Assembly: GCA_000496135.1 (NCBI GenBank)
Contig: KI542674.1
Location: forward strand, 62,001 to 126,000
Length of the DNA: 64,000 nucleotides
Reading direction: 5' to 3'
From: Thermoplasmatales archaeon E-plasma
GTDB lineage: Archaea; Thermoplasmatota; Thermoplasmata; Thermoplasmatales; Thermoplasmataceae
Shown: positions 1-64,000 of the stretch, piece by piece
Numbering within the stretch: the first letter of the stretch is position 1
Layout of the letters: every line of letters begins with the position of its first letter
Notes under the pieces: generated by a model
The model's input: the letters and a program-made list of their open reading frames with translations, nothing else
Databases searched by the model: none
Told to the model about the DNA's origin: nothing
Made by a program: the position numbers and the translations under genes

Positions 1-394
1 CATCAATATCATCACGATCACCAACAAATATACTCCCGATGAGATCGATATCGTTCTCAGACATCGCCCTCTTTATTAATCCATCTTTAGGCTTTCTGCA
101 GTTACAATTATCATCAGGCGTATGCGGACAGAAATAAAATTTGTCTATGCCTGAATTAAATTTCTTTAAGCAATTGTTCAGAGATTCATTAAAATTTATA
201 GCGTCTTGCTCACTGAATAATTTTCTTCCAATTCCTGATTGATTGCTTATCACTATTATTAAAAAACCAAATTTTTTATAACTCTTAATCAGATCGATTG
301 CGTCCTTGTAAATTCTAATTTGTTCAGGCTTACTGCAATATGGACAATCTACATTTATTGTTCCGTCCCTGTCAATAAATAACGCCTTATTCAT
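1..394 (-). CDS. HAD-superfamily phosphatase, GmhB/histidinol-phosphatase-like (3' end outside window)
   Basis: I translated this from the minus strand. It opens MNKALFIDRDGTIN, the HAD motif I (DxDGT) with its nucleophile and acid-base Asp residues. It continues with VISNQSGIG (motif II region), a Cys/His cluster CPHTPDDNCNC that resembles the zinc-binding loop of the GmhB subfamily, KPKDGLIK (motif III Lys) and VGDRDDID (motif IV). The family removes phosphate from small molecules such as heptose bisphosphate or histidinol phosphate; the substrate here cannot be told. The ATG at 394 was chosen because no in-frame start lies just upstream and the motif begins at residue 8. About 131 codons are visible and the C terminus is cut by the window edge. 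Divergent from the DUF998 gene. Confidence 0.85.
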   Translation of the reverse strand, partial: MNKALFIDRDGTINVDCPYCSKPEQIRIYKDAIDLIKSYKKFGFLIIVISNQSGIGRKLFSEQDAINFNESLNNCLKKFNSGIDKFYFCPHTPDDNCNCRKPKDGLIKRAMSENDIDLIGSIFVGDRDDID

Positions 395-490
395 AGAACA
401 TGATTTCTTAAGTATATTTAGTCATGTTCAACGGTTTTAGATTGTTCACAATTAAGTAAAACCTTTGCCTCCAATTAAATATATCAATAA

Positions 491-500
491 ATATTTATAC
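491..500 (+). promoter_or_regulatory. TATA box of the DUF998 gene
   Basis: The AT-rich element atatttatac lies 21-30 bases before the ATG at 521. An archaeal transcript starting about 25 bases downstream would begin at or next to the start codon, so the mRNA is probably leaderless. No ribosome binding site is visible. Confidence 0.5.
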
Positions 501-520
501 TATAAAATTAATAACTGAAC

Positions 521-1105
521 ATGGATTTCTTCAAACGTGATATAAGAATAGTTGCCTACCTGTTATTCATTGCTGTAGCCCAGTTTATAGTTTTTTTAAA
601 TATAGCCGGGTTTCTTGCGCCAAATTATTCCATACATTCAAACACGATCAGCCATCTGGGTGTTCCAGCATATACACCTTACTGGTGGCTTTTCTCAGCT
701 ACAATAATTATTCTCGGTGCATTACTGATTTTATCAGGTTTAATGCTTAAAGAATATTCCTTCCCTCTTATGATTTTTCTGATACTTGCCGGAATAGGAT
801 CTGCAGGTGTGGGAATAATCAACGAAAATTACATAGGGACCTTGCATCTTATTTTTGCTCTTTTTGCTTTCCTGTTTTCCTCCCTTGCATCCTATGCTGT
901 CTTATACAGAAATAAGAACCTTATATCTGCATTCTGGGCATTCCTGGGAACTGTTGGTCTCGCTGCATTAATTCTGTTCATTGGAAAAATACATCTTGGA
1001 TTGGGTGAGGGTGGTATGGAAAGACTTATTGTTATTCCAAATCTCATATGGGCACTTGGATTCTCAATTTATCTATTGGGACCTGCTCAAAGGGATAAAA
1101 ATTGA
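521..1105 (+). CDS. DUF998-family integral membrane protein
   Basis: A 194-residue polytopic membrane protein with about six hydrophobic helices. The first (residues ~12-32) is followed by an extracytoplasmic loop carrying NTISHLG, the Ser-His pair typical of DUF998 (Frag1/DRAM-like) proteins. Two Gly/Ala-rich helices (AGIGSAGVGIINEN) and a short charged C terminus follow. The function of the family is not established. A TATA box just upstream suggests a leaderless transcript. The gene stands alone between a divergent HAD phosphatase and a convergent FAD oxidoreductase. The family call is from motif recognition; no substrate is implied. Confidence 0.75.
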   Translation: MDFFKRDIRIVAYLLFIAVAQFIVFLNIAGFLAPNYSIHSNTISHLGVPAYTPYWWLFSATIIILGALLILSGLMLKEYSFPLMIFLILAGIGSAGVGIINENYIGTLHLIFALFAFLFSSLASYAVLYRNKNLISAFWAFLGTVGLAALILFIGKIHLGLGEGGMERLIVIPNLIWALGFSIYLLGPAQRDKN

Positions 1106-1127
1106 AATAGAACAGATGATAACTGGA

Positions 1128-2459
1128 TCAGAATATTTTCAATTCTGGTCCGTATTCCAATTCATTAACATTTTTCCAAACATTGTGTGTATTAGTTAAT
1201 TCTAATTTATCTTCACCCAAAAATCCATTCCTTTGAATTGATTTTATCACCAAATAAGAAAAATAAGGTGCTCCTGTAGCACCAGGTGAATTATAGTTCA
1301 GTATGTGTATTGAAGTATCCGTATTTCTTACAATTGTTTCAGGAACAAATCCGTTTTTATCGACCAGAGACCCTCTTATTCCAGAAAAACCTCTTGTTCT
1401 TGCTTTTCTGTAATCCATTCCAGGGATAAATGAATTGATCCTCTGAATCATTTTTCTTTGACTTAGCGATGATTCCCATTCGGCCATTGCAAGTTTCAGA
1501 AATTGCGGATTGAAGAAAAGACTGAGCTTAGGGGAAAGAGGTCTTTTAAATAAAGGCCAAATCTGAAAGTTTTTCGATGTTCCCTCACGATACGAATAAG
1601 GTCCTCCTACAGGAACTGCGTTCGGACCTATCTCCAGTGAACCATCAGGTCTGAGAATCAGGTGAGGATCAAGAAAAGGAAATTCAGGGTTATCTGCGAC
1701 AGAATATATATTTCGCTTCACGAATCCATTGAGATCACTGTCAACCTTCCAGTACTCTCCCCTGAAATATAGAATGGATAAATCCTTCTGAATTCCAACC
1801 TGATGAGCTAAATCTATTGACTTATTGCCTGCAGCATTAATAATGAGATCATAATACATTTTTTCTGTTTTTTTAGAACTGTTCACTGAATATGATATAT
1901 ACTGCTTTTCATCATCAATACTCCTAACATCAGTGTTAAAAAGATAACTGACTCCATTCTTTTTGTTTATCTCATACAGTTTCCTGGAAAGAAGACCGTA
2001 ATTTGTGGATGTGTCAGTCTTCGACAGAATACCTCCGGGGGCAGAAACATTTCTTTCAAGGTTTTTGACCTCTTCCTGATTGAGAAGCGCAATCTCTTTT
2101 TCACCCAATCCATTCTGAATTGCCCATTTTGAATACTTTTCCAGTGTTTTTATCTGTGCTTCTGTTTTTGCCACTTCCAGAGTGCCGACTTCCTTCCATG
2201 GCATGTCAAAAATGCCTGCAAAAGATTTCCATAAATGATAGGATATGGAAGCAGACTTCGCCAGAGTAGCCTTTTTTTCTGGATTCATATAAAAGGGCCT
2301 ATGAATCATACCTGTGTTTCTCGACGTTGTGTGAAGTGAAGTATCGTCCTCTTTCTCAATAACGATCACTTCAATCTTTGAAATTTCGGAGAGCCAGAAT
2401 GCCAGTGTATTTCCTAAAATACCACTTCCAATGACAAGAACTTTCTTTTTATTATCCAC
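1128..2459 (-). CDS. FAD-dependent oxidoreductase, L-2-hydroxyglutarate oxidase (LhgO)-like
   Basis: A 443-residue flavoprotein of the DAO family. Near the N terminus VLVIGSGILGNTLAFWLSE is the FAD dinucleotide-binding fold, followed by VIVIEKE, the acidic end of the second strand that binds ribose. TTSRNTGMIHRPFY matches the SxxNSGxIH region of L-2-hydroxyglutarate and glycerol-3-phosphate dehydrogenases. LIINAAGNKSIDLA, near residue 210, is the second FAD-contact motif. The C-terminal NYNSPGATGAPYFS corresponds to the family's closing glycine loop. The likely role is oxidation of a small 2-hydroxy acid with electrons passed to a quinone or oxygen; the substrate is inferred only from family resemblance. 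Its length is close to that of LhgO (about 400-420). Confidence 0.75.
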   Translation of the reverse strand: MDNKKKVLVIGSGILGNTLAFWLSEISKIEVIVIEKEDDTSLHTTSRNTGMIHRPFYMNPEKKATLAKSASISYHLWKSFAGIFDMPWKEVGTLEVAKTEAQIKTLEKYSKWAIQNGLGEKEIALLNQEEVKNLERNVSAPGGILSKTDTSTNYGLLSRKLYEINKKNGVSYLFNTDVRSIDDEKQYISYSVNSSKKTEKMYYDLIINAAGNKSIDLAHQVGIQKDLSILYFRGEYWKVDSDLNGFVKRNIYSVADNPEFPFLDPHLILRPDGSLEIGPNAVPVGGPYSYREGTSKNFQIWPLFKRPLSPKLSLFFNPQFLKLAMAEWESSLSQRKMIQRINSFIPGMDYRKARTRGFSGIRGSLVDKNGFVPETIVRNTDTSIHILNYNSPGATGAPYFSYLVIKSIQRNGFLGEDKLELTNTHNVWKNVNELEYGPELKIF

Positions 2460-2514
2460 TCAATTTCACCAGAAATTTATTAGTATTTAGATAAAAGGGA
2501 GGATGATTATATAT

Positions 2515-5500
2515 TCATTGTTTACCTGCTCCAATTTTACTTGGCCACCAGTTATATTTTTTCAACATTAGCATTACAGCTGGTACAAAGAATGGCCATG
2601 TTATGAAAGTGTCAACAAGAACACCGATGGCAAGACTCATTCCAATTTCCTGTATTATCCCTAATGTGCTGATGTAAAGTGAACCGAAGGTTACTGCGAG
2701 AACTGCCCCAAGCGTAACTATTACTCCGCCATTCTCCTTTACGGAAATGATTATGGCTTCCTTCTCGGTCTTACCCTTGATTACCTCCTCCTTTACCCTT
2801 GATATCATGAAAATATCGTAATCTAATCCTACTGCAAGCAACGTTATGAAAGCAAACATTGGCATAAATATAATCAATGGAAGATGCTGGATATAATGGA
2901 ACAAAATAAATGAAATAGACAATGACATTATAACTGAGGCCATCACCATAATAATCAGCCTTACCGGTGTAAGAACTGAGCTTAACTGAATTAAGAGAAT
3001 TATGAATATTGCTATGGCGAGAATAGGTATCATTTCAGAGAATGATGAAGCAGTGATTGTATATGCATTTGAAAATCCCTCTGTGAGACCTCCAATATTG
3101 TATGTGTAACCAAGATTGCTGGTATTTGCGGAAAGAGCATTATTCAGGTTGCTTACGGTTACTGAAGCAGGCGTTGTCCATGCAAGTGAAGAGGTTTCAA
3201 ACACAATCTCTGCATATTTGGAATTGGCTCCTATAAATGAGCGACTCTGATTCAAATACATCTGAGCAGTGCTGCCTGGATACGATTGCATGCTTGATAA
3301 AGATATGAAGTTCCCGTAAGGATATGTAGGACCAAATATTCCCTGAATTCCTGACATATGGGCAGTTGTATTTTCTATCATGGATAGTTTCTGCATTTCT
3401 GCCAAATTAAAGGAACCGTTGGCATAGATCAGGGGCTGAGCAAAATGAACAACGATAAATGATCTGTCAAAGAAATCCCCTCCGAAAGAGGCGTTAACTG
3501 CCTCTATTGATTGAACACCGGAGCTTTGAGGTATCAGCTTGAATATATCCATATTTGTCGGCGTTATAAAATAGAAGGTTAGAGCTGATATTGATACAAC
3601 AATGAATATAATGATAAGAGTGTTTTTCTTCCCTGTTGAAAATTGGCCTACCTTTGTCATTAGATTCTGGCCTGGAGTACCCTTATATTCCTTATATTCC
3701 TTTCCATCTTTGATGTTAAGAATCTTTCTTCCATATCTGTGAAGAATTGCGAGCAAGAGCGTATTTGCAAGTATAATAGATGTTGTTACCCCGATTGCAT
3801 TTGTGAGACCTGAGTCACTAAAAATAGGTACGTGGGATAGCCACAGTACAATATAGGAAATGACAACAGTTACACCTGAAGTAAATACCGCATGACCAGC
3901 CCATCTGGAGGATACAACTGTGGGGTGCTCCTGACCTTCAGCCAGTTCTTTCCTGTATCTTGCCATTATGTATACGACATAATCGCTTGTAAGACCTAAT
4001 AGAAGAAGAAGTAAAAGAGTTGGTGTTATGAATGAAAGCTGTGTGTGAAGAACATATTTGTAAAGAAACCCGTTCAAACCTAAAGAGATCATAGCGGAGA
4101 AGATAAAAATAAGAAGAGGCATAAAAGCTGCCTTTATGGATCTGAAATATAAACCTACAATCAATATTGAAAGGAATATTCCAATACCAAGAGCCTCTAC
4201 CAGACCCGTGGTAACCTCATTGTTTATCTGCCCATTTAATGTTTCACTTCCTGTCACAATTACAGATGAATTTGAAACGTTTTTCTGAATAGTACCGGAT
4301 ATACTTGTAATCTCGTTGCAGTTAGTGGTATTGTATGACTGGTTTATATTTATTACAATCAATGTTGTTGAATACCCTATGCCCACAAGCTGGGACATTG
4401 CATACTGGCTTGGCATTACGGGCTGCTGAAAAATTGTATAATTGTAAATATAGGCATTATACGCCTCCAGTGATGAAACGTTTGTAAGATACTGAATGAA
4501 CCCAGTTATTGCGTTTTTATTAATTGAAATGACAGGATTTCCATAAAACTCTCTGTATGCCGCATTCACAACCAGTTGGGTTGTTACTCCCTGAATTTGC
4601 TGGGTAATGGCTGGTTGGCTTAAGTTAAAGGATAAACCCACCAAATAAGGTATTGTTACTCCAAGAACATCCGTTATAAAATAGCTTTCAGCTTTATTTG
4701 CAGAAAATTGTAGAGATATTAAATTTATTGTATAATTCAGGATTGATCCCTTTGGGCTGTTAATATAGGAACTTAAAGTAACGTTTTGATCTATTGAACC
4801 CATGAGATAATATGTTTGCTTAAGCTCCTTTGCCGAGCTGACAAAATTGACAAAAGTAACATTACCCAGAGTTTTGTTTATGGCCAAATTCATTGTTTTG
4901 ACAAAATTCGGAGACGTGTCTGCACTGGAATTCCAGTATCCAGATAATATATTTACATAGGTTGTTGACAATTGTCTGAATGATGAATTTTGAGCAAGTC
5001 CTATTGTTTTTTCATATGAGATGGACTTATTACCATCAGTTTTAGAATACACACCAAGATAAAATGCCGGAAGACCAAGTGTTAACTGTGCTGTGGAATT
5101 GTATATTGTTGAAACATTATTGAAATTGGTCATAAGAATTGTAGCGTTGCTGATCAGTGGCTTCATACCTTTTGAAAAACCTTTGAGAATGGACTCCTGA
5201 GTTGAAATTATACTGTTCATTGACGAAAAACCCTTAATTGTTGAAGAATATGAGGATAATTTAGTATTTACAGAGTATAACTCCTGATATGTTTTGAGAT
5301 TTTGAAGGGGCGTATTATTTGTTACAATAATAAATGATGAAGCGTTTGAATTTGAAGTCCCGAAATTAGAAGTATTCTGTCCAAAATATTCTGAAAGTTC
5401 CTGAGATGCCTTATATGACATTGACGATGTTGTGTTTAAACTGTTTCCTATATCAAAAGAGGTATTGCTGAAGACAAGCTGTGCTCCTGGAAGCATTAAC

Positions 5501-5583
5501 ACGAGGAATATAATCCAGAATATGATGATTTTACCACTGTTTCGTGAAGAAAATTTCCCTATTTTTTTCGAAAAGAGATTCAA
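2515..5583 (-). CDS. MMPL/RND-family transporter
   Basis: A 1022-residue membrane protein with the duplicated RND layout: one N-terminal helix (residues ~18-38), a large extracytoplasmic domain (~40-450, rich in Asn/Ser/Thr), a block of about five helices (~455-630), one further helix, a second external domain (~680-830), and a final block of five helices. FITPTLLLLLLLGLTSDYVVYIMARYRKE and its counterpart LLAVGLDYDIFMISRVKEE each carry the Asp-Tyr pair that relays protons in MmpL-type pumps. MMPL proteins export lipids or hydrophobic compounds across the single membrane. The gene has its own transcription unit, facing the Ogt-EndoV fusion gene. Substrate unknown. Confidence 0.88.
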   Translation of the reverse strand: MNLFSKKIGKFSSRNSGKIIIFWIIFLVLMLPGAQLVFSNTSFDIGNSLNTTSSMSYKASQELSEYFGQNTSNFGTSNSNASSFIIVTNNTPLQNLKTYQELYSVNTKLSSYSSTIKGFSSMNSIISTQESILKGFSKGMKPLISNATILMTNFNNVSTIYNSTAQLTLGLPAFYLGVYSKTDGNKSISYEKTIGLAQNSSFRQLSTTYVNILSGYWNSSADTSPNFVKTMNLAINKTLGNVTFVNFVSSAKELKQTYYLMGSIDQNVTLSSYINSPKGSILNYTINLISLQFSANKAESYFITDVLGVTIPYLVGLSFNLSQPAITQQIQGVTTQLVVNAAYREFYGNPVISINKNAITGFIQYLTNVSSLEAYNAYIYNYTIFQQPVMPSQYAMSQLVGIGYSTTLIVININQSYNTTNCNEITSISGTIQKNVSNSSVIVTGSETLNGQINNEVTTGLVEALGIGIFLSILIVGLYFRSIKAAFMPLLIFIFSAMISLGLNGFLYKYVLHTQLSFITPTLLLLLLLGLTSDYVVYIMARYRKELAEGQEHPTVVSSRWAGHAVFTSGVTVVISYIVLWLSHVPIFSDSGLTNAIGVTTSIILANTLLLAILHRYGRKILNIKDGKEYKEYKGTPGQNLMTKVGQFSTGKKNTLIIIFIVVSISALTFYFITPTNMDIFKLIPQSSGVQSIEAVNASFGGDFFDRSFIVVHFAQPLIYANGSFNLAEMQKLSMIENTTAHMSGIQGIFGPTYPYGNFISLSSMQSYPGSTAQMYLNQSRSFIGANSKYAEIVFETSSLAWTTPASVTVSNLNNALSANTSNLGYTYNIGGLTEGFSNAYTITASSFSEMIPILAIAIFIILLIQLSSVLTPVRLIIMVMASVIMSLSISFILFHYIQHLPLIIFMPMFAFITLLAVGLDYDIFMISRVKEEVIKGKTEKEAIIISVKENGGVIVTLGAVLAVTFGSLYISTLGIIQEIGMSLAIGVLVDTFITWPFFVPAVMLMLKKYNWWPSKIGAGKQ

Positions 5584-5710
5584 ACATTATTTTTCAAAAC
5601 GGTATCGCTTATCGATATTTGAAATTTAGTTTTGGTTGTGTGGTTTAGATCACTTCAAAATCCCTTGAGAATTAAAAATCCTTATATATGTAATTCAATG
5701 TTATTTTTGT

Positions 5711-6643
5711 ATGCCTGACGATTCAGATCTGGAGAATATAGATCTTTATGATCAAGTTTATAAATTGCTGCTCCAGATCCCAAGAGGTTATGTATCAACC
5801 TATGGAGCCATAGCTAAAGCTCTTGGAGATATAAAAGCCTCGAGGGCGGTAGGAACTATATTATCTCAAAATGAACATAGCGATATCTACCCCTGTTACA
5901 AGATAGTTTATTCAACAGGAGAGGTCGGCAATTTTACACATCCTCTTGGACCTGAAGAGAAAAAAAGAAGACTGAAAGACGATGGAATAAAGATAACTAA
6001 AAATCGAATTGACAATTTTGAAGGCATCCTTTTTACAGATTTTAAAACAGACTCTCCATTAAAAAAATTAGCAACTATTCAGGAAACTATGAAAGACCAG
6101 ATAAACATAAATGATGATTTCAAAGACAGCTATTTTGGAGCTATAGATGTATCCTATTCTGGACGAATGGGATATGGAGTATTCCTCTGGTATAATGACC
6201 AGAAGATTGAAAAGAAGGAAGTGATTCTCAGGTCTGATTTTCCATATATACCAGGGTATCTAGCCTTCAAGGAGATGAAATTCATACGCAATTTGTGTAG
6301 CGAATTTGAAGGAATATTACTTGTAGATGCCAACGGTTTACTTCATCCAAGAATGATGGGGTTGGCTACATATGCAGGGTTAAGGTTAGATATACCCACA
6401 ATAGGCGTTGCAAAATCATTGCAACTTGGGAAAGTGAAAGGCGATTCCGTATACCTGAATGATAAGGAAACAGCAATAATGTTATCGAAAAGGTGCATAG
6501 TAAGTCCAGGAAACAAAGTGTCACTTAAAACAGCAGTAGACCTTTTGAAACCAGAAATGCACAGGAATTATCCGAAAATTCTAAAACTGGTGCATGATTG
6601 TACAGTTGCGCTAAGGCTGCGTTATGAGAACAGGGAAAATTAG
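5711..6643 (+). CDS. Fused O6-alkylguanine-DNA alkyltransferase / endonuclease V
   Basis: A 310-residue two-domain DNA repair protein. Residues ~10-100 are an Ogt/MGMT C-terminal-type domain: VSTYGAIAKALG (DNA-binding helix), ASRAVGTIL, then PCYKIV with the acceptor Cys62. The usual motif is PCHR(V/I), so the His and Arg after the Cys are Tyr and Lys here. Residues ~138-305 are endonuclease V: IDVSY (Asp146), PYIPGYLAFKE (Glu188), VDANGLLHPRMMGLA (Asp206). It would reverse O6-alkylguanine and nick beside deaminated bases such as inosine. The same fusion is known in Thermoplasma and Picrophilus. There is no N-terminal MGMT subdomain. It probably starts from its own promoter in the 67-base upstream gap that separates it from the divergent region. 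Confidence 0.9.
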   Translation: MPDDSDLENIDLYDQVYKLLLQIPRGYVSTYGAIAKALGDIKASRAVGTILSQNEHSDIYPCYKIVYSTGEVGNFTHPLGPEEKKRRLKDDGIKITKNRIDNFEGILFTDFKTDSPLKKLATIQETMKDQININDDFKDSYFGAIDVSYSGRMGYGVFLWYNDQKIEKKEVILRSDFPYIPGYLAFKEMKFIRNLCSEFEGILLVDANGLLHPRMMGLATYAGLRLDIPTIGVAKSLQLGKVKGDSVYLNDKETAIMLSKRCIVSPGNKVSLKTAVDLLKPEMHRNYPKILKLVHDCTVALRLRYENREN

Positions 6644-6648
6644 TTTCT

Positions 6649-6660
6649 AACAGATCTGTT
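6649..6660. terminator. 12-bp perfect palindrome after the Ogt-EndoV gene
   Basis: AACAGATCTGTT begins a few bases past the TAG stop and is followed by an AT-rich stretch. It could form a short hairpin at the 3' end of the transcript or be a protein-binding site. The terminator role is a guess. Confidence 0.3.
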
Positions 6661-6759
6661 TATATTTAAAATAACAGATTGGAAATATACAATAAATTTT
6701 CTAATTACCAAGATATTTTTTATCTATATCCTTGATATGAGAAAAAAATTAGTATCTTT

Positions 6760-6767
6760 CATATATT
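6760..6767 (+). promoter_or_regulatory. TATA box of tRNA-Leu
   Basis: catatatt lies 24-31 bases upstream of the mature 5' end of the tRNA, the spacing expected for an archaeal promoter. The sequence fits; no transcript data were used. Confidence 0.45.
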
Positions 6768-6790
6768 GCGGTTTAATCCCTTATAACTAC

Positions 6791-6875
6791 GCGGAGGTTG
6801 TCGAGCTAGGTTAAAGGCGATGGATTCAGGGTCCATTCCCGCAGGGGTCCGCCGGTTCAAATCCGGCCCTCCGCA
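6791..6875 (+). tRNA. tRNA-Leu (anticodon CAG)
   Basis: The acceptor stem GCGGAGG pairs with CCTCCGC (6868-6874), with discriminator A at 6875 and no encoded CCA. The T arm is GCCGG-TTCAAAT-CCGGC. The anticodon arm ATGGA-TTCAGGG-TCCAT gives anticodon CAG (6827-6829), reading the Leu codon CUG. A long variable arm with a CCC/GGG stem marks a class II tRNA, as expected for Leu. No intron is visible. Confidence 0.95.
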
Positions 6876-7189
6876 CTTGGATTAGTATTCTGACTTTCCT
6901 TTTTTAATAAATTAATTGAAGCCGTATTAAACCAGATAGCCGATTAAAACCTGACACCTATATTGTTGTCGGGTACAGGAATATTGCAAAATTCAATAAG
7001 ATATTTTACCCATTTCTCTGGGCTCTAAAGTGACATATTTTAATTTCTCCGCAACTAAAAACCTTGACTAATTTACCACTCTGTTGGCAAGTCTAACTCT
7101 AATATTGGTTTCATTGGCAAAAACCATGTTCTGCGACTATTACCTTGATATTGACCGGGTCTCCCGTTGCTTATCAAATTAAACGGGCA
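6876..7189. other. Gene-free stretch after the tRNA
   Basis: 314 bases. A T-rich run (ccttttttaa, 6898-6907) just past the tRNA is a plausible archaeal terminator. The rest is less AT-rich than most gaps in the window and has no open frame of useful length. Short readable stretches on the minus strand between about 7000 and 7180 are broken by stops and might be a decayed gene; nothing recognisable was found. Confidence 0.4.
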
Positions 7190-7759
7190 TTATTTTTTAT
7201 TTCCCAGATTATTAAGGTCACCATCTCCGTACAACACATCATCCAGTTCATTCTTTGATCCATTTTTCGGTTTCAGAATTGCGCCAACTATTGCCACAAT
7301 TATTCCAGCCACAACCATTATACCGCCAGCTATAAGGAGAAGACCTAAAACGATAACTGTGTTCAGGTTGTTTGTTATCTGAAACTGATAATGCTGACTT
7401 GTTGAATTAAAATATATGACATAAAAGCTGCCTGGACCCACCGTATATGTGCTGACAACATCTCCTGTACCGATTGATTCATTAATGTTAGGCTTCAGAC
7501 CTATTTGATACGCGTTTGTTTGATTTACCTGAGGGAGGAAATTTGCATTGATTACGTACATTGAGTTTCCGGTTGTGATCAATTGTGATTGAGATGATAA
7601 ATTGATTTCTGATGAAAGCCATTCATTTGTAGTATTTCCGTATTTTGAAAAGCTGTTATAAGTTTTTATGCTATCGGCCGTAATAAACAATGAAGCAACA
7701 ATCAGAATAATCCCAATCAACAGGATTATGCCTCCAATGTAAAGCAGTTTTTTCCTCAT
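7190..7759 (-). CDS. Two-helix membrane protein of unknown function
   Basis: About 189 residues when started at the ATG giving MRKKLLYIGG; a start four codons upstream (7771) is also open, but the Arg-Lys-Lys N terminus is the natural start of a membrane anchor. One helix at residues ~7-27 and another at ~140-165 enclose a ~110-residue polar external domain rich in Asn, Ser, Thr and Gly (NTTNEWLSSEINLSSQ, with several N-glycosylation sequons). A charged tail of about 30 residues, KPKNGSKNELDDVLYG, would be cytoplasmic. The topology suggests a small surface protein. Family not recognised. Its neighbour upstream is another unknown gene on the same strand, 45 bases away. Confidence 0.6.
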   Translation of the reverse strand: MRKKLLYIGGIILLIGIILIVASLFITADSIKTYNSFSKYGNTTNEWLSSEINLSSQSQLITTGNSMYVINANFLPQVNQTNAYQIGLKPNINESIGTGDVVSTYTVGPGSFYVIYFNSTSQHYQFQITNNLNTVIVLGLLLIAGGIMVVAGIIVAIVGAILKPKNGSKNELDDVLYGDGDLNNLGNKK

Positions 7760-7804
7760 TACACTCAGCAATGATAAATAGCTATTTCTGTTTTTGCAAC
7801 TTTG

Positions 7805-8761
7805 TCACTTTGGCTTAATTGCCATCCATTCCCTTCCCACTTTGATAATTTCATTTCTCCTTTTATCCATATAATCATTGAGATTATGCATTCCGAATCC
7901 CTCCTTGAAACTATAACTGTTTTCCTGTTTTAAAATGTACCCGGAAGCCATTCCCTCTTCTATTTCCTCTGATGTAAGAAAGTTTTCCTGAATTATTCCA
8001 TTTTTCTTCATTTTCAATTTATTGCAGAAATTTTTCAATGCCCTGAACCTTGAATATGCATCAAAACTCCTGGTCGATTTGAATTCATCAAAAGATTTCT
8101 TTATTTTATCCAGTACATATTCCTCTGATTCCTCAACCTTCAAACTGGATAATGATGGATAGATGGCAAAAGGAATGTATATTGTTGCCTCCCTGATTGG
8201 TGAAAAGAAATAAAAAACCCTCACATTTTTAATAAAGGATGAGGAAAGAAGCAGTTTCCCATTAAATACTTCTGGTCTCTCTCCCATTGAAATGAACTTG
8301 CTAGGCATAAAATCGTCCGGTAAACCAAGTGAATTTTTCACGTGAAAAATGGTGCTGAATAGGTCCGATGGTTCAGAAATTTGTTTAGAAATATGCTTGA
8401 ATATTGCAATATCTATAAGCTCTTCATTTGTCAGATCTTTAATCTGCATGTGGAATGGTTCCTTTTCCTCTTTTTCAAATGTTGATAAAAACAGGTCATA
8501 TGAAAGGAGATCAATCTTATCATCCATCTCCCCATTTCTATCCATTCTTACACCCAGTTCAGATAGCACTTCCATTACGCTTCCTAACTTGAAACCGGAA
8601 TTTAAGGAAATTTGATTTATGTTTAACGGTGAGAAGAAATAATCAAATTTCAATCCATTATAACCGGGATACTTCTCATCTATGGTCATTTTTTTCTCGT
8701 AATTTTTTATGGGACCAATATCGGTCATGTATCTTATTATGAAATCTTTGATGTCACTCAA
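7805..8761 (-). CDS. Conserved-looking hypothetical protein, 318 residues
   Basis: Soluble, highly charged, with no membrane segment or metal motif. The start is TTG at 8761 (MSDIKDFIIRY). The N-terminal ~110 residues contain a helix pattern (NINQISLNSGFKLGSVMEVLSELGV) that could be a winged-helix DNA- or protein-binding segment. The central part (FKHISKQISEPSDLF) and the C terminus (FCNKLKMKKNGIIQENFLTSEEIEEG) are helical and Lys/Glu-rich. I do not recognise the family and assign no function. It is divergent from an equally unknown gene at 8847, so the 85-base gap between them holds two promoters. Confidence 0.6.
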   Translation of the reverse strand: MSDIKDFIIRYMTDIGPIKNYEKKMTIDEKYPGYNGLKFDYFFSPLNINQISLNSGFKLGSVMEVLSELGVRMDRNGEMDDKIDLLSYDLFLSTFEKEEKEPFHMQIKDLTNEELIDIAIFKHISKQISEPSDLFSTIFHVKNSLGLPDDFMPSKFISMGERPEVFNGKLLLSSSFIKNVRVFYFFSPIREATIYIPFAIYPSLSSLKVEESEEYVLDKIKKSFDEFKSTRSFDAYSRFRALKNFCNKLKMKKNGIIQENFLTSEEIEEGMASGYILKQENSYSFKEGFGMHNLNDYMDKRRNEIIKVGREWMAIKPK

Positions 8762-8804
8762 TGTTTATACCCCGCACGAAGTTTTCTGTCATATACATCC
8801 ATTA

Positions 8805-8814
8805 ATTATAAATA
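8805..8814 (+). promoter_or_regulatory. TATA box for the 8847-14200 gene run
   Basis: attataaata lies about 33-42 bases before the ATG at 8847, allowing a leader of roughly ten bases. It is the only clear promoter-like element before a series of closely spaced plus-strand genes. Confidence 0.4.
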
Positions 8815-8846
8815 ATAATATTCCTTATTATGATTAAGGGATTTCT

Positions 8847-9449
8847 ATGACCGGGGATCGTTTCAACTACTACCTTAAAACTATTATGAATGCTTCACTT
8901 CCTGATTATTCAGTCATATCCGAGCTTTTGGAAAACGATATGCAGTTATCAGTGGAAGAGGTTTCAGAACTCGAGCGCCTCATAGGGATATATCTCAGTA
9001 TCCACAACAAAGGTACCATAAGGGTTGTAAATAACATAACGGGAAAAGAGGAAATTCCTCCAAGTACCAAAGAGGATGATTTTGGGGGAACGAGCATTTA
9101 CGAAGGAGAAGTTTTTGTTTATGGCCTTAAATGGAAAGTTTACAGACCGGCAAACGGGTTTGAGAATTCAGCAGTTCAAAAATGGTATTACAACGAAAAG
9201 GTATCATCTATCCTGGATGATATTTTATCATCAGTTGTTCCAGGCAGGATTAAAAATTATTTTGAACTCCCGCCATGGGTTCTTGGCACGATTTATGCAC
9301 CTAACAGTTATTATCTCCCAATAGCAGATATTATTAATCTTGCCATTGCCAGACGTCTTATTACAGGATGGGAATTTCTCATCGAAAGCGGTATACCAAG
9401 GAATTATATTGAGACAATAAGATCAAAGGACCTTGGCAATATTAGCTGA
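8847..9449 (+). CDS. Hypothetical protein, 200 residues, first gene of the asnS-heme run
   Basis: A soluble protein with an N-terminal helical part (residues 1-50, LLENDMQLSVEEVSELERLIGIY), a middle beta-rich part (FGGTSIYEGEVFVYGLKWKV is a plausible strand pair) and a helical C terminus ending near FLIESGIPRNYIETI. There are no Cys residues and no recognisable catalytic motif. It is 11 bases from the DUF309 gene downstream, and the two are most likely co-transcribed. I do not recognise the family; it may be restricted to Thermoplasmatales. Confidence 0.6.
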   Translation: MTGDRFNYYLKTIMNASLPDYSVISELLENDMQLSVEEVSELERLIGIYLSIHNKGTIRVVNNITGKEEIPPSTKEDDFGGTSIYEGEVFVYGLKWKVYRPANGFENSAVQKWYYNEKVSSILDDILSSVVPGRIKNYFELPPWVLGTIYAPNSYYLPIADIINLAIARRLITGWEFLIESGIPRNYIETIRSKDLGNIS

Positions 9450-9460
9450 GAAGTGGACTG

Positions 9461-10009
9461 TTGGTCAGAGTATTAATTGGAATAAACGATTCTGTAAAAT
9501 GTACACACTTTAAAGGAAAAAGGGGCATAATTTTACGGCACACTACCTACGGGTGTGAAATAGATATTTTTGATAATTCGCTGCTTGATGACATTTTAAA
9601 TGAGGTAAAGGAGAATTCAATTGTTTTTTCTTCATCCGATGAACATCTGGACAGGGTAAAGAGGGATTTGGATGATAGATCACTGATTGAATATGCATTT
9701 ACCCTGTTTAATCAGGAGAGATACTGGGAATACCACGAGATACTAGAAAAAATATGGAGAAAATCTGATGGAAAGACTAAGGAATTTGTTCAATGCCTTA
9801 TTCATGTTGGCGTATCTCAGGTTAAGTTTCAACTAGGACAGCCTGACACAGCCAAAATTGTATATTATAGAACCATGGAAAGAATTAAATCTCTATTTTC
9901 AAACGATCAGTTACACATATTCCCAGGAAAATTCCAGTATCCAGTCATACTTGATGATATCCAGATTGGAACTATTATGGAAAACAAAATTATGAAAAAT
10001 ATTATATGA
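9461..10009 (+). CDS. DUF309-domain protein
   Basis: 182 residues, starting at TTG 9461. The N-terminal ~75 residues (MVRVLIGINDSVKCTHFKG) are a separate small domain. From about residue 80 comes the DUF309 core: LFNQERYWEYHEILEKIWRK, with the family's Trp/Glu/His (W-E-x-HE) signature, then FVQCLIHVGVSQVKFQLGQ. DUF309 proteins are small all-helical proteins of unknown function whose conserved His and Glu look like a metal or substrate site. It sits between an unknown gene (11-base gap) and asnS (18-base gap), so it belongs to the same transcript. Confidence 0.75.
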   Translation: MVRVLIGINDSVKCTHFKGKRGIILRHTTYGCEIDIFDNSLLDDILNEVKENSIVFSSSDEHLDRVKRDLDDRSLIEYAFTLFNQERYWEYHEILEKIWRKSDGKTKEFVQCLIHVGVSQVKFQLGQPDTAKIVYYRTMERIKSLFSNDQLHIFPGKFQYPVILDDIQIGTIMENKIMKNII

Positions 10010-10027
10010 ATTAGTAATGAAAGGCAG

Positions 10028-11317
10028 ATGGAAACAATAATCCAAATTTTGAATGACAATTATATTGGAAAAGAAGTTAAAATACATGGATGGGTCTACA
10101 GGGTACGATCAAGTTCGAAGCTTTGCTTTATAGTCATGAGAGATTTTAGTGGTGTCATTCAAACCGTGGGCAGACTGGAAGATTTAAACGAAGATGATTT
10201 CAAAAATCTATCCAATCTTACGATTGAAAGCAGCCTTGAAATTTCGGGCACACTGAACAAAGATGAAAGAGCAATTACGGGTTACGAGCTGAAGATCAGG
10301 TCATTCAAAATATTTCAGAGAAATGAAAATTTCCCGATTACCAAAGATCAGGGTGAGGAGTTTCTCCTGGATAACAGACATTTATGGATCAGAAGTAGAG
10401 AGTTCAACGCAATATTAAAGATAAGATCAACTATTTTTAAAGCGTTCTCAGAATTTTTCTTTAAAAACGGCTATTATGAGGTACATCCCCCCATGATGGT
10501 TTCCACAGCGACAGAAGGAGGATCAACCCTTTTCAAAGTTCCTTTCTTTGGAGAAACTGCATTTCTCACACAAAGTTCACAGTTCTATCTTGAGACATTT
10601 ATCTTCTCTCTGGAAAAGGTATTCACGGTTTCACCAAGCTTCAGGGCGGAAAAATCCAGAACATGGAGACATTTGACAGAATACTGGCATGCAGAGGGAG
10701 AAGTTGCGTGGATTGGAAATGACCAGATGATGGATATAGAAGAAGCAATGATAAAATACATCATAAGTCAGGTATTGGAAAATAACAAACAGGAACTCAC
10801 AATACTCAACAGAGATATTACTGCATTGGAGAAATCTCTGGAACCGTTTCACAGAATGACCTATACTGAACTGATTAAGAAAGCACAGGAATTTGGACTT
10901 GACATAAAATTTGGAGATGACCTTGGTGCTGATGAAGAGAGGGCCATAATGGTTCATTTTGACAAACCTGTTTTTGTAACTCATTTCCCTGAGGAATTGA
11001 AAACATTCTATCACAGACCTGATCCTGAGAATCCCGGATATATTCTCTGTCACGACCTCCTGGCACCGGAAGGCTACGGAGAGATAATTGGAGGAGGCGA
11101 AAGGATATGGTCACTGGATGAACTGAGAGCACGCATTCAAAAGGCAGGGTTGAAGGAAGAAGACTATTACTGGTATCTTGATTTAAGAAAATATGGCAGT
11201 ATTCCTCACTCAGGATTCGGGCTTGGTCTTGACCGTTTGTGCCTGTGGATCATGAAGCAGGCTAATATTAAGGATGTTATTGCATTTCCAAGAACAATTA
11301 GAAGGCTGAGACCTTAG
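10028..11317 (+). CDS. asnS: Asparaginyl-tRNA synthetase
   Basis: 429 residues. The N-terminal OB fold (residues ~15-100, [13 protein letters not shown]) binds the anticodon. The class II core has motif 2 in [19 protein letters not shown] and motif 3 in [23 protein letters not shown] and the [12 protein letters not shown] form are those of archaeal AsnRS rather than AspRS, which usually has TEGGxELF and AExxxTxRHL(N/T)E. It charges tRNA-Asn with asparagine directly. It lies between DUF309 and hemE with gaps of 18 and 10 bases. The discrimination from AspRS is by motif reading and is fairly firm. Confidence 0.88.
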
Positions 11318-11327
11318 AGGGTTTTTA

Positions 11328-12320
11328 TTGAGCAACAGTTTCAGAGAAGTATTGAGAAATGGAAGCGCGGAGAATATCCCGGTATGGTTTATGCGCCAGG
11401 CCGGTAGATATATGCCGTCCTACAGAGAAGTAAGGAAAAGATACTCAATGCTTGAACTGTGCAAAAATTATGAGACAGCAGCAGAGGTCAGTTACCTTCC
11501 CGTTAAGGAAATAGGAGTTGATGCCGCAATTGTCTTCTCCGATATTCTCCTGATTCTTGAAAACATGGGATATTCCATAGACTACCCGGGAAGCGGCAGT
11601 CCGGTTGTCACAAGAAACCAGATTCAGTCAAATGAGAAATTTATTTCACATGGAGCTGAAACCATAAAGAAATTCAGAGAAAATCATGGAGATTTTCCCA
11701 TAATTGGGTTTACAGGTGCCCCACTCACGATTCTTTCCTATGCAGTGAATGGTAAGGCAGACCCTGAACTTAAGGCAACAAGAATGGCCATATCCACTGG
11801 TGAAGCTTCTTTGCTTCATATTATGAATGATTTGAAGGAACTGCTTATTCATGACATACAGGACCAGATTAAAGCAGGTGCAGAAGCAATTCAGATTTTT
11901 GACAGCTGGTTAGGCTTTCTACCATATTCATTCATAAAAAATCATTATCTTAAGATCCTGCAGGAAATATCTGCCGAAATCCATTCACTAAATTCACATT
12001 TAATTTTCTTTTCCACAGGAACAAATCATATCTGGGAGATGTTAAAAGAAATTAATCCTGATGTTATCAGCATAGACTGGAGGATGGACATCTTCCAGGC
12101 GCAGAATTTTTTTGGCAGGGAAACTACCATTCAGGGGAATCTTGATCCTGTTATTGCAGCTACGGATTCTGAAACCAGCTTGAGAGAGACCGGAAGAATA
12201 CTTGGAAACCTTCTGTGGAAAGATCATTACATATTCAATCTTGGCCACGGAGTTTTGCCTGAAACTGACCAGAGAACATTGAGAAACATCGTAAAAGAGG
12301 TACATAATTGGAAAATATAA
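11328..12320 (+). CDS. hemE: Uroporphyrinogen III decarboxylase
   Basis: 330 residues from a TTG start preceded by gaggg. FMRQAGRYMPSYREVR is the UroD signature with the Arg residues that hold the substrate carboxylates. FSDILLILENMGY contains the catalytic Asp, and GFTGAPLTILSYAV and FDSWLGFL match later conserved blocks. It removes four carboxyl groups from uroporphyrinogen III to give coproporphyrinogen III, an early step of heme synthesis. It overlaps the ferrochelatase gene by 13 bases, so the two are translationally coupled. The presence of hemE argues against a purely siroheme-based heme route in this organism. Confidence 0.93.
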   Translation: MSNSFREVLRNGSAENIPVWFMRQAGRYMPSYREVRKRYSMLELCKNYETAAEVSYLPVKEIGVDAAIVFSDILLILENMGYSIDYPGSGSPVVTRNQIQSNEKFISHGAETIKKFRENHGDFPIIGFTGAPLTILSYAVNGKADPELKATRMAISTGEASLLHIMNDLKELLIHDIQDQIKAGAEAIQIFDSWLGFLPYSFIKNHYLKILQEISAEIHSLNSHLIFFSTGTNHIWEMLKEINPDVISIDWRMDIFQAQNFFGRETTIQGNLDPVIAATDSETSLRETGRILGNLLWKDHYIFNLGHGVLPETDQRTLRNIVKEVHNWKI

Positions 12321-13222
12321 ACAAAACCGCAATAATTTTAGCTTCATACGGGAGTCCCGAAAGCAAGGATGATCTTCCTGAATACTTAAGAGAAGTGTTT
12401 AACGGGAGAGATCCTCCTGAGTTTGCCGTTCTGGATACTCAAAAGAAATATGCCATAGTAAATTACATTTCACCATCCGGCCAGATCATAAGGAACCTGC
12501 GTGATGAGCTCGAAAAGATGATGATGACAGAGACAGAATTGAAAGACGTTCAAATTGTAAACGCTTTTAAACACTGGAAACCGTCCCTTGTTGAAACCAT
12601 CAGAATTTTTGCGGAAAATGGGGTCGAGAGGATCAAAATACTTCCCCTGTTTCCCCTGAGAGGCAGAAGCATTTACGAAAGCTACATACAACCGGTAAAT
12701 GAATATGTTTCAAAGAATAACCTGATTATCCAAACAGAACTCATATCAGGAATTTGTTTGCAGAAATCCTTTAAAAACATCTGGAAAACAAACATTTCCC
12801 GTGTCCTCAGAGAAGGAGATTATCTTTTATTTACTGCCCACAGCCTGCCAAAACCCAAAGGCGAGGAGGAACTGTATATTAAGGATCTTGAGAATAACAG
12901 CAGAGATATAGCAGGGGAATTGGGTTTCAAAAACTATGGAACGGGTTTCCAGAGCAGAGGGCCCTATGGGAAGAACTGGCTTGAGCCGGGCATTTATGAT
13001 ATTCTCGATCAGGTAAAAGATGCGGGCTACAGAAGAATTGTATCAGCTCCAATAGGATTTATGTATGATCATCTTGAAATTTTATACGATCTGGACATCC
13101 TTTTTGCAGAAAAAGTCAGAAGTTACGGGATGGAATATGCAAGGGCTGAATCACCAAATAACAATGAACATATGGTTAAACTGCTCTTCTCCCTCATACA
13201 TGAGTCATTTACAAAATCCTGA
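12308..13222 (+). CDS. hemH: Ferrochelatase, probably coproporphyrin ferrochelatase
   Basis: 304 residues from TTG 12308, inside the end of hemE. His178 in TAHSLP and Glu257 in YDHLEILYD are the metal-insertion residues. FQSRGPYGKNWLEP is the family's QS...WL.P block. Residue 14, in LASYGSP, is Tyr, which lines up with Tyr13 of the Bacillus subtilis coproporphyrin ferrochelatase (motif AYGTP); protoporphyrin ferrochelatases usually have LGTP or MGGP there. The length also matches the monomeric Firmicutes enzyme. It inserts Fe2+ into a porphyrin, by this reading coproporphyrin III. See the ChdC-like gene at 31094. The alternative, protoporphyrin as substrate, cannot be excluded from sequence. 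Confidence 0.88.
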   Translation: MENINKTAIILASYGSPESKDDLPEYLREVFNGRDPPEFAVLDTQKKYAIVNYISPSGQIIRNLRDELEKMMMTETELKDVQIVNAFKHWKPSLVETIRIFAENGVERIKILPLFPLRGRSIYESYIQPVNEYVSKNNLIIQTELISGICLQKSFKNIWKTNISRVLREGDYLLFTAHSLPKPKGEEELYIKDLENNSRDIAGELGFKNYGTGFQSRGPYGKNWLEPGIYDILDQVKDAGYRRIVSAPIGFMYDHLEILYDLDILFAEKVRSYGMEYARAESPNNNEHMVKLLFSLIHESFTKS

Positions 13223-13288
13223 TGCAGTGACGGATATAATAAAAGCTGAAATTGCTTAATTTAATGTATTCGATTAATATGCAAAAGC

Positions 13289-14200
13289 ATGGTTAATTCC
13301 ATCAATATTTTTGCCTTCGGCATCGATGAGTACCTTAGAAAAATATTTAAAAAAGGCACAGAAAGCGATATAACTATATACAACAGAAAGGAGGGTGATA
13401 ATTTTATAACAGTTCTTACGCCTCTCAGATTTCCAGATAAACTTTCCGCACTCACAGACGCAATGTTTCCTGCTGACATAGTTGTTTTTAATGGAGACAC
13501 CATTAACAAAGATCTGGGTGAAGCCATAATATGTGCTGAGCTGATGAAGAAAAAAAAGGGATATTTTATCTGCTCTCCTGAAACTGACACCGCAAGGCTC
13601 AAAAAGATGTTCAGCGGAACCATGGCGGCAAATTATGAGATATATACAGACCAGCCAATGAATTTTCTTTCTGAAATATGCAAATTTAAGAGGGAAGAAA
13701 AAGGAGATGAGAATACCTCGGTTATAATAGACCATTTTTTTAAAGTTAAAAGTGTTGGAACTGTAATATTAGGCTTTGTAACTAACGGAAAACTTTCAAG
13801 ACACCAGGATCTCATTGTGAGCTATTCTGAATCTAAGGTTCAGGTGAGATCAATTCAGATGAATGATATTGACTTCGAGGAAGCCGGATCAGGCTCAAGA
13901 GTTGGAATAGCCCTTAAGGGAGGAGATACTGACGACATGGAAAGAGGTTCCACACTTACACCGGATAAACCGCAATATCTCAAGACATTCAGTTCCAGAA
14001 TCAGTATTCATCCTATGGCAAAGGGAAAATTCAATGAAAACGGTGAAATATTTCTGGCAAACAACATGAGATATCAGAGGGCGCGTATTTCCGGAAACGA
14101 AATAGAGATGGACTCCAGAATACAGAAACTTCCATATTATCTCATCCTTTCACCCAATACTTCCCCAAGGATAATTGGAACCGCCGAGCCTCTGGAATAA
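13289..14200 (+). CDS. SelB/EF-Tu-like protein with degenerate GTPase domain
   Basis: 303 residues. The C-terminal half (about 150-300) reads as the beta-barrel domains of translational GTPases: VIIDHFFKVKSVGTVILGFV, HQDLIVSYSESKVQVRSIQ, GSRVGIALKGGDTDDMERG are the domain 2 pattern seen in SelB/EF-Tu. The N-terminal ~145 residues occupy the place of the G domain, but IFAFGIDEYLRKIF stands where GHVDHGKTT should be and no NKxD is present. It therefore should not bind GTP in the usual way. Role unknown: a tRNA- or ribosome-binding scaffold is possible. It follows hemH after 66 bases, with an AT-rich element (atataataaaagc, ~13233-13246) that could be its own promoter. Confidence 0.7.
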   Translation: MVNSINIFAFGIDEYLRKIFKKGTESDITIYNRKEGDNFITVLTPLRFPDKLSALTDAMFPADIVVFNGDTINKDLGEAIICAELMKKKKGYFICSPETDTARLKKMFSGTMAANYEIYTDQPMNFLSEICKFKREEKGDENTSVIIDHFFKVKSVGTVILGFVTNGKLSRHQDLIVSYSESKVQVRSIQMNDIDFEEAGSGSRVGIALKGGDTDDMERGSTLTPDKPQYLKTFSSRISIHPMAKGKFNENGEIFLANNMRYQRARISGNEIEMDSRIQKLPYYLILSPNTSPRIIGTAEPLE

Positions 14201-14201
14201 A

Positions 14202-15506
14202 CTATGATGTAAACATTTCCTGCTTTCTTTTCATAAGTTGAGGTGAACCTATATCATGCCGTATATGATATTCCCCTTTTATTCTCCACAGGTTTGATTC
14301 AACTGAGGCAGATGCCTGTTCAATAGTTTCTGCTCTGGAGATCAGTGCAATAGCCCTGGACTTCGTCATTTCGAATTCATTCAGCGATCCATTCACTGTG
14401 GAATAATATATGGTCAGATCATCAGGCATACTTGAAAGATCCAGCTCTAGTTTTCCTGGAACAGGATTTTCCCCGTATCCCCTGGGTACTATATATTTCA
14501 ATACAGTTGCTCTATTGACAAATTCTGATTCACTATTAGTTGAAAGTTTCCCTTCAGCAATGCTAAACAGTATGTCGCTTATATTACCCCTGAATAAAGT
14601 TAGAACATTCATTCCTTCAGGATCTGCAAACCTTCCATTCATTTCTATGAGGTAAAGATCCTTGGATGTTTGCATAAATTGACCGTATAGAATTCCTCTG
14701 AATAAGTTTCCATCACTTGACATTGAATCAAGAATTTTTTTCATTATCTTCAATGCTTTTGATGGAGTATCTTCCCTCAAAAATGGAAGTGAATGATCCG
14801 CACCGGTAATTGAGCCCATTCCTCCTGTGTTGGGGCCAAGATCCCCTTCGTATGCTCTCTTATAATCCTGAGCTATGGGCATTGAACTTATTCTCGTTCC
14901 ATCTGTAAAGGCCTGTAATGAGAATTCATGGCCAATTATTTTCTCTTCAAGTAGCACCTTCTTGTCTTTTCTTAAAATGCTCTTTGCATAACTTATGGCG
15001 CTCTTCCTGTCCGGCAGTTGATCACCCATTACCTTGACACCTTTACCACCTGTTAATCCAACAGGTTTTATGGCATATTCTCTTCCAGTTTCGTTGATAA
15101 TTTTTTCCACTTCATATCCATCGTCCAGCACATAAAAAGGAACGATTCCTGGAATTGAATAACGTTTCATCAGCGTCCTCATATAGTCCTTTGAGGATTC
15201 TATTCGGAAAGCAGACCTTGTAGGTGATGCCACTCTGATGCCATTGGAAGATAATTTATCGGCAAGATCTGTATCAAGCATTCCATCCGGACCTATATAA
15301 ACCAAATCAGGTTTAGTTTCCAATATCTCCGGTATACAATCCAGTGGTTTTGATTCGGTTAGCTTAATCGTCTTTGATGAAATTGATGAAAGCGATGGAT
15401 TATGATTAGACATTACTGTGATTAACTCAGCACCTGTGCGAACAATAAGTCGCCCCAATGCATCTTCTCTTCCACCCCCGCCCACAAGCACAATTTTTAC
15501 GGTCAT
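14202..15506 (-). CDS. purD: Phosphoribosylamine-glycine ligase
   Basis: 434 residues, the usual length. The N-terminal VLVGGGGREDALGRLI starts the PurD fold. SSKDYMRTLMKRYSIPG, YAIKPVGLTGGKGV (ATP-grasp glycine loop), GPNTGGMGSI and EMNGRFADPEGM (Mg-binding Glu/Asn) follow in order. It joins glycine to 5-phosphoribosylamine, the second step of purine synthesis. The ATG overlaps the scpB stop by four bases, so the pair is co-translated. It converges with the elongation-factor-like gene with one base between stop codons. Confidence 0.95.
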   Translation of the reverse strand: MTVKIVLVGGGGREDALGRLIVRTGAELITVMSNHNPSLSSISSKTIKLTESKPLDCIPEILETKPDLVYIGPDGMLDTDLADKLSSNGIRVASPTRSAFRIESSKDYMRTLMKRYSIPGIVPFYVLDDGYEVEKIINETGREYAIKPVGLTGGKGVKVMGDQLPDRKSAISYAKSILRKDKKVLLEEKIIGHEFSLQAFTDGTRISSMPIAQDYKRAYEGDLGPNTGGMGSITGADHSLPFLREDTPSKALKIMKKILDSMSSDGNLFRGILYGQFMQTSKDLYLIEMNGRFADPEGMNVLTLFRGNISDILFSIAEGKLSTNSESEFVNRATVLKYIVPRGYGENPVPGKLELDLSSMPDDLTIYYSTVNGSLNEFEMTKSRAIALISRAETIEQASASVESNLWRIKGEYHIRHDIGSPQLMKRKQEMFTS

Positions 15507-15997
15507 TCTGCATCCCCGCTGCTCTGATTCATTTGCTTTAAAAATTCTTCTTTCCTGACGTTGAAATATTTGTAAAACTTTGGTGTTACACTGAAAGCCT
15601 CCGTGTTCCCCTCCTTCTTTCCCGTAATAAGACCCTTTTCTTTAAGTGTTTTTACAGATGTAATATATCTGTCCCCGAGGCTTCGTCTCAGGTCTCCCTT
15701 AATTGTTCTCTCTCTTGTGGCGATTATCCCTGCAACCTTCAGATCAGTTCTGTTTAGTTCAGACGCCGATACTGGCCCAACAATGTCCTGATATTCCTTT
15801 TTTACAGTCAGTTTATATCTGTTCCCTATCTTTGCAATGAACAATCCAGAGTTTTCATCACTCGATTTCCTGATCAACTTCTGCAGTTCCCTTCTGACAA
15901 TGTTATGTTCTTCGTTCAATATTGATGCTATTTCAACTACGCTCAATGGATTTTCAGATGCATACAGGAGAGCCTCGATTCTAGCAGATATTGTCAT
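15503..15997 (-). CDS. scpB: Segregation and condensation protein B
   Basis: 164 residues with the two winged-helix domains of ScpB. The first is RIEALLYASENPLSVVEIASILN; the second, from about residue 80, includes SELNRTDLKVAGIIATRER and YITSVKTLKEKGLITGKKEG (wing). ScpB dimerises and binds the ScpA linker in the SMC-ScpAB complex that compacts and segregates chromosomes. It is short compared with bacterial ScpB (about 190). It sits with purD and not with smc-scpA, which are 5 kb away. Its upstream gap of 138 bases, shared with the divergent permease, should hold its promoter. Confidence 0.88.
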   Translation of the reverse strand: MTISARIEALLYASENPLSVVEIASILNEEHNIVRRELQKLIRKSSDENSGLFIAKIGNRYKLTVKKEYQDIVGPVSASELNRTDLKVAGIIATRERTIKGDLRRSLGDRYITSVKTLKEKGLITGKKEGNTEAFSVTPKFYKYFNVRKEEFLKQMNQSSGDAE

Positions 15998-16093
15998 TGG
16001 ACAGTAAATCTTTATCCATATAATCTATTTTCTATATTCGGTTTTTTTCTTCGTTAGCCATGTGGTATTTAAATTGGTTAGCTTGTCTAAAAT

Positions 16094-16103
16094 GATTATA
16101 TAC
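16094..16103 (+). promoter_or_regulatory. TATA box of the NCS1 permease gene
   Basis: gattatatac lies 33-42 bases upstream of the ATG at 16136. It would put the start of transcription a few to about fifteen bases before the gene. Confidence 0.4.
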
Positions 16104-16135
16104 TGCACTGAATTTTCTGTTAAGATAGTGAACAC

Positions 16136-17536
16136 ATGTTCGGAAATATTAAATCTAAAATAGAGAAATTCGATATTCAGGAGATAAATGAAAGTGCAAG
16201 ACATCAAAAACCCAGATCACTCTTTTATCTCTGGTTTGGCTCTAATCTCACTGTTGCTGATTTTATAATTGGTTCTGACTTCCTGCTCGGATATCTTAGC
16301 AACCTCTATATGATCATAGCTCTTGTGATTGCAAATGCAGGAGGGGCAGCTCTTCTTGCCTTTATGAGTATTCTTGGACCATTGAAAGGGAGGTCTCAAA
16401 TGGCTCTTTCAGAGGGAGCTTACGGGGTAGCAGGTGGAAAGGCAATGTCGCTCCTTCAATTTATAAACACGGGAGGGTGGCTAACTGTAAATCTTATCAT
16501 TGCTTCACAGGCATTATTATTTTTAATGTCCAGTGGTGCTACTCAAGGATTTGGCGCCAGCCCGCTTTTTGATCTGTTTGCCATAGGATCGATTATTGTT
16601 GTTTCTCTGGTGGTTTTTTTACTGGCATTCTTTGGCCATTCAATTATAAAAGCATTCGAGACAGTAATGTCCGCTGTTCTTGGCCTTATGTTCGCATATA
16701 TAATTTTAAATGTTCTAATTTTCCACGTGAGTGATGTTATAAATCAAAGCAATTCCGTTACGACCTTTTCATGGATTTCCTTTGGAACCGTCATAATGTT
16801 GACATTTTCATATATTATGTCCTGGGGACCTTATGCCTCTGATTATTCAAGGTACATTCCGAGAAATGAAAAGCTCTGGAAATCTTTTCTTTACACTTTT
16901 ATGGGTGGTTTTCTTGCATCAATAGGAGCCGAATTTGCGGGACTGCTTGCAGCATACGTTCTTGGAACAAGCTCAAGCTCAGATTCCATTTTTTTCCCGG
17001 TTTTGGGATCACTCTGGTTCATAGGACCTATTGCTCTTCTCCTGGGAGGAATAGCTGCAAATTCGTTGAATTTGTATTCTAATTTCCTCTCTCTAAAAAC
17101 AATAGTCACCAGGGCTTCTAAATTACCGATTATACTTATCGTGTCCCTGGCATCAATTGTTATGGCAGTTCTATTTTATGGAGATTTTTCCGGTTTCTAC
17201 GAAACATTTCTCTATATACTTGATTACTGGATCACTCCATGGATAGGAGTGATGATTGCAGAATTTTTAATAATGAAGGCCGGTGATCATGAGAGGAAAA
17301 GCATTACCTGGTCCATTCTCATATCCTATCTGCTTTCCATTGCGGTATCCTATCCATTCATGAACTCAATTGAATATTATCTGGGGATACCCATTCCCTT
17401 CTATAGCCTGCTTGGTGGTGTAGATATAAGCTACATAGTTTCATTTTTCTCAGCAATCATACTCACGGTATTTGTGGAGTTATTTGTATTCAAAAGGAAA
17501 ATCATATGGAAAGGAACGAAAAGCGCTGATGCCTGA
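16136..17536 (+). CDS. NCS1-family permease (cytosine/purine/hydantoin type)
   Basis: 466 residues, about 12 membrane helices. RSLFYLWFGSNLTVADFIIGSDF at residues ~27-50 is the typical NCS1 opening (WfgxN). SYIMSWGPYASDYSRYIPR near residue 225 is the strongly conserved NCS1 block with Asp-Tyr-Ser-Arg-Tyr. It should be a Na+- or H+-driven importer of a nucleobase or a related small ring. Neighbours are purD-scpB (divergent) and a pyrimidine nucleotide enzyme, which is consistent with, but does not prove, a nucleobase substrate. Confidence 0.88.
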   Translation: MFGNIKSKIEKFDIQEINESARHQKPRSLFYLWFGSNLTVADFIIGSDFLLGYLSNLYMIIALVIANAGGAALLAFMSILGPLKGRSQMALSEGAYGVAGGKAMSLLQFINTGGWLTVNLIIASQALLFLMSSGATQGFGASPLFDLFAIGSIIVVSLVVFLLAFFGHSIIKAFETVMSAVLGLMFAYIILNVLIFHVSDVINQSNSVTTFSWISFGTVIMLTFSYIMSWGPYASDYSRYIPRNEKLWKSFLYTFMGGFLASIGAEFAGLLAAYVLGTSSSSDSIFFPVLGSLWFIGPIALLLGGIAANSLNLYSNFLSLKTIVTRASKLPIILIVSLASIVMAVLFYGDFSGFYETFLYILDYWITPWIGVMIAEFLIMKAGDHERKSITWSILISYLLSIAVSYPFMNSIEYYLGIPIPFYSLLGGVDISYIVSFFSAIILTVFVELFVFKRKIIWKGTKSADA

Positions 17537-17651
17537 AATTATGTTGTCAAACTATCCAACAAATTTTTCAATCCAGCCAAAAATAAGTTGTGATAGGAAG
17601 ATTTCAATTTTTTTAGATTAGATTTTAAGATTAGAGCGATTACCTCAAAAC

Positions 17652-17660
17652 TTTTATTAT
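17652..17660 (+). promoter_or_regulatory. TATA box of the dUTPase/DCD-family gene
   Basis: ttttattat lies 19-27 bases before the ATG at 17679, the spacing for a leaderless transcript. This supports 17679 as the start rather than the in-frame TTG at 17670. Confidence 0.45.
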
Positions 17661-17678
17661 AAAAAGGATTTGGTTAAA

Positions 17679-18158
17679 ATGGCAATTCTTGGCGATAAAG
17701 ACATATCAGCTATGATTACTCAGGGCTTTCTTATTTCGGAGAATTTCAGTGAAAAAAGCGTTACGCCAAACGGCTATGATTTTAGAGCCCATCAGATAAG
17801 AATTGATGGTAGTGATTTCGATAAGATTGATCTAATGCCGGGAAAATTTGGCCTGGTCTCTTCCCTTGAATACTTTAACATGCCGAAGAATGTTATTGGA
17901 AATATCTGGCTAAGATCAAGCTTTGCGAGGAAGGGCCTGATTGGAACATTCGGAGTCATTGATGCAGGATACCATGGAAATATCACAGTTGGGTTATACA
18001 ATGCAGGATCTGCTCCTGTAACCCTGCAGGCCGAGGAAAGAATAGCTCAAATTGTTTTTTCCGTGTTAATGTCTGAAGCAGAGCAGGATTATGGAATAAG
18101 GTCCGGAAATTACCAGGGAAAGAGAGGATTAGTTGAGGCACACGAAAATAAAAAATAA
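17679..18158 (+). CDS. dUTPase / dCTP deaminase family nucleotidohydrolase
   Basis: 159 residues from the ATG that gives MAILGDKDIS. PNGYDFRAHQI, WLRSSFARKGLIG, FGVIDAGYHGNITVGLYN and RIAQIVF are the ordered motifs of the trimeric dUTPase/DCD fold. dCTP deaminases carry a catalytic Glu in the strand after the IDPGF loop (ITLE); here the strand reads ITVG, so that Glu is Gly. The form GVIDxxYxG is closer to dUTPase motif 3, whose Asp activates water. I infer that the enzyme splits dUTP to dUMP and pyrophosphate rather than deaminating dCTP. The C terminus ends GKRGLVEAHENKK without the Gly-rich Phe motif V of classical dUTPase. Confidence 0.75.
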   Translation: MAILGDKDISAMITQGFLISENFSEKSVTPNGYDFRAHQIRIDGSDFDKIDLMPGKFGLVSSLEYFNMPKNVIGNIWLRSSFARKGLIGTFGVIDAGYHGNITVGLYNAGSAPVTLQAEERIAQIVFSVLMSEAEQDYGIRSGNYQGKRGLVEAHENKK

Positions 18159-18277
18159 CATCTTCATTGAAAACTCAATAAAAGTGGCGAATATCATTGA
18201 TCTAAAACATTCCAGTAATTATTTTACAAAATAAATCATTTTATTGGGGACATGAAGTTTTCTGAGTTTTCCATATT

Positions 18278-19186
18278 TCAGGCTTTAACTTCAAATTCGA
18301 GGCCTTCATAACTGAGTTCGGAATTCTCAAAGATCTTCCTGGCTTCTTCAAGGAGAACATTCTTATCGTCTATTCTTGGGCTATAGTGAAAAAGATAGAA
18401 TTTCTTAACCTCTGCGTCTCTGGAGATTTCCGCAGCCTGCCTTGAAGATGTGTGACCAAATTCGTTTACTTTTGGTTCAAAAGAAGAATCTGTTGTGGTT
18501 TCATGAATGAGAATATCTGCATTTTTAGCAAAAAGTTTCATCTCCTCCATGGGTCTTGTATCTCCAGTATAGACAATTATTCTCCCCTTTCTTATTCCAG
18601 CAGACACTTCCTCAATTGTTATAAGTTTCCCTCCGTAGTTCAGGCTTCCTGATTTTCTCAATTGCTCAAGCATCTTGGAGGGAATTCCGCTTTCCCGTGC
18701 TTTCTGGCCATCAATTTTAATTAAATCCGGTTCGCTGATTTTATAAGCCATTGCCGGAACAGGGTGATCTGTCTTCATGGTAGAAATTTTGAATTTCTCA
18801 AAGGTTACAGTTTCGCCGAATGGGATTTCTATGAGTTCCACAGGAAATGTCAGTTTGTAGTATCCTATTCCCAGAGCTTTTGACATAATTGGCACAGTAC
18901 CGGGCGGACCGTATATGTAAAGAGGTTCAGTTCTTCCATTAAACGACATGCTCTGAACCATTCCTATGAGCCCAAGAAAATGATCCCCATGGAAATGGGT
19001 TATGAAGACATTCCTGATCTTCATGAATGAAAAAGAACTCTTCATAATCTGCTTTTGAGTACCTTCTCCGCAGTCAAAAAGATTTAAAATGTCATCTATC
19101 TGAATTGCCACAGACGGGAGAGATTGCCCTGGTTTAGGCCATGAACCCCCGGTTCCTAGAAATGCGATTCTAATATTTGATGCCAA
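18278..19186 (-). CDS. rnz: Ribonuclease Z (tRNA 3' processing endonuclease)
   Basis: 302 residues. FLGTGGSWP opens the short-form tRNase Z. ITHFHGDHFLG holds the His/Asp zinc site. DHPVPAMAYKI and YTGDTRP supply further metal ligands, and LIHETT and FGHTSSRQAAEI complete the metallo-beta-lactamase set. It cuts immature tRNAs after the discriminator, which fits the tRNA-Leu at 6791 that lacks an encoded CCA. Its start lies 85 bases from the divergent flippase gene. Confidence 0.93.
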   Translation of the reverse strand: MASNIRIAFLGTGGSWPKPGQSLPSVAIQIDDILNLFDCGEGTQKQIMKSSFSFMKIRNVFITHFHGDHFLGLIGMVQSMSFNGRTEPLYIYGPPGTVPIMSKALGIGYYKLTFPVELIEIPFGETVTFEKFKISTMKTDHPVPAMAYKISEPDLIKIDGQKARESGIPSKMLEQLRKSGSLNYGGKLITIEEVSAGIRKGRIIVYTGDTRPMEEMKLFAKNADILIHETTTDSSFEPKVNEFGHTSSRQAAEISRDAEVKKFYLFHYSPRIDDKNVLLEEARKIFENSELSYEGLEFEVKA

Positions 19187-19271
19187 TCATGGTTCAGTGT
19201 GTTTTAGTATTTTTATTTGATATATCGACACTTAAGCACAAAATTATCTATATGAAAGTCATTCTCTATTC

Positions 19272-20801
19272 GTGAGCGGTGCGAGCGAAGGTCATTACCT
19301 TGGAGTAGATGCGGTATTCCAGTATTCAGGGGTAGGCGCACAGATCGTTTCCGGCTCAATCTTCTACCTCATTGCAGTAAGAATGTTTTCACCAACTGCA
19401 GTGGGAGCAATCGTTATGTTTGTGGCCATAGTAGGTCTTTTCAATACAATATTTTCCTTCGGACTCGGTTCTGCCGCCCAGCACTTCACGTCCTACAGCA
19501 TAGGAACGGGAGATTATGCTTCTGTAAAAAAGACGGTATATTCAATAATTACTTATGGATTTGCTCTTTCAATAAGTGGATTTCTTGCTCTCTATATTTT
19601 AAGCCCTGATATTTCATTAATATTTCTTCATACATCATCTTATACTACGCTTATAAGACTCCTTGGATTTGTTATGCTTGGGAATGTACTATTTGGTGTG
19701 ATGAATGGAGCTCTCCTCGGATCACAGAGCTTCAGACTTTCGGCAGTCATATCAATAATTATATGGGCGATTTACTACATCGGGGCAATAGGTCTGGCCA
19801 TTATCTTTAGATCTCTATCCACGGTCATTTTAGGATGGGCTGTAGGTATATTTGCAGGAGTCGTCATTGAACTTATTGCCATTGTTCAGATAATGCGCAA
19901 ATATGAATCTGGAAAATACAAGAAAAATGCGAACATGGTTTTTGCATATTCTCTTCCAATCCTGTTATCAAGCTTAATATCATATGGAGCAGGTTATGCT
20001 GACAGATTCGTAGTAACCGGTTTGACAAGCCTTCAAAACCTGGGCATTTACAATTTTGCACTTCTCATAGCTTCATCCATAGGTTTTATTTCAGTGCCAT
20101 TCAATAATATCCTCATGCCAAAATTCTCTGAACTCTTTGGCCGAAACCGGAGAGATGAAATTGCTGAGAATGTCAAGGCATCATCTCTTCTGCTCACTTC
20201 ATTATATGTTCCCACTGCCCTGGGAATTGCAGCTCTAGCACCTTCCATATTGCTCCTTCTTGGAGGCAGTTCGCCATATGATGAGGGATCTGGGGCGTTA
20301 ATCATAATCATGTTCTTCTCGGCAATTTTCGTGAGCCAGAATATTCTTTCACAGGCAATTGCATCGATCAGAAGAACTAAATTATTTGTATATACCAGTG
20401 CGGGGGCTCTAACAGCAAATGTTTTCTTCTCCCTGCTGCTGATCCCGCCATTTGGCCTTGAAGGTGCAGCCTTTGGATTTTCCTCAGTATATGCAGTGTC
20501 TTTCATTACCCTGTATTATTTTGCAAGAAAGGAGGAAGTTGTTAAATTTGACTCTGTGGGAACATTGAAGATTTGGTTCTCCTCCATAGTGATGCTTCTG
20601 GTTATACTTGGTCTTCAATTCTATATAGGTCTCAGTCTATTTCTCATTCCTGTTTACATTGGAATCGGATTTATAGTATACATAGCGCTTTCAAAGGTCA
20701 TTGGAATTTTCAAAAATGAAAATAAAGAGATGGTTCTAGCACTGTTTCCCCCAAATTTAAAGAGAGTGAGGAAGCTAATATCATTTTTTATTCTTCATTA
20801 A
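19272..20801 (+). CDS. Polysaccharide flippase (MVF/MATE-fold, Wzx-like)
   Basis: 509 residues from a GTG start, with about 14 hydrophobic helices and very few charged segments. The pattern GIYNFALLIASSIGFISVPFNNILMPKFSEL in the middle is typical of oligosaccharide flippases of the RfbX/MurJ group, as is the paired six-plus-helix layout. It would turn lipid-linked glycans across the membrane for glycosylation of surface proteins or lipids. Thermoplasmatales lack a wall but have a rich glycocalyx, so such a role is plausible. Substrate unknown. It precedes smc by 81 bases. Confidence 0.8.
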   Translation: MSGASEGHYLGVDAVFQYSGVGAQIVSGSIFYLIAVRMFSPTAVGAIVMFVAIVGLFNTIFSFGLGSAAQHFTSYSIGTGDYASVKKTVYSIITYGFALSISGFLALYILSPDISLIFLHTSSYTTLIRLLGFVMLGNVLFGVMNGALLGSQSFRLSAVISIIIWAIYYIGAIGLAIIFRSLSTVILGWAVGIFAGVVIELIAIVQIMRKYESGKYKKNANMVFAYSLPILLSSLISYGAGYADRFVVTGLTSLQNLGIYNFALLIASSIGFISVPFNNILMPKFSELFGRNRRDEIAENVKASSLLLTSLYVPTALGIAALAPSILLLLGGSSPYDEGSGALIIIMFFSAIFVSQNILSQAIASIRRTKLFVYTSAGALTANVFFSLLLIPPFGLEGAAFGFSSVYAVSFITLYYFARKEEVVKFDSVGTLKIWFSSIVMLLVILGLQFYIGLSLFLIPVYIGIGFIVYIALSKVIGIFKNENKEMVLALFPPNLKRVRKLISFFILH

Positions 20802-20830
20802 CCGTATAAATGAAAAATTCTAAAGAAAAA

Positions 20831-20845
20831 TTTATATATAATATA
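20831..20845 (+). promoter_or_regulatory. TATA region of the smc operon
   Basis: tttatatataatata is a strong archaeal TATA element 38-52 bases before the smc ATG. The predicted transcription start (about 20862) falls inside the palindrome at 20859-20868. Confidence 0.55.
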
Positions 20846-20858
20846 ATGTTATTTAAAT

Positions 20859-20868
20859 GACAATTGTC
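20859..20868. promoter_or_regulatory. 10-bp palindrome at the smc transcription start
   Basis: GACAATTGTC is a perfect inverted repeat placed about 25 bases downstream of the TATA element and 14 bases before the smc start codon. A repressor bound here would block initiation. It may also be a chance palindrome. Confidence 0.3.
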
Positions 20869-20882
20869 GGACGTAATCATTC

Positions 20883-23800
20883 ATGTATGTTGAGTCTTTG
20901 GAAATTGATAATTTTAAATCGTTTGGAGTAAAAACAAAAATTCTATTCGACCAGGGTTTCACCGTTATAAGCGGACCAAACGGCAGTGGCAAGAGTAACA
21001 TAGGGGACGCGTTTTTATTTGTGCTGGGAACAAGGTCTTCAAAGACCGTAAGAGCCGACAGGTTAGGCGATCTCATTCATAACGGAAAAACCAGAAGAAA
21101 TTCGTGCTCTGTCTCAATAAAATTCAGTCCTTCAGAAAAGGATCAAATAAAAGAAAAAGTGGAAATTACAAGGATTATAGAGGGTGTCAATGGAGATGTA
21201 AAGAGCACATATTATTTGAATGGAAATCGTGTCAGACATAACGATATCGAGGAATTTCTTCAGAGCATAGGCTTGCTTCTTGATTCTTATGGCTTTGTTT
21301 TACAGGGTGATATTAACAGAATTATAGAAATGAGCGGAATAGAGAGAAGAAAATTACTTGAATCAATAGCTGGAATTGAAGGCTACAATATTCAAATTGA
21401 AAAGGCAAAATCTGACATGGATAAGATAAATCAGGATATATCCACACTTGGAACATTGAGAATCGAAATTGAAAGCAACATGGAAAAACTGGCAGTTGAA
21501 GTTGACCGGCTTAGAAAATTTAAGGAAAAGGAAAAGAGGCTGAAGTCTCTAAAAACCACTTATGTCGAACTGGAAATTATGGAGTGTAAAACGGAAATAT
21601 CGAAAATTGACGGCCAAATTGTTGTTGCCGAACAACAACTTGAAAAATTCAATGAAGAAAGAAAAATTGTCCAGAGCAGGATTTCTGAATTAAATGAAAG
21701 AAAAACAAAGGCAGAGAACGGGGTAGGTCAGGAAACCCAAACCGAACTCAGGTCCATAAAAGAAAAACTGGAATCATTTCTCCTGCAAAAAGCACAGATC
21801 GATGTGAATGTGGATAATCTTAACAATTCACTTTCAGACCTTCGTCTAAGGCTTGAGGAAAAGGAAGAAAGAATAGGAGAGATAGAGAAAGATATGGGTA
21901 AAATCGGGAGCAAAATATCTCTCAGCGATCAGGAATTATCAAAGAAGAAAGAGGAACTGGAGAGCATCAATGAGAAGATCAGCAGTATTATGCATTCATC
22001 TTCCATGAAAATTTCCAGAACCAACGAGCTTACCATAAAAATCAAGGATATTGAATCAAAAAAAGCGAAACTTGAGCAGGAGCTCCATGATTCTGAAAGA
22101 GAGGCTGAGAAACTTAGAGTTCAGGTGGAATCCAGAAAGGTGGAACTTGGGAAGAAGGAAGAACTCCTCACGAATGCAAAGTACAGAATGGCGGAATCCA
22201 AGTGGAAACTCCAGGATATCCAGAAAGGAACATCCGGTAAAAAAACCACTCTGGATAAACTTAATAAATCATACTATGAACTCCGAAATCTAATAAAAGA
22301 TCTCGAAGATGAAAGGTCTTCAATCGGCACAAAAATTCAGACCCTGGTCAGGGAAGTGGAGAGACTCTCAGCGACATCATCTCAGGTATACGGCATGCAG
22401 AAGTCAGTTAAGGCAATACTGGATGCAAGAAATCGTGGAGAAATTAGCGGTATTCACAAGACTCTAGGTGAACTGATTACATACGATGATTCACTCACTC
22501 TTGCTGTTGAATCAGCAGCTGGATCTAAGCTGAACTCTGTTGTTGTGGATAATGAGAATGTAGCAGAAGAGTGCATATCACTCCTTAAGGAAAGCAAGCT
22601 TCAGCGTGCAACCTTCCTTCCAATCTCAAAGATGCAATCCGGACGCCCCAGAGGAAAAGCGATCATGGTAAAGCAGTCTGGAGAAACAATGGGTCTGTTA
22701 TCGGAAAACATCAAATATTCTCCTGAATATGAAAACATAATCTGGTATGCTTTCCAGGATACAATCCTTGTAAAGAATATAGAAATTGCAAAGAAACATA
22801 TGACAGGTGTGAGAATAGTAACACTTGATGGTGATATTTTTGAATCAAGTGGGGCCATCAGTGGAGGATTTCTGGAACGAAGACAGAGAAACAGAGGCGC
22901 TGATGAACTTCGCCAGAAAGAGCAGGATCTACAATCACTCAGAAACAGGGAACAGGAATTGAAAACTGAGCTTTCAGATATCAAAGCAAAATTTGAGGAT
23001 GTATCGACTGAATTACTTTCCATATCAAGCAGTGGGGGGGAGGAAAAGGGAAAGGTAGATTCCATTACGGCAGATATTGAATCTGCAAGAAAATCCATTG
23101 AGTCCCTTGAGCTTGAAATATCCGGAATTAAAAACCTGTTTTCAGAAGTTGATGCAGAATATGCAAAATCAGTTACTGCTCTTGATGACCTGAAGAGACA
23201 GTCTGCTCTTCTGGATAATGAGAGGATTCAGCTAATACAGGAGATGGGAACAGAGGAGGATCCTGGATCAAAAAAGCTATCAGAATTACAGCAGAGGAAG
23301 GATCATATCGAACTGGAGATATCAACAACCAAATCAATAGTATCAGAAAACAGGGGGAGAATGAATGAACTTTCCCTTAGAAAGGAAGAATTGATGAAAG
23401 AAATTGGTGACATAAAGATACAGATGAATTCCGGTTCCTTAAAAAGAAAGGAATTCAATGATGCAAAAAGAGAAACTGAAATAAACATTGAGAAATACCG
23501 GCTTTTGGAACAGGAACTTGATATTGCATCCAAGAAACTGCTGGATGAGTTAAGGGAAATCAATAATGGTATTCAGGAAGCCTTTGCAGAGGACAATAAG
23601 ATCAGAGATAAGATTTCATCCACGGAAAACGTCATAATAACAGCAAAGGTGAAAAAGGATTCCCTGAATGAACGCATCACAAATTATGAAGAAGAATCAA
23701 AGACCATTGGCGGCACCGTGGAATCATTTGGAATGTCAATGGCACAGATGAAATTCGAAATTTCCATAGCTGAAAATGAAATAGAAAACTGGGGACCGGT

Positions 23801-24398
23801 CAATGGTCTGGCTGAAGAAGAATATACGAGGATCAAGGAAAGAATTACAGAAATTCAGAATGATACCCGGAAACTTCAGGAGGAGAATGAAAGTTTGAGG
23901 AACCTCATGCTTGAACTTGAAGAGAGAAAGAAGAATGAACTCCTGACACTGTTCAGGAAGATCAGGGAAAATATGAAAGTCATATATAGAGCACTATCCG
24001 GAGGAGGTGAAGTTGAACTGTTAATGTCCGACGAATCAGATCCTTTAAACACAGAAATACATATCAGAGCGAGCCCAAAGGGAAATGCGTTCACAAAGCT
24101 TTCTGCTCTGAGCGGCGGGGAGAAGAGTCTAACGGCAATGGCATTTATCATGGCAGTTCAGAACATCAAGCCTTCACCGTTCTATTACCTTGATGAGGTT
24201 GATATGTTCCTTGACGGATCAAATGCAGAACGGATAGGAAGTATGCTTAAGGCCAATTCCTCTTATGCTCAGGTTATGATGATTTCACTGAAGAAGGCTC
24301 TTCTGAAATATGCAGATTCATTGATTGGTGTAACTATGGTGGACGGGGAAAATACACAGGTTTTCCAGAAAAAGGTTGGGGAGGCTGATCCGTTTTGA
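20883..24398 (+). CDS. smc: Chromosome segregation protein SMC
   Basis: 1171 residues, normal for an archaeal SMC. The N-terminal ATPase half has GPNGSGKSNIGDA (Walker A, residues ~32-44) and VLQGDINRII (Q-loop region). A coiled coil runs from ~165 to ~480. The hinge (~490-660) includes KAILDARNRGEISGIHKTLG, VVVDNENVAEECI and the Gly-rich GAISGGF. A second coiled coil (~670-1010) leads to the C-terminal half with LSGGEKSLTAMAF (signature) and FYYLDEVDMFLD (Walker B). It forms the ring-shaped motor that loops chromosomal DNA, with ScpA (next gene, 4-base overlap) and ScpB (15503). Confidence 0.96.
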   Translation: MYVESLEIDNFKSFGVKTKILFDQGFTVISGPNGSGKSNIGDAFLFVLGTRSSKTVRADRLGDLIHNGKTRRNSCSVSIKFSPSEKDQIKEKVEITRIIEGVNGDVKSTYYLNGNRVRHNDIEEFLQSIGLLLDSYGFVLQGDINRIIEMSGIERRKLLESIAGIEGYNIQIEKAKSDMDKINQDISTLGTLRIEIESNMEKLAVEVDRLRKFKEKEKRLKSLKTTYVELEIMECKTEISKIDGQIVVAEQQLEKFNEERKIVQSRISELNERKTKAENGVGQETQTELRSIKEKLESFLLQKAQIDVNVDNLNNSLSDLRLRLEEKEERIGEIEKDMGKIGSKISLSDQELSKKKEELESINEKISSIMHSSSMKISRTNELTIKIKDIESKKAKLEQELHDSEREAEKLRVQVESRKVELGKKEELLTNAKYRMAESKWKLQDIQKGTSGKKTTLDKLNKSYYELRNLIKDLEDERSSIGTKIQTLVREVERLSATSSQVYGMQKSVKAILDARNRGEISGIHKTLGELITYDDSLTLAVESAAGSKLNSVVVDNENVAEECISLLKESKLQRATFLPISKMQSGRPRGKAIMVKQSGETMGLLSENIKYSPEYENIIWYAFQDTILVKNIEIAKKHMTGVRIVTLDGDIFESSGAISGGFLERRQRNRGADELRQKEQDLQSLRNREQELKTELSDIKAKFEDVSTELLSISSSGGEEKGKVDSITADIESARKSIESLELEISGIKNLFSEVDAEYAKSVTALDDLKRQSALLDNERIQLIQEMGTEEDPGSKKLSELQQRKDHIELEISTTKSIVSENRGRMNELSLRKEELMKEIGDIKIQMNSGSLKRKEFNDAKRETEINIEKYRLLEQELDIASKKLLDELREINNGIQEAFAEDNKIRDKISSTENVIITAKVKKDSLNERITNYEEESKTIGGTVESFGMSMAQMKFEISIAENEIENWGPVNGLAEEEYTRIKERITEIQNDTRKLQEENESLRNLMLELEERKKNELLTLFRKIRENMKVIYRALSGGGEVELLMSDESDPLNTEIHIRASPKGNAFTKLSALSGGEKSLTAMAFIMAVQNIKPSPFYYLDEVDMFLDGSNAERIGSMLKANSSYAQVMMISLKKALLKYADSLIGVTMVDGENTQVFQKKVGEADPF

Positions 24399-25186
24399 AT
24401 ACCAGTGATGTGCTTGCAAGCATAATTACGCAATCCACAATTCTTGATATTGATCACAAGAAGTATATCGAACTAAGTGAAGATCAGAAGCATGAAACCC
24501 CCATTTCAAAAATTCTGTCAAAGACAATGGAATTATGCAAAGAGGGAAAGATAGACCCATGGGATGTTGATCTCGCCTCTTTCAGCAGGATAATTTATGA
24601 TCTTGTTTCAGATGGAACCTTGAACTTGCCTGATGCCGGCGTCTTAATATCTGCAGCCTGGAGAGTACTTTCCATGAAAGGCGATAGTATTCTGGGAAAG
24701 TTCAGTGAGAGAGAATCTGAGGATGAATATAACAGTGAGAATTTTGAACCCTTTGAAGATGAAACATTCCTCAACGGAGAAACCGAGCATTACATGAGCA
24801 GAAGTTCAATTACACTTATGCCTGCACCTGTCTTTCACAAGGAAAGAAGGAAGGTTATGCTCATTGAACTAATGGAGGCAATAAGCACAATTGATCTCAC
24901 AAGTCACCAGAAGGAGAAGAAGGTTCTATCGCCCATTTTGTCCATGGACGAAATTTCCAAAAGATTGAATTCTGAAGAACCTGAGGAGGAGATACAGAAA
25001 GTATGGAGCAGAATCGTTGAACTGAAGGAAGATCAATGCTTTATGGAAGATATCTGGGGGCACACCGTTGAAGATAAATCAATGTTTTTCGTCTATTGCA
25101 TGTTTCTTTACAGGAATGGAAAAATAACCTTAAATCAGGAGGAACCATTTGGATCCATTAGGATAAAGAGAATGGAAAATGCCTGA
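24395..25186 (+). CDS. scpA: Segregation and condensation protein A (kleisin)
   Basis: 263 residues from a TTG start that overlaps the smc stop codon (TTGA), so translation is coupled. The N-terminal domain carries KIDPWDVDLASFSRIIYDLV, the kleisin signature that binds the SMC neck. A linker of acidic residues (~110-135) joins it to a C-terminal winged helix (KVLSPILSMDEISKRL to LNQEEPFGSIRI) that binds the SMC head. It closes the SMC ring. It overlaps the nuclease gene downstream by eight bases, placing that gene in the same transcript. Confidence 0.9.
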   Translation: MNTSDVLASIITQSTILDIDHKKYIELSEDQKHETPISKILSKTMELCKEGKIDPWDVDLASFSRIIYDLVSDGTLNLPDAGVLISAAWRVLSMKGDSILGKFSERESEDEYNSENFEPFEDETFLNGETEHYMSRSSITLMPAPVFHKERRKVMLIELMEAISTIDLTSHQKEKKVLSPILSMDEISKRLNSEEPEEEIQKVWSRIVELKEDQCFMEDIWGHTVEDKSMFFVYCMFLYRNGKITLNQEEPFGSIRIKRMENA

Positions 25187-25945
25187 AGACGACGGTATGA
25201 TTAGCGCCTCTGAGATGTCAGAATTCGAGTTTTGCAGCGTCTCATGGTATCTGGATAAGGAAGGTTACCCCAGATCCGGCTTTTCTTCACAGAGAATGCA
25301 GAGAGGAATAGAGATGCATCGGAGAGTTCATACAGGTTATTCCAGAACAGGTGGTGCTATGAAATTTCTCATTGTTATTTTTGTTCTGATTCTTGTTTTC
25401 CTGATTTATCTATATTTGGGGGGGACTGTACCCTGAACCCTTTTTTCCTGTATGCTGGAATTCTTTTCCTTGTTGTAATATTAGTTTTAATAGTCCTGCT
25501 AAGGAAGAAGAGACAGGTATATTCAATACCGGCCGGGAGAGCCGTATATGGTGACTTGCAGTCGGAAGGCAAAACACTTATCTCCAGAAGATATGGTCTG
25601 ACTGGAAAGCCTGATCGTGTCATTCGCAAGGGGGACGAACTTATACCGTATGAATTTAAGAGCACGGAAGCTGATTCACCCAGAACGGGTCATCTTCTTC
25701 AAATGGGTGTATATTTTTTAATTTTGGAGGACAACTATGCAGGTGCAGTGATAAATAAAGGGGTGCTGAAATACAGAACAAGAGCATTTGAAGTTCGTAA
25801 TACGCCGGAACTGAGGGAAAGAGTCCTTAGAACGGCTCAGTTAATGAGGTCAATGAGAGGGGTGCCCAGAAGAAATCATGATAACCCTGGAAAATGCTTC
25901 AAATGTTCCTTTAAGGAAGTCTGTTCCCAAAGATTAATAAAATAA
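25179..25945 (+). CDS. Membrane-anchored Cas4-like PD-(D/E)XK nuclease, frame broken at a G7 tract
   Basis: Two reading frames make one protein. Frame one (25179-25436) gives SASEMSEFEFCSVSWYL (first Cys of a Cas4/AddB-type Fe-S site), RGIEMHRRVH (motif His) and a hydrophobic helix ending LYLGG, then stops. Frame two, open from before the stop to 25945, continues with a second helix (NPFFLYAGILFLVVILVLIV), GKPDRV (Asp), IPYEFKSTE (Glu-x-Lys), LLQMGVYF (Gln/Tyr) and CFKCSFKEVC (last three Cys). All nuclease and Fe-S residues are intact on both sides. Joining needs a -1 shift, or one missing G, in GGGGGGG at 25418-25424. About 254 residues joined. Role with SMC-ScpA is unknown. It could be an assembly error, programmed frameshifting or a recent mutation. 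Confidence 0.75.
25418..25424 (+). other. G7 tract where the Cas4-like frame shifts
   Basis: In the first frame the codons are tat-ttg-ggg-ggg-act-gta-ccc-tga, with the stop at 25434-25436. The preceding bases give tttggggggg, a plausible slippery run for -1 slippage. Homopolymers of this length are also common sites of sequencing indels. Confidence 0.6.
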
Positions 25946-25963
25946 GTGAATTTCAAGGTGATT

Positions 25964-26956
25964 ATGGCAAAAATTGACCTCTCGCTTTTTCAGGAGGTAA
26001 TAACAAATGAAGAGCTGGACTCACTTGATTTATCGAAATCAACTGCGTATATAGGATTTGAGCCTTCAGGAACAGCACATATAGGAACAGGTCTGATGTG
26101 GACCGATAGAATAAACAACCTCATTTCGGCAGGGGTAACAGTGAAGGTTTTAATGGCTGACTGGCACGCAATGATAAATGATAAACTTGGAGGGGATCTT
26201 GAGAGAATAAGGGAGAGCGGAAGACTGATGGTGAAAACCTTTAACGCTCTCGGGATGGATCCAAAAGTCCAGATAATATGGGCTTCTGATATGGTAAGCT
26301 CTCCTGATTACTGGATGGAAATGCTGAAAGTGGCTAAAAGCTCCAGTCTTTCAAGACTGAGAAGAGCTTTACCCATCATGGGAAGATCGGAGGATGATGC
26401 AGACAGGGATTTTGGAAAATATATCTATCCTTTGATGCAGGTCACTGATATATTCAGACTGGATGTTGATATCTGCATGGGTGGTATGGATCAGAGACAC
26501 GCTCACATGCTGGCCAGGGATATTGCAGAAAAAATTGGGGCAAAAAAGGCAATTTCTCTTCATGGCCCTCTAATAGGCAGCCTGAAGGGAACAGGAAGAA
26601 TGGATTCAGAGAATTTCAAGAAAATGTCCAAAAGTGATCCGGATTCAGGAATCCTTGTAAGCGATGCCCCGGAGGAAATAAAGAGAAAAATAAACCAGGC
26701 TTTCTGCCCAGTTGGGGAAACTAAGGGAAATCCTGTTATAGAGATTGCAAAATTTGCAATATTACCAAGAACTCATACCCTTGAGATTAAAAGACCCGAA
26801 AAGAAGGGCGGGCCAATATATATTAACAGCGCAGAAGAACTTGAATCTCTCTATTCTCAGGAGAATATTCATCCAATGGATCTAAAGGCTTCTGTCACTG
26901 ATTATCTAATAAAAATACTTGAACCTGCGAGGGACATATACAAAGGAAATCCGTAG
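25964..26956 (+). CDS. tyrS: Tyrosyl-tRNA synthetase
   Basis: 330 residues from ATG 25964, preceded by aaggtgatt, which contains the GGTGAT anti-16S sequence. An upstream in-frame GTG at 25946 would add six residues and is less likely. AYIGFEPSGTAHIGTGLM is the Rossmann start with the HIGH-like HIGT. YPLMQVTDIFRLDVDICMGGMDQRHAHMLARD is the tyrosine and ATP pocket, and KKMSKSDP is the KMSKS loop. The compact length and lack of an S4 domain are those of archaeal/eukaryotic TyrRS. It is the last gene of the smc run. Confidence 0.95.
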   Translation: MAKIDLSLFQEVITNEELDSLDLSKSTAYIGFEPSGTAHIGTGLMWTDRINNLISAGVTVKVLMADWHAMINDKLGGDLERIRESGRLMVKTFNALGMDPKVQIIWASDMVSSPDYWMEMLKVAKSSSLSRLRRALPIMGRSEDDADRDFGKYIYPLMQVTDIFRLDVDICMGGMDQRHAHMLARDIAEKIGAKKAISLHGPLIGSLKGTGRMDSENFKKMSKSDPDSGILVSDAPEEIKRKINQAFCPVGETKGNPVIEIAKFAILPRTHTLEIKRPEKKGGPIYINSAEELESLYSQENIHPMDLKASVTDYLIKILEPARDIYKGNP

Positions 26957-26976
26957 TTCAAAAAGGGAAAAGAAGA

Positions 26977-27726
26977 TTAAATGTTCTTGATCTTCTGGGC
27001 AAGTTCCATAGCTCTGTTAACATCCTCGCTTTCCAGGGCCATGTCCACAGCCAGATCATACACGTAAGAAATTATTTCCTTGAATTCTGCCTTCTCCTTT
27101 TTTGTTTTCATTGATGCAATAATCCTGTCTGCGGTTTCCATTCCATTCTTTACTTCCTCTTCGGCCTTGATTGCGTCACCTTTCTCACGAAATACTTTTA
27201 TTAGACCGGCTTCTGCTTCAAAGTATGTATCCCAGTCATTGATTTTTTTGGATCTTTCAAGAACTTCCCTGAATATTTCTATGGCCTCGTTCATTGACCT
27301 CTTTTTACCGGACAGGATATCTGCCTTTGAAGATAGTATTGCAAGTTCTAGCTGATCATCTTCAATTTTTCTGGCAAGTGCTATTCCCTTTTCTATACTT
27401 TCTATTGCTTTTGCGGAATCCCCGCTTTCGTCAAGAAGATAGGCATAATTCATATAGTCCAGTGCAAGCCCTGCAATATCGCCAATTTTTTCCCTCAGGG
27501 ACAGACACTTCGCCATGTAACTTATGGAATTGTTGGTTCTGAATTTTTCAAGACCGTAATATGCCTGTGACATCTTACTGTAAATTTCACACAGCTCCTC
27601 ATCCTTACCCTCATTCTTCTGAGCAAGCACATTGAGAATTCTAAGAGAATCCATGAATTTTCCCTTTTCCATAAGCTTGTCAGCCTGATTCATATCAGGT
27701 TCTTTTTCTATCTTTTCATCTGTCAT
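26977..27726 (-). CDS. Tetratricopeptide-repeat protein
   Basis: 249 residues, all helical. Repeats of about 40 residues are visible: QADKLMEKGKFMDSLRILNVLAQ, GLALDYMNYAYLLDESGDSAKAIESIEKG, and DTYFEAEAGLIKVFREKGDAIKAEEEV, with the Ala/Gly/Tyr pattern of TPR helices. Such proteins act as protein-binding scaffolds. Its ATG overlaps the HMG-CoA reductase stop by four bases (ATGA), so it is made with that enzyme, though a functional link is not evident. Partner unknown. Confidence 0.8.
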   Translation of the reverse strand: MTDEKIEKEPDMNQADKLMEKGKFMDSLRILNVLAQKNEGKDEELCEIYSKMSQAYYGLEKFRTNNSISYMAKCLSLREKIGDIAGLALDYMNYAYLLDESGDSAKAIESIEKGIALARKIEDDQLELAILSSKADILSGKKRSMNEAIEIFREVLERSKKINDWDTYFEAEAGLIKVFREKGDAIKAEEEVKNGMETADRIIASMKTKKEKAEFKEIISYVYDLAVDMALESEDVNRAMELAQKIKNI

Positions 27727-29000
27727 TTATGTTCACCCGGATTTTTTCTTATTTCAGCTAATACTTCACCTGCTCTTGTCATTGATATTTTCCCCTCTTT
27801 CTTAAGGATTTCAGATACCATATCTATTTCTTTGCCTTTCGCACCTGCAGCGATAGCAAGATTTCTGGAATGCAAACCCATATGCCCTTTCTGAATCCCT
27901 TCATCGCTTAATGCCCTTACTGCTGCGAAATTTTGCGCAAGACCAACCGCTGCAACCACAGACTGAAATTCTTCTGTTGTTGTTACTCCTAGTATTTTTC
28001 TTGCTATTACCGCTTTTGGAACATTTGAAGTTGTTCCGCCGACTGTACCTATTGCCAGAGGAATACTTATCTTCCCAACAATGTTTCCGTTTTCATCCTG
28101 AGAAAAACGTGACAGAGAAGTATACGATCCATTCATGGATGCATACGCATGTGCATTAGCCTCTGCCTGACGCCAGTCATTCATTGTTGCAATGAGTACC
28201 GCGTCAACTCCATTCATTATTCCCTTGTTATGTGTAACAGCTCTGAAAATATCGTATTTTGCCATTTCCGATGCTTTCACTATCCTTTTAACGACTCTGG
28301 AACCGCCAATATCTTCTGCCTTGAACACTGCCTCCGCCTTTGAAATCCTTCCTGGTGTGAGGTTGCTCAGTATTCGTAAAACAACTTCTCCTCCAGTTAG
28401 TTCTTCGAGATATGGAGCTGTAATTTCGCACATGGAATTTATGACGTTTGCTCCCATTGCCGCACCAACATCAACCATGAGATGAACAATAATCGTTTTT
28501 TTCAGTACAGGAAGTATTCTTATTTCAAGATCAACGGCACCTTTCTTCATTTCACGGAGTGTTTTACTTACAGAATTAGCCAGGGTCAGTATCTGTGATT
28601 TCTGTTCTTCTATGACCTTGATTGATCCCATTATATCTGGAACTTCAGTTATTTGAATCTGCCCAATCATCATGGAATTTGTGGACATCGCGGTAAAGCC
28701 ACCCGATTTTCTAGCTATTTTTGCTGCGTTTGAACATGCAGCAATAACAGATGGTTCCTCCACTGCCATAGGTATAAGATATTCTTTCCCGTTTATGAGG
28801 AAGTTTGTAGCAATACCGAATGGTATTTCCATGGCTGTAATGAAGTTCTCAATGAGCTTATCGCCAATTTCCGGATTTAGAGTACCGGTATTTTTAAGCA
28901 AATTTATCTGATCATTATCCAGATCTGAAAAAGCAGATACCAGTTCTATCCGCTCCTTAATTGTTTTCTTATAAAATTCCCTGAGTTCTGAGGAATGCAT
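27723..29000 (-). CDS. mvaA: Hydroxymethylglutaryl-CoA reductase, class II
   Basis: 425 residues, the length of class II enzymes. AVEEPSVIAACSNAAK carries the catalytic Glu. DVGAAMGANVINSMCE is the nucleotide-binding DxxxAMGxN block. NKGIMNGVDAVLIATMNDWR has the catalytic Lys and Asp, and GHMGLHSRNLA the catalytic His. It reduces HMG-CoA to mevalonate, the committed step to archaeal isoprenoid lipids. Although class II enzymes are called degradative from Pseudomonas mevalonii, Thermoplasmatales and Archaeoglobus use this form, so a biosynthetic role is expected. It is followed by the TPR gene in the same unit. Confidence 0.93.
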   Translation of the reverse strand: MHSSELREFYKKTIKERIELVSAFSDLDNDQINLLKNTGTLNPEIGDKLIENFITAMEIPFGIATNFLINGKEYLIPMAVEEPSVIAACSNAAKIARKSGGFTAMSTNSMMIGQIQITEVPDIMGSIKVIEEQKSQILTLANSVSKTLREMKKGAVDLEIRILPVLKKTIIVHLMVDVGAAMGANVINSMCEITAPYLEELTGGEVVLRILSNLTPGRISKAEAVFKAEDIGGSRVVKRIVKASEMAKYDIFRAVTHNKGIMNGVDAVLIATMNDWRQAEANAHAYASMNGSYTSLSRFSQDENGNIVGKISIPLAIGTVGGTTSNVPKAVIARKILGVTTTEEFQSVVAAVGLAQNFAAVRALSDEGIQKGHMGLHSRNLAIAAGAKGKEIDMVSEILKKEGKISMTRAGEVLAEIRKNPGEHK

Positions 29001-29107
29001 TATAAGGTGATAGGTACGAACTTAAACAATTTTTCTAATGCATAATTGAATTGAATATGGGAAGTCTTTATTTAACAACAGATTTATGGATTGCTTTGAC
29101 CAGCTTT

Positions 29108-29121
29108 ACCTATTAATAGGT
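29108..29121. promoter_or_regulatory. 14-bp perfect palindrome upstream of the LOG-like gene
   Basis: ACCTATTAATAGGT reads the same on both strands and lies 18-31 bases before the GTG at 29139, where the TATA/BRE region would be for a leaderless transcript. It is a good candidate operator, with the regulator unknown. Confidence 0.4.
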
Positions 29122-29138
29122 TTAATTTATGTACTCCA

Positions 29139-29660
29139 GTGAAAGAATCATATAACATAGGTGTCCTGGGTGGAGCTTCTCCGCAGGAAAAATATCTGAA
29201 AATTGCGGAGAGGGTCGGTGAACTTATCGCCAAGAGCGGGCATATTCTCATTAATGGTGGATTAAGCGGCGTAATGGAATATGCCGCCAAGGGCGCTTAT
29301 GAAGCGGGTGGTGTTGTTGTTGGGATACTTCCCGGATATGACCACAACGAAGCAAACCGATTTACAACTGTTCAAATACCAACCGGCATTGGTTTCGCAA
29401 GAAATTTTCTTATAATACGGGCATGCCACTCTCTCATTGCCATCGACGGGTCCAATGGAACAATATCAGAATCATCCTTTGCAATATCAGAGGGAAAATC
29501 TGTAATATCACTGGATTCCATTGAACTGAAACCAAAGAGAGAATGGGAGGGTAGTTTCATTAGAGCAAATGGCCCGGAAGATGCAGTGGAAAAGGCCATC
29601 GATGAAGCAGAAAAATTGTCCATCAAAAATGTAAGAAAAGATAGTTCAGTCAATGAATAA
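29139..29660 (+). CDS. LOG-like protein (TIGR00725-type, lysine decarboxylase fold)
   Basis: 173 residues from a GTG start. IGVLGGASPQEKYLKIAERVGEL and LINGGLSGVMEYAAKGA match the Rossmann-like LOG/TIGR00725 family; related enzymes hydrolyse nucleoside 5'-monophosphates to base and ribose phosphate. The canonical PGGxGTxxE reads DGSNGTISE here, keeping the Gly-Thr and Glu but not the PGG, as is usual in TIGR00725 members. Activity is therefore uncertain. Its 3' end overlaps the convergent thiI gene by 11 bases, and a palindrome sits in its promoter region. Confidence 0.75.
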   Translation: MKESYNIGVLGGASPQEKYLKIAERVGELIAKSGHILINGGLSGVMEYAAKGAYEAGGVVVGILPGYDHNEANRFTTVQIPTGIGFARNFLIIRACHSLIAIDGSNGTISESSFAISEGKSVISLDSIELKPKREWEGSFIRANGPEDAVEKAIDEAEKLSIKNVRKDSSVNE

Positions 29661-31083
29661 TCTTCTTTGTTTCCTCAATCTTTCTTAATTTTTCTGCAGA
29701 ATAATATTTTGATCTTATTCCGTAATCTCTTGCAAGCGACGCGAGATACGCACTCTGCAGCCCCATGCTGCAATAAAATATCATTTTGTCAGGATGATCT
29801 TTAGACTTGATCAAATCTATTGCCTTAGGCAATGGAATGTTCAGTGAATTCCCATAGTGCCAGTTTTTATATTCAACTGGATTCCTGAGATCTATTACGA
29901 GTTCTGACCCTGAAATATCATAATCCTCAATATTAATTTCATCAAGAATCCTGATGGCCCTGGCTGTCTTCTTAACGCGTATTGATGAAACTGCTTTTTC
30001 AATAAAATTAACATTTTGCATATCTGAATCCAGTTCTTCTTTCTTTATCCGCGTAATTGGTGTTTCCGCAAACAGGGAGCAGAATTCACCCATTGGTGAG
30101 GTCGGAAACGTACCAATCTTTCTGGCCAAATCGGATATTTCATCCTTATCGAATCCTATGAGGGGCCTCAATACAGGTATTGTCATGCCACTGCTCAGTT
30201 CTTTAATATTCTCCGGGGTCTGCGAGGATACCTGACCGGACGATTCTCCGGTGATTATTCCATTGTATCTGTGCTCTATGGCAACTGCCTCTGCAATGGA
30301 ATACATTATCTTCTTGAAAGTCACATTGGGATATTTAATTATTTTTCTGTTCATCATTTCCGGTATATAGGGTCTGAAGTCACAAATAAAGGTGTTTGAG
30401 CTGTATCCATATGACCAGCGATTATGCAATATGGAAATGGCACGGTAAAATTCCATGGTATCAATTGGATCTGCCATCGATATAAAGAGAAAGTCCACAG
30501 GGGAACCTCTCTTCATCATCATCCATGCTGCAACCGGAGAATCAATCCCCCCTGAAACCAATGCAAGATACCTGCCTTCAGTTGCCAGTGGTAAGCCACC
30601 TGGGCCCTTCATTTTTTCTGTAAAATAATATACCTGATTATCTCGTATCTCTATGTAAACCTCTACCTGCGGGTTATCAAGATCTACTCCTGATGATTTT
30701 TCATAAAGCTTGTCAGCAATCGCCCTCGATACATCCATTGACTTAAAACTGTGATCACCAATTCTTCTTGTTCTTACAGAAAAGGTTTTTCCTGTTACCT
30801 GTTCTGCAAAGAGCTCATATGCTGTTTCTACTATATCCTCGATTTCCGTTAATTTGAATCTCTTAGCTTTAGAATATGATTTTACCCCAAAAATTCTAGA
30901 CAAAATATTGCAAATTGAATCTTCATCTGATTCAACATATATTCTGCCAAACACACACTTAACTTCCGCGGTAAGACCGTTTGTATTCAATGCATATTTT
31001 ATATTGCTGACCAACCTTGATTCCATTTGTCTTCTGGAACTTTTTCCCTTGAGGCCTATCTCTGAGTATCTTATAATGTACAT
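29650..31083 (-). CDS. thiI: tRNA 4-thiouridine sulfurtransferase ThiI with rhodanese domain
   Basis: 477 residues in three parts. An N-terminal ferredoxin-like and THUMP region (~1-160; RYSEIGLKGKSS) binds tRNA. A PP-loop ATPase follows (LALVSGGIDSPVAAWMM, ~175-191) and adenylates U8. The C-terminal rhodanese domain (~395-470) has the persulfide Cys438 in IFYCSMGLQSA. GEFCSLFAE carries the second Cys that forms the disulfide during turnover in the E. coli enzyme. It makes 4-thiouridine in tRNA and may supply sulfur for thiamine. Many archaeal ThiI proteins lack the rhodanese domain. The gene lies 10 bases after the coproheme-decarboxylase-like gene. Confidence 0.92.
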   Translation of the reverse strand: MYIIRYSEIGLKGKSSRRQMESRLVSNIKYALNTNGLTAEVKCVFGRIYVESDEDSICNILSRIFGVKSYSKAKRFKLTEIEDIVETAYELFAEQVTGKTFSVRTRRIGDHSFKSMDVSRAIADKLYEKSSGVDLDNPQVEVYIEIRDNQVYYFTEKMKGPGGLPLATEGRYLALVSGGIDSPVAAWMMMKRGSPVDFLFISMADPIDTMEFYRAISILHNRWSYGYSSNTFICDFRPYIPEMMNRKIIKYPNVTFKKIMYSIAEAVAIEHRYNGIITGESSGQVSSQTPENIKELSSGMTIPVLRPLIGFDKDEISDLARKIGTFPTSPMGEFCSLFAETPITRIKKEELDSDMQNVNFIEKAVSSIRVKKTARAIRILDEINIEDYDISGSELVIDLRNPVEYKNWHYGNSLNIPLPKAIDLIKSKDHPDKMIFYCSMGLQSAYLASLARDYGIRSKYYSAEKLRKIEETKKIIH

Positions 31084-31093
31084 TCCTTCTTCC

Positions 31094-31786
31094 TTACTCT
31101 ATGTTTACCCCAATTAATATTGGCTCCTCCTTTGTAATCCACTTTCTTGCCGTCACTTCACGAAGAGATTCAGCTACTTTCATCCATCTGTACAGCGAAT
31201 CTACTTCATATAAAACAGCAAATTCCTGGTCTGCAATGCTGAAAGAATATGTTGTATAAGACAGGATTCCCTGGTTCATAGGGTGTGTCATTGCAGTTTT
31301 TATGTGTTCATCCATTATTTTCTTTCTTGTCTCATAATCAATAAGATACCACTCAGGGTCCTTACTCATGGGATATCCTACAAAATATTTCAGACCCTTC
31401 TTTTTCAGATCTTCTTCAATATGTGTTGCATTTTTTAGATATGGAGATTTTACATAAATGGAAAGCATGCTGAATGTGGATTTGGCCAGATGCCCAGATT
31501 TTGAATAAATGACATCCATTGCATCCCTTATAATTGACGGGTTTCTTGATGACAGCCAGATTATGAAATCTGAATCGTATCTGAGAGATCGGTATATCCT
31601 GGTATGTATGATTCCATTTATCTCATCAGGCAGGGTAGCAAATTCTTTGAAAATTTTTATAATATCTTCATTGGTTTTCCAGTGTTTTTCCCTTATTTTA
31701 AGGCAGAGAACCTGCATGTAAATTACATCTTTATCTTCATTAATTTCAGGATATGATTTTTTTTCATTTATAACGGAATCACCCAT
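31094..31786 (-). CDS. hemQ: Coproheme decarboxylase-like protein (ChdC/HemQ, chlorite dismutase family)
   Basis: 230 residues. YFVGYPMSKDPEWYLIDYE aligns with the YPMSK...NWYMLP block of bacterial ChdC. Tyr138 (radical Tyr), Lys142 and Trp146 are in place, and His161 in MDEHIK matches the proximal heme His once a four-residue loop deletion is allowed. The family consensus AESLREVTARKWI closes the domain. ChdC converts coproheme to heme b by two oxidative decarboxylations. With hemE and a Tyr-type ferrochelatase 18 kb away, it would complete a coproporphyrin-dependent route. Co-transcribed with thiI. Chlorite dismutases would have an active-site Arg and are less likely. Related Thermoplasma proteins have been annotated only as chlorite dismutase-like. 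Confidence 0.82.
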   Translation of the reverse strand: MGDSVINEKKSYPEINEDKDVIYMQVLCLKIREKHWKTNEDIIKIFKEFATLPDEINGIIHTRIYRSLRYDSDFIIWLSSRNPSIIRDAMDVIYSKSGHLAKSTFSMLSIYVKSPYLKNATHIEEDLKKKGLKYFVGYPMSKDPEWYLIDYETRKKIMDEHIKTAMTHPMNQGILSYTTYSFSIADQEFAVLYEVDSLYRWMKVAESLREVTARKWITKEEPILIGVNIE

Positions 31787-32140
31787 ATTTGTAATTACTT
31801 TCCATATAATAAAAGGTGTGAGATCAAAACTCCACGTTTGAAAGAGGTAATTTCTCTTTACAATTCATGGAGATGAATCTAATAATGCCTCATTTTTTTA
31901 ATATAATTGTAAAATTCACTGAAACATAAAAAAGTCATTTTCCAATTTAAGAAGTATTTTTGAAGTATCAGCAATGGTTATTAATTTGCAGTGACATAAA
32001 AATTCGGTGACAATTAAGGTTATGTCATACCTTAGACTGTCCTTAAAGCATCATAGAAATAAATCTTCTATTCAAGTTTACGTTTGTATATTCCTTAACA
32101 TTATATTTAATCAAATATTTTATTATTTGTATAACTTATA

Positions 32141-32150
32141 CTTATATATT
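32141..32150 (+). promoter_or_regulatory. TATA box of the homogentisate operon
   Basis: cttatatatt, 62-71 bases before the hpd ATG. Transcription would start near 32172, inside the hairpin-forming sequence at 32164-32183. Confidence 0.45.
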
Positions 32151-32163
32151 TTGTACCAAGACA

Positions 32164-32183
32164 CTCTGTAGCACGGTGCAGAG
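32164..32183 (+). promoter_or_regulatory. Inverted repeat at the hpd transcription start
   Basis: CTCTGTAGCACGGTGCAGAG can pair over seven positions (five Watson-Crick pairs CTCTG/CAGAG, then T-G and A-T) around a six-base loop. It lies 31 bases downstream of the TATA midpoint region and 29 bases before the ATG. It is a candidate operator for a tyrosine/phenylalanine-responsive regulator; this is inference. Confidence 0.35.
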
Positions 32184-32211
32184 CCGATTCTAGATAAACT
32201 TATTATAGTTC

Positions 32212-33315
32212 ATGAGATTTTATTCTATGGCATCGGATAAGATTTTAGACTCTGTAGACACACTGGAATTCTACGTTGGATCGGCTAAGGAGTGGAGTTA
32301 TTTTCACCAATATGGTTTAGGATTTAAACTTGTAGGGTATTCCGGACCGGAAACAGGAGTCAGAGACAGAGTCTCTTACCTTTTGAAACAGGGAGATATA
32401 AAATTCATTTTCACCAATACGCTATTTCCAACATCTCCGATAATAGAACATACCAGAATTCATGGAGACGGCGTTAGAGATATTTCTATGAAAGTCCCCG
32501 ACATAAATGAAACCATTGCTGAAATAGACAGAAGAGGCGTCGTTAAGCACGGCCCCGTTAAAAAGATAAAAACAGATAATGGAACTCTTTACAGCTCAAT
32601 TTCAAAATCATTTGGGGAAACACTCCATTCTCTCAATGATTATGGTGAATACGAGGATGAGCTCCCTCCGGGATTTAAGGAAATCGAATCCCCTGATATC
32701 AAACCTACCGGCATAAAAAAAATAGATCATATCGTTGGAAATGTGGAGGATAAGAAAATGGATCAATGGGTTGAATATTACACTAAAGGTTTTGGATTCG
32801 ACCAGCTCATAAGCTTTGATGATAAGGACATAAGCACTGAATATTCTGCCCTCAGGTCGAAGGTTGTTCATTACAATAACAGAAAGATAATATTTCCAAT
32901 AAATGAACCAGCTTTAGGTTTGAAGAAGTCTCAGATTCAGGAATATATTGATTATTACAATTCACCAGGTGTGCAACATATTGCCATGGAGACAGATGAC
33001 ATAATAAAAACAGTTGCGGATATGAAGGCAAGGGGCATAGAATTTCTCTCAACTCCAAAGATATATTACGAAACGCTGGAAGACAGGGTAGGGAAAATAA
33101 AGGAAGACATTGACAAACTTCAGGAACTTGATATTCTGGTAGATAGAGATGATGATGGATATCTCTTACAGATATTCACAAAGCCAGTGGGAGACCGACC
33201 TACAGTATTCTATGAGGTTATACAGAGAAGAGGCGCTACATCCTTTGGAAAGGGAAACTTCAAATCACTTTTCCAGTCTATTGAATTAGAACAGGCTAAG
33301 AGAGGAAACCTTTAA
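32212..33315 (+). CDS. hpd: 4-hydroxyphenylpyruvate dioxygenase
   Basis: 367 residues with the two vicinal-oxygen-chelate halves of HPPD. The iron ligands are His173 (KKIDHIVGNV), His256 (SPGVQHIAMETDD) and Glu335 (PTVFYEVIQR). LEFYVGSAKEWSYFHQYGLGF opens the N-terminal domain. It turns 4-hydroxyphenylpyruvate, O2 and Fe(II) into homogentisate. An alternative start at ATG 32227 (MASDKILD) is also possible. First gene of a four-gene operon with gaps or overlaps of 11, -1 and -4 bases, which continues the pathway. It requires oxygen, so the organism respires aerobically at least at times. Confidence 0.94.
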   Translation: MRFYSMASDKILDSVDTLEFYVGSAKEWSYFHQYGLGFKLVGYSGPETGVRDRVSYLLKQGDIKFIFTNTLFPTSPIIEHTRIHGDGVRDISMKVPDINETIAEIDRRGVVKHGPVKKIKTDNGTLYSSISKSFGETLHSLNDYGEYEDELPPGFKEIESPDIKPTGIKKIDHIVGNVEDKKMDQWVEYYTKGFGFDQLISFDDKDISTEYSALRSKVVHYNNRKIIFPINEPALGLKKSQIQEYIDYYNSPGVQHIAMETDDIIKTVADMKARGIEFLSTPKIYYETLEDRVGKIKEDIDKLQELDILVDRDDDGYLLQIFTKPVGDRPTVFYEVIQRRGATSFGKGNFKSLFQSIELEQAKRGNL

Positions 33316-33326
33316 GCTGATACCAT

Positions 33327-34220
33327 ATGAGAATAGGAAGAATAATCTCCAACGATCGAGTGGTAACAGTTATTTTCAGGGAAAACAAAGCATATGACGC
33401 CACAAAAATATTCGATATCTCTGAAGAACATCTGGAAAGGGATTTCTTTAAGGCATTTACTGAAAATGAACCATCGGATACATCATTTAAGGATTCATAC
33501 ATAATCACAAAGATTGATTCATATCTTTCTCCATTAAAATATCCCGGACAGATAAGAGATTTCTATGCCTTTGAAGATCATGTGAAAAATTCCAGAAGGA
33601 GAAGAGGCCTTGACATGGAACCGGAATGGTATAAGATTCCAGCTTACTATTACACCTCAAACAGTGGCTTAATACCGCATGGAGGATCACTCAAATACCC
33701 TTCTTTCACTGAAGAACTTGATTTTGAAATGGAAATTGGAATTATAATTGGAAGAAGCGGAATAGATATTTCAGAAGAAGATGCTCTCAGTCATATATTT
33801 GGCATGATACTTATGAACGATTGGAGCGCCAGGGATCTTCAGCGCAGGGAAATGAAAATAGGTCTTGGTCCGTCAAAATCAAAGGATTTTGGAACAGGTA
33901 TAGGAGATTGCATTGTCACTCTTAAGGATCTCAAACCACTCATAAAAAATGGCAAATTTGACATACCTGTAGAGACCCAAATTAATGGTCACCTCTTTGG
34001 TGAATCAAATCTAAAAAGAATCTACTGGCCTGTTGAGAAGTTGATAAGTTATGCTTCAATGTCTTCTCAGTTAAAAGCAGGGGACATTATAATGACCGGC
34101 ACTATGCCAGGGGGTTGCATCACTGAAATGCCTCAGGAAAAACCCAGGTGGATTCAGAAAAACGATGAAGTTTTAATGCAGTCTCCGATTCTTGGTAATC
34201 TATCGAATAAGGTGATTTAA
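33327..34220 (+). CDS. Fumarylacetoacetate hydrolase family protein (homogentisate operon)
   Basis: 297 residues. The FAH catalytic core has DFEMEIGIIIGRSG (metal Glu pair), MNDWSARDLQRREM and FGTGIGDCIV, ending PGDIIMTGTMPG-like (KAGDIIMTGTMPGG). IRDFYAFEDHVKNSRRRRG precedes it. Given its place between hpd and hmgA it should cleave maleylacetoacetate or fumarylacetoacetate to acetoacetate and a C4 acid. It is shorter than animal FAH (about 420) and lacks that N-terminal SH3-like domain. No isomerase gene of the glutathione-dependent type is nearby, so direct cleavage of the maleyl isomer is possible. The stop overlaps the next ATG by one base. Confidence 0.85.
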   Translation: MRIGRIISNDRVVTVIFRENKAYDATKIFDISEEHLERDFFKAFTENEPSDTSFKDSYIITKIDSYLSPLKYPGQIRDFYAFEDHVKNSRRRRGLDMEPEWYKIPAYYYTSNSGLIPHGGSLKYPSFTEELDFEMEIGIIIGRSGIDISEEDALSHIFGMILMNDWSARDLQRREMKIGLGPSKSKDFGTGIGDCIVTLKDLKPLIKNGKFDIPVETQINGHLFGESNLKRIYWPVEKLISYASMSSQLKAGDIIMTGTMPGGCITEMPQEKPRWIQKNDEVLMQSPILGNLSNKVI

Positions 34221-35362
34221 TGGTGTTTTACGTCAAACAGGGAAAATTAACGGAAAGCAGGCACACATATGATCGAAAGGATGAAATTTTGAAGGAGGAA
34301 CTGTTCGGAGAAGACAGCTTCGATGGTGCATACTCTCTTTTATATCATCTGAATGAGCCTACAAGGGTCAAATCCATAACTAAAAGAGAAAAACACATGG
34401 ATGAGTTTCCGGAGGAGATTACAAAACATATGCATATTAAAGCTGGAAAAATAAAAACTGATGGAAGCTTCCTGGATTCAAGGAAATTCATTCTGTCAAA
34501 TTCGAAACTGAGACTTGGCATTGCCAATGTCACAATGAATTCCGAAGATTTCTATAGAAATTCTTATGCTGATATCCTTTTGTTTGTTCAGAAAGGAAAT
34601 GGAACTCTCGTATCGCCGCAGGGGGAATTGAGTTATAAAGAGGGCGACTATGTTTTTGTGCCAAGGGGTACCACGTTCCGCCTTGTTACCAATAACTCCT
34701 ACTTTTTCATAATAGAGTCAAGGGAACATATGGATATACCCTCAAGATACCTCAATAAATATGGTCAGTTGAAAGAAGGTACACCATACTATAGCAGAGA
34801 CATACGTGTTCCCGAACTTAGAGATCCATCAAACAAGAACCAGAATTTCAAGGTATACATAGAATATGATGACTACTACATGATTGAAGAGAGAGACAAA
34901 TCTATTCTGGATGTGGTAGGATGGGATGGTTATCTTTATCCCTTTGCCATCAGCGTTCATAATATGGCACCCATTGTTGGAAAACTGCATATGCCGCCAC
35001 CAATACATGAAACTTTTTCAGGAAAGGGGTTCATGGTTGGGAGTTTCCTTCCCAGAAAATTCGATTTTCATCCAAGGAGCATACCCATTTCCTATTATCA
35101 TAACAATATAGATGTGGATGAAGTTCTCTTTTATTCATCAGGAAATTTCATGAGCAGAAAAGGCATAGAAGAGGGATCAGTTACAGTACACGTGAGAGGC
35201 ATTATACATGGACCACAGCCGGGAACGGTAGAGGCAGCAATCGGTAAAGAGGGCACTGACGAGGTAGCGGTTATGGTGGAATCTTATGAACCGCTGGTTC
35301 TTACAAAGACAGGGAAAGAAGTGGAAGACCCGCATTATATGGATTCATGGTTTCAAAAATGA
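34220..35362 (+). CDS. hmgA: Homogentisate 1,2-dioxygenase
   Basis: 380 residues, shorter than the animal enzyme (about 445) but normal for the compact prokaryotic group. The double cupin has YKEGDYVFVPRGTTFRLV in the first barrel. The iron ligands in the second are His294 (YYHNNIDVDEVLFY), Glu301 and His330 (RGIIHGPQPG). It opens the aromatic ring of homogentisate to maleylacetoacetate. Third gene of the operon, overlapping its neighbours at both ends. The position of the ligands is read from motifs. Confidence 0.92.
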   Translation: MVFYVKQGKLTESRHTYDRKDEILKEELFGEDSFDGAYSLLYHLNEPTRVKSITKREKHMDEFPEEITKHMHIKAGKIKTDGSFLDSRKFILSNSKLRLGIANVTMNSEDFYRNSYADILLFVQKGNGTLVSPQGELSYKEGDYVFVPRGTTFRLVTNNSYFFIIESREHMDIPSRYLNKYGQLKEGTPYYSRDIRVPELRDPSNKNQNFKVYIEYDDYYMIEERDKSILDVVGWDGYLYPFAISVHNMAPIVGKLHMPPPIHETFSGKGFMVGSFLPRKFDFHPRSIPISYYHNNIDVDEVLFYSSGNFMSRKGIEEGSVTVHVRGIIHGPQPGTVEAAIGKEGTDEVAVMVESYEPLVLTKTGKEVEDPHYMDSWFQK

Positions 35363-36381
35363 ATGAATTCAATTATTTGCCCATTGACAGAGTCATATAC
35401 GGAAAGAATTCCATATCGTCAATAAACAGCCAAATTGAGAGACTGAAAAGAAAAAAAGCTCTTATTGTGACCGGAAGTTCCGTTTCAAAATCAAAATTTT
35501 TTGCCTCAATTGTGAACACTCTTGGTATTGACTATGTTGTATTCTCTGATATTACCCAGCATTCTCCCATAGAAGAAATTGAGCATTCCATTGAGGCATA
35601 TAGAAACAACAACTGTGATGTCTTAATATCTGTGGGAGGTGGCAGTGTAATAGATTCATCAAAGATGTTGAGGCATTATTATGATGTAAGCATACCTCAT
35701 CTGGTAATACCAACAACACTCTCTGCCTCAGAATTCTCCCACATTGCCGGTTATACCTTTGATTCAGTTAAGAATGGTGTCAGGGACAAAGCAATAACAC
35801 CATCAATAATCTTCATTGACCCCGATGCTGCAAGGGAAACTCCCGATAAACTCTGGAGGTCGACAGGTATAAGATCACTTGATCATGCAATCGAGACTAT
35901 GTTCTCCAACAGGGAGAGCGAGATAGCTGTGATTATGGCAGTTAAAGCCATAGAAAAACTGTTCAATAACCTGCAGGGAAAGGATGATGAAAATCGCCTT
36001 GAATGTTTTAAGGCTGCCTGGTATTCATACTTTGACGTGTTTGATTCAAAAATGGGGATCAGCCACAATGTGGGTAAGGTTATTGGAGCCAAATGGGAAA
36101 TACCTCATGGCGTAACGTCCTGTATGACGCTCCCTTTGGCCCTGAAATATTATTCCCGCTATTATAAGAAGGAAGTTAAAGAAATTGAATCTGCCATTGC
36201 AAATACTGAATATGCCAACATGGAACCATGGGCTGCGGTCGAAAAATTCATTGTAGATCTACACTTGGAGGTAAAACCTTCTCAATATGGATTAAGCCTT
36301 GATGATAAACCGTATATTTTTGAAAACCTCAAAGATAAGCCGGAATGGGCTGATGATTTCCTTACAGAATTTCTGTCTTAG
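35359..36381 (+). CDS. Iron-containing alcohol dehydrogenase / maleylacetate-reductase-like
   Basis: 340 residues from ATG 35359, which overlaps the hmgA stop (ATGA); an earlier in-frame ATG at 35347 is possible. RVIYGKNSISSI opens the family. VGGGSVIDSSKML is the NAD(P)-binding GGGSxxD motif, PTTLSASEFSHIAGYT matches maleylacetate reductases, and the metal site is formed by residues in RSLDHAIE and ISHNVGKVIG...EIPHGVTSCMTLP. Maleylacetate reductases reduce the C=C of a maleyl keto acid. In this operon the substrate might be maleylacetoacetate or a product of the FAH protein. The link is inferred from position. Confidence 0.78.
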   Translation: MNEFNYLPIDRVIYGKNSISSINSQIERLKRKKALIVTGSSVSKSKFFASIVNTLGIDYVVFSDITQHSPIEEIEHSIEAYRNNNCDVLISVGGGSVIDSSKMLRHYYDVSIPHLVIPTTLSASEFSHIAGYTFDSVKNGVRDKAITPSIIFIDPDAARETPDKLWRSTGIRSLDHAIETMFSNRESEIAVIMAVKAIEKLFNNLQGKDDENRLECFKAAWYSYFDVFDSKMGISHNVGKVIGAKWEIPHGVTSCMTLPLALKYYSRYYKKEVKEIESAIANTEYANMEPWAAVEKFIVDLHLEVKPSQYGLSLDDKPYIFENLKDKPEWADDFLTEFLS

Positions 36382-36794
36382 GGAAAATCGAGCTCCATCA
36401 ACCCGCTTTTTTCATTCTTCTTTCTAATAATTCTTGCTTTGCTTAGTACCTTAACTGATATTTCCATCATTGGCGAACCGGTGCCGGAAAAGAAATGGCC
36501 TCCTGAAATATTATGGTGAATATCTGCAAATGAGCCATGTATATGGAGAATCGGATCGTTTTCTGCTATGGAGCCTGAAAATGAAACCACTTCCCTTGGC
36601 TCATCAAATGTCATTTCAACATACTTATCACCATTCAAGTAGCCGATTCTTGCCTTACTTATCATTCCAATACCAGAAAGGATTAGACCGGAGGAAATTT
36701 TTTCCTTCTCTATCATGTTCCTGATTGCATCTATAACAGAATCCCCTGTCTCTACCTTCAGAACAATATAATCATTATCTCTTGAATATTTCAA
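36378..36794 (-). CDS. PPC-domain (DUF296) protein
   Basis: 138 residues comprising a single PPC domain. GLILSGIGMISKARIGYLNG and LHIHGSFADIHHNISGGHF carry the conserved Gly and His residues; the three His of HIHGSF...HH...GGHF probably bind a metal. In plants this domain is attached to AT-hooks, while prokaryotic stand-alone forms are trimers of unknown function. Its 3' end overlaps the convergent iron-type dehydrogenase by four bases. It immediately follows the histidine phosphatase gene (no gap), so the two share a transcript. Confidence 0.85.
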   Translation of the reverse strand: MKYSRDNDYIVLKVETGDSVIDAIRNMIEKEKISSGLILSGIGMISKARIGYLNGDKYVEMTFDEPREVVSFSGSIAENDPILHIHGSFADIHHNISGGHFFSGTGSPMMEISVKVLSKARIIRKKNEKSGLMELDFP

Positions 36795-37388
36795 CTATAT
36801 TACCTCTTCAAGGAGAGCATTAGAATCTTCCATTATTACTTTTTTAATTCCACAGTTCCTGAACATCATTTCTTTGAAAGGAATACCGGTTAGATTACTT
36901 GCAATAATGGAAAGTGAGCCTCCGTGCCCTATGATTAGACATCTCTTGAATTCATTGTTCATCATATGCTCAATGAATTCAGTCACTCTGGATATGAGTT
37001 GGGATAATGGTTCTATTCCCTCAAGGATATCGTCGCTCACATATTTTGAAATTGTAAGATCAACGCCTTTAATTTTGGATATTTCGGAAAGGGTAAGGCC
37101 GGAATATTTGCCTGCATCCCTTTCCCTTAATCTTTGATCATAACGAATTGGAATTTCTCTATATGCATTTATGATCCGGGCAGTTTCAGCAGCCCTCTCA
37201 AGATCACTCGAATAGATTAAATCAAAATTAATTGCTTTTAGCTTTTCATATGCCTCCTGAGCTTGAATTTTGCCCTTTTCATTTAAGGGTATATTAACAT
37301 GTCCTTGAAACCTTCCATCATTATTCCAGTCTGTTTCACCATGACGAACGAGGTAAATCTCTCTTCTATCTTTCCCCCTATCTATCAA
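36795..37388 (-). CDS. Histidine phosphatase (phosphoglycerate mutase-like)
   Basis: 197 residues. EIYLVRHGETDWN holds the catalytic His of the RHG motif; SSDLERAAETARII is the second Arg block, and LIIGHGGSLSII the second catalytic His. RLRERDAGKYSGLT carries the acid Glu. Such small enzymes dephosphorylate metabolites (for example alpha-ribazole phosphate, sugar phosphates) or act as cofactor-dependent mutases; which one cannot be read from sequence. It precedes the PPC-domain gene with adjacent stop and start. Confidence 0.88.
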   Translation of the reverse strand: MIDRGKDRREIYLVRHGETDWNNDGRFQGHVNIPLNEKGKIQAQEAYEKLKAINFDLIYSSDLERAAETARIINAYREIPIRYDQRLRERDAGKYSGLTLSEISKIKGVDLTISKYVSDDILEGIEPLSQLISRVTEFIEHMMNNEFKRCLIIGHGGSLSIIASNLTGIPFKEMMFRNCGIKKVIMEDSNALLEEVI

Positions 37389-37522
37389 AATATTATCCCG
37401 TCATCTTAGTTCAGCAAACTATTTACGAATTTGTTCCTGGGTAGGCGTGTATAAATTCAAAAATAATTTTTTTAAGTTCCGTAATAACAGCTCATTATTT
37501 TGTAAAAATGATTAAAGGAAGA

Positions 37523-38224
37523 TTAATTCCTTCTCTCTGATAAGCCAAGCCAGAACTTTTCTTCCAGATCCAGAATGCCTTTTGCCCCTTTAAAGAAGTT
37601 TTCTCTGGCCCTCTCTTCACTTTTATGTGTTCCCAGAACATCTTCCATTGCAGCCTCATGCTGGTCTTCGAGTGCCCTGTGGAAGGTAAAATATTCAATA
37701 TCTGCCTTGGAATATTTCGGGTGCTTTTTGAGCCAGATGTTGAATCCTGATAGTATCTTGTCCCACATGGGTATGGCCATATTCTCAAGGCCGAACTCAG
37801 CACCAAGGGCCTCAAAGTACTCTCCTGAAAAGTAATTCCTCATTCCGTCAAGCCATGCTTTTGTTGTCGGGAACTGTTTCCTCTTTACAAGTGTCTCAGG
37901 TTCAATACCTATGCTTCTCAGATATTTTCTGTAAAGAAGCTCATGCCTCTTTGTTGGGTCCATGTCACCAAGTTCAGAGACAAGAATTGTTGTCAAATTT
38001 GCAGCGTCATCTTCATTTGGTGTATTTACTAAAAGTGTGGATAGAATTGCCACCCATTCTCTGGTGAAGTGGTAAAACTCAATGGAGAAATTCCTAAACT
38101 CCTCTTCTGTAATATCGCCCCTGGCAAATCTGTCAATAAAAGCATTGTTTGTGGCATTGTGCTTTTTAACAAATTCGTATGTCTTTGCATAAAAGTTTTC
38201 TTCATTTACTTCGTTTACTATCAT
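37523..38224 (-). CDS. Heme-oxygenase-like diiron protein (TenA/PqqC/CADD-type fold)
   Basis: 233 residues, all helical. SELGDMDPTKRHELLYRKYL gives Glu84 and His94, YFEALGAEFGLEN gives a Glu near 143, and FHRALEDQHEAA gives His182, Glu186 and His189. This is the ligand spacing of heme-oxygenase-like diiron oxidases (relatives of CADD and UndA) rather than TenA thiaminase, which has an active Cys. Such enzymes use O2 for C-C or C-N bond chemistry on small substrates. The substrate is unknown. The start is supported by an upstream gap; the neighbours (histidine phosphatase, ATPase) give no pathway. Confidence 0.72.
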   Translation of the reverse strand: MIVNEVNEENFYAKTYEFVKKHNATNNAFIDRFARGDITEEEFRNFSIEFYHFTREWVAILSTLLVNTPNEDDAANLTTILVSELGDMDPTKRHELLYRKYLRSIGIEPETLVKRKQFPTTKAWLDGMRNYFSGEYFEALGAEFGLENMAIPMWDKILSGFNIWLKKHPKYSKADIEYFTFHRALEDQHEAAMEDVLGTHKSEERARENFFKGAKGILDLEEKFWLGLSERRN

Positions 38225-38270
38225 ACATTATATGATCATTGACAGGGTATAAAAATTTTGTTGATAGAAA

Positions 38271-40208
38271 TTAAGCATAAATACTAGTTTCGAAAACAAA
38301 CTCACTATCATCTGCCAACATTTTAAGGAAATCATCATCCAGAATACCAGTGGATTTGATCTGCTCTCTGGGAAGGCAGAATTTTTTCTGTCTCTTTAAC
38401 AATGAAAGGCATAGTTCTTTCCTTGCAACTGTTGCCATATCTCCGGTGATAATGAAGGTACCATCCTGATTGATCATTTCAATAGAAAAGCGTTTGAGTT
38501 TACCTTTCTGGTTTAAATAAAATATATTGTTTCTTGCTTCAATTATAAATATCCTGTCAAGACCCAGGTAAGGCATCATTAAAATTTCATTTATGTTCCT
38601 CTTTTCCAGCGAGTTGTCAAGGCGGGTCTGTCTGTTCATAATATATTCATATATGGAGGAGGACACGTCCTTTTCACAGAGAAATATTAATTTACTTCCT
38701 GGAAAGTGGTTGATTTTATCCATTATTCTCTGTGGTTTGGATATATCTGAAATTTCTGACTCTACAACAATTCCTTCACCACCATTCAAAAAAAATCCAT
38801 CTGCTCTGTAACCATTTATCATCACTTCTTTCTGAAGGAAAATGTTTCTTCCTTCCAGATATTGAGAAAATAGTTCTGTTATAAATTCATGATTTTTTTT
38901 CTTCTCCTCCATAGGTTTGGGTGTTGTGCTTTCATCTGAACCGTATCTGGAGATACTTTCTTTTTTGATAAACTCTACATCCGTTTGATTCTCCATATCC
39001 CATTTTACTGGTTTGAAACTCAATGGAGGCTCAGAAATACCTGAGAAATTATTCCACATCGTTACATAATTTCTTGGAGATGACAAAATAGATTTGACAG
39101 TATTATTCTTAAGTGATTCCGGTCTTAAGGATGATGACAGTAAATTTGCATCGTATTCAGAACATCTGAATGCAAAGAATGAACCTGCGTTACCAATGAT
39201 TGAACTTAGATTATGCCTGTCGTATTGATCCAGATACTGGGATGAAAGCGTCAGAAATACTCCATATTTCCTTCCCTCGCTGAGTATCTCCGCAATTATC
39301 TTGGCCGGGAAGTTCTGTGCCTCATCCAGAAGTAGAAATGTCTTATTTCTCTTTGATGATCTCAAAGAACTGTTCCAGATCTTGAATAAAATAAGTGTTC
39401 CGATCAGCGAAGTCATGTCTCCGGACATCTGTGTTTTGGAAACCTCCACAACTATGAGCTTATTTCCCTCTTCAAGCAGAGAACCAAGGTCAACGCTGTC
39501 AACCCTTGATGAAATGAGCCTCCTCAATTCGGGTCTCGATAATATGGGAACAAGTTTGTTAATTGTGCTCGCAATGAAATCATTCCAGCGGTTTTTATCT
39601 GAAATTACTGTTTTCAGTGCATTCCATACGTCCTCTGGAATTTTTCCCTCCATTTCCTTAAGTGCATCTCTTCTGGATATCATTGAAAGAAAATCTGAGA
39701 GATTTGCTTCAGGATCCAGTGTGATCATGAATCTAAGGATTGTGGTGAAAACAAGTTCAAGTCTTGGTCCCCATGTCCCCTTTGAGAAGAGAGATTCGCC
39801 GCTGAACAGATCCTTTATGGTATCTGTTATTACGCCTGTATCTCCAGAGTTTTTCCCGCTTCTGGATAAGACATTGAAACCAATTCTCTTCCCGTCCACA
39901 GAGTATTTTTCCTGCGTTGAAATATAAACAACTTCCATATTTTTATTTTCAGCAATAATCTCATCAGACAGCTGGCCATGAGGATCAAAAATTACTATAT
40001 TGGAGTTGGGAACGCCTGAATATATCTTCCAGAGAGAGGCCAGAAGATTGCTTTTTCCGGTTCCGGTTCTCCCAACAATAAGGTTGTGGTTTATTGTTTG
40101 ACTTATGGGAATTCTGACTTCAGAAAGCCCGGAATAACCCAAGGTCACATGTTCTTGATCTTCATCATTTTTCCTGGTTCTTCCAGGAGATATTTCATAA
40201 TCAAACAT
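38271..40208 (-). CDS. FtsK/VirD4/HerA-type ATPase with possible PD-(D/E)XK-like C-terminal domain
   Basis: 645 residues. LIVGRTGTGKSNLL (Walker A, 43-56), VIFDPHGQL (72-80) and FLLLDEAQNFP (Walker B, 291-301), plus TLSSQYLDQYD (sensor-like Gln), are those of DNA-pumping coupling ATPases. There is only about 30 residues before the ATPase, so no HAS-barrel and no membrane anchor. After a Lys-rich linker (~430-440) a distinct domain follows: NGYRADGFFLN (Asp470) and GIVVESEI (Glu483, Glu485), then helices, a nuclease-like D...ExE layout in which the usual Lys is Glu. It follows the 307-residue gene after six bases. It could move DNA in repair, transfer or defence; no relaxase is nearby. Confidence 0.72.
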   Translation of the reverse strand: MFDYEISPGRTRKNDEDQEHVTLGYSGLSEVRIPISQTINHNLIVGRTGTGKSNLLASLWKIYSGVPNSNIVIFDPHGQLSDEIIAENKNMEVVYISTQEKYSVDGKRIGFNVLSRSGKNSGDTGVITDTIKDLFSGESLFSKGTWGPRLELVFTTILRFMITLDPEANLSDFLSMISRRDALKEMEGKIPEDVWNALKTVISDKNRWNDFIASTINKLVPILSRPELRRLISSRVDSVDLGSLLEEGNKLIVVEVSKTQMSGDMTSLIGTLILFKIWNSSLRSSKRNKTFLLLDEAQNFPAKIIAEILSEGRKYGVFLTLSSQYLDQYDRHNLSSIIGNAGSFFAFRCSEYDANLLSSSLRPESLKNNTVKSILSSPRNYVTMWNNFSGISEPPLSFKPVKWDMENQTDVEFIKKESISRYGSDESTTPKPMEEKKKNHEFITELFSQYLEGRNIFLQKEVMINGYRADGFFLNGGEGIVVESEISDISKPQRIMDKINHFPGSKLIFLCEKDVSSSIYEYIMNRQTRLDNSLEKRNINEILMMPYLGLDRIFIIEARNNIFYLNQKGKLKRFSIEMINQDGTFIITGDMATVARKELCLSLLKRQKKFCLPREQIKSTGILDDDFLKMLADDSEFVFETSIYA

Positions 40209-40214
40209 AGGTAT

Positions 40215-41138
40215 TCAAATGGTAATAACCTGATCTCTATTTATTTCAATGTCTTTGATTAGGGTTTCAATCTCTCCAGTTTCAACACCCGACGATACTC
40301 CAACTGTGGCAATAATACCTGGATAAACCTTTCTCAATAACCATGGCCCATAATTTGAAACAGAAAATATCCTGAACTGATCGGTCTCGTGATGTTCCTG
40401 AAGAATTCCCATATTATCTTCATCTAAATGGTAAAAACCATTTTTCAGTGAACCTCCGATTTTGAAGAGATCAACCCAGATTTCTCTATTCATATCCTCG
40501 CTTGAAAATACCATAATTTTATGAATTCCATTAAATGTGCCTGTGCTCACATTATGGAATTTTTTCAAAAAATTTCCCTCAATGAAATTGGTGGAAACTT
40601 CCCAAGACATCCTGCCTATCCTCTCTTCTTCAAACCAGAAGTATTTCCTTTTCTTTCCAGCATAATAGGATCGTGAGATGAAATCGCTTCTTTCAGGAAA
40701 TTTTCCTATCTGTATATGTGACAATATATTCATTATGAGATCAGTGAAATTTTGTTCTGAATTTGGCATACTCCTTATTTCCAATGTTGTGCCAAATATC
40801 CATACGCTGGCTGCCACTGCTCCTGAATAATCTACCCCGAAAAAAACTGGATAAGTTACACCGTTTACCATAATTGTTCTAACACTGATTTGTGAATATG
40901 GTAAGGAAAAAGTTTTTAAGAGACTTTTAGGAAATGAAGGATAAAACCAGTCCATGAAAAATTCCTTGACTCTTATAATTTGATTATTGATTTCAACCTC
41001 AAACCTCAAGGTATCCCATTTTTCGGAATGCGTTCTTATGGAAATATTACTTGCATTTTCCGGCAGGATTGTTACAAAGGGCAACTGAATGTCGTTTAAA
41101 TCCTCCCTGTTATCAATTTTTTTTAACATATGTTGCAT
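40215..41138 (-). CDS. Unknown 307-residue partner of the ATPase
   Basis: Soluble, with a high content of aromatic residues and beta-prone segments (FRIFSVSNYGPWLLRKVYPG, VYPGIIATVGVSSG). No P-loop, metal cluster or membrane helix is seen. The N-terminal part may fold as a separate domain (~1-130), and SRSYYAGKKRKYFWFEEERIG is a basic patch that could touch DNA. It sits between an FAH-family gene (one-base overlap) and the ATPase (six-base gap), so all three are one transcript. The constant closeness to an ATPase that lacks its own N-terminal barrel suggests it may supply a structural partner; that is inference. I do not recognise the family. Confidence 0.6.
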   Translation of the reverse strand: MQHMLKKIDNREDLNDIQLPFVTILPENASNISIRTHSEKWDTLRFEVEINNQIIRVKEFFMDWFYPSFPKSLLKTFSLPYSQISVRTIMVNGVTYPVFFGVDYSGAVAASVWIFGTTLEIRSMPNSEQNFTDLIMNILSHIQIGKFPERSDFISRSYYAGKKRKYFWFEEERIGRMSWEVSTNFIEGNFLKKFHNVSTGTFNGIHKIMVFSSEDMNREIWVDLFKIGGSLKNGFYHLDEDNMGILQEHHETDQFRIFSVSNYGPWLLRKVYPGIIATVGVSSGVETGEIETLIKDIEINRDQVITI

Positions 41139-41971
41139 CAGTTTGCACTTACTATTTTGTTAGTGAGGTTCCCTATACCTTCTGCCCCGACGGATACAAT
41201 ATCTCCATTTTCTAGAAACCTCCCGGAACCTCCCATGGCTACCCCTGACGGTGTTCCGCTGGTGATTATGTCCCCAGGTTCAAGAGTTATGAACTGAGAC
41301 ACCTCAGCTATCAGTTCTGGAAACGAAAATATCATATCGCGAATATTGCCTTCCTGCCTCTTTTCATGGTTAACATACGTATTGATCTGAAAATCTGGTA
41401 TGTCTTTGTCGAGAATCCAAATTTTCGGCCCTATTGGAAGGAAAGTGTCCGATGCTTTTCCAAGAAGCCAGTTTTTTCCAAGCCTTTCCTGATAATCATT
41501 CTGATAATCACGGGCACTTATGTCATTACAAACAGTAAAACCAAAAATTGATTCTGCTGCATTTTCAATTGTGGCTGCTTTGACCCTGCTGCCAATAATG
41601 GCTGCAATCTCGCCCTCATAGTCAAGATATTGAACCTTATTTGGTTTCAGTATACTTCCATTGTTTCCAACCAGAGCATTACTGAACTTTGTGAAAAAGT
41701 ACGGTCTTTTAGGGCTCGGTACCCTGTTTTCTTCAGAGTGGCTTCTGAAATTTATTGCAGGGAGAAATATTTTCTTCGGATTCACAGGTATATCTTCCAC
41801 GATGTCAGCGGAATATTCATCCAATTTGTCAGGGATTCTCATATGAAGTTCGGATATAGCTCCATTGATATTGGAGGAATCGTTTATATATGAATATAAA
41901 TAATATTTTCCATTTTCTGAAAGGAGAATGCTTTTCTTCCCATCCTTAGAATTGTTCACTATGAAATCCAT
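41138..41971 (-). CDS. Second FAH-family hydrolase (2-oxo acid/FAHD1-like)
   Basis: 277 residues. QYLDYEGEIAAIIG carries the Glu-x-Glu metal pair, FGFTVCNDISARDYQ the conserved Asp, and GDIITSGTPSGVAMG the closing loop. FLPAINFRSHSEE is the N-terminal His-containing block of FAHD1-like enzymes (acylpyruvases, oxaloacetate decarboxylases, ring-cleavage hydrolases). It differs clearly from the FAH protein of the homogentisate operon 7 kb away. First gene of the unit that continues with the unknown and ATPase genes. Whether it serves aromatic breakdown is unclear. Confidence 0.85.
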   Translation of the reverse strand: MDFIVNNSKDGKKSILLSENGKYYLYSYINDSSNINGAISELHMRIPDKLDEYSADIVEDIPVNPKKIFLPAINFRSHSEENRVPSPKRPYFFTKFSNALVGNNGSILKPNKVQYLDYEGEIAAIIGSRVKAATIENAAESIFGFTVCNDISARDYQNDYQERLGKNWLLGKASDTFLPIGPKIWILDKDIPDFQINTYVNHEKRQEGNIRDMIFSFPELIAEVSQFITLEPGDIITSGTPSGVAMGGSGRFLENGDIVSVGAEGIGNLTNKIVSAN

Positions 41972-42021
41972 ATTAGTGTATTTTAATTACATTATATAAA
42001 TATTGCAGAAAAAGGCTTTAG

Positions 42022-43512
42022 TTATGAGAAATTGAGACTGGCTGAAAAGTCATATATGGCATAATTTGTGAAAAACCACATTAGCGGCAGCGAAATGGCA
42101 AGAAAGATAATTGAGAAATATAATTGCTGTGTTATTCCGAAAACCGGCCATATAACAAAGGTAGAAACTGCTGTGAAATACAAAATAATGATTGATATAA
42201 CAGGCAGCATGCCTCCCACATATTCAAGGGCGACTATCCTATTACCTCTTGCGCTTATTGCCAGTGAATAGCCTGCAAAAAGACCAGCAGTGGTAGATAT
42301 TATTGCCATTATTGAATAGTTAATGCCATTTCCAAGACTGAAATTTACCATAACTGGAAAATACCATATTACCATGAAAACAACTGAAATTACTGCAGAC
42401 ACCACTGTGCGGACGCTGGATCCGTCTTCTGAAAAGATTTTAAAAATTGAATTTATGAGAAAAATGATAACTATACCTGTGATAAACATCAGTGCATTGA
42501 TTGATGCATAAAACAGAAGATTGTCCCTTAGTCCCATAAAGATACCTGTTATCAATATGACAGGTTCCATTACCACAAATAGAATACCGGTAAATATGAA
42601 TTTCAACCGTTTAATGTCAAGCTTTTTTATCTTAGCGAAGAATTTTATGCTGAACCCGCTCATAGATAGCTTAAGCACTACAAATGTTAAAATGGTTAGA
42701 AACAAAGATTCCATTACAAGCGGCAAAGATACTATACCAAGAATTTCAGATCCGACAGCCGGCAAAAGAGATGTTGTTGCTTCGCACTGACAGGAAAGTC
42801 CTGCAAACGCATAAGATACCCCTGAAAATTTATTGATACTCTTTCCCTGCTTTACTTTCTTTCTTGCCTGTTCAAAGATCATCCTGAAATTTTCAATAAG
42901 AAAAGCGCCTATTATTCCAAATATAATGGTTAACTGAATCGAGAAGGTTATGGTATATTGCATTGAAAATATTGTAATGGCGTTTGAAAAGAGATAAGGT
43001 ACGCCTGCAGGTGATTCGTCGTCATATATGGAACCGACAAGAATCTGAGGATTATTAGCAAATGAAGAATAAATAAACAGACCCCCTATGAAAAGCATTA
43101 TGTAAAGATAGATTAAAAAAACAAAACCTTTAGCCAGAGATTTTCTCTCATAGGCATACATAAATCTCAAAATGATTAAAAATGCAAGCAGTAAATAGAT
43201 GAAACCAAAAGACACTGAAAGGTTTAATCCGGAACCCGCTCTTTGAAAAACAAAATGATACGAGAATATAAGTGACAGTGAAAGTAAAAACAGGTAAAAT
43301 GATGGTATATATACGGAAAATGACTGCCAGTGTTTTTTCGTAATATAATATACGAATGGCAATAGAAGCATTGAGAATATGCCCCCCCAGAATGCGAATT
43401 CAACATAATTTTCTATATATATTGCACCTATGTAACTAAGGTCAAATATTGATCCTGTGAAAATAGCTATGGAAACTAAAAGAATCAGCGCTTGAATTGA
43501 ATATTCTTTCAT
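42022..43512 (-). CDS. Polytopic membrane protein with Cys-Gln-Cys motif
   Basis: 496 residues with about 13 hydrophobic helices from residue 6 to the C terminus. The distinctive feature is the loop YAFAGLSCQCEATTSLLPAVGSE near residue 240, with two Cys two apart followed by Glu, between helices. A basic stretch before it (EQARKKVKQGKSINK) sets the inside of the membrane. It could be a transporter or a membrane redox protein with a metal or thiol site in the CQCE loop. I do not recognise a named family. It is alone, with gaps of 50 and 55 bases on either side. Confidence 0.65.
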   Translation of the reverse strand: MKEYSIQALILLVSIAIFTGSIFDLSYIGAIYIENYVEFAFWGGIFSMLLLPFVYYITKKHWQSFSVYIPSFYLFLLSLSLIFSYHFVFQRAGSGLNLSVSFGFIYLLLAFLIILRFMYAYERKSLAKGFVFLIYLYIMLFIGGLFIYSSFANNPQILVGSIYDDESPAGVPYLFSNAITIFSMQYTITFSIQLTIIFGIIGAFLIENFRMIFEQARKKVKQGKSINKFSGVSYAFAGLSCQCEATTSLLPAVGSEILGIVSLPLVMESLFLTILTFVVLKLSMSGFSIKFFAKIKKLDIKRLKFIFTGILFVVMEPVILITGIFMGLRDNLLFYASINALMFITGIVIIFLINSIFKIFSEDGSSVRTVVSAVISVVFMVIWYFPVMVNFSLGNGINYSIMAIISTTAGLFAGYSLAISARGNRIVALEYVGGMLPVISIIILYFTAVSTFVIWPVFGITQQLYFSIIFLAISLPLMWFFTNYAIYDFSASLNFS

Positions 43513-43567
43513 GTTAAGAGAGAATTGCAGACTCGTTATTACAATTTTTTAGGGAAATAGATATTGA

Positions 43568-44089
43568 TCATGGAATTATGTTGAGATATATTCCCACGAT
43601 GGTAACGAGAACTCCCATGAACAGAAGTGCCAGCGCCCAGTTTAATGAACTGCCATTGGCATATTTTCCAACAAATATTCCTAAAACTGCAAGAGAAAGC
43701 AGTGATATAAAAAATGGAAAATAAACATTTGACGTATATATAATTGAGCTCAACAGAGGTATCATTGATCCTAAAAAGCCAAAAAGAGCTGCTGCAAGTG
43801 TACCCACTGCGGTTTCAAGGAGTATAATCCTCTCCATTGAACTTCTTCTTGGTTTATTCTTATCCGGGTTCAGATGTTTTGATACCCTGCTAACTTCATT
43901 TCTCATTTTGCTGTATTGAGCAACAAAATAGCTCCCTGCACCTACTATGGCTGAACCAGAAGCGATCCTGAGCGTATGATTAAAACTCAAATCTACGCCG
44001 GATACTATCCTTCCTGAAGTTATCATTAAAGTTGTTATAATTCCATCAACCAATCCAATGGTTATTGGAAAAATAGTTTCTCTGTTCAA
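43568..44089 (-). CDS. VIT/CCC1-like membrane protein
   Basis: 173 residues, about four or five helices. ITIGLVDGIITTLMITSGRIVSG at the start matches the G-x-x-DG-x-x-T opening of VIT1/CCC1 iron and manganese transporters, and the second helix block (SGSAIVGAGSYFVAQYSKMRNEV) keeps the Ser/Gly/Tyr and the acidic exit. It is shorter than VIT1 (about 230) and lacks the long cytosolic metal-binding domain. A role in divalent metal movement is inferred. Its start overlaps the DUF211 stop by four bases. Confidence 0.68.
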   Translation of the reverse strand: MNRETIFPITIGLVDGIITTLMITSGRIVSGVDLSFNHTLRIASGSAIVGAGSYFVAQYSKMRNEVSRVSKHLNPDKNKPRRSSMERIILLETAVGTLAAALFGFLGSMIPLLSSIIYTSNVYFPFFISLLSLAVLGIFVGKYANGSSLNWALALLFMGVLVTIVGIYLNIIP

Positions 44090-44379
44090 ATATCACGCCT
44101 GACATTTTCAATTAAACGGCTGCCTGCTGCGATTTCATCAACAGAATGTACCACAGCGCCTGCATCTTCAATTGTCCTGACAAGATCATCGAAATTAATG
44201 TTTGTGCCTTCAACAGTTATGTTTGTGCCCATTGTTTCCATGTCTATTTCAGTAACACTTATATTCACTGCATCCACACCCTTTACTGAAATAATTGCCT
44301 CTGAAAGATCAACAAGAGTGGGGCGGTTAAGTCCTTTTCCAACATCCAATATTACTCTTCTAATGTTCAAGCCAATCAC
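44086..44379 (-). CDS. DUF211 protein
   Basis: 97 residues from GTG 44379 (MIGLNIRRVILDVGKG). IRRVILDVGKGLNRPTLVDL and VEGTNINFDDLVRTIEDAGAVVHSVDEI are the conserved blocks of DUF211, a small ferredoxin-like-fold protein of archaea with no proven role; it resembles ACT/metal-chaperone domains. Translational coupling to the VIT-like gene suggests it helps or senses for that transporter. A TATA element (attataaaaag on the minus strand, 44429-44439) lies 50 bases upstream. Confidence 0.85.
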   Translation of the reverse strand: MIGLNIRRVILDVGKGLNRPTLVDLSEAIISVKGVDAVNISVTEIDMETMGTNITVEGTNINFDDLVRTIEDAGAVVHSVDEIAAGSRLIENVRRDI

Positions 44380-44428
44380 TTTAACTATTCACGCGGTTTT
44401 AAGGATTATGATAGAATTGAATTTAACC

Positions 44429-44439
44429 TTTTTATAATT
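44429..44439 (-). promoter_or_regulatory. TATA box of the DUF211-VIT unit
   Basis: Minus-strand attataaaaag, about 50-60 bases before the GTG of the DUF211 gene. This allows a leader of roughly 25 bases. Confidence 0.4.
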
Positions 44440-44778
44440 TTTAATGAGATATCGCTTGATGATTCATTGGCATGGTTCAAGATGCTTCCTATGAATAATA
44501 AAAGAATTACACACATGCAGAATTAGAAGTAAGATCTGACAGTCACTAAGTTACATTTAATTAGCAGTACGCTTAAAGAAAAGATTTTCATTACATAACT
44601 GATATCTTGATCGTGGAAAATAGAAAGAGGCAAATGATATATGTGATAATTGCCATAATATTGGACGCAATATTTACTTATTACATTGTATATCTGAACA
44701 CCCTGTGAATCCCACCTATATTAGATTAATGGGGGGTTAAGGGGGGTTTGATTGCAGATTCCCTATTTTCAACGGGAC
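44440..44778. other. Gap between the DUF211 promoter and the IS110 recombinase
   Basis: 339 bases. It holds a possible 31-residue membrane ORF (44613-44708, listed separately) and a G-rich run, ggggggttaagggggg (44732-44747), that probably lies inside the right end of the IS element. The part 44440-44610 has no gene or clear motif. Confidence 0.4.
44613..44708 (+). CDS. Possible 31-residue single-helix protein
   Basis: GTG start giving MENRKRQMIYVI, a basic head followed by one hydrophobic helix (about 20 residues) and a short tail, ending in TGA. An internal ATG at 44634 is in frame. The charge pattern is that of a real membrane anchor, but so short an ORF could arise by chance. No ribosome binding site is obvious. 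It lies just before the likely IS110 end, so it might be part of that element or of the ancestral gap. Confidence 0.3.
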   Translation: MENRKRQMIYVIIAIILDAIFTYYIVYLNTL

Positions 44779-46017
44779 TCATTTCTTATAATCCAGTGGA
44801 AACGTTTCCCCCTCTCCCTTCATGGTAGGCAATCTGACCCTGTAGGGTTTCTCGTTTTTCATCATTGAATAAACATGGTAAAGCAGGCGTCTGGCAACAA
44901 TGATATACGCCTGTTTCTTCTTCTTTCCCTTTCCTATCTCTCTTTCATATATCTTCACGAACTCCTCGTTATTATGATTAACAAGTGACCTGGCGCTTTC
45001 ATAAACAGAATTTGACAGATAGGAATTGCTTATCTTCGATATCCCGGTGGCGTGATTCTTTCCACCAGATCCTGACATCATTGGTGCCTTGCCTCCGTAT
45101 GACTGAAGCTTGAGGGCGGATTCAAACTGTTTTATGTCACCAATTTCAGAGACGATTGCGGCTGCATTCATTGGGCCGATACCTTTGATGTCATCCAACC
45201 GCTTTATGTTCTCATCATTTTTAGTAAGGTCAAGGATCTTTTCCTCTATCTCCTTCAAATGCTTCTGCTCTGAGATCAACCTTGCAACATTCTGCCTTAT
45301 CCTGAATGCATATATACATTCCGTATCTGGTATGCCTACGGATTCCTTTGCAAGTTCAAGCAGTTTCTGGGCATTCTCTTTCCCGTAGTGGTTCCTGCTT
45401 GTTTTCCGCATGACCTTCAATACGTTGTCAATGCCTGCATTGACAATCAAGGATGGTGTTGTGAACTGATCCAGTATGGCCAGTGATGTCTTTGATCCAA
45501 TATCGGAAAACACATCCGTGAATTCAGGGAATACACATGCAAGATCACTGCCAATGATGTTTGTGATCCTTGTTATATTCTTTGTCACGGATTGACGCAA
45601 CCTGGTTAATCCCGACACAGCGTCTTTCCTGTGCACATTCTTGTCAAATAGCTCCTTATTCTTATTCTTCCATGGCGCAGAAGCAAGCATTGCTGAATCA
45701 ACGGTATCTGATTTCTCCTTTCCGAGATTTGACATCTTCCTTGCATAATCTGTTACCCTTGGATCCACATATATCACCTTATAACCGTTGGATTCAAGAA
45801 AATGGTGCAGTGGTATATGGTAATTGCCTGTGGGATTCATGAATATCCCCTTTATTTTATCGTTGTTGCTCCTTTCTATTATTCTAAACTTCTCAAGCAG
45901 TGTTTCAAACCCTTTCCTGTTATTTGATATCTGCCCTCTCCACATTATCTTTTCATTCTCATTCTGAACCTCCACCTGATGCATCTTCTGATGCGTGTCT
46001 ATTCCACAAGATAACAT
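44779..46017 (-). CDS. IS110-family transposase/recombinase
   Basis: 412 residues from the ATG giving MLSCGIDTHQKMHQV; a longer reading (to 46068) adds 17 residues that fall in the likely noncoding left end. The N-terminal RuvC-like DEDD domain has GIDTHQ (first Asp), YVDPRVTDYARK and KSDTVDSAMLAS. The C-terminal Tnp_20 domain has IKGIGPMNAAAIVSEIGD (helix-hairpin-helix-like) and SGSGGKNHATGISKISNSYL with the candidate catalytic Ser. Intact, so possibly active. In this family a bridge RNA from the noncoding end guides insertion. Confidence 0.93.
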   Translation of the reverse strand: MLSCGIDTHQKMHQVEVQNENEKIMWRGQISNNRKGFETLLEKFRIIERSNNDKIKGIFMNPTGNYHIPLHHFLESNGYKVIYVDPRVTDYARKMSNLGKEKSDTVDSAMLASAPWKNKNKELFDKNVHRKDAVSGLTRLRQSVTKNITRITNIIGSDLACVFPEFTDVFSDIGSKTSLAILDQFTTPSLIVNAGIDNVLKVMRKTSRNHYGKENAQKLLELAKESVGIPDTECIYAFRIRQNVARLISEQKHLKEIEEKILDLTKNDENIKRLDDIKGIGPMNAAAIVSEIGDIKQFESALKLQSYGGKAPMMSGSGGKNHATGISKISNSYLSNSVYESARSLVNHNNEEFVKIYEREIGKGKKKKQAYIIVARRLLYHVYSMMKNEKPYRVRLPTMKGEGETFPLDYKK

Positions 46018-46125
46018 TTTATTCCTTTCCTGCCTGCACTCCTGCAGGGAGTAATGATCGCTGCGCATCCACCTATGTGCTTCCCCCAGAGGGAAGAATT
46101 TGCTGATTAGCGATTGTGATCAAGG
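46018..46125 (-). ncRNA. Candidate IS110 bridge-RNA region
   Basis: This noncoding stretch lies directly upstream of the recombinase start, where IS110-group elements encode their bridge RNA. It contains two clear hairpins: ACTCC/GGAGT (46038-46052, five-base loop) and CTTCCC/GGGAAG (46080-46096, loop CCAGA). CCTGCCTGCACTCC at 46029-46042 is repeated with one mismatch at 46178-46191. I can see the structure but not the guide loops' exact targets. Confidence 0.4.
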
Positions 46126-46239
46126 GTGAAACATGGGAAAGTGAGTCCAAACCCACAAGATTCACGTTCACCCTCTCCCTGCCTGAACTCCGGCTATTCC
46201 GTAATTCATTTCATGCAGGTTAAATCTCCTATAGCAAAC

Positions 46240-47034
46240 ATGAAAGAAGTTTCAATAATCTCAATAGGTAATGAAATTGTAAAGGGTAGAACTGTAAACA
46301 CAAATGCCACCGAAATAGCTATGGCGTTCACAGAAACAGGTTTTTATGTTTCCAGACATGTTTCTATTCCTGACGATTGCAAGACCATATCTGAAACGCT
46401 GACTGCTTCTTTTAAAGAATTCCATATAACAGTAACCACAGGAGGGCTTGGACCTACTTTTGATGATATGACAATTAAGTGCCTTGCCAGAGGTCTTGGA
46501 AAGAAATTGACGTTAAATGAAGAAGCATTGAATATTATTGAAGAGAAATATAAAGGGCTGAAACTGCCCCTTACTGAGGAGCGAAGAAAAATGGCCCTTT
46601 TTCCTGAGGATGCAAAGATAATAAAGAACTCTGTTGGAACTGCTCCGGGTTTATTTTATACCCTGGATTCTCATAAAATTTTCTGTCTTCCTGGTGTTCC
46701 CAAAGAAATGAGGAGTATGCTCCCTGAAGTACTCAATCTTTCCGGTAAAAGCGGATTAAATTATGTTTCAATGGAATTTAATATCTCTGGTGTAATGGAA
46801 AGTTCCATGGCTCCATTTGTTAAATTATTAATGAGGGAATATGAAAACAGCATTTTTATCAAGACACATCCTGTATCTGATGAGATCAATGACCCGAAAT
46901 TAACAGTTGAGTTGTATTCACTTTCAGATAAGATCGGTGAAGCTAAGGTGAAGATGGCAGAAATAAAAAATAAAATTGAAAAATGGGTTGATAACCAAAG
47001 GAATTCAAAGGCGTTACCCGGGACGGGAAAATAA
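46240..47034 (+). CDS. cinA: CinA-type molybdopterin-binding domain protein
   Basis: 264 residues from ATG 46240 (MKEVSIISIGNEIVKG); an upstream-extended frame to 46126 is open by chance in IS-flanking sequence. ISIGNEIVKGRTVNTNATEIA and VTTGGLGPTFDDMTIK are the MoCF/CinA signatures, and GTAPGLFY plus FCLPGVPKEMRSML complete the domain. Some CinA proteins hydrolyse ADP-ribose or NAD-related compounds; the C-terminal nicotinamide-nucleotide deamidase (PncC) domain is absent here. The IS110 element lies just upstream, so its native promoter may have been displaced. Confidence 0.88.
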   Translation: MKEVSIISIGNEIVKGRTVNTNATEIAMAFTETGFYVSRHVSIPDDCKTISETLTASFKEFHITVTTGGLGPTFDDMTIKCLARGLGKKLTLNEEALNIIEEKYKGLKLPLTEERRKMALFPEDAKIIKNSVGTAPGLFYTLDSHKIFCLPGVPKEMRSMLPEVLNLSGKSGLNYVSMEFNISGVMESSMAPFVKLLMREYENSIFIKTHPVSDEINDPKLTVELYSLSDKIGEAKVKMAEIKNKIEKWVDNQRNSKALPGTGK

Positions 47035-47124
47035 CACATGTTTGCAAAATATTAATAAAATAAAAATGGCAATATTTGATGAATATATTTTTATTTGATC
47101 TTAAAATATCTTCAGGAAGAGTAA

Positions 47125-47304
47125 ATGGCTGAACTTAGAAATTTAGAGAAATTCGAGGAGAATGCTATTGCTATGTGCAAAGACCAGGGACAGAGAGAGA
47201 AACTGACCTTGAAAACCAGGAAAAGGAAGAGCCCTCTAGATGCCTATGATCTTAAAAAATTAAAGGATAAGATTGAAAAAATTAACAGAAAACTTTCAAA
47301 GTGA
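47125..47304 (+). CDS. Small basic protein, 59 residues
   Basis: ATG start giving MAELRNLEKFEEN, ending KINRKLSK before TGA. The C-terminal 30 residues are very Lys/Arg-rich (KTRKRKSPLDAYDLKKLKDK) and helical with coiled-coil-like spacing. It has one Cys and no membrane part. A TATA-like tatatttttat (about 47083-47093) sits 30-40 bases upstream. It is 12 bases from the next gene, which has a GTGAT ribosome binding site, so the two are co-transcribed. It could bind nucleic acid. Function unknown. Confidence 0.6.
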   Translation: MAELRNLEKFEENAIAMCKDQGQREKLTLKTRKRKSPLDAYDLKKLKDKIEKINRKLSK

Positions 47305-47316
47305 TTATGTGATAAA

Positions 47317-47682
47317 TTGAAATTAAATGCTGAAGTAAAAGGAGATTTTTATGATATATTAACCTATTATGTCAATCTTTTTTCCACAAAGAAAATAAAG
47401 GAAATAGATGTTTTTGATTTTACCATAGCTTATTCGGGTCACTCCATTATTACATCTGCAGATATGGGTTTAAGCGAATACTTCGATGAATTTCCCGATA
47501 AAAAGAGAGGCTTGGATAGAGTGGAGGCCATTTATTTCGGGGTAAAAAAGAAAGCTGAACCTGAACTCAATTTCTCTTGTGCAATCTCATTTGATCACAT
47601 TTCCTATGAAGGTTCGATCACGCAGGAGACGATGGCTGAATTTATAGAGTCTCTGGATAAATCTACTTTCAGATTTTTTTGA
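47317..47682 (+). CDS. Hypothetical protein, 121 residues
   Basis: TTG start preceded by tgtgat three bases away, a plausible ribosome binding site. The protein is acidic, with alternating beta-strands and helices (FDFTIAYSGHSIITSADMGL, FSCAISFDHISYEG) and a helical C terminus (TQETMAEFIESLDK). No catalytic motif is visible. It follows the 59-residue basic protein by 12 bases; an acidic protein paired with a basic one suggests a complex, which is inference only. Not recognised. Confidence 0.55.
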   Translation: MKLNAEVKGDFYDILTYYVNLFSTKKIKEIDVFDFTIAYSGHSIITSADMGLSEYFDEFPDKKRGLDRVEAIYFGVKKKAEPELNFSCAISFDHISYEGSITQETMAEFIESLDKSTFRFF

Positions 47683-47765
47683 ATCTGTGAACCATTCATA
47701 AACAAAAGCTATGTCTGTTATGAAAAATCAGTAAAAAGTTTTTAAGTAAAATAAGATATGCCTGT

Positions 47766-48305
47766 GTGGCACAGATAAGGATAAGAGGCAGGATAGAAAC
47801 CCTCTTCAAGTTGAGGAATCTTGCCCTAATCAGTTTATTTGTAGATTTCATTTTAACCACTTCTTATGGCTCATATTTTTTGCCTAATACATCTCAAACT
47901 GTAAAAAATTTACTTATATTCTTTGCGAATCCTAATCTTTTGACATTTTATGGGACTGTAATAGGTCTTTTAATGGCAGCATATACCGTTATGATCACTA
48001 TGATTCCCAGTTTTCACCCTGAAAGTTTAAAACAGCCAATATTTTCCCAGATAAACAGACTTTTTCTGTTCACTATTTTAACGGGTTTAATGCTGATGAT
48101 TCTTTCTTTTACCAGTTCCCTTATTCCTGATACTACCTCAGTCTGGTTTATAAGAATACAGATATTCTTTTTCTTTTCATTACTCATAGGGCTAATATTT
48201 TCAGTGCTTTCACTTTCTGACCTGTTTAAAGTTGTCAGCGGCCGTAAAGGAACCAGAGATGCTGGTAAACATGAAACCAAAACAAGAGAGATACAAAAAA
48301 AATGA
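47766..48305 (+). CDS. Four-helix membrane protein of unknown function
   Basis: 179 residues from GTG 47766. Helices lie at about residues 18-38, 55-80, 100-122 and 128-155. The loop after the second helix, IPSFHPESLKQPIFSQ, is polar, and the C-terminal tail (SGRKGTRDAGKHETKTREIQKK) is strongly basic and cytoplasmic. The gene is 15 bases before a membrane glycosyltransferase, so it probably shares that transcript and may assist it. No family recognised. Confidence 0.55.
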   Translation: MAQIRIRGRIETLFKLRNLALISLFVDFILTTSYGSYFLPNTSQTVKNLLIFFANPNLLTFYGTVIGLLMAAYTVMITMIPSFHPESLKQPIFSQINRLFLFTILTGLMLMILSFTSSLIPDTTSVWFIRIQIFFFFSLLIGLIFSVLSLSDLFKVVSGRKGTRDAGKHETKTREIQKK

Positions 48306-48320
48306 TATGGACCGATGTAA

Positions 48321-49403
48321 ATGATTCACATTATCTTCTTAGGTTTCATGATCCTCATTTTCTTCCTCACATTTCTTATCGTTCTAAGGATGATTTTGTT
48401 AGTATACTGGAAAATACATTTTTTTAATGCAAAGAATGATTACAAATATTCCCCAAAGGTTTTGGTGGTGGTTCCATGCCGTGGTAAGGATCACGAAATG
48501 GAAGTGAATTTTAACTCCCTTTTAAATCAGGATTATTCAAACTTTAAGATCGTTGCAGTAGTGGACAGCGTTGAGGATGAGGCTCTTGAGGTAATCAAAA
48601 AATTAGGGATAGATTACCTTCTGACAGATCACTATTCTAATGCTGCAAGCGGAAAAGTAAGAGCTATAACCACCGCCATAAGAAAAATGCCAGGATTTGA
48701 GATTATTGTCCTAGCTGATTCTGATACCATAGTACCGGAACACTGGCTAAGAGAACTGATATTTCCACTGCATAAAAAGGAAATAGGGGCCGTCAGTACT
48801 TACCCCAGGTTCATTCCCAAGGGAGGATTCTGGTCTAAGGTCAAGGAAATTTGGGGGTACATGGGAATTAACATGATGGAGTTTCGACCAAGCCGTTTTG
48901 TATGGGGAGGATCTGTAGCATTCAGAGCAGAGCTCATGGATGAGCCTTCACTTAATTATTTTTCAACGGCCGTATCTGATGATGCAGCAATAACGAAAAT
49001 TTGCAGAGATAAAAAAGTTGGAATTGCGTACAGTCCTGCAGCAAGTCCAAAAATTGTTGTAAAGGATGATAAAACAACTTTTCTGAAATGGGCAGAAAGG
49101 CAAATGGCTGTAAGCATTATTTTCGATAAAAGGGCGTTGATTGGCGGTATTTTTATCTATGTTGGAATCATATTTTATCTTGTCTTAATAACGTTTTTAA
49201 CAGTAATGATAAATCCATTTTTTGTTATTGGTTACACACCCTATATTCTAAATCTTGTAAACTCCGGGTTGAGGGATCCCAGGAATTCAGCATGGCTAAT
49301 TCCAATCAGCCTTCTGCTCCCATTCATTTACCTTTACAACATATTTAAGGGAGCGAAATCAACCCACATAGACTGGAGAGGGACAAGCTACAGAATTAAA
49401 TAA
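48321..49403 (+). CDS. Membrane glycosyltransferase, family GT2
   Basis: 360 residues. One N-terminal helix (~5-28) precedes a cytosolic GT-A domain: VLVVVPCRGKDHEMEVNFNSLL (nucleotide-binding start), VLADSDTIVPEHWLRE (DxD metal motif), VWGGSVAFRAELM and SDDAAITKICRDKK (catalytic acid block), then WAERQMAV (Q/RxxRW-like). Two or three C-terminal helices follow. The layout resembles ceramide-glucosyltransferase-like and processive GT2 enzymes that add a sugar from a nucleotide donor to a membrane acceptor. The acceptor is unknown; glycolipids of the glycocalyx are likely. Confidence 0.85.
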   Translation: MIHIIFLGFMILIFFLTFLIVLRMILLVYWKIHFFNAKNDYKYSPKVLVVVPCRGKDHEMEVNFNSLLNQDYSNFKIVAVVDSVEDEALEVIKKLGIDYLLTDHYSNAASGKVRAITTAIRKMPGFEIIVLADSDTIVPEHWLRELIFPLHKKEIGAVSTYPRFIPKGGFWSKVKEIWGYMGINMMEFRPSRFVWGGSVAFRAELMDEPSLNYFSTAVSDDAAITKICRDKKVGIAYSPAASPKIVVKDDKTTFLKWAERQMAVSIIFDKRALIGGIFIYVGIIFYLVLITFLTVMINPFFVIGYTPYILNLVNSGLRDPRNSAWLIPISLLLPFIYLYNIFKGAKSTHIDWRGTSYRIK

Positions 49404-49747
49404 ACGATGACGAACCTGATATAACTTTTTGGTTCAAAATTTGCATTGACCTTTCATCTTTAAATGCTCAAGACTGAATCTTTACAGGTTTGAACTTTAT
49501 AATGCCCGAATGCTATGGTCTTGAGCTAAGACTTGCTACTTTAAGCATAAAAGCAAGAATAATTGAATATGCTTTCTGATCTGTTTTACTCCTGTCAACC
49601 AGATAAATGCACAAATTGTTAAGAAAATTTTAAAGGTTTACTTTCCAATATTTTCACATTGAGAACGAAGAATAGCTCTTGGAAATGGTAAAATAGATAT
49701 TATATTGTTATTCGCCCTTTAAGACAAAGTATTTAATCAAAATCTAT
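49404..49747. other. Gene-free stretch of 344 bases
   Basis: AT-rich sequence between the glycosyltransferase and a small membrane gene. A 25-codon ORF from 49502 (MPECYGLELRLATLS) is too short to support. A T/A-rich element near 49727-49737 (agtatttaatc) may be the promoter of the next gene. No repeats or RNA gene seen. Confidence 0.35.
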
Positions 49748-50083
49748 ATGACAAGTAACGTGAACAAACTAAAACTTTCATACGAATTTGGATTTGCAGG
49801 AGGAATATTCCTTATAATTATTGCTGTCCTGGAATTGGTCTTAAGCTCAATAAGTAAGTATTTAAAAATATTTGGGACATTTCCCTCAGCCGGTGCTGTC
49901 CCATTAATTATATTTGCTCTGATCGCGCTTCTTGGAACAGAATTCTCAAGAAGAGACAAGAAAATAGGGTATACATCAATGATAGTCATTGCAATAGCAG
50001 GAATGATTACCTTTGTAAATATTGAGATTGCTGGATTTGTATTAATACTCATAGGCGGCATTCTGGTTATGATGAACAAATAA
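49748..50083 (+). CDS. Small three-helix membrane protein
   Basis: 111 residues, with helices at about 15-35, 48-65 and 78-108. Between the second and third, LLGTEFSRRDKKIGYTS is a short basic loop that would be cytoplasmic. The reverse strand is open over the same span, but the plus frame has the better membrane pattern and start (MTSNVNKLKLSYEFGFAGG). It precedes the helicase-nuclease by 86 bases. Many archaea have such lineage-specific proteins; function unknown. Confidence 0.55.
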   Translation: MTSNVNKLKLSYEFGFAGGIFLIIIAVLELVLSSISKYLKIFGTFPSAGAVPLIIFALIALLGTEFSRRDKKIGYTSMIVIAIAGMITFVNIEIAGFVLILIGGILVMMNK

Positions 50084-50169
50084 GTTATTTATCCATTCAC
50101 AAATTTATTTTTAAAATAAGGTATTCTGATACAGTGAAAAAAATAATTAGTTATTCATATTAGAGTAAT

Positions 50170-52908
50170 ATGCAAACTACTTCTAATCGTCATAAAATTT
50201 TAATCGCAAATCCGGGGGCTGGGAAAACAGAAAGACTTTCAGAGGAAGTGGTTAAGTTAATAGGACTGGGTGTTCGACCAGAAAAAATACTATGTGTTAC
50301 TTTTACAGTTAAGGCCAGAACAGAGATGGAAGATAGAATCTCCAAAAAAATGTCTGAAAAAAATTACGCAGGTTCTCTTCCGGATATAGAAACTTTCCAC
50401 AGTTACTGTATCGGTTTGCTCAGACAATTCGATATGAACCCGGACATAATATCAGAGAGACTTGCTCGTTACTTTATAACAAAGTCCATTGTTTCCAGAG
50501 ATGTCACCACTGGAACGGAAGAATCGCTATACAGAGAAGTGAACAGCTATATTTTAACAACAGGTAAAGTGATAAATGCGATCAAACTGATAAAAAGTTT
50601 TGGTATACTTCCAGACGAGGTATCAGATTCAGAGTCTCTAAGTATTCTTTCAGAAATGTATGAAAATCAAGAGGGTTCAGTGAAAATATCATTAGAAGAA
50701 GCAAAGGCACTCCTTGATAAGTTTCTTCTGGTCTTTAGAGACTATGAAACTTACAAAAAAAACAGATTGCTTGATTATCAGGACATTCTCATTCTCGCAC
50801 GGGATATACTTAAAAAGATGAAATCTCCACCTTATGATCATATTCTTGTTGATGAAGTGCAGGATATCAGCGCTCTGGAAAGCCAGATTATAAAGCTTTC
50901 AGGGAAAAACATATTCGCGGTTGGAGATTCAAAGCAGGCCATATTCGGTTTTCAGGGAGGAAACGTTGAAAGTTTCAATGCCTTTAGAAACCATAGAGAC
51001 TTTGAAAAAGAAATCATGATGCACACTTTCAGACTTCCAGGCAATGTGGTAGATTATGTAATCTCTTTCTTCAGCAGATTGAACATTGAGCAGGATATTT
51101 CAGAGTTACAGGTAATGGAAAGCATGAAGGAGGGGATAGAAGGTGAAGTCAGAATTACTTTATCCGATAATCCGGAAGAAACTGCAGCTCTGGCTGTGAG
51201 AAACATTCTGAAAGCAATTTCAAATGATGAACGCATAGGAATAATTGTGAGAAGCAACTATCAGGCTCTTAAAGTAAGCGAGTTTATGAAAAACATGCAA
51301 ATCGACCATGGGTCAGGGTCGATTGTAACAACACTTGAAACAGAAAAAAGGGTCATTACAACCTTCATCATGGGAATTCTGTCCACAGAAAAAAATGATG
51401 TAATAAAGGCATTATATACAGAATATTCAGGAGTATCTTTACGTGATGCGATTAAAACAGTTGATACTATTCAATTCAAAAACGAATTTGATGAGTATTT
51501 ACCGGAACCATTTTCATCAATGAGAAGAAAATATTCAGAAAATATGGGAATGCTTCAGAAATTATTTACAGAATATATTATACCAAAGTCAATTGAGAAA
51601 GGAGGGAATTTTTTCCTGGCTGCAAAGGAGCTTTCCAATGCAATTCCTGAATTCTTCGAAAAGGTTAACGGAGGCAAACAGGATCTCATATCCTTCTTAA
51701 AACAGGAAAATTCAGACGAGAGTGTTGAAGACGAAATTGAGAAAAGAATAACGATAAGCACAGTTCATAAATCAAAGGGAAGGGAATTTGATCACGTTAT
51801 ATATGTCCCATCAAGAAAATCATGGGGGGATCCCAGTGGAATGGATCTTGTAATGAACAGCATACTGCGAACCAAGGAACAGCATTACGATCCTGATGAT
51901 CGGAAAGAGGAAGAAAACAGGATTGATTTTGTGGCTCTCACAAGAACCCGGAAAAGCCTATGGATCTTAACAAAGTCAAAAGAATCAGATAGATATAAAA
52001 TAGATGGTAAGTGCATTTTGACTAAGCTAGATTCGGAATCACCAGAATTTGAAACAATAAGTCGAAAAAAGATAAGCGAAAAAGATTCCGCGTCTCCCAT
52101 GGAAAATTTAGACAGGTGGCTCATGGAATTTATTCAAAAGAAGATAAACAGGTTGAAAAGGCTGAGCTTTTCCATGATAGGATCACTTGATGAATTACCA
52201 TCGTTCGTTTCCAGATATATCCTTGCGATTTCAGATTTTAGCACAGCACTTCAACTTGGTACAAATACTCATAAAATAATAGAAGATTTTCTTACAAACA
52301 ATGATATTCCCGGCCTTCTAAACAGTGATCTTGAAACAAAAAGCTGGAATAACTTTTTAAAATACTATGCAGATGTAAACAGTCTTACGGGTGTTAAATG
52401 GATTTTATCCGAAGGGACTGTTCAATGTAATGTCATGGATCTATTCCCTGACATTAAAACCGACCTGACAATCATGGGAAAAATAGATGCCGGATATACT
52501 TTTATGCAGGATGGAATAGAAAAAACCAGAATAGTGGACTTCAAGACAAGCAAAGAGGCGGGAGACCTTGATAAGTACTACGAACAGATATCCCTTTATT
52601 CTTATCTATACTCTTTGCAAAACCACATCCCGATTCAGAATATTGAGGGAGAGGTGGTAATGCTGAGCGTCCGGGAAGGGAAAATTTCAACAGGAAAGGT
52701 TGATTTGAAAGTCTATCAGGCGAATTCTCTAATGCTAGAGAGGGCGATTGAAGCAGTTAAAAAGAGAATTCAAATGTTCGTAAATATACAAAATAATCCT
52801 GAAATGCTCTATGAAATGATCCTAAAGGCAAAGGAGAAATATACCCCGTCAGAAATATTCAAGCAGGTACAAAAAGAACTTTCACTTGAGCTTAAAGGTG
52901 TAGCATAA
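50170..52908 (+). CDS. UvrD/RecB-family helicase fused to PD-(D/E)XK nuclease
   Basis: 912 residues. The SF1 helicase has NPGAGKTERL (Walker A, 14-23), CVTFTVKARTEMEDRI (motif Ia), HILVDEVQDIS (Walker B, near 228), VGDSKQAIFGFQGG (motif III), ISTVHKSKGREFDHVI (motif V) and VALTRTRKSLWI (motif VI). The C-terminal nuclease shows GKIDAGYTF (Asp), IVDFKTSKE (Asp790-x-Lys792) and EQISLYSYLY, as in RecB/AddA. It would unwind and resect broken DNA. No AddB/RecC-like partner gene is beside it and no Fe-S Cys set is visible, so it may act alone or with proteins encoded elsewhere. Single-gene transcription unit. Confidence 0.9.
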   Translation: MQTTSNRHKILIANPGAGKTERLSEEVVKLIGLGVRPEKILCVTFTVKARTEMEDRISKKMSEKNYAGSLPDIETFHSYCIGLLRQFDMNPDIISERLARYFITKSIVSRDVTTGTEESLYREVNSYILTTGKVINAIKLIKSFGILPDEVSDSESLSILSEMYENQEGSVKISLEEAKALLDKFLLVFRDYETYKKNRLLDYQDILILARDILKKMKSPPYDHILVDEVQDISALESQIIKLSGKNIFAVGDSKQAIFGFQGGNVESFNAFRNHRDFEKEIMMHTFRLPGNVVDYVISFFSRLNIEQDISELQVMESMKEGIEGEVRITLSDNPEETAALAVRNILKAISNDERIGIIVRSNYQALKVSEFMKNMQIDHGSGSIVTTLETEKRVITTFIMGILSTEKNDVIKALYTEYSGVSLRDAIKTVDTIQFKNEFDEYLPEPFSSMRRKYSENMGMLQKLFTEYIIPKSIEKGGNFFLAAKELSNAIPEFFEKVNGGKQDLISFLKQENSDESVEDEIEKRITISTVHKSKGREFDHVIYVPSRKSWGDPSGMDLVMNSILRTKEQHYDPDDRKEEENRIDFVALTRTRKSLWILTKSKESDRYKIDGKCILTKLDSESPEFETISRKKISEKDSASPMENLDRWLMEFIQKKINRLKRLSFSMIGSLDELPSFVSRYILAISDFSTALQLGTNTHKIIEDFLTNNDIPGLLNSDLETKSWNNFLKYYADVNSLTGVKWILSEGTVQCNVMDLFPDIKTDLTIMGKIDAGYTFMQDGIEKTRIVDFKTSKEAGDLDKYYEQISLYSYLYSLQNHIPIQNIEGEVVMLSVREGKISTGKVDLKVYQANSLMLERAIEAVKKRIQMFVNIQNNPEMLYEMILKAKEKYTPSEIFKQVQKELSLELKGVA

Positions 52909-53535
52909 CTACTGCTGCTCCGTCTTTTTAATGGCGTTTCTCATCAATATGGCATATACTGCAAAGAAAACAATAATTGCAGGAATAAGACCAATGTTAA
53001 ATGTAGGCAAGATGAGAATTGCTATATAGGAAAGATAACCAAGTATGAATGCCACTAATGCAATCAGGAAGATTGTCCTTGTGAATCTGCCCAATTCATT
53101 CTCCATGTCCTCAATATCATAACCACCCGTTGATGACATTTTTCCGATAAATGATGCAGATTCAAAGTTGGAAAGCATTACTACGGAAAATTCAGCTATG
53201 GGAAATATAAGAGCAATAAAAACCGTATCTGCATTATTAAACGCATATAGGGCGGTCAGATGTGAACCTATGTATCCGCGTGAAAGAACTATGGGGATGA
53301 ATGGCAGAAGAATTGCTATGAATTTAAACCTGTTTTTTGGTTCTATTCCACTTGATCTATGGCTATTAGCCAATAGGATTCCTATGAAAAAAACAATCAG
53401 TGAAAAAATAACGAATATATATGCTATGAACGTGGTTGAAATGAGAAATATCAACATAGAATAAATCAGGAACAGGACAAGGCCTATTGTAAATGAGAGA
53501 TGATATCTCAGATTACCACCCCGCAAGCATGGCAA
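52909..53535 (-). CDS. Membrane protein closing the MoxR-DUF58 operon
   Basis: Up to 208 residues; the ATG at 53535 lies 23 bases inside the DUF58 gene and a TTG three codons later is an alternative. About six helices in three pairs; a polar loop EIRKDP-like segment is absent, but FESASFIGKMSSTGGYDIEDMENELGRF near residue 125-150 is a cytosolic loop with acidic residues. The overlap makes co-translation with the DUF58 protein likely. I do not know the family; proteins of this kind often end MoxR-DUF58 clusters. Confidence 0.6.
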   Translation of the reverse strand: MPCLRGGNLRYHLSFTIGLVLFLIYSMLIFLISTTFIAYIFVIFSLIVFFIGILLANSHRSSGIEPKNRFKFIAILLPFIPIVLSRGYIGSHLTALYAFNNADTVFIALIFPIAEFSVVMLSNFESASFIGKMSSTGGYDIEDMENELGRFTRTIFLIALVAFILGYLSYIAILILPTFNIGLIPAIIVFFAVYAILMRNAIKKTEQQ

Positions 53536-54823
53536 GCCTTGAAGCTGCTATACCTATACTTTCCTGTGCCGGTTCCCACGAAATTATTGAACACCTGGAT
53601 GGAAATACCTTGTAAATTTCACTCTTTGCATCTTTGATTATCTTCCTCTGGAATAGAGCTGATAGATCCTCTCTTCTGAATTTTGCAGATATACCCTGAG
53701 TTAAAATATCCATGAGAGTCACCCTGGCACCGGCAGAAATTAAGGCAGATGCAAACTCAGCAATGGATGGGTAATTTGTGCTGTTCAGACTGGTAATAAA
53801 CATTACCTGAGGTAACGTTTCAGCTATGATATGCGAAAGTGCCTTATCCGGCTTATATTTTATATTCTTACCCTTAACAGCTTCCACCCGAATCAAAATT
53901 CTCTGGAGTTTGTTATATGTATCTCCACCGGATGATGGCTGGATGTATGGAGCTTTTGCTTCAGTGAATGCCCTTGTCTCCCAAAAACCAACGTTTGACC
54001 CCTTTGATGTCAGATATTTTGCACCTGATAGAATCAACGGAATGGAATATTCAAGTGGATTCTGGCTAGTGGTTCCCATGAGCATGTTATTCCCCCGGTC
54101 CAGGATAAAAATAAAAGTTTTCATGCCCTCTCTTTCGTAAATATTAACGAGTAGCTTTTCCTGGGAATTTCTCCTTGCAGTGGCCTTCCAGTTTATGGTT
54201 TTATAAGGATCACCGGGAATGTAATCCCTTATTGATTCAAAGTCTGTTGAAGGCGGTCCTAGTCTGGAAATCGCAATTCGAGGTTTAATAACCTTACTTC
54301 TGAATTGAAACTGTGATTTCTTTAACATTGAAATTGCCGGGATAACCTCAATGCTTCTTGACGTTTTCACAGTTACTTTCTTTTTTCTTACCATGCCTAT
54401 AACAGGTATATATGTAATATCGGAATCTGTAAGATCAAATATTCCTCTTCTTGTTGCCCTGATCTTATATGTAACTTCTTTTGATCTCTCCTTTATACTT
54501 TTGAACATGAGGCATACGTTTGAACCTTCCACTATCTCCATTTCTTTGAACGTAGGAAGGGATATGTTGAAGAGTCCAAACCCACCGGTTGATTTTATTT
54601 TAACCCGAAAAAGGGCCTCGTCTCCAACCTTCATTCTGCTTGGTATATCAAATGTGAGTGAAATGTCCTCATCTTTTACAGTATAAATTATAATAAATAC
54701 AAAGATTATTGGAAAGAATATGCCCAGAATAATGGTCTTTTCAGTGGCTAAAAGTGCAAATATGGCAACGAATCCAGCCAATAGAACTATTGTGATAAGC
54801 TGCTTGCTCCATTCTTTTATCAA
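53513..54823 (-). CDS. DUF58-domain protein
   Basis: 436 residues. Two N-terminal helices (~10-50) are followed by an external-type beta domain (~55-180, DIPSRMKVGDEALFRVKIKS) and the DUF58 signature DFESIRDYIPGDPYKTINWKATAR at ~195-218. A von Willebrand A-like domain follows with FIFILDRGNNMLMGT (metal-binding DxGxxM-like). DUF58 proteins work with MoxR ATPases, thought to act as chaperones that load metal or assemble complexes. It lies six bases after... its own MoxR gene upstream on the minus strand. The function of this copy is unknown. Confidence 0.9.
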   Translation of the reverse strand: MIKEWSKQLITIVLLAGFVAIFALLATEKTIILGIFFPIIFVFIIIYTVKDEDISLTFDIPSRMKVGDEALFRVKIKSTGGFGLFNISLPTFKEMEIVEGSNVCLMFKSIKERSKEVTYKIRATRRGIFDLTDSDITYIPVIGMVRKKKVTVKTSRSIEVIPAISMLKKSQFQFRSKVIKPRIAISRLGPPSTDFESIRDYIPGDPYKTINWKATARRNSQEKLLVNIYEREGMKTFIFILDRGNNMLMGTTSQNPLEYSIPLILSGAKYLTSKGSNVGFWETRAFTEAKAPYIQPSSGGDTYNKLQRILIRVEAVKGKNIKYKPDKALSHIIAETLPQVMFITSLNSTNYPSIAEFASALISAGARVTLMDILTQGISAKFRREDLSALFQRKIIKDAKSEIYKVFPSRCSIISWEPAQESIGIAASRLAMLAGW

Positions 54824-54829
54824 ATAGGA

Positions 54830-55798
54830 TCACTTAGGTACAGGTTCTCTTTTCATGAAATCTTCTATTATCCTAGATGCCGGAATATCCTCCATTACCT
54901 GATCCGGTTTAAGAACGATTCTGTGTGAAAGACATTCCTTTGCAAGAAGCTTCACATCGTCCGGTATGACAAAATCTCTCCCATCTAATAGCGCCATTGC
55001 TCTTGAAATTCTTAAAAGTGAAATTAATCCTCTTGGACTGGGCCCGGCAAGAACTCTTGGGTCCTTTCTGATCTCTCCAAAACTAGAAATGTAAGTGATT
55101 ACCTTATCATCAACACCGATTAGCTTTTCAACAAGATTCTGAATCTCAATTAATGATTCTGGCGAGAATATTTCCTCAGCCTTAGAGCTTGGATCATCGT
55201 TTGTCCATGATATTCTTCTCTTCAAGATTTGAGAGTCGTCTGTGGGGTATCCAAAAGACAATCTCATCATAAATCTATCCATCTGTGCCTCCGGAAGAGG
55301 ATATGTTCCCTCAAATTCAATAGGATTCTGAGTCGCGATGACGATAAAAGGTTTAGGCAACGGTATGGTTTCCCCCTCTATTGTCACCTGTTTCTCCTCC
55401 ATTGCTTCAAGAAGTGCTGATTGTGTTTTAGGTGGTGCTCTGTTTATTTCATCTGCCAGAAGCAAATTACAAAATATTGGCCCCTTTACAAGTTCAAATT
55501 CACCCTTAGCTGGTCTATAAACCTTTGTTCCCAGAATATCGCTGGGCAAAAGATCAGGGGTGAACTGAATTCTCTTGTAAGATATGCCTAATATCCTTGA
55601 TATTAATTTTGCCACAAAGGTCTTCCCTATTCCTGGATTATCTTCAAGGAGAACATGACCAGAGGCAAGCACAGATGATACAATTTTTGAAATTATCTCT
55701 CTGTCTCCAACATAATATTTCTGTATTTCATCCATCATCCTTTCCAACTGTTCATCGGCCTTATGTATAGCCTCATTACTTTCATTGTTTTTCTGCAT
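54830..55798 (-). CDS. MoxR-family AAA+ ATPase
   Basis: 322 residues from ATG 55798, which has AGGTGAT four bases upstream; a GTG at 55807 and an ATG at 55804 are also in frame. LLEDNPGIGKTFVAKLISR is Walker A, NLLLADEINRAPPKTQSALLEAMEE is Walker B with the MoxR signature, and FIVIATQNPIEFEGTYPLPEAQMDRF is sensor 1 and the arginine finger region. GPSPRGLISLLR is sensor 2. It is the ATPase of a MoxR-DUF58 chaperone pair and is bracketed by the membrane gene (overlap) and DUF58 (six bases). Confidence 0.95.
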   Translation of the reverse strand: MQKNNESNEAIHKADEQLERMMDEIQKYYVGDREIISKIVSSVLASGHVLLEDNPGIGKTFVAKLISRILGISYKRIQFTPDLLPSDILGTKVYRPAKGEFELVKGPIFCNLLLADEINRAPPKTQSALLEAMEEKQVTIEGETIPLPKPFIVIATQNPIEFEGTYPLPEAQMDRFMMRLSFGYPTDDSQILKRRISWTNDDPSSKAEEIFSPESLIEIQNLVEKLIGVDDKVITYISSFGEIRKDPRVLAGPSPRGLISLLRISRAMALLDGRDFVIPDDVKLLAKECLSHRIVLKPDQVMEDIPASRIIEDFMKREPVPK

Positions 55799-56909
55799 TT
55801 TCATCACCTATGCTCCTTTTTATAGTTAAAATCATGGCTCTTACAAGCAAATTCCTTTGTTTTATCTCGTTCCGTATAATTGCATTCCTACTTGTAATTC
55901 CATAACCGTTCAAATTTCTGTTTTTATAGTTAAGTATGCCCTTTAAGTATTCCTCTACTTTCATTTCGGAATTGTTGAGCTTCGTAAGATAGGAAGTAAT
56001 TGATAATATTAATTTATCTTTCCTTCCCGTTGCAACGAACTCATCAATTGCTTTGGACATATAATCAACCCCGATATCACTTATAACATTGTCGCGTTTC
56101 TTGAATTTTTCATAGAACCCCAGTTGCGAATATACAATATTTTCCGCTGCTGCCTTGTATGTACTCCAAATTCCTGCGACTACTGCAATTACGATGAGGA
56201 AGAGCAGAATAATTAAGATATCAGAATTCTCCGAAGCCGGTTTAGGAACTGCTATAATTCCCTGAAAGAAACCGAGGATAAATGCGGCAATATCCCATTT
56301 AATATACCTGGAGGATATGTATTCCCCCATATTTCTGTTAAAACTATTAGAAGAGTTGGATAAAATTGGAAAGAATGAGAAGATAAGGCTCGCAATTGCA
56401 AGATAGAGGAAAGAAGGGTAAAGTACAACGAGATCTAAACTGGCATAGGAATAATAATAAGAAAATAAAGAAACTGATAAAAATAGAAAAAATGTTGCGA
56501 TTTTCTTTAAAAATTCTGATATGAACGGCGTGGATTCCAGCAAATCATTCTGATTTGCAAGCATTAGCATGAGAGGCCACAATGTAAGAATGAAAAATGG
56601 AAACAGAGAATAAGCAGGGTCCAACGCAGAAACAAAAAGATAGGCGTATGCCAGCAAAATAAATTCAATTACAAAGGCAAAAGCTGCATAGGCCAGAAAT
56701 AATTTTACAATCCTTGAAATTAATCCAAAACCCAACATACCGAGAATGATTCCAAAATATCTAATTCCAAGGAGTGCGATAAATGCTATGGCTATGTAAG
56801 TAAACAATGTCAAACCATTGAATTGTGAAAGGATTGCTATAACGATCAGTATTAAGATCGAAACACCATACCTGGTGTTTATTGGTTTTAGATTTACCGT
56901 ATCATTCAT
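55782..56909 (-). CDS. Membrane protein of the MoxR-DUF58 operon
   Basis: 375 residues. About eight to ten helices fill residues 15-270, rich in Phe, Leu and Ile. A cytosolic C-terminal tail of about 100 residues (YEKFKKRDNVISDIGVDYMSKAIDEFVATGRKDKLILSIT) is charged and helical. ATGs overlap: its start shares four bases with the stop of the DUF4129-like gene upstream and its end overlaps the MoxR gene. I do not recognise a named domain. The tight coupling argues that it is a fixed part of the complex. Confidence 0.7.
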   Translation of the reverse strand: MNDTVNLKPINTRYGVSILILIVIAILSQFNGLTLFTYIAIAFIALLGIRYFGIILGMLGFGLISRIVKLFLAYAAFAFVIEFILLAYAYLFVSALDPAYSLFPFFILTLWPLMLMLANQNDLLESTPFISEFLKKIATFFLFLSVSLFSYYYSYASLDLVVLYPSFLYLAIASLIFSFFPILSNSSNSFNRNMGEYISSRYIKWDIAAFILGFFQGIIAVPKPASENSDILIILLFLIVIAVVAGIWSTYKAAAENIVYSQLGFYEKFKKRDNVISDIGVDYMSKAIDEFVATGRKDKLILSITSYLTKLNNSEMKVEEYLKGILNYKNRNLNGYGITSRNAIIRNEIKQRNLLVRAMILTIKRSIGDENAEKQ

Positions 56910-58117
56910 GAATTATCTCCGCAGGTGAATATCTTTGGTTTATAAATACCGCGCATAAGTCCTCTCAAAAAAGCCTCATAAACCTTCCTGTCTGCTTCCT
57001 TTGCCCCGTAAAAAATCTTCTCAAATGCGGAGAGCGCGATTTTAAATTCATCTTTCTGCCTTAAAATTTTCTTAAGGTTTTCATCATTTTTAATTATTTC
57101 CCGGAATGTCATGGATTGATTTTCCTGGCTGAGATAGTCTTTCATATTAAGTCTAAAAACATCCTTGATATCATCATTATATTGTACACCACGAATCAGT
57201 TTTCTATCAGTCTGCATTGAGTGTTTAGCAGAAAGCTCTGTGCACCCCTTTTTCAAACTTATGTAGGTATGGTCACCATCAGTTTTTACAATCTCTGCAC
57301 CATTTATTTCCATTTTTGTTTCCTGGTCAGTAGCAATACCCAATGGCGAATTCAATGCCCATGAAAGTGGCAGGTCCTCAGCTATCATAGGCCTTATTAT
57401 ACCTTTTCCCCCCCAACCGGTCATCATAGTTTCATGTTGATTGAAATAGTATGGTTCAAATGGTTTATCTTCCTGCTTATTCGTTAAATTCTCCTCTTCC
57501 CGTTGAGGTTCCACATATAAATCAGATAAAGAGTAGTCCTGATCTCCATACTTAATCTTTGGGACTTTTGCAGTCCTTTCAAAAAATCCTCCTCTCTTGA
57601 CTCTTAAGATCAGCCATACTGCCATAACAAATGCAAGTATCCCTACAATAATCAAAATAATAAATTCATTAATAATTATCGGGTTTATTGGATTGCTGCT
57701 TGTAGATTTTTGTCCAGCTCCTGAGTTTGATCCACCAGTTTTATTCCTTGGAGGCAGCTTATTTGTATGTGGGCTGCCAAATATGTTCAGATTAAAATTT
57801 GGTAGCTGAAAATGAATAAAAGGAATATTGAATGTTGGTAAATTAGGGATAGGTAGAGACCCAAAATTAAGGCTTGGAAGATTGAAATTAAAGTTCAGAT
57901 TTGGAAAATTGAAAATGTTACCGGTGCCTGGACCGCCTGTACCTGATATTCCATTTCCAGAGCCTGTTCCAGAACTTGTAGATCCGGGTCCGCTTGTCGG
58001 ACCATTGAGTCCGGATTGAATTGGCTGAAGATTGTTGATAGATGAAATGAGAATCCAAGAAGCTACTATTACGACGACCATTGTAATAGCGATAGCCTTT
58101 TTTGATCTTGAAACCAT
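56906..58117 (-). CDS. DUF4129-like membrane protein with Asn/Phe/Pro-rich external segment
   Basis: 403 residues. Helix one (residues ~7-27) is a signal anchor after MVSRSKK. Residues ~35-75 are Gly/Ser/Thr/Pro linker. Residues ~67-125 form a low-complexity segment dominated by Asn, Phe, Leu, Ile and Pro. A second helix (~150-172) leads to a cytosolic part whose end (MTFREIIKNDENLKK, then FEKIFYGAKEADRKVYEAF) matches the DUF4129 pattern. DUF4129 proteins belong with MoxR-DUF58 and transglutaminase genes. First gene of the five-gene unit. Confidence 0.7.
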   Translation of the reverse strand: MVSRSKKAIAITMVVVIVASWILISSINNLQPIQSGLNGPTSGPGSTSSGTGSGNGISGTGGPGTGNIFNFPNLNFNFNLPSLNFGSLPIPNLPTFNIPFIHFQLPNFNLNIFGSPHTNKLPPRNKTGGSNSGAGQKSTSSNPINPIIINEFIILIIVGILAFVMAVWLILRVKRGGFFERTAKVPKIKYGDQDYSLSDLYVEPQREEENLTNKQEDKPFEPYYFNQHETMMTGWGGKGIIRPMIAEDLPLSWALNSPLGIATDQETKMEINGAEIVKTDGDHTYISLKKGCTELSAKHSMQTDRKLIRGVQYNDDIKDVFRLNMKDYLSQENQSMTFREIIKNDENLKKILRQKDEFKIALSAFEKIFYGAKEADRKVYEAFLRGLMRGIYKPKIFTCGDNS

Positions 58118-58445
58118 TAGTGTATATAAAAAAACATGTTATTAATTTTAACCATCATCATAATCAGACCATATACCAATGTAGTGAAATTTTCTCCCAA
58201 GTTTTCCCGTGGACTTAAAAATTAAAAAAATAGTTAATGCCTTTTTCATGATTCATTTTTACCTGTGTTTGCCTTAAAGATGATAATCTGATGTTCATAC
58301 AATAATTTTTAAACATTCGCATTCTATTCCTATGTTTTTGAAAAATTACTTTTCCTCTCGATTTAATTAAATGATCCATAGGTATGAAATCATATTTGAA
58401 ATAAGATGAAATAATTAATATTAGCCAATTGCATAGCCATTACAT
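58118..58445. other. Divergent promoter gap of 328 bases
   Basis: AT-rich, no open frame. A minus-strand tatataa-type box (58123-58129) is very close to the start of the DUF4129-like gene, and a plus-strand aataattaatatta (about 58408-58421) precedes the zinc-ribbon gene by 25-38 bases. Nothing else recognisable was found in the centre. Confidence 0.4.
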
Positions 58446-59087
58446 ATGCCAATTTATGATTCCGATGAACATGAATTATTAACCGAAGAATCTGTATTAA
58501 CAAGAGACGATGCATCCATTGAAAACGGTATTCTTTATTTGACTGATAAAAAACTCATATATGAAAAGAAAGGAAGTCGAAAGCTTCTAAGCGCAGAGCC
58601 GTCCAAAATATATCTGATGGTACCTGTATATAACATTGAGAATGTTTCATCTGCAGTTCCCGTGGTGAAATTATTCACAAAGAAGAGGATCAGAGTTGAG
58701 TTCAGAGAAGGTTCCGATCTAAAATACGTTGAGTTCTCCGTAAAAAAACCTAAAATTTGGGTTGAGGAAATTAAGAAATGGTCTGCCAGTGCTAAAATGT
58801 CTTATATGGAATCAATTAGAAGACAGGATGAAGAACAGTTCAGGAGAGACCTGGAACTTACAAAGGCGAAGTCACCAAGAAATAATATCAATATGATTAA
58901 TCTCGGAACACCCAGAAAAGGCGAACCGGGATATGTGAAAAATGAATTCAATAATCAGGATACAAAAGACGTTGTTCCTGTAAGCAAGAATTTGCCTGAG
59001 AACTCAGTATCTGTTTGTCCGGAATGCGGGGCATCTGTTGACAAGAATTCAAAATTTTGTAAAAACTGTGGTGCAAAGCTAAAGTAA
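58446..59087 (+). CDS. PH-like domain protein with C-terminal zinc ribbon
   Basis: 213 residues. Residues ~8-115 look like a bacterial/archaeal PH (GRAM-like) domain: SIENGILYLTDKKLIYEKKG, then strands to FSVKKPKIWVEEIKKW, a C-terminal helix. A charged, helical linker (~115-150) with QDEEQFRRDLELTKAK and a disordered Asn-rich stretch lead to CPECGASVDKNSKFCKNCGAKL, a double CxxC zinc ribbon. Proteins of this build bind membranes or other proteins and are common in archaea without known function. Single gene with its own promoter. Confidence 0.72.
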   Translation: MPIYDSDEHELLTEESVLTRDDASIENGILYLTDKKLIYEKKGSRKLLSAEPSKIYLMVPVYNIENVSSAVPVVKLFTKKRIRVEFREGSDLKYVEFSVKKPKIWVEEIKKWSASAKMSYMESIRRQDEEQFRRDLELTKAKSPRNNINMINLGTPRKGEPGYVKNEFNNQDTKDVVPVSKNLPENSVSVCPECGASVDKNSKFCKNCGAKLK

Positions 59088-59207
59088 TTTTGAGTCTGTT
59101 TATTTGCACTTATTTATGTATGCTAAAATATCTGTAAAAGAGCAGGTTTTATGATGTTTTCAGAGTATATTATAAAAGTTTAAATATGACACAGATTATC
59201 ATGTAGC

Positions 59208-59549
59208 ATGGAAACAATGGCTGATGGTAACATTATTAGATCACTAAACAGAAGTGAACTAAGGAGAAAGGTTCTATTCTACCTCTACTCCATATACCCA
59301 TACAGATCATACCTTTCCGAGATTTCAAGGGCTATTAAGTCCGACCCTTCAAATGTAAAAGGTTGCCTGGAAGGATTGGGAATCAGGTATACAAAAGAAG
59401 AATCTCTGGTTGGTTTAGGGCTGGTAACAATTGAGGAAAGCAAAAAAGGTTTCAGATATTTTAAGATTAACAAAGATTGTATTGATGATATAAAAGGAAT
59501 TAAAACTGTATTTTCTCAAAAGAAAGTTTTAGCTGTTGAAATTGGATGA
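59208..59549 (+). CDS. Small winged-helix transcription-regulator-like protein
   Basis: 113 residues, or 110 from a second ATG at 59217. LNRSELRRKVLFYLYSIYPYRSYLSEISRAIKSDPSNVKGCLEGLG is a winged-helix N terminus: three helices with DPSNVKGCLEGLG as the recognition helix. GLVTIEESKKGFRYFKINKD is the wing. No ligand domain. It resembles a family of small HTH proteins of haloarchaea and Thermoplasmatales. A TATA-like attataaaag (59169-59178) is about 30-40 bases upstream. Target genes unknown. Confidence 0.7.
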   Translation: METMADGNIIRSLNRSELRRKVLFYLYSIYPYRSYLSEISRAIKSDPSNVKGCLEGLGIRYTKEESLVGLGLVTIEESKKGFRYFKINKDCIDDIKGIKTVFSQKKVLAVEIG

Positions 59550-59570
59550 TGAAAGCTTTCTTTCTTCATC
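59548..59570 (+). terminator. Hairpin just past the winged-helix gene
   Basis: GATGAA (59548-59553) pairs with TTCATC (59565-59570) over an 11-base loop, overlapping the stop codon. It is weak, and termination is a guess. Confidence 0.25.
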
Positions 59571-59609
59571 CTACAAAATACTAATTTATAATGGTTATGC
59601 CAATATGTA

Positions 59610-60302
59610 ATGATGAGTATTTCCTTCCCCAGAATAGGTACCGAGATTCTCCATATAAAAGAGGATTTGTGTGAGGGGACTATAATCTCCAGACCTAACC
59701 GGTTCTTAACAAGTATTCAAATTAATGGAGAAGTTGTTAATGCGCATCTCCATGACCCGGGCCGGCTGAAAGAACTGATTTATCCTGGTAATTATGTTCA
59801 ATTGAGAAAAATTAGTGGAAAAAAGACAAATTACTCCATATTGTCGGCCAAAAGTGAAAATGGATATATATTACTCGATACAAGATTTCATTCTACGTTG
59901 GCAAGATCATTTATAAAAGGAAACATAAAAGAGGAGGTGTCTTATCTAAACTCAAGGTTCGATTTTGAGTGCGACCATGAGATTATTGAAATAAAGGGAG
60001 GATCACTGGTTAAGGATCTAACGCTCATTTTCCCTGATGCTGTTACATCAAGGGGGACAAAACATTTGAAAGAATTGCTTGAATTGCACCACCACGGAAG
60101 AAAGGTTTCGGTAATTATGCTGTGCTTTGCATCAAACGCAACCAGATTCAGTCCTAATTATGACACTGACCCGAAATTTGCCGGAGCATTTGTCAGCGCG
60201 TTTGAAGGAGGCGTGAATTTCTATTTCCCAAAACTGGGGCTAGAAGGAAACAATATTATATATTACGGTCTCATAAATGATGTTATTGTCAAGAGATCAT
60301 AA
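59610..60302 (+). CDS. sfsA: SfsA-family protein
   Basis: 230 residues from ATG 59610 (a second ATG follows immediately). NRFLTSIQINGEVVNAHLHDPGRLKEL is the SfsA N-terminal block and LIFPDAVTSRGTKHLKELLE, near residue 140-160, the second conserved block; VIMLCFASNATRFSPN and GAFVSAFEGGVNF close it. The family resembles nuclease-fold or DNA-binding proteins; its cellular role is unsettled. An element taatttataatgg (59581-59593) lies just upstream and suggests a leaderless transcript. Confidence 0.9.
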   Translation: MMSISFPRIGTEILHIKEDLCEGTIISRPNRFLTSIQINGEVVNAHLHDPGRLKELIYPGNYVQLRKISGKKTNYSILSAKSENGYILLDTRFHSTLARSFIKGNIKEEVSYLNSRFDFECDHEIIEIKGGSLVKDLTLIFPDAVTSRGTKHLKELLELHHHGRKVSVIMLCFASNATRFSPNYDTDPKFAGAFVSAFEGGVNFYFPKLGLEGNNIIYYGLINDVIVKRS

Positions 60303-60361
60303 AGAGAAAAAATGTAATTTTTCAATTAATATATCAAATAAACAATTAATTTTGGTAAAGG

Positions 60362-60369
60362 TTTATTTA
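60362..60369 (+). promoter_or_regulatory. TATA box of lonB
   Basis: tttattta, 21-28 bases before the GTG at 60390, consistent with a leaderless lon transcript beginning at or next to the start codon. Confidence 0.45.
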
Positions 60370-60389
60370 ATGATTTTAAATATGTAATA

Positions 60390-62339
60390 GTGGAACCTTT
60401 GCAAGAATCTGTAGAAGAATGGGTTAAAAAGTTAAATATTGAAAGCACAAAGGAAGTTACGGTTCCTAAAATTCTATTCGATCAGGTAATAGGTCAGGAA
60501 GATGCAGGGAATGTTGTTAAGAAAGCTGCCATGCAGAAAAGGCATGTGCTTTTAATCGGAGAACCAGGCACTGGTAAATCCATGCTGGCTCAATCAATGA
60601 TTGATTTTCTCCCCAAGGAAGATCTGGAAGATGTCCTGGTATTTCATAATCCTGAAGATAATAATAGACCTAAGGTTAAAAGCTTTCCAGCCGGAAAAGG
60701 AAAAGAGATAGTAAAGCAATATCAGTTGAAGGCTGAACAGGATAGAAAGGATAGAAGGAAAATGACACTCACACTGGTTTTCTCAATTTTCCTTTTTGGT
60801 GTAATAATAACACTGTACACTCTAGATTTCATTTATCTTTTCTTTGCAATTATGGCTGCCGCTTCTGTCTACATAATTACATTGTTTAATCCGGCGCTCA
60901 GAATGGAAAAGGCTATGATACCAAAGCTTCTAGTGTCTCATTCTCCAAATGATAAGCCCCCTTTTATTGACTCAACTGGAGCTCATTCTGGAGCACTTCT
61001 AGGTGATGTGAGGCATGATCCTTTTCAATCAGGGGGACTTGAAACACCTTCCCATGACAGGGTAGAGGCAGGGAATATCCATAAGGCAAACAAGGGAGTT
61101 CTGTTCCTTGATGAAATCAATCTCCTTAGGCTTGAAAGCCAGCAGGCATTATTAACTGCACTTCAGGAAAAAAAGTTCCCTATATCAGGTCAAAGTGAAA
61201 GGAGCGCAGGCGCAATGGTTCAAACGGAGCCGATACCATGCGATTTCATACTTGTGGCTGCGGGAAATCTGGATGCAATTCAGGGAATGCACCCTGCACT
61301 TCGATCAAGGATACGTGGTTATGGATATGAAGTGTATGTAAGAGACAACATGGAAGACAGCGATGAAAATAGAAATAAAATAGTTCAATTCATTGCGCAG
61401 GAGGTAGTAAAAGATAAGAAGATACCTCATTTCGATATCTCAGCAATTACAGAAATAATTAAGGAGGCACAAAAGAGGGCCGGGAGAAAAGGTAAACTCA
61501 CGCTGAGGCTAAGAGAACTTGGCGGCCTTATAAGAGTGGCAGGAGATATGGCAATTGGTGAAAAAGCAGCAATTGTTACCGCTGCTCACGTGACCAAAGC
61601 TAAGAATTTCAGTAAACCGCTTGAACAACAGGTGGCAGACAGAGCCCTTGAAGTGAGAAAACTCTATAAAACTTTCTTAACAGAAGGAGAACAGATTGGA
61701 TCAGTTAATGGACTTGCTGTGATGGGCGGTGGAAGTGGAATGGCAGAATATACAGGTATAGTTATGCCAATTGTCGCAGAGGTTACTCAGGCTCAAAATA
61801 AGGGCCATGGAGTGGTAGTTGCAACCGGTAAACTTGGAGAGATAGCCAAAGAAGCCGTTCAAAACGTTTCTGCAGTATTTAAGAAGTTTACAGGAAAGGA
61901 TCTGTCTGATCTTGATATTCATATTCAGTTCGTTGGTTCATATGATGGTGTGGAAGGCGATTCAGCAAGTGTTTCCATAGCGACAGCAGTGATATCGGCA
62001 ATTGAAAGTCTTCCCATTGACCAAACTGTTGCAATGACTGGTTCATTGAGTGTTAGAGGTAATGTTCTTCCGGTTGGAGGAGTAACTGCAAAAGTTGAAG
62101 CCGCGGTTGAAGCAGGACTGAAGAAGGTCATAGTCCCTAAATCAAACTACGAAGACATAATTCTTGATGAATCCCATAAAGACAAAATTGAGATTATTCC
62201 TGTAAGCAATATCGAAGAAGTTCTGGAGGTGGCCCTAGGGCAATCTCAGGAGAGACAAAACTTCCTAAAAAGAATTTCTGACATTATAAAACCACAACCA
62301 AAAGCAGGAAATGGAAGAACCGGGGCTTACTTTGCCTGA
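60390..62339 (+). CDS. lon: Archaeal membrane-anchored Lon protease (LonB)
   Basis: 649 residues from a GTG start. [15 protein letters not shown] is Walker A. Two membrane helices (~128-150 and ~152-170) are inserted in the ATPase domain and anchor it to the inner face. [24 protein letters not shown] is Walker B, and [27 protein letters not shown] is sensor 1 and Arg finger. The C-terminal protease has the catalytic dyad Ser525 (VEGDSASVS) and Lys568 ([13 protein letters not shown]), the positions known in Thermoplasma LonB. It degrades misfolded and membrane proteins. Its last 29 bases overlap the next gene. Confidence 0.97.
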
Positions 62340-62763
62340 TCCAAAATTTTATTCTATTATATCTACCACTTTTTATGATAAATTTATTGCTTACGTTAAA
62401 CGCTTTAGCTCAATATACTTTTTTTCATTGAATGAAATTAGATGCACAGATCAGATTGGTGAGGCATATAGACGCTCAAAAAACATATCAAATTGTAAAA
62501 TAAATGAAAGGGGGGCGTATTTTCTGTGTCTGTTGACTGGGACGCCACGTATAGATGTTGCCATAGAAAAGTCCGGCTTAAAAAAGGGGACAGAGATATT
62601 TGGCTCGATATCAGAGTATCCCTCAGATCTTGAACACTTTGAAGATTCTTTTAAAGGGCTTATTGCTCCTGCTCAGGTAAATTTAAAAAAAAGATGTTCT
62701 GGTGAGGATATGAAAATATTCACATACATGACAATGGCAGATTTCCGTTTGCACACTGCATGA
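62311..62763 (+). CDS. cgi121: KEOPS complex subunit Cgi121
   Basis: 150 residues. [38 protein letters not shown] is the best-conserved Cgi121 segment: a helix with KNIS, then [12 protein letters not shown]. KEOPS attaches threonylcarbamoyl to A37 of ANN-decoding tRNAs; Cgi121 binds Bud32 and presents tRNA. The start shown begins 29 bases inside the lon gene; the ATG is the only one before the conserved part. The coupling with lonB links protease and tRNA-modification genes. The alternative call of a lineage-specific unknown is less likely given the motif. Confidence 0.75.
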
Positions 62764-63135
62764 AGAAAGCTACTCCACATGTTTGCCTAAAAAATGTCTC
62801 CGTTTTCAAATTGTGATCAAATTGACTGAATCATAGTAATTTACACCACATAAAGAATTATTCAACACAGCACGTATGTTTTTAAATTTTACAATTGTTA
62901 ACATCATCCGGATTTGTTTCCATTTCAGAATTAATCCAAAGGTTTTGTCTTTTACAGAATGTATTGTTTAACGACAATAACATAGCATGAAATTAATAAA
63001 ACAGTGAGATGATTGAAATATTATTATTTGAAATGGTCCAGAATCTTCCGCAGGTTGTCCGTATTCATTCTTTAGCATATTTCAACCAGAGTAAAATGAA
63101 TAATATGCAAATACGAAGAAGTGATAATACTAACA
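62764..63135. other. Gene-free stretch of 372 bases
   Basis: AT-rich. A 63-codon frame from 63009 overlaps the next gene's start and lacks support. taaattttacaattg near 62884-62898 and the region 62990-63010 are AT-rich elements without a clear promoter role. No RNA or repeat was recognised. Confidence 0.35.
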
Positions 63136-63741
63136 ATGATAGAAGAATTTACGATGAATTTAGGGCATGCAAAAATTTTCTTAAGAAAGATGATTTCTGA
63201 AAAAAATAACAGGAATCTGATACTTCTCCATGGGATGAGCTTTTCTTCATATAACTGGGTCCAAATTAACGCGTTTCAAACGTTTGCTAAGGCGGGATTC
63301 AATGTCTATGCCCCAGATTATCCTGGTTTTGGAAAGTCTGAAGAAGACCCGGAATATCAACTGGATAGTACTTTTTCAAATGGTTCAAAGTTCATTCATG
63401 ATTTTGCAGAAAAACTAAAATTGCCAAAGTTCAGTATTATAGGTCCCTCAATGGGGGGTGGCATAGCTTTGAAAACTTTAATAGACTATGATGACGTCGT
63501 TTCAGCCATTGTTATAGCCCCTGCTGGAATTCATCAAATGATGAAAGAGTTAAATAAGGTTAAAGTACCACTTCTAATTCTTTGGGGAGACAAAGATCAG
63601 GTTATTGATAAGGAAAATGCAAAATTGCTTCAAAATGCAGTTTCAGGCTCAAAACTTGTGATTGTCCCCGGTGCAGGCCACGCATTATATCTTGAAAAAC
63701 CAGAAATTTTTTATTCTGAAGTCATTCAATTCATCCATTGA
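63136..63741 (+). CDS. Alpha/beta-hydrolase-fold protein
   Basis: 201 residues from ATG 63136; an earlier in-frame ATG at 63121 is possible. NLILLHGMSFSSYNWV is the oxyanion-hole HG motif, VYAPDYPGFGKSEE the usual second block, IIGPSMGGGIAL the nucleophile elbow (Ser in GPSMGG), and LILWGDKDQVID (Asp) and PGAGHALYLEKPE (His) the other triad members. Complete triad, no lid longer than about 40 residues. It could be an esterase, lipase or small-molecule hydrolase; the substrate cannot be told. It stands alone after a long gap. Confidence 0.82.
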   Translation: MIEEFTMNLGHAKIFLRKMISEKNNRNLILLHGMSFSSYNWVQINAFQTFAKAGFNVYAPDYPGFGKSEEDPEYQLDSTFSNGSKFIHDFAEKLKLPKFSIIGPSMGGGIALKTLIDYDDVVSAIVIAPAGIHQMMKELNKVKVPLLILWGDKDQVIDKENAKLLQNAVSGSKLVIVPGAGHALYLEKPEIFYSEVIQFIH

Positions 63742-63890
63742 TTTTTAGAATCAAAAGTTAATGTGATATACATATGCAATAATCAAATTGAAAATGGGAA
63801 TTTCGAATCCTGTTTAAAACTTTATGGAATTATGATTTTAAAGGCTTGAATCTATTTGGTGATGGGAAGTTACTAAGTTGCACTCCAAGT

Positions 63891-63903
63891 CTTTTTAAAA
63901 TAT
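63891..63903 (+). promoter_or_regulatory. TATA box of the last, truncated gene
   Basis: ctttttaaaatat is the strongest TATA-like element in the gap and lies about 70-80 bases before the start at 63973. The leader would be about 45 bases and includes the GGTGAT ribosome binding site at 63963-63968. Confidence 0.45.
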
Positions 63904-63972
63904 CGATTCGAACAAAAAAGGTTATGACTTAGAGATTTATTTAGAGCACTAATCATAAGGATGGTGATTATT

Positions 63973-64000
63973 ATGCAGAACGATGAAATGGGTGAGACTT
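63973..64000 (+). CDS. Start of a gene running off the window
   Basis: Nine codons, MQNDEMGET, are visible. The ATG has GGTGAT four bases upstream, the anti-16S sequence; an in-frame ATG at 63961 is the alternative. With a leader and a clear ribosome binding site this is probably a real gene, but too little is present to name it. Confidence 0.5.

Follow-up and report, generated by a model that had tools for sequence, protein, structure and literature searches.

Genes at the Locus

The window, by which we mean the whole stretch of 64,000 nucleotides that was analyzed, carries on its forward strand a conserved cluster that opens with smc (20883–24398), whose product contains SMC_N (Pfam, 8e-55) and a hinge; in the loci L002–L025, which represent 12 genera, smc likewise lies upstream of the pair of reading frames described here. 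The next gene, scpA (24395–25186), was assigned from synteny and from Pfam matches to SMC_ScpA (2e-4, just under the cut-off) and Rad21_Rec8 (0.013). Its start is apparently a TTG on the smc stop codon (TTGA, 24395–24398), so that smc, scpA, and ORF1 each overlap. ORF1 (25179–25436) shares eight bases at its 5′ end with scpA and stops at a TGA (25434–25436). ORF2 (25433–25945) lies in the −1 frame relative to ORF1, with a putative CTG start on the ORF1 stop (CTGA), and its own stop ends at 25945. A tyrS-like gene for a class I aminoacyl-tRNA synthetase (25946–26956; Pfam tRNA-synt_1b, 7e-43, and synteny) is the downstream gene of the cluster. The run GGGGGGG (G7, 25418–25424) is located in ORF1, eight nucleotides upstream of the CTG.

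ORF1 encodes the motif E-F-x-F-C (here EFEFC) with a Fe-S cysteine and the motif G-x-x-x-H (GIEMH) with the motif-I histidine, followed by a single hydrophobic helix (TM1) and its outside end. ORF2 encodes a second hydrophobic helix (TM2) and then GKPD, E-F-K, Q-x-x-x-Y (QMGVY), and CxxC...C (CFKC...C). Among three congeners, pN/pS is 0.12–0.21 for ORF1 and 0.08–0.18 for ORF2, against a value above 2 for the control, the ORF1 DNA read in the −1 frame; hence, neither reading frame is a product of chance.

Cas4-Type Residues and Fold

Read as one chain, the two frames match PDDEXK_1 (PF12705) at 3e-11 and Cas_Cas4 (PF01930) at 3e-8, both above the Pfam cut-offs, and ORF2 alone matches Cas_Cas4 at 1e-8. 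The Cas4 models of PADLOC were matched by ORF1 at positions 3–46 only (6e-4) and by ORF2 at about positions 51–167 (5e-19). All four cysteines, one N-terminal and three C-terminal, are present in each of the 120 aligned rows, and the catalytic residues are nearly as constant (His in 116 rows, Asp, Glu, and Lys in 119 each, Gln in 118, and Tyr in 120). The Cas4-type residues and their conservation, both claimed in the preliminary description of this DNA, are thus well founded. In the split forms, however, they are divided: the N-terminal Fe-S cysteine and the motif-I histidine belong to ORF1, and the Asp, the Glu-x-Lys, the Gln/Tyr, and the three other cysteines belong to ORF2. The motif-I histidine is replaced in four rows. 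Locus L025 (genome G033) has lost the histidine of ORF1 together with the Glu, Lys, and Gln of ORF2 but retains all cysteines. L025 is probably a pseudoenzyme, and such a joint loss across both frames, seen in this one case, would be expected of a shared active site.

The equivalent four cysteines of Cas4 bind a single cluster, and SSO1391 loses its activity when H80 is mutated to alanine (H80A; PMC4176176, PMC3466216); in our reading, H80 is the motif-I histidine. A Foldseek search with the model of a split pair gave Cas4 as its nearest solved structures (8d3l, 7mi5, 4ic1, and 4r5q), with E = 5e-7 and a TM-score of 0.68 on the target for 8d3l_I. The figure for an uncut orthologue was 0.66, and its nearest solved structures were Dna2 and Cas4.

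Predicted Membrane Topology

The mean numbers of Lys and Arg are 3.5 before TM1, 4.7 after TM2, and 0.3 in the outer ends, a positive-inside pattern from which both soluble parts are predicted to lie inside the cell with about five residues outside. An in-frame split pair was modeled with AlphaFold2 by reading through its stop codon (pLDDT 87, pTM 0.82). In this model, a helix comprising residues 42–89 ends at the stop, the hairpin turns there, and TM2 begins at residue 92; the uncut orthologue (pLDDT 94.4, pTM 0.87) turns at residues 88–91. Joining two cistrons into one chain favors their association, so the model is no proof that the separate chains associate. The membrane hairpin that had been proposed earlier is supported.

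Conservation of the Two-Piece Structure

The joined protein served as query against 60 related genomes. Nearly every orthologue in the window's family consists of two separate pieces or of one frame interrupted by a stop; in all the orthologues examined there, from 12 genera, both frames recur and the cut falls at the hairpin tip. A second family of Thermoplasmatota, f24, has the split pair in at least 15 genera. In three genomes, the split pair is a second copy beside a single-chain membrane copy (L193/L198 in G076, L026/L194 in G058, and L027/L195 in G039). The split pair also occurs in Isosphaerales planctomycetes, where it is annotated on two closed plasmids, from Paludisphaera borealis and Singulisphaera acidiphila, as two RefSeq genes with a four-base overlap (ATGA), ORF1 being called hypothetical. 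Three planctomycete loci were recorded (L095, L096, and L097); the L097 copy, with no match to ORF1, has apparently decayed. Many other families across the phylum have uncut single-chain relatives of 270–400 aa or more, in which the hairpin is uncut or enlarged. Four single-chain loci (L168, L169, L170, and L178) have very long open frames of 510–906 aa, in which additional sequence precedes the nuclease or separates its parts. Another locus, L188 of family f7, also looks split and has a long branch.

At the 82 split loci, the start of ORF2 lies at −1 of the stop in 29 and elsewhere within −7 to +8 nt in 25. The junctions include ATGA, TTGA, and CTGA overlaps (−1), TGATG (also in the −1 frame), TGAGTG and TAAATG (frame 0), and TGAxATG (+1). 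Thus, the frame of ORF2 relative to ORF1 takes all three values while stop and start codons abut, which no frameshift mechanism explains but which two cistrons with abutting stop and start do. In the preliminary description, the locus had been taken for a single gene split by a frameshift, with a single uninterrupted ORF expected in the orthologues; the orthologues instead share the split, in the family and beyond it. That description had also held that an independent start of the second ORF would speak against a single gene, and most orthologues do have ATG, GTG, or TTG at the junction. Several loci (L009, L026, and L193) are without a common start codon there, which counts against two genes.

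To trace the history of the split, we used the nuclease domain alone, with almost no columns from the TM helices. In the careful tree of 84 rows, from which L188 was left out, the label split or single changes once, on a branch with support of 100/95 that is present in 100% of bootstrap trees, compared with a mean of 26 changes for shuffled labels. The tree of 121 rows shows two changes, one of which is the long branch L188. With Cas4-type outgroups, the branch of which is very long, the root falls at a trichotomy, so that the history may have involved a single fission, two of them, or one fusion at a later stage.

Putative Start Codons at the Junction

In the window, the first ATG, GTG, or TTG of ORF2 is found only at 25556, and the CTG at 25433 overlaps the ORF1 stop. 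Each of the three members of the genus found to have the pair keeps this CTG on the TGA. The upstream run is GGGGGGG in two species and GGAGGG in the third (L004), where the frame relation between ORF1 and ORF2 is unchanged; such a replacement is expected of a ribosome-binding site and not of a slippery one, and G7 is probably the Shine–Dalgarno sequence of the CTG start. The break had been put down to one base in GGGGGGG, but the run is not conserved even among the congeners, while the break recurs throughout the orthologues of the family.

A similar arrangement was observed in f24, in which 26 of 27 one-base-overlap junctions contain GAGGTG or GGGGTG, 25 of them at an identical position. The Glu/Gly-Val dipeptide at the junction is always encoded by GAG or GGG and GTG, against background usages of 41% for GAG, 17% for GGG, and 27% for GTG. 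The overlap codon is mostly ATA (20/27) and less often ATG, TTG, TTA, or GTA, so most of the f24 loci (L110–L116 and L141–L163) would start ORF2 at an ATA on the ORF1 stop behind GAGGTG or GGGGTG, and part of the junctions is accounted for only by ATA or TTA starts. From these junctions, we infer initiation of ORF2 at CTG in the window's genus and at ATA in f24. Both are weak start codons, in the latter case in most of the family, and this counts against the two-gene reading.

Programmed −1 frameshifting at G7, an in-phase slippery G_GGG_GGG, would instead yield a full-length protein with ORF1 alone as a by-product. The phase of the run suits such slippage, ORF2 is in the −1 frame at many split loci, and a fused chain would fold like the single-chain relatives. 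Nevertheless, we regard this mechanism, on which the full-length product had earlier been suggested perhaps to depend, as very unlikely: the GGAGGG of L004 is unable to slip likewise, yet the frame relation there is identical; ORF2 follows the stop in frame 0 or +1 in other genera; and no slippery site is conserved before the stops of f24, where the last sense codons vary (TTA, CTA, ATA, and TTT). The homopolymer at the break and the draft state of the window's genome could also point to a sequencing or assembly error, or to a recent pseudogene. The comparative data leave this next to no credibility and effectively refute it, since the identical break is present in independent assemblies and, without a homopolymer, in L004, both frames are under purifying selection, and the break is kept across families and in closed plasmids.

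Gene Neighborhood and Candidate Roles

The order smc–scpA–ORF1–ORF2–tyrS was found in every examined carrier of the window's family with a contig long enough to show it (12 genera), in agreement with the gene order proposed earlier for the orthologues. The coupling to smc–scpA is therefore strict within the family, but it is absent from every other lineage looked at, namely f24, other orders, single-chain forms, and planctomycetes. In f24, the neighbors are an ABCE1/RLI-like gene, an eRF1-like release factor gene, and PrsW, and on the planctomycete plasmids they are mobF and DNA methyltransferases; we saw no constant partner gene across the lineages compared. A common neighbor suspected from gene lengths (about 590–611 aa) proved to be of unrelated families (ABCE1/RLI-like, PLD, and SIS/GATase). 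As for a viral origin, two IMG/VR scans gave one weak match without TM helices and none, respectively, and a phage collection gave none.

These neighborhoods bear on what the pair might do. Work specifically with SMC–ScpA in chromosome segregation or repair is the role that the family's strict gene order would suggest, yet we think it improbable in view of the unlinked lineages and of the f1 genera without the pair, which keep smc–scpA while the pair and tyrS are both missing from that place; the earlier proposal that the nuclease acts on DNA being segregated is accordingly a guess. A true Cas4, serving CRISPR adaptation, would agree with the Cas4 profile and fold matches but is highly improbable: in the window's family the neighbors are smc, scpA, and tyrS, with no cas1 or cas2 found beside the pair, ORF2 scores 61 bits with NCBIfam TIGR00372, under the equivalog cut-off of 65, and Cas1 does not correlate with the pair, no Cas1 match being found in 6 of the 15 family carriers with nearly complete genomes and Cas1 being present in 6 of 7 non-carriers. 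The window's own genome also has a separate Cas4–Cas1-type ORF of about 560 aa on another contig (L221, G000:C3:164000-165900). A membrane-stationed barrier against incoming DNA, whether from uptake, plasmids, or phages, is compatible with a split nuclease as its role and has a somewhat better, though still minor, chance of being right. The membrane topology and the plasmid copies beside mobF and methyltransferases are in its favor, but the archaeal copies are chromosomal and outside recognizable defense islands, and the only PADLOC matches are Cas4 and the related nuclease DruK. Processing of ssDNA or flaps at the membrane is the most economical suggestion, while exclusion of incoming DNA and a function with SMC are possibilities.

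Discussion

The residues of the iron–sulfur site and of the catalytic center are divided over two genes, which suggests assembly from two proteins that meet in the membrane. We consider it very probable that the two translationally coupled genes encode a heterodimeric, membrane-tethered Cas4-type PD-(D/E)XK nuclease. ORF1 would supply N-terminal helices that bear the first Fe-S cysteine and motif-I histidine and lead into TM1, and ORF2, starting on the ORF1 stop codon (at CTG in the window), would supply TM2 together with the nuclease core and the other three cysteines. The soluble portions of both would be cytoplasmic, and TM1 and TM2 would pair as a hairpin with the chains cut at its tip, so that the Fe-S cluster and the active site would form only once the subunits meet. 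The predicted activity, on the cytoplasmic face of the membrane, is metal-dependent and either that of an exonuclease on ssDNA or that of a flap nuclease.

AddB, AdnB, Dna2, and EXO5 share the iron-staple core of the RecB-family nucleases with the pair; they are single chains, mostly fused to helicases. To our knowledge, none of them is membrane-inserted or split, and Cas4, like the AddB-type nucleases, is known as a single-chain enzyme. Cas4 (DUF83/PF01930; SSO0001, 4ic1; Pcal_0546, 4r5q; I-C Cas4, 8d3l) shares with the pair the fold, the four-cysteine iron staple with one N-terminal and three C-terminal residues, the RecB motifs I–III, and QhXXY (PMC4176176, PMC3466216). Unlike Cas4, the pair consists of two polypeptides, has a TM hairpin between the motif-I helix and the core, and is without a cas1/cas2 neighborhood. 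Solo-Cas4 and the pfam12705 Cas4-like nucleases are likewise Cas4-like proteins outside CRISPR loci; the main text of the survey of solo-Cas4 mentions neither Thermoplasma, SMC, nor split forms, and the word "membrane" appears in it once, in connection with a gene unrelated to these (PMC5704561). In the case of plant mitochondrial CcmF, algal COX2, and yeast split-Doa10, membrane proteins are naturally split, and the fragments reassemble in the membrane (PMC3464245). The pair is likewise a divided membrane-protein gene, but here the active-site and Fe-S residues of a nuclease are divided between the fragments.

In the open-access literature searched, including PMC5704561, PMC11237513, and PMC3711429, which misses most subscription papers, we found no earlier description of the pair, and a split membrane Cas4-type nuclease is apparently undescribed so far. 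On balance, the pair is probably an ancient, obligate two-subunit membrane nuclease with its Fe-S cluster and active site spanning two co-translated proteins, a nuclease that persisted while the archaeal families diverged, that planctomycete plasmids have in common with them, and whose second subunit is initiated at a codon other than AUG (CUG or AUA) on the stop codon of the first. For annotation, the finding is a correction, as ORF2 of the window would otherwise be given a wrong start or taken for a pseudogene with a frameshift. A distinct and testable point concerns archaeal initiation, which would use CUG in the window's genus and AUA in f24, each downstream of a strong ribosome-binding site; AUA would be unusual. 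The division of an iron staple and catalytic center over two membrane proteins appears stable over much of the phylum and through inter-domain transfer, and this stability opens the purpose of the split, such as controlled assembly or an activity confined to the membrane, to direct test.
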